Part shown: positions 1-5,305 of the stretch, one piece after another
Numbering within the stretch: position 1 is the first letter of the stretch
Layout: each line of letters starts with the position of its first letter
Assembly (NCBI GenBank): GCA_040752395.1
Contig: JBFMHD010000195.1
Coordinates: 1 to 5,305 of the forward strand
Source: JBFMHD01 sp040752395 [NCBI: Candidatus Hydrogenedentota bacterium]
Lineage (GTDB): Bacteria > JBFMHD01
Length of the DNA: 5,305 bases
Direction of reading: 5' to 3'
Translations under genes and position numbers: made by a program
The notes under the pieces: model-generated
Database searches by the model: none
Seen by the model: the letters and a program-made list of their open reading frames with translations, nothing else
What the model was told of the DNA's origin: nothing

Positions 1-189
1 TCGCAAGTCGTGAGTCAAAACAGGACTCAAGACTCAAGACTTTTCAGCAGGCTCTGGGCTTTTGTCTCCAGCCGGCTATAGTCCGTAGCCTGTAGCCTGT
101 CCTGATACTTCTCACTTCTTCCGTTATCTTGCTTCTTGCCTCTTGCTTCTACTTGATATTATTATAGTTACAATGTTTTTCAGAGGAGA
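1..189 (+). repeat. Dispersed mosaic repeat, copy 1 (5' end cut by window)
   Basis: Near-identical to copy 3 (from about 1725 to 1971). In order it shows: a GAGTC/GACTC hairpin (6-35), GACTCAA heptamers (24-40), a stretch containing the palindrome AGCCGGCT, GTAGCCT heptamers followed by GTCCTGATAC (to 108), one ACTTCTT unit, CGTTATC, then TTGCTTC/TTGCCTC/TTGCTTC. It ends in the conserved leader whose last bases, AGAGGAGA (182-189), form a strong Shine-Dalgarno. No start codon with a usable frame follows that Shine-Dalgarno, so here it is an orphan. No transposase or other protein is encoded. The repeat relationship is seen directly; any function is inference. Confidence 0.9.
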
Positions 190-219
190 TATACTAACTA
201 TTAACTTTCAACATAATTA

Positions 220-248
220 TTGACATAACAAAGTGGAAAAAGTAAAAA
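220..248 (+). promoter_or_regulatory. Possible weak upstream promoter
   Basis: A perfect -35 hexamer TTGACA (220-225) is followed after 17 nt by TAAAAA (243-248), which matches only four of six bases of the -10 consensus. It may be a secondary promoter for secG, but the -10 is poor and the better promoter lies 36 nt downstream. Confidence 0.25.
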
Positions 249-255
249 TTAGATA

Positions 256-284
256 TTGACTTTTGAGAATAAAGTAGATATAAT
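256..284 (+). promoter_or_regulatory. Sigma-70-type promoter for secG
   Basis: TTGACT (256-261), a 17-nt spacer and a perfect TATAAT (279-284) give a near-consensus housekeeping promoter. The expected transcription start is about 290-292, only 5-7 nt before the secG ATG at 297. The message would therefore be almost leaderless, and no Shine-Dalgarno is visible before that ATG. Hexamers and spacing are seen in the sequence; activity is inferred. Confidence 0.75.
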
Positions 285-296
285 ATAAAAAAGTTT

Positions 297-614
297 ATGT
301 TAGCCACTATATTGACTATAATTTATTTAATTGTTTGTGTTTTGCTTATTATCGCGATACTTCTTCAGCAGGACAAAACAGCAGGGAGCGGTTTAGGTGC
401 TGCGTTTGGCGGGTCATCACAAACTGTATTCGGGTCTCACAGCGGTGATATTCTTTCTAAAGCCACAACCTGGCTGGCTGTAGGATTTATGGTGATAGCT
501 TTACTTTTATCATTTACTTATACAAAGAAATCTTCTATTACGCAGGAAGCTGGCGCTTTTTCTCCAGAGGAACATCCAACGGTACCAGTGAGTACCCCAG
601 AAGCAGGGAAATGA
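297..614 (+). CDS. secG: Preprotein translocase subunit SecG
   Basis: SecG is the small accessory subunit of the SecYEG channel in the cytoplasmic membrane and assists SecA-driven protein export. The 105-residue product has the family layout: a first membrane helix at about 3-23, the conserved cytoplasmic loop at about 29-46 (AGSGLGAAFGGSSQTVFG), and a second helix at about 56-75. A polar Pro/Glu-rich tail follows (77-105). Its length is within the usual SecG range. The ATG at 297 puts the first helix directly at the N-terminus, as the family expects, although no Shine-Dalgarno precedes it. It has its own near-consensus promoter at 256-284. Lying between two repeat copies and ahead of ribosomal genes is not its common context, so a rearrangement or an assembly join is possible. 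Confidence 0.93.
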   Translation: MLATILTIIYLIVCVLLIIAILLQQDKTAGSGLGAAFGGSSQTVFGSHSGDILSKATTWLAVGFMVIALLLSFTYTKKSSITQEAGAFSPEEHPTVPVSTPEAGK

Positions 615-680
615 GTTTCTCGATGCATTAATCACAGCCCAAAGACATCACAGCAATCTCTGAAGTATAAATATATGAAA

Positions 681-800
681 CCAGTCTCTGGAGTCTTGAG
701 TTTTTAGCTGGAGCCCATAGCCTGTACCTTGTCCTGATACTTCTTACTTCTCACTTCTTACTTCGTGAAATTATTAGAGTTTACAAAGTTTTTTGGAGAG
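681..800 (+). repeat. Dispersed mosaic repeat, copy 2 (degenerate)
   Basis: A shorter, diverged copy between secG and the next gene. It keeps GGAGTCTTGAG, a TAGCCTGTACC stretch, GTCCTGATAC (731-740), three ACTTCTY-type heptamers (about 746-764) and the leader TTATTAGAGTT (771-781). It ends in GGAGAG (795-800), the ribosome-binding site of the gene at 806. The TTGCYTC/CGTTATC block is missing. CCAG-TCT-CTGG (681-691), with a T5 run at 701-705, may act as a weak terminator for secG. Other than this copy, I see nothing in 615-680. Confidence 0.75.
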
Positions 801-805
801 AAAGT

Positions 806-1357
806 ATGAGACTTGGTGTGTTTAGATGTGTTTCAAAATGTGCTAATTATGAATATAAATACGAATGTCCTTATTTTTTTGAAAGGAGCATCGATTATTA
901 TCCTTATTTCAGAGAATGTTGTCAGAAATATACCTTGATAGGGATAATAAAATTTATACTCTATGTTATTTTTCATCCTTTTTATTTACTCCAATTATTA
1001 TGTGGTTATGGAGGCGAAATTTATGCAAGGAAATATGAAACGACTCGAAATATTAAAAATAATGAGGATTTGTTATTTAAAGAGATAAAATTGAATCAGG
1101 TTACGTTACCCCAAGAAAGAAAGATTGAAAAAAAAGAGGCTGTTATAAAGAAAGAGGTTGAGATAGATGAGGAGTTAGAGGTACTGGAATTAATAAAGAA
1201 TGAGATTATTCAGCTAAAGAAAGTGAAAAATTTATATCCTTACAGACACGATTTAATATCCATGAAAGAGGAAGCGATTGATATATTTATCGATGAATTA
1301 AGAAAGATAGAAACAAAGAAAAAGAAAGGAGAGTTTTCAATTAGAAGGATTAAGTAG
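806..1357 (+). CDS. Hypothetical protein: Cys-containing N-terminus, one membrane segment, charged C-terminus
   Basis: I do not recognise this 183-residue protein. The first 40 residues are rich in Tyr/Phe and contain Cys 8, 12, 21, 38 and 39 (a sixth Cys is at 66). A hydrophobic stretch at about 44-66 could be a single membrane helix or a membrane-associated hairpin. From about 75 onward the chain is highly charged (Lys/Glu), with KIEKKEAVIKKEVEIDEELE-type runs at about 106-125 that suggest helix or coiled coil. It ends with a basic KKKK patch and RRIK. The ATG at 806 has a good Shine-Dalgarno, GGAGAG (795-800), and that site belongs to repeat copy 2. Codon use is strongly A-rich, which fits accessory DNA. 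The five N-terminal cysteines could bind metal, but their spacing matches no motif I can name. The reading frame is convincing; the function is unknown. Confidence 0.75.
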   Translation: MRLGVFRCVSKCANYEYKYECPYFFERSIDYYPYFRECCQKYTLIGIIKFILYVIFHPFYLLQLLCGYGGEIYARKYETTRNIKNNEDLLFKEIKLNQVTLPQERKIEKKEAVIKKEVEIDEELEVLELIKNEIIQLKKVKNLYPYRHDLISMKEEAIDIFIDELRKIETKKKKGEFSIRRIK

Positions 1358-1367
1358 CAATATTCTC

Positions 1368-1407
1368 TTGATATTTTTATAATATTTTTTAGAAATTTAA
1401 ATATCAA
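1368..1407. repeat. AT-rich inverted repeat after the hypothetical gene
   Basis: TTGATATTT (1368-1376) and AAATATCAA (1399-1407) are perfect 9-bp inverted arms separated by 22 nt, and a TATAAT-like string (1378-1383) lies in the loop. It could be a weak terminator for the upstream gene or an operator for the nucleotidyltransferase remnant that starts at 1440. In DNA this AT-rich, chance is also possible. Confidence 0.35.
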
Positions 1408-1439
1408 AACCATTATGATATAGACGCAAAAGGAGTTTA

Positions 1440-1553
1440 ATGAGACTTAATAAAAGAGAGTTAGAAATTATTATTAATGAGGCAAAATCAATCTTTGGGG
1501 AGGATGCAGAGATTAGATTATTTGGCAGCCGCACTTCAATACTCAATAGATAA
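1440..1553 (+). pseudogene. Truncated MNT-type nucleotidyltransferase (antitoxin-like)
   Basis: A 37-codon frame begins at ATG 1440 with a good Shine-Dalgarno, AAAAGGAG (1428-1435). Its product carries FGEDAEIRLFGSRT at about residues 19-32, which is the start of the minimal nucleotidyltransferase (MNT) fold. In that family the GSR turn is followed within about ten residues by GGDxD, which supplies the catalytic aspartates. Here the frame departs from the family after GSRT and stops at TAA 1551, so the aspartates and the rest of the domain are gone. MNT proteins of this size are usually partners of HEPN toxins, where they neutralise or modify the toxin. This copy should be inactive. The family call rests on the short N-terminal motif alone. 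Confidence 0.65.
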
Positions 1554-1614
1554 GATTCAAAAATTATTCCCATTAAGTAAAGAAAAGATTGAAGATATTA
1601 AAGAAGGAGTCAAC
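1534..1614 (+). pseudogene. Coding scrap fused in another frame, possibly from a HEPN-like partner
   Basis: From the break in the nucleotidyltransferase, a +1 frame stays open and reads LQYSIDKIQKLFPLSKEKIE and a few further residues. It is an amphipathic-helix-like, lysine-rich stretch that looks like real protein, unlike the adjoining frames. It may be part of the helical toxin gene that commonly accompanies MNT genes, joined after an internal deletion at about 1533-1540; that is inference from context. At its end AAGGAG (1604-1609) stands before ATG 1615-1617, as if another gene had once started there, but repeat copy 3 follows immediately. Confidence 0.3.
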
Positions 1615-1644
1615 ATGAGCGCGGTTTGCGCTCTACACTATTGG

Positions 1645-1684
1645 GTTCTTGGGTTCTTGGGTTATTGCGTTTTTGGGTTTTTGC
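1645..1684 (+). repeat. Octamer tandem array GTTNTTGS, 5 units
   Basis: Five consecutive 8-nt units: GTTCTTGG, GTTCTTGG, GTTATTGC, GTTTTTGG, GTTTTTGC. A degenerate unit precedes them at 1637-1644. The array ends in GCGCTCTACAC, as does the related array at 5169-5200. Confidence 0.85.
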
Positions 1685-1724
1685 GCTCTACACAAAGCAT
1701 GAAAAACTAAAGATGATATGAAAA

Positions 1725-1755
1725 GAGTCGTGAGTCAAAACAGGACTCAAGACTC
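1725..1755 (+). terminator. GAGTC/GACTC hairpin in repeat copy 3, terminator-like
   Basis: The left arm GAGTCGTGAGTC (1725-1736) pairs with the right arm GACTCAAGACTC (1744-1755) in 11 of 12 positions around the 7-nt loop AAAACAG. AAGACTTTTC follows, giving a short T-run. It is shared with copies 1 and 4. The hairpin is seen in the sequence; termination is only a possibility because the T-run is four bases and offset. Confidence 0.4.
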
Positions 1756-1962
1756 AAGACTTTTCAGCCAGGCTTTTGGCTTCTGGCTCCAGCCGGCTGT
1801 AGTCCGTAGCCTGTAGCCTGTCCTGATACCTCTCACTTCCCACTTCTTACTTCTTACTTTTTTCGTTATCTTGCTTCTTGCTTCTTGCTTCTTTCGTTAT
1901 CTTTCTTTCCGTTATCTTGCCTCTTGCTTCTATTTGATATTATTAGAGTTAGAATGTTTTTC

Positions 1963-1971
1963 AGAGGAGAG
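1963..1971 (+). promoter_or_regulatory. Repeat-borne ribosome-binding site of rpsC
   Basis: AGAGGAGAG ends five bases before ATG 1976, a strong and well-placed Shine-Dalgarno that fixes the rpsC start. The same bases close repeat copy 1 at 182-189 (orphan), and a related GGAGAG closes copy 2 before the gene at 806. Confidence 0.85.
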
Positions 1972-1975
1972 TCTA

Positions 1976-2638
1976 ATGGGTCAGAAGGTGCCACCAAAAA
2001 TTCAGAGACTGAAAATTATTGAAGACTGGGATTCCAAATGGTATGCAAACAAAAATATCTATGCTAATTATCTTCACGAAGACATACGGATACGTGAATG
2101 GGTCAGAAAAGAGTATGGTCAGGCCGGGATATCTAAGATAGTTGTTCAGAGGTATCCGCAGTTTATAGTTATAAATATACACACAGCGAGACCTGCTATT
2201 TTAATTGGGAGAAAAGGTGCAGAGATAGAGAGGATAAGAGGATGGTTAACCAGGATAAGCGGAAAGAAGTCAGATGTCAATGTTATAGAGATAGAGAATC
2301 CTCTGCTTGATGCCCAGCTTGTAGCTGAGAGTATAGCAAGAGCATTAAAAAGAAAGATCACTTATAGAAGGGCTATGAAACAGGCTATGGGTTTAGCATT
2401 AAAAGCAGGTGCACATGGCATAAAAGTTATGTGTTCCGGCAGGCTTGGTGGTGCTGAGATTGCAAGGTCTGTCTGGTATCGAGAAGGAAGGGTACCTTTA
2501 CATACATTAAGAGCAAATATAGATTATGGCTTTTCACAATGTTTTGCTAATTATGGTGTTATCGGTGTAAAGGTATGGATTTTTAAAGGTGAAATTATAC
2601 CTAAAAAAGAGACCAGAGCCGAGTCAAAGGAAGGTTAA
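1976..2638 (+). CDS. rpsC: 30S ribosomal protein S3
   Basis: S3 binds 16S rRNA in the head of the small subunit near the mRNA entry channel. The 220-residue product opens with the family start MGQKV. A type-2 KH domain follows with its GRKG loop at 78-81 (in RPAILIGRKGAEIERI). The conserved C-terminal signature spans about 148-186, including GRLGGAEIAR and WYREGRVPLHTLRANIDYG. Length is close to the usual 210-235. The N-terminal GFRLG-like stretch common in S3 reads KIQRLKI here, a minor deviation. An ATG at 1871 in the same frame would add 35 residues of translated repeat and is rejected, because the Shine-Dalgarno and homology both mark 1976. It leads the ribosomal block; rplV, its normal upstream neighbour, is absent and repeat copy 3 is in its place. 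Confidence 0.97.
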   Translation: MGQKVPPKIQRLKIIEDWDSKWYANKNIYANYLHEDIRIREWVRKEYGQAGISKIVVQRYPQFIVINIHTARPAILIGRKGAEIERIRGWLTRISGKKSDVNVIEIENPLLDAQLVAESIARALKRKITYRRAMKQAMGLALKAGAHGIKVMCSGRLGGAEIARSVWYREGRVPLHTLRANIDYGFSQCFANYGVIGVKVWIFKGEIIPKKETRAESKEG

Positions 2639-2644
2639 GATAAG

Positions 2645-3058
2645 ATGTTATTGCCTAAAAGAGTAAAATACAGAAAAAAGCAGAAAGGCAGGATGCGGGG
2701 TAAAGCTAAACGCGGGACTGAATTACATTTTGGCGACTATGGTTTAAAAGCTATCGAAGCGAACTGGGTTACTAATAAACAGATCGAGGCTGCTCGGGTC
2801 GCTATTATGAGACATATTAAACAAATTGGTAAACTCTGGATAAAAATATTTCCGGATAAACCGATTACCAAAAAACCCTTAGAGACAAGGATGGGTAAAG
2901 GCAAAGGTAATGTTGAGGGCTGGGTCTGTGTTGTAAAGCCTGGGAGGATACTTTTTGAGCTTGCCGGGTTACCAAAAGAATCAGCTATTGAAGCATTAAG
3001 AATAGCTTCATATAAGCTACCTATCAAAACAAGGATTATCAGTGCAGGTGCATCATAA
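2645..3058 (+). CDS. rplP: 50S ribosomal protein L16
   Basis: L16 binds 23S rRNA near the A-site tRNA and the peptidyl-transferase region and is needed for late 50S assembly. The 137-residue product has the typical length and start ([19 protein letters not shown]). The basic loop [10 protein letters not shown] lies at 81-90, followed by [13 protein letters not shown] at about 93-105. It begins six bases after the rpsC stop, and AAGGAAGG (2627-2634) inside the end of rpsC serves as Shine-Dalgarno. Its TAA shares one base with the ATG of rpmC (TAATG at 3056-3060), implying translational coupling. The rpsC-rplP-rpmC order is the canonical S10-operon order. Confidence 0.97.
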
Positions 3059-3276
3059 TGTTAGCAAGAGAATTAAGAGAATTCAGCAATGATGAATTAA
3101 CTGAGAAACTGCTTGATTTTAAGAGAGAACTTTTTAATTTAAGAGTACAGCGTGTGTCAGGTGAGATTAAAAACCCGCGAAGGATTAGAGAGGTAAAAAG
3201 GACTATTGCGCGGATATTGACTATTATGAATACCCGGAAAAAGCAGGAGGCATTAAAGATTCAGAATGCAAAATAA
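3058..3276 (+). CDS. rpmC: 50S ribosomal protein L29
   Basis: L29 sits at the polypeptide exit tunnel next to L23, where nascent-chain factors dock. The 72-residue product is two helices in outline: the N-terminal [20 protein letters not shown] (about 6-25) and the family signature [16 protein letters not shown] (38-53). The length is usual. The start codon overlaps the rplP stop by one base, and the last 11 bases overlap rpsQ, so it is coupled on both sides. The residues after the signature (about 58-72) are poorly conserved in the family and contain the rpsQ ribosome-binding site. Confidence 0.96.
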
Positions 3277-3604
3277 AAAATTAAAAGTTAAACCCATAAA
3301 AAGGAAAATTTTAGAGGGTGTTATTGTTTCTGATAAAATGGATAAAACACGGGTTGTTTTAGTACAATCACGAGTTATTCATCCTCTGTATAAAAAGGTT
3401 ATAACAAAAAGAAAGAAGTATTATGCCCATGATGAGAAAAACAAGTATAAAAATGGTGATGTAGTTAAGATTATTGAATCGAGACCTATTTCGCGGCTGA
3501 AACGATGGCGAATATTAAAAAAGATTGGTGAAAGAGAAGAACCGACTCCGGTGACTGAGTTACCGGGAGGGTTAGAAGATGATACAGCAGGAATCAAGAC
3601 TTAA
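3266..3604 (+). CDS. rpsQ: 30S ribosomal protein S17, C-terminally extended
   Basis: S17 is a primary 16S rRNA-binding protein of the 30S body (OB fold). Conserved elements are [14 protein letters not shown] (about 18-31), the HPLYKK region (39-44), and [18 protein letters not shown] (64-81). The family core ends near residue 87, giving the usual 80-90-residue protein. Here about 25 further residues follow, rich in Pro, Glu and Gly. The extension ends at TAA 3602-3604 and overlaps rplN by 26 nt, so that its codons also hold the rplN Shine-Dalgarno. The ATG at 3266 overlaps rpmC by 11 nt; GGAGG (3246-3250) lies 15 nt upstream, a rather long spacing, but an in-frame stop at 3254 rules out an earlier start. 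Confidence 0.95.
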
Positions 3605-3947
3605 CGTGGCTGATAATACTGGTGTAAAAGAGATCAGCTGTATTAGAATCCCTAAATATTCTAAACGCAGATATGCAACTATTGGTGATATTATTATCGC
3701 ATCAGTCAAGGATGCTGTACCAACTTCAAATATTAAAAAGGGTTCGATAGTCAAAGCTGTCATTGTGAGAACTAAACGAGGATTGAGGAGAAGAGATGGA
3801 ACATACATTAAATTTGATAATAATGCTGCAGTGTTAATACAGGATGACGGGACGCCTATTGGAACAAGGATATTTGGTCCTATTGCAAGAGAATTAAGAG
3901 AAAAAGAGTTTATGAAGATAGTTTCATTAGCACCTGAGGTGCTCTGA
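3579..3947 (+). CDS. rplN: 50S ribosomal protein L14
   Basis: L14 binds 23S rRNA at the subunit interface, contributes to a bridge to 16S rRNA, and is the docking site of the silencing factor RsfS in bacteria that have it. The 122-residue product matches the family end to end: [19 protein letters not shown] at the start, [20 protein letters not shown] (64-83), [13 protein letters not shown] (89-101), and the invariant end SLAPEVL. GGGAGG (3565-3570) gives a strong Shine-Dalgarno 8 nt before the ATG, within the rpsQ extension. The codons for LAPEVL form a hairpin (3929-3943), discussed with rplX. Confidence 0.97.
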
Positions 3948-3955
3948 TGGGGTAA
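3947..3955 (+). other. Two-codon frame ATG GGG TAA ahead of rplX
   Basis: The rplN stop overlaps an ATG (TGATG, 3945-3949). That ATG has a well-placed GAGGTG Shine-Dalgarno (3936-3941) and is in frame with rplX, but the third codon is TAA. Translation would have to restart at ATG 3959. It may be the former rplX start cut off by a nonsense change, or a coupling device; chance is not excluded. Confidence 0.35.
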
Positions 3956-3958
3956 CAG

Positions 3959-4282
3959 ATGACAGGTTTATTTGTTAAGAAAGGCGATACTGTAAAAATT
4001 TTATCTGGTAAAGACAAAGGGAAAACAGGTAAAATTTTGAGAGCATTTCCTAAACAGGGCAGACTTATTGTTGAACATATTAATTTTCAGAAAAAGCATC
4101 AGCGACCAACTCGTGATAATCCTAAAGGTGGGATATTAGAAAAAGAGGGACCTATTTATGCAGCAAAAGTAATGGTGATATGCCCAAACTGTAGTAAACC
4201 CACACGGATAAGCAGAAGATTTTTAGCTGATGGTAGAAAAGTAAGATACTGCAGGAAATGTAAAGAAGATATTGATAAATGA
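3959..4282 (+). CDS. rplX: 50S ribosomal protein L24
   Basis: L24 is an assembly-initiating 23S rRNA-binding protein near the exit tunnel. The 107-residue product has the KOW motif near the N-terminus (VKKGDTVKILSGKDKGKTGK, 6-25), the central basic region with HINFQKKHQRPT (40-51), and EGPIYAAKVMVICP at 63-76. A C-terminal zinc-ribbon pattern follows: Cys 75 and 78 (CPNC), then Cys 98 and 101 (CRKC). All four cysteines are kept, as in many bacterial L24 proteins. The length is typical. The start at 3959 follows a GGGG run (3949-3952); an upstream in-frame ATG at 3947 is interrupted by TAA. Gene order rplN-rplX-rplE is that of the spc operon. Confidence 0.96.
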   Translation: MTGLFVKKGDTVKILSGKDKGKTGKILRAFPKQGRLIVEHINFQKKHQRPTRDNPKGGILEKEGPIYAAKVMVICPNCSKPTRISRRFLADGRKVRYCRKCKEDIDK

Positions 4283-4310
4283 GAAAAGGATGAAAAACAA
4301 GGAGATGTAA

Positions 4311-4871
4311 ATGGTTGCGAAGAAGTATGTGCCGAGAATAAAGAAAAAATATTATGAGGAAGTAGTACCAGAACTAAAAAAAAGGTTAAAAAGAGAGAAC
4401 GTGTTATCTTTACCGAGGTTGAAGAAGATAGTTGTAAATATGGGTGTTGGCGATGCGTTAAAAGACCCAAAAACTCTTGATGGAGCCATGAAAGATTTAA
4501 GAGATATAACAGGTCAACAACCGATTATAACGCGTGCCAAAAAATCAGTATCTAATTTTAAACTGCGAGCGGGTCAATCCATAGGTTGCTGTGTCACACT
4601 TACAGGGAATAAGATGTATGAGTTTTTTGATAGATTTGTAAATTTTGCGATACCTCGAATCAGGGATTTTAAAGGATTGGACCCGAAAAGTTTTGATAAG
4701 AGAGGGAATTATAATTTAGGGATTAAAGAGCAAACGATTTTTCCTGAGGTTTCTTATGATTCTATTTACAAAATAAGAGGTATGGATGTGGCAGTTGTTA
4801 CTTCGAGTGATAAGGATGGCGAAGCAATGCTTCTTCTTGCTCTTTTAGGGTTCCCCTTTAAAAAAACGTAA
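4311..4871 (+). CDS. rplE: 50S ribosomal protein L5
   Basis: L5 binds 5S rRNA and holds it in the central protuberance, contacting P-site tRNA and S13. The 186-residue product is slightly longer than the common 179. It shows the signature LPRLKKIVVNMGVGDA (34-49), GQQPIITRAKKSVSNFKLR (68-86), a GxCVTLTGxxMYEF segment (92-105), and FPEVSYDSIYKIRGMDVAVVT (144-164). The ending LLGFPF is also typical. The ATG at 4311 has AAGGAG (4299-4304) six bases before it. The RG usually found in the VTLRG segment is TG here, a mild variation. It is followed by the largest gap in the block (69 nt), which contains an inverted repeat scrap. Confidence 0.96.
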   Translation: MVAKKYVPRIKKKYYEEVVPELKKRLKRENVLSLPRLKKIVVNMGVGDALKDPKTLDGAMKDLRDITGQQPIITRAKKSVSNFKLRAGQSIGCCVTLTGNKMYEFFDRFVNFAIPRIRDFKGLDPKSFDKRGNYNLGIKEQTIFPEVSYDSIYKIRGMDVAVVTSSDKDGEAMLLLALLGFPFKKT

Positions 4872-4893
4872 TTCATCACTTAGAGGTGAGATT

Positions 4894-4907
4894 AAGAAGT
4901 AAGAAGT
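4894..4907 (-). repeat. Inverted ACTTCTT heptamer scrap between rplE and rpsZ
   Basis: AAGAAGTAAGAAGT is the exact reverse complement of the 14-nt ACTTCTTACTTCTT stretch in repeat copy 3 (1842-1855). It lies in the only sizeable gap of the ribosomal block, between a Shine-Dalgarno-like AGAGGTGAG (4882-4890) and the rpsZ start, and may have pushed that site away from the start codon. Confidence 0.6.
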
Positions 4908-4940
4908 TCGAGGTGGAAAGAAGTAGGAATTATAAACATT

Positions 4941-5126
4941 ATGTCAACAACAGCAAAAATGGCTAAATTAAGAAAGAAACCTAAATTTAAAATCCGACAT
5001 CATAACAGATGTCCCATCTGTGGTCGTGCTCGCGGCTATATACGTAGATTTAATATGTGTCGTCTTTGTTTCAGAGAGATGGCTCATCGAGGCTTTATAC
5101 CAGGTGTAGTAAAGGCAAGCTGGTGA
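4941..5126 (+). CDS. rpsZ: 30S ribosomal protein S14, zinc-binding type (S14Z)
   Basis: S14 assembles late into the 30S head and contacts S3 and S10 rRNA neighbourhoods. The product has the usual 61 residues of the zinc form: Cys 24 and 27 (RCPICGR), Cys 40 and 43 (MCRLCFRE), and the standard ending [11 protein letters not shown]. All four zinc ligands are present. The start at 4941 gives the family length, although no Shine-Dalgarno is ideal: GAGGTGG (4910-4916) is 24 nt away and AGTAGG (4922-4927) is weak. The ATG at 4959 ([10 protein letters not shown]) would shorten the basic N-terminus and is less likely. In the spc operon rpsH normally follows; here 179 nt to the window end hold only repeat. 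Confidence 0.95.
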
Positions 5127-5136
5127 GTTATATTTA

Positions 5137-5157
5137 GAGGCAAGAGGCAAGATAACG
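5137..5157 (-). repeat. Inverted CGTTATC-TTGCCTC scrap after rpsZ
   Basis: Read on the minus strand it is CGTTATC followed by two TTGCCTC heptamers. Eighteen bases (5140-5157) are a perfect inverted match to 1910-1927 in repeat copy 3, so the ribosomal block is bracketed by inverted copies of this module. It begins 10 nt after the rpsZ stop. Confidence 0.75.
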
Positions 5158-5168
5158 ATATTTCTTGC

Positions 5169-5305
5169 GTTATTGGGTTATTGCGTTTTTGCGTTCTTGC
5201 GCTCTACACAATATATGAAAAACTAAAGATGATATGAAAAGAGTCGTGAGTCAAAACAGGACTCGAGACTCAAGACTCAAGACTTTTCAGCAGGCTTTTG
5301 GCTTT
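5169..5305 (+). repeat. Dispersed mosaic repeat, copy 4 (3' end cut by window)
   Basis: It starts with the octamer array GTTATTGG, GTTATTGC, GTTTTTGC, GTTCTTGC (5169-5200), then GCGCTCTACAC (5199-5209) and an A-rich spacer nearly identical to that of copy 3 (5213-5240). The GAGTC/GACTC hairpin follows (5241-5271), then GACTCAA heptamers and TTTTCAGCAGGCTTTTGGCTT, where the window stops. Its direct orientation and sequence match copies 1 and 3; whether it too ends in a Shine-Dalgarno before a gene such as rpsH cannot be seen. Confidence 0.88.
5241..5271 (+). terminator. GAGTC/GACTC hairpin in repeat copy 4, terminator-like
   Basis: Arms GAGTCGTGAGTC (5241-5252) and GACTCGAGACTC (5260-5271) pair around the loop AAAACAG, with one mismatch and one G-T pair at the centre. 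The loop is identical to that in copy 3. It lies 115 nt after the rpsZ stop and could end the ribosomal transcript, but only a short T-run follows, after a further heptamer. Confidence 0.35.

Follow-up and report, generated by a model that had tools for sequence, protein, structure and literature searches.

Dispersed intergenic tracts of drifting seven-base words in a bacterial contig with ribosomal protein genes

The stretch of DNA analysed here (5,305 nucleotides, hereafter the window) carries four related copies of a repeat at 1-189, 681-801, about 1629-1970 and about 5162-5305, all on the plus strand, which agrees with the places given for them in the original prediction and bears out the dispersed and non-coding nature claimed there. 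On balance, we favour the reading of this element as a dispersed heptad tract that grows by 7-nt slippage in operon gaps, and hence as a variant of the known heptameric repeats. In such a tract, one 7-nt register would run through most of about 200 nt while successive units carry slowly changing words (TCAAGAC, TCTGGCT, CCTGTAG, TCTTACT, TCTTGCY). Similar tracts, mostly made of other words, are common in the gaps between genes in a distant genome, and this suggests a scarcely described type of repeat that lengthens by seven bases at a time.

The genes of the window are secG (297-614), an ORF at 806-1357 that starts with the ATG at 806, and the run rpsC, rplP, rpmC, rpsQ, rplN, rplX, rplE and rpsN (1976-5126), where rpsC, coding for ribosomal protein S3 (1976-2638, plus strand), lies directly 3' of copy 3. 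The names of rplN and rplX derive from gene order and from matches to proteins of rpsC loci, and not from a Pfam scan. For the ORF at 806-1357, searches against Pfam (E 0.1) gave no family and those against NCBIfam no match above E 0.38, and a short ORF at 1440-1550 matched neither collection. The eight ribosomal proteins of the window were 45-71% identical to those of the best six of 80 rpsC loci, and the best identity of its S3 to that of other bacteria was 57% among the matches listed. The genes rpsS and rplV usually precede rpsC. Here, the region upstream of rpsC (614-1976, bordered by secG) contains both ORFs and repeat copies and lacks rpsS and rplV, so that copy 3 seems to interrupt the ribosomal operon. 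The contig itself starts and stops within repeat copies (1-60 and 5240-5305), which suggests that the source genome holds further copies. These two features, the contig ends and the unusual left neighbourhood of rpsC, could also stem from a chimera or another assembly artefact caused by short repeats in metagenome data. We regard such an artefact as very improbable, given that the copies differ in sequence and unit number, as is not expected from a duplicated assembly artefact, and that comparable tracts are present in another assembly (G245, see below).

Copy 3 is the sole complete copy, with an approximate 5' boundary, and Tandem Repeats Finder recovered the octamer and heptamer arrays at the positions predicted. 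On the plus strand it consists of an octamer array (GGGTTCTT-like, 1641-1690, lag-8 identity 0.81), a GACTCAA array (1744-1761), a degenerate array GGCTTTT GGCTTCT GGCTCC (1771-1790) that the original prediction had overlooked, a GTAGCCT array (1806-1821), an ACTTCTY array of five units (1828-1862), and a stretch (1864-1930) with CGTTATC units at 1864, 1895 and 1910 and TTGCYTC units at 1871-1891 and 1917-1930. Copy 3 thus holds at least six heptamer words and one octamer. Its three CGTTATC units are spaced by 31 and 15 nt and are therefore off the heptad step. The arrays are followed by an AT-rich, non-periodic tail (1931-1970), common to copies 1 to 3, with a Shine-Dalgarno-like end. The pyrimidine-rich strand is the sense strand, with an A+G fraction of 0.17 over 1826-1932.

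Exact period-7 runs of at least 16 nt were found eight times in the 5.3-kb window. Across 200 dinucleotide shuffles of the same sequence the mean was 0.04 and the maximum 1 run, and 80 control rpsC loci from other genomes yielded 15 runs in 778,135 nt (0.10 per 5.3 kb); since the window far exceeds both, chance was excluded as the source of the repeat. The spacers between the six arrays had been described as non-repetitive, a view that had to be abandoned because the main one (1759-1808) is itself heptamer-periodic and includes the array at 1771-1790. Its lag-7 identity was 0.49 compared to 0.26 in shuffles (p 0.001), with values of 0.12-0.20 at lags 5, 6, 8 and 9; lags 4 and 10 gave 0.30 and 0.33, respectively. 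The matching spacer in copy 1 reached 0.40 compared to 0.25 (p 0.026), and positions 681-737 of copy 2 gave a lag-7 identity above all 2,000 shuffles. No 7-periodicity was detected in the stretch 1693-1743 (p 0.24) or in the tail at 1931-1971 (lag-7 p 0.80). When copy 3 was written in lines of seven, the register crossed the module borders (TCAAGAC, TTTGGCT, TCTGGCT, CCTGTAG, TCTCACT, TCTTACT). Over 1730-1932, lags of 7, 14, 21 and 28 nt gave self-matches of 0.571, 0.487, 0.418 and 0.389, respectively, and this decrease with distance argues for stepwise duplication and drift, since the similarity of a repeated binding site would stay level.

According to the reading that we favour, tracts would grow and shrink by local seven-base duplication and deletion (slipped-strand mispairing), and point changes would then fix new words within them. 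Finished tracts may be copied to other gaps as whole units, perhaps by recombination, which would result in a constant module order. The gaps involved lie between co-oriented genes, where tracts are probably transcribed and may be tolerated or favoured.

The single fixed order of modules that had been claimed for the four copies was never contradicted by any of them, but all modules occur in copy 3 only, so that with one complete and three partial copies a fixed order is unproven. Copies 1 and 4 are incomplete because the contig ends cut them: copy 1, truncated by the contig start, has no octamer, and copy 4 lacks everything past GGCTTTT. Copy 2 is a divergent remnant with degenerate words on its left-hand side, one GTAGCCT-like stretch, an ACTTCTY array and the tail, and without GACTCAA, CGTTATC or TTGCYTC arrays; its array content is very different from that of copy 3. 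Copies 1 and 3 share a perfectly matching stretch of 43 nt and two further stretches, of 71 and 56 nt, at 92% and 95% identity, and a 116-nt stretch of copy 3 recurs in copy 4 at 93% identity. Whole-unit differences between copies were observed in the ACTTCTY array (2 units in copy 1, 4 in copy 2 and 5 in copy 3) and in copy 4, which has one additional GACTCGA heptamer, and copies 1 and 3 also differ by one single-base indel. Two inverted solo pieces on the minus strand had escaped the original prediction: an ACTTCTT-type piece (AAGAAGT, 4893-4928) in the rplE-rpsN gap, and a CGTTATC-TTGCCTC piece (AGAGGCA..ATAACG, 5135-5157) directly before copy 4.

Near-identical copies at separate places, inverted fragments nearby, and four copies within 5.3 kb with both contig ends inside copies are also what would be expected of a non-autonomous mobile element (MITE- or REPIN-like) that happens to contain heptamer VNTRs and whose movement depends on a transposase gene located elsewhere. 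REP/REPIN elements are short palindromes moved by a RAYT (Y1) transposase. The left part of the element is predicted to form a hairpin: the fold of 1728-1830 in copy 3 had a z of -2.48 and that of the matching part of copy 1 a z of -2.44, and a candidate hairpin built of heptads, with GGCT words against AGCC words, lies at 1769-1820 on the plus strand (z -2.71). However, a search for terminal inverted repeats at lengths of 12 and 15 nt (80% identity) gave none, the closest approach to inverted ends being two overlapping 10-nt pairs with 8 matches, and the best candidate for a target-site duplication was 4 nt long, with the 5' boundary of the element being uncertain. These results are in line with the claim that the element is unlike a standard IS or MITE. 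It also differs from CRISPR arrays, in which identical repeats alternate with unique spacers of similar length, because its units run head-to-tail without spacers. Furthermore, the whole element was matched neither in Rfam at the gathering score (the only sub-threshold similarity was to mir-737, 27.9 vs 60 bits, at 1665-1718) nor in phage records, where nothing similar was found, nor in plasmid records. Taken with the points on both sides, a mobile element of this kind seems unlikely to us.

The only plasmid record retrieved shared the octamer alone. In this Vibrio parahaemolyticus record (L107), a long GGGTTATT octamer array that resembles the octamer of the window lies at 1493-1600 beside clpX. 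The exact pattern of GACTCAA plus GTAGCCT-type arrays had no match in contigs of one genome per species from 84,980 species, and a 25-mer from one module junction had none in viral contigs, where the CGTTATC-TTGCYTC pattern was found at a single locus (L101, a 20-nt exact match). In viral contigs, words of the window occurred at 7, 6, 10 and 7 independent places, where the final count was obtained with a more stringent 21-mer, and two shuffled control words at 5 and 10 places; recurrence of these words in unrelated phages is thus not special, and a universal word list was rejected. Among the viral loci, L120 (1228-1245) carries TTGCCTC together with an AACCGAC unit, with two heptamer arrays within 300 nt of the match, and L094 (683-700) carries GTAGCCT with an AATGGGC unit and an octamer within the same distance. 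In a phage family that comprises L109 and 21 viral loci related to it, a short TTGCCTC array is retained at a constant position; 17 of these 22 loci come from records numbered 3300037xxx.

When positions 1640-1971 were compared with whole genomes, 9 of 395 from the phylum of G003 (a MAG titled Deltaproteobacteria) and 2 of 57 from the phylum of G001 had partial matches, and none was obtained in 299 genomes from the phylum of G002 or in another set of 16; two of these genome sets are samples of larger groups. The phylum of G002 also contains G012, a Rhodospirillaceae record, so that G002 probably does not belong to Marinimicrobia, despite its title. The matches were to the octamer, to ACTTCTY or, with 71-82% identity, to portions of the adjacent ACTTCTY-TTGCYTC region, and in the genomes searched none covered the full-length element.

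In copy 3, the final AGAGGAGA (1963-1970) lies 5 nt before the rpsC ATG at 1976, and in copy 2 GGAGAG at 795-800 lies 5 nt before the ATG of the ORF at 806. Since copies 2 and 3 thus supply, at their 3' ends, the Shine-Dalgarno sequence of the gene that follows, a tract may serve in the mRNA as a leader or as a spacer between cistrons and could in this way affect the mRNA. A stronger proposal is that of a regulatory mRNA leader, whose arrays would either bind a repeat-recognising protein (S1, Csp or a helical-repeat protein) or make the Shine-Dalgarno sequence inaccessible, the number of units tuning translation of the downstream gene. It would agree with the exact stop of both copies at this sequence, with the pyrimidine-rich sense strand, and with the similar placement of the TAACTGA repeats of Beggiatoaceae, ribosomal operons included, as described in PMC4679880. 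The arrays also raised the predicted pairing of the Shine-Dalgarno sequence over that of the tail alone, from 0.36 to 0.82 in copy 3 and from 0.41 to 0.87 in copy 2. However, shuffled arrays raised it equally (0.90-0.93 and 0.85-0.87, respectively), and masking by the specific arrays was consequently rejected. Copy 1 also ends with AGAGGAGA (182-189) without a start codon at translation distance, so this end appears to travel with the element. Considering in addition the decay of similarity with distance, unlike that of a fixed site, and the great difference between the arrays of copies 2 and 3, a regulatory leader is in our opinion improbable. With respect to transcription termination, intrinsic-terminator-like sites (a GC stem followed by a T run) numbered 3 in the window and 2.8 in shuffles; none was found on the plus strand of any copy, and two sites lie on the minus strand of copies 3 and 4.

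Among five matched genomes that were searched again, G245 had the most matches (63). As G245 was selected for its similarity to the arrays of the window, its richness in tracts is not typical and the comparison of words is biased. It contained 148 period-7 tracts in 640,897 nt (L203-L222, L243-L262), of which 109 were in 347,045 nt chosen around matches and 39 in 293,852 nt of other contigs, compared to at most 5 (match regions) and 3 (other contigs) tracts for each other period from 4 to 12, and 30 for the eight periods together. In 20 sampled genomes of the same phylum, 277,229 nt contained 6 tracts, which were spread over 3 of these genomes, and 337,257 nt of 20 other genomes contained no period-7 tract. 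A 5.7-kb contig (L273, from G083) carries four tracts (170-221, 2247-2317, 3785-3838 and 4078-4135), three of them with words close to those of a G245 family.

The tracts of G245 are made of several drifting words each, and in some of them a purine-rich arm is followed by an A-rich centre and then by an arm rich in pyrimidines. They group into families of 38, 16 and 9 members and three of 2, with 79 single tracts, and the three large families point to dispersal, or copying, as units. The view that several heptamer species in one locus would be without parallel is not supported, given these many multi-word tracts with their dispersed families; a few viral contigs, too, have two heptamer families within 300 nt. 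In the 68 G245 tracts of at least 80 nt, the self-match at successive 7-nt lags was 0.643, 0.580, 0.505 and 0.436, close to the decay in the window, although the lag-7 identity is raised by the detection rule itself. Four of nine window words tested occurred as tandem units in the G245 stretches, with ACTTCTT, TTGCTTC, TTGCCTC and GGCTTCT (2, 15, 16 and 4 runs) ranking first among their permutations, and GACTCAA, GTAGCCT, ACTTCTC, CGTTATC and GGCTTTT were absent as such units. The S3 proteins of the window and G245 are 54% identical, which indicates that G245 is not a close relative, and an independent origin of the tracts in both is as likely as common descent.

Regarding their position, 73 of the 82 G245 tracts placed outside ORFs lie between co-oriented genes, compared to 242 of 309 gaps of at least 60 nt (pooled Fisher p 0.005 in a test that treats each tract as having its own gap; p 0.16 in the match regions alone and p 0.025 in the other contigs). 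ORF calling in G245 was crude, with about half of the tract bases overlapping an ATG ORF of at least 120 aa, and 66 of the 148 tracts were not placeable in a gap. In the co-oriented cases (53 in match regions and 20 in other contigs), tracts began at the stop codon, with medians of -6 and -0.5 nt, respectively, and the distance from their end to the ATG of the following ORF had medians of 11 and 18.5 nt. A Shine-Dalgarno sequence plus ATG was found beside 17 of 296 tract edges compared to 533 of 16,000, a weak 1.7-fold excess. A scan of five G245 stretches against Rfam gave only tRNA at threshold.

Another possibility is that intercistronic RNA hairpins built of heptads are selected, for protection of 3' ends or for uncoupling of neighbouring genes, with the period as a by-product of arm copying. 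In 80% of the 98 G245 tracts of at least 70 nt, the two halves of a tract paired better with each other than halves of other tracts did at the median, compared to 47% of random windows, and a rank of 0.05 or better was reached by 17% of tracts and 1% of random windows. The purine-first layout, by at least 0.2, was observed in 36 of the 148 tracts and its reverse in 4 (random windows, 16 and 10), and the fold z was below -2 in 56 of 148; the candidate hairpin at 1769-1820 of the window is likewise in agreement. On the other hand, 92 of the 148 tracts fell short of this z, and no enrichment between convergent genes was observed in G245. In the window, a fold of the whole element was rejected, since full copy 3 folded no better than its shuffles (z -0.37); in a separate folding analysis the core of copy 3 had a z of -1.77 and copy 2 one of 0.91, in the comparison mentioned above copies 2 and 4 gave 0.16 and 0.72 (copy 4 end), and the predicted structures differ between copies 1 and 3. 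We therefore hold selected hairpins to be an unlikely explanation.

A broader version of the favoured reading would have the tracts as a general bacterial class in distant lineages, generated by a dedicated copying activity in seven-base steps and kept as intercistronic RNA parts of operons. The enzyme in question, a polymerase or reverse transcriptase, would realign after each 7 nt and change to the other strand in order to produce the second arm. We consider this version rather doubtful. In tracts that strictly maintain the 7-nt step while the word changes, step and sequence can be separated, and the alternatives of a polymerase step, selection and a machine become testable. If such tracts fill many operon gaps, they would be relevant to transcript structure, spurious gene calls and fragmented assemblies.

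Heptamers are reported to be the most abundant longer simple repeats in most genomes surveyed, and polymerase slippage or a 7-nt interaction of the polymerase has only been proposed as their cause (Mrazek 2007, cited in PMC4679880). A subset of repeats of 6-9 bp is enriched in prokaryotic phyla, as reported in PMC12699852. Drifting multi-word heptad tracts were found described in no publication at the level of titles and the beginning of abstracts, in a literature set with few subscription papers, nor did they appear in the texts consulted on related repeats, PMC4853749 among them. The proposed resemblance to heptameric STRR-type repeats was confirmed as far as 7-nt tandem units between genes, above chance, are concerned, and the cyanobacterial STRR share with the window the hairpin capacity of such units, as described in PMC2670836 and PMC4692102. 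These sources present fixed words for the cyanobacterial STRR, three Calothrix heptamers included, whereas the element of the window is a dispersed composite of drifting words; the one fixed word per locus by which STRR/LSSR are recognised is not what copy 3 contains. The GGGNATC heptamers of Xanthomonas and Nostoc are likewise widespread, non-coding and preferentially located between aligned ORFs, but, in the account of PMC4692102, they are of one word type and form G-quadruplexes, and the words of the window have no such G-tracts except for the GGG of the octamer.

Dispersed multicopy tandem heptamers and octamers are also known from Geobacter metallireducens, including Gmet_H4 and the classes of global-regulator sites, which are mostly pairs on opposite strands (PMC2700814). 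As presented there, these elements have one consensus per family and no run of several words, unlike the window. The tandem repeats of archaeal Borgs are fast-evolving, partly intergenic and break assemblies, in common with the present element, but they are described in PMC9879509 as perfect copies of varied unit length, about half of them in ORFs, whereas here the copies are imperfect and mainly of period 7. The TAACTGA direct repeats of marine Beggiatoaceae, located close to start codons and also within ribosomal operons, share several features with the element: a heptamer unit, an intergenic position close upstream of starts, an association with ribosomal-protein operons and no evident mechanism of transmission, as far as described in PMC4679880. 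According to the same source, they consist of one word, related heptamers being rarely repeated, whereas the element of the window is dispersed and made up of many drifting words.
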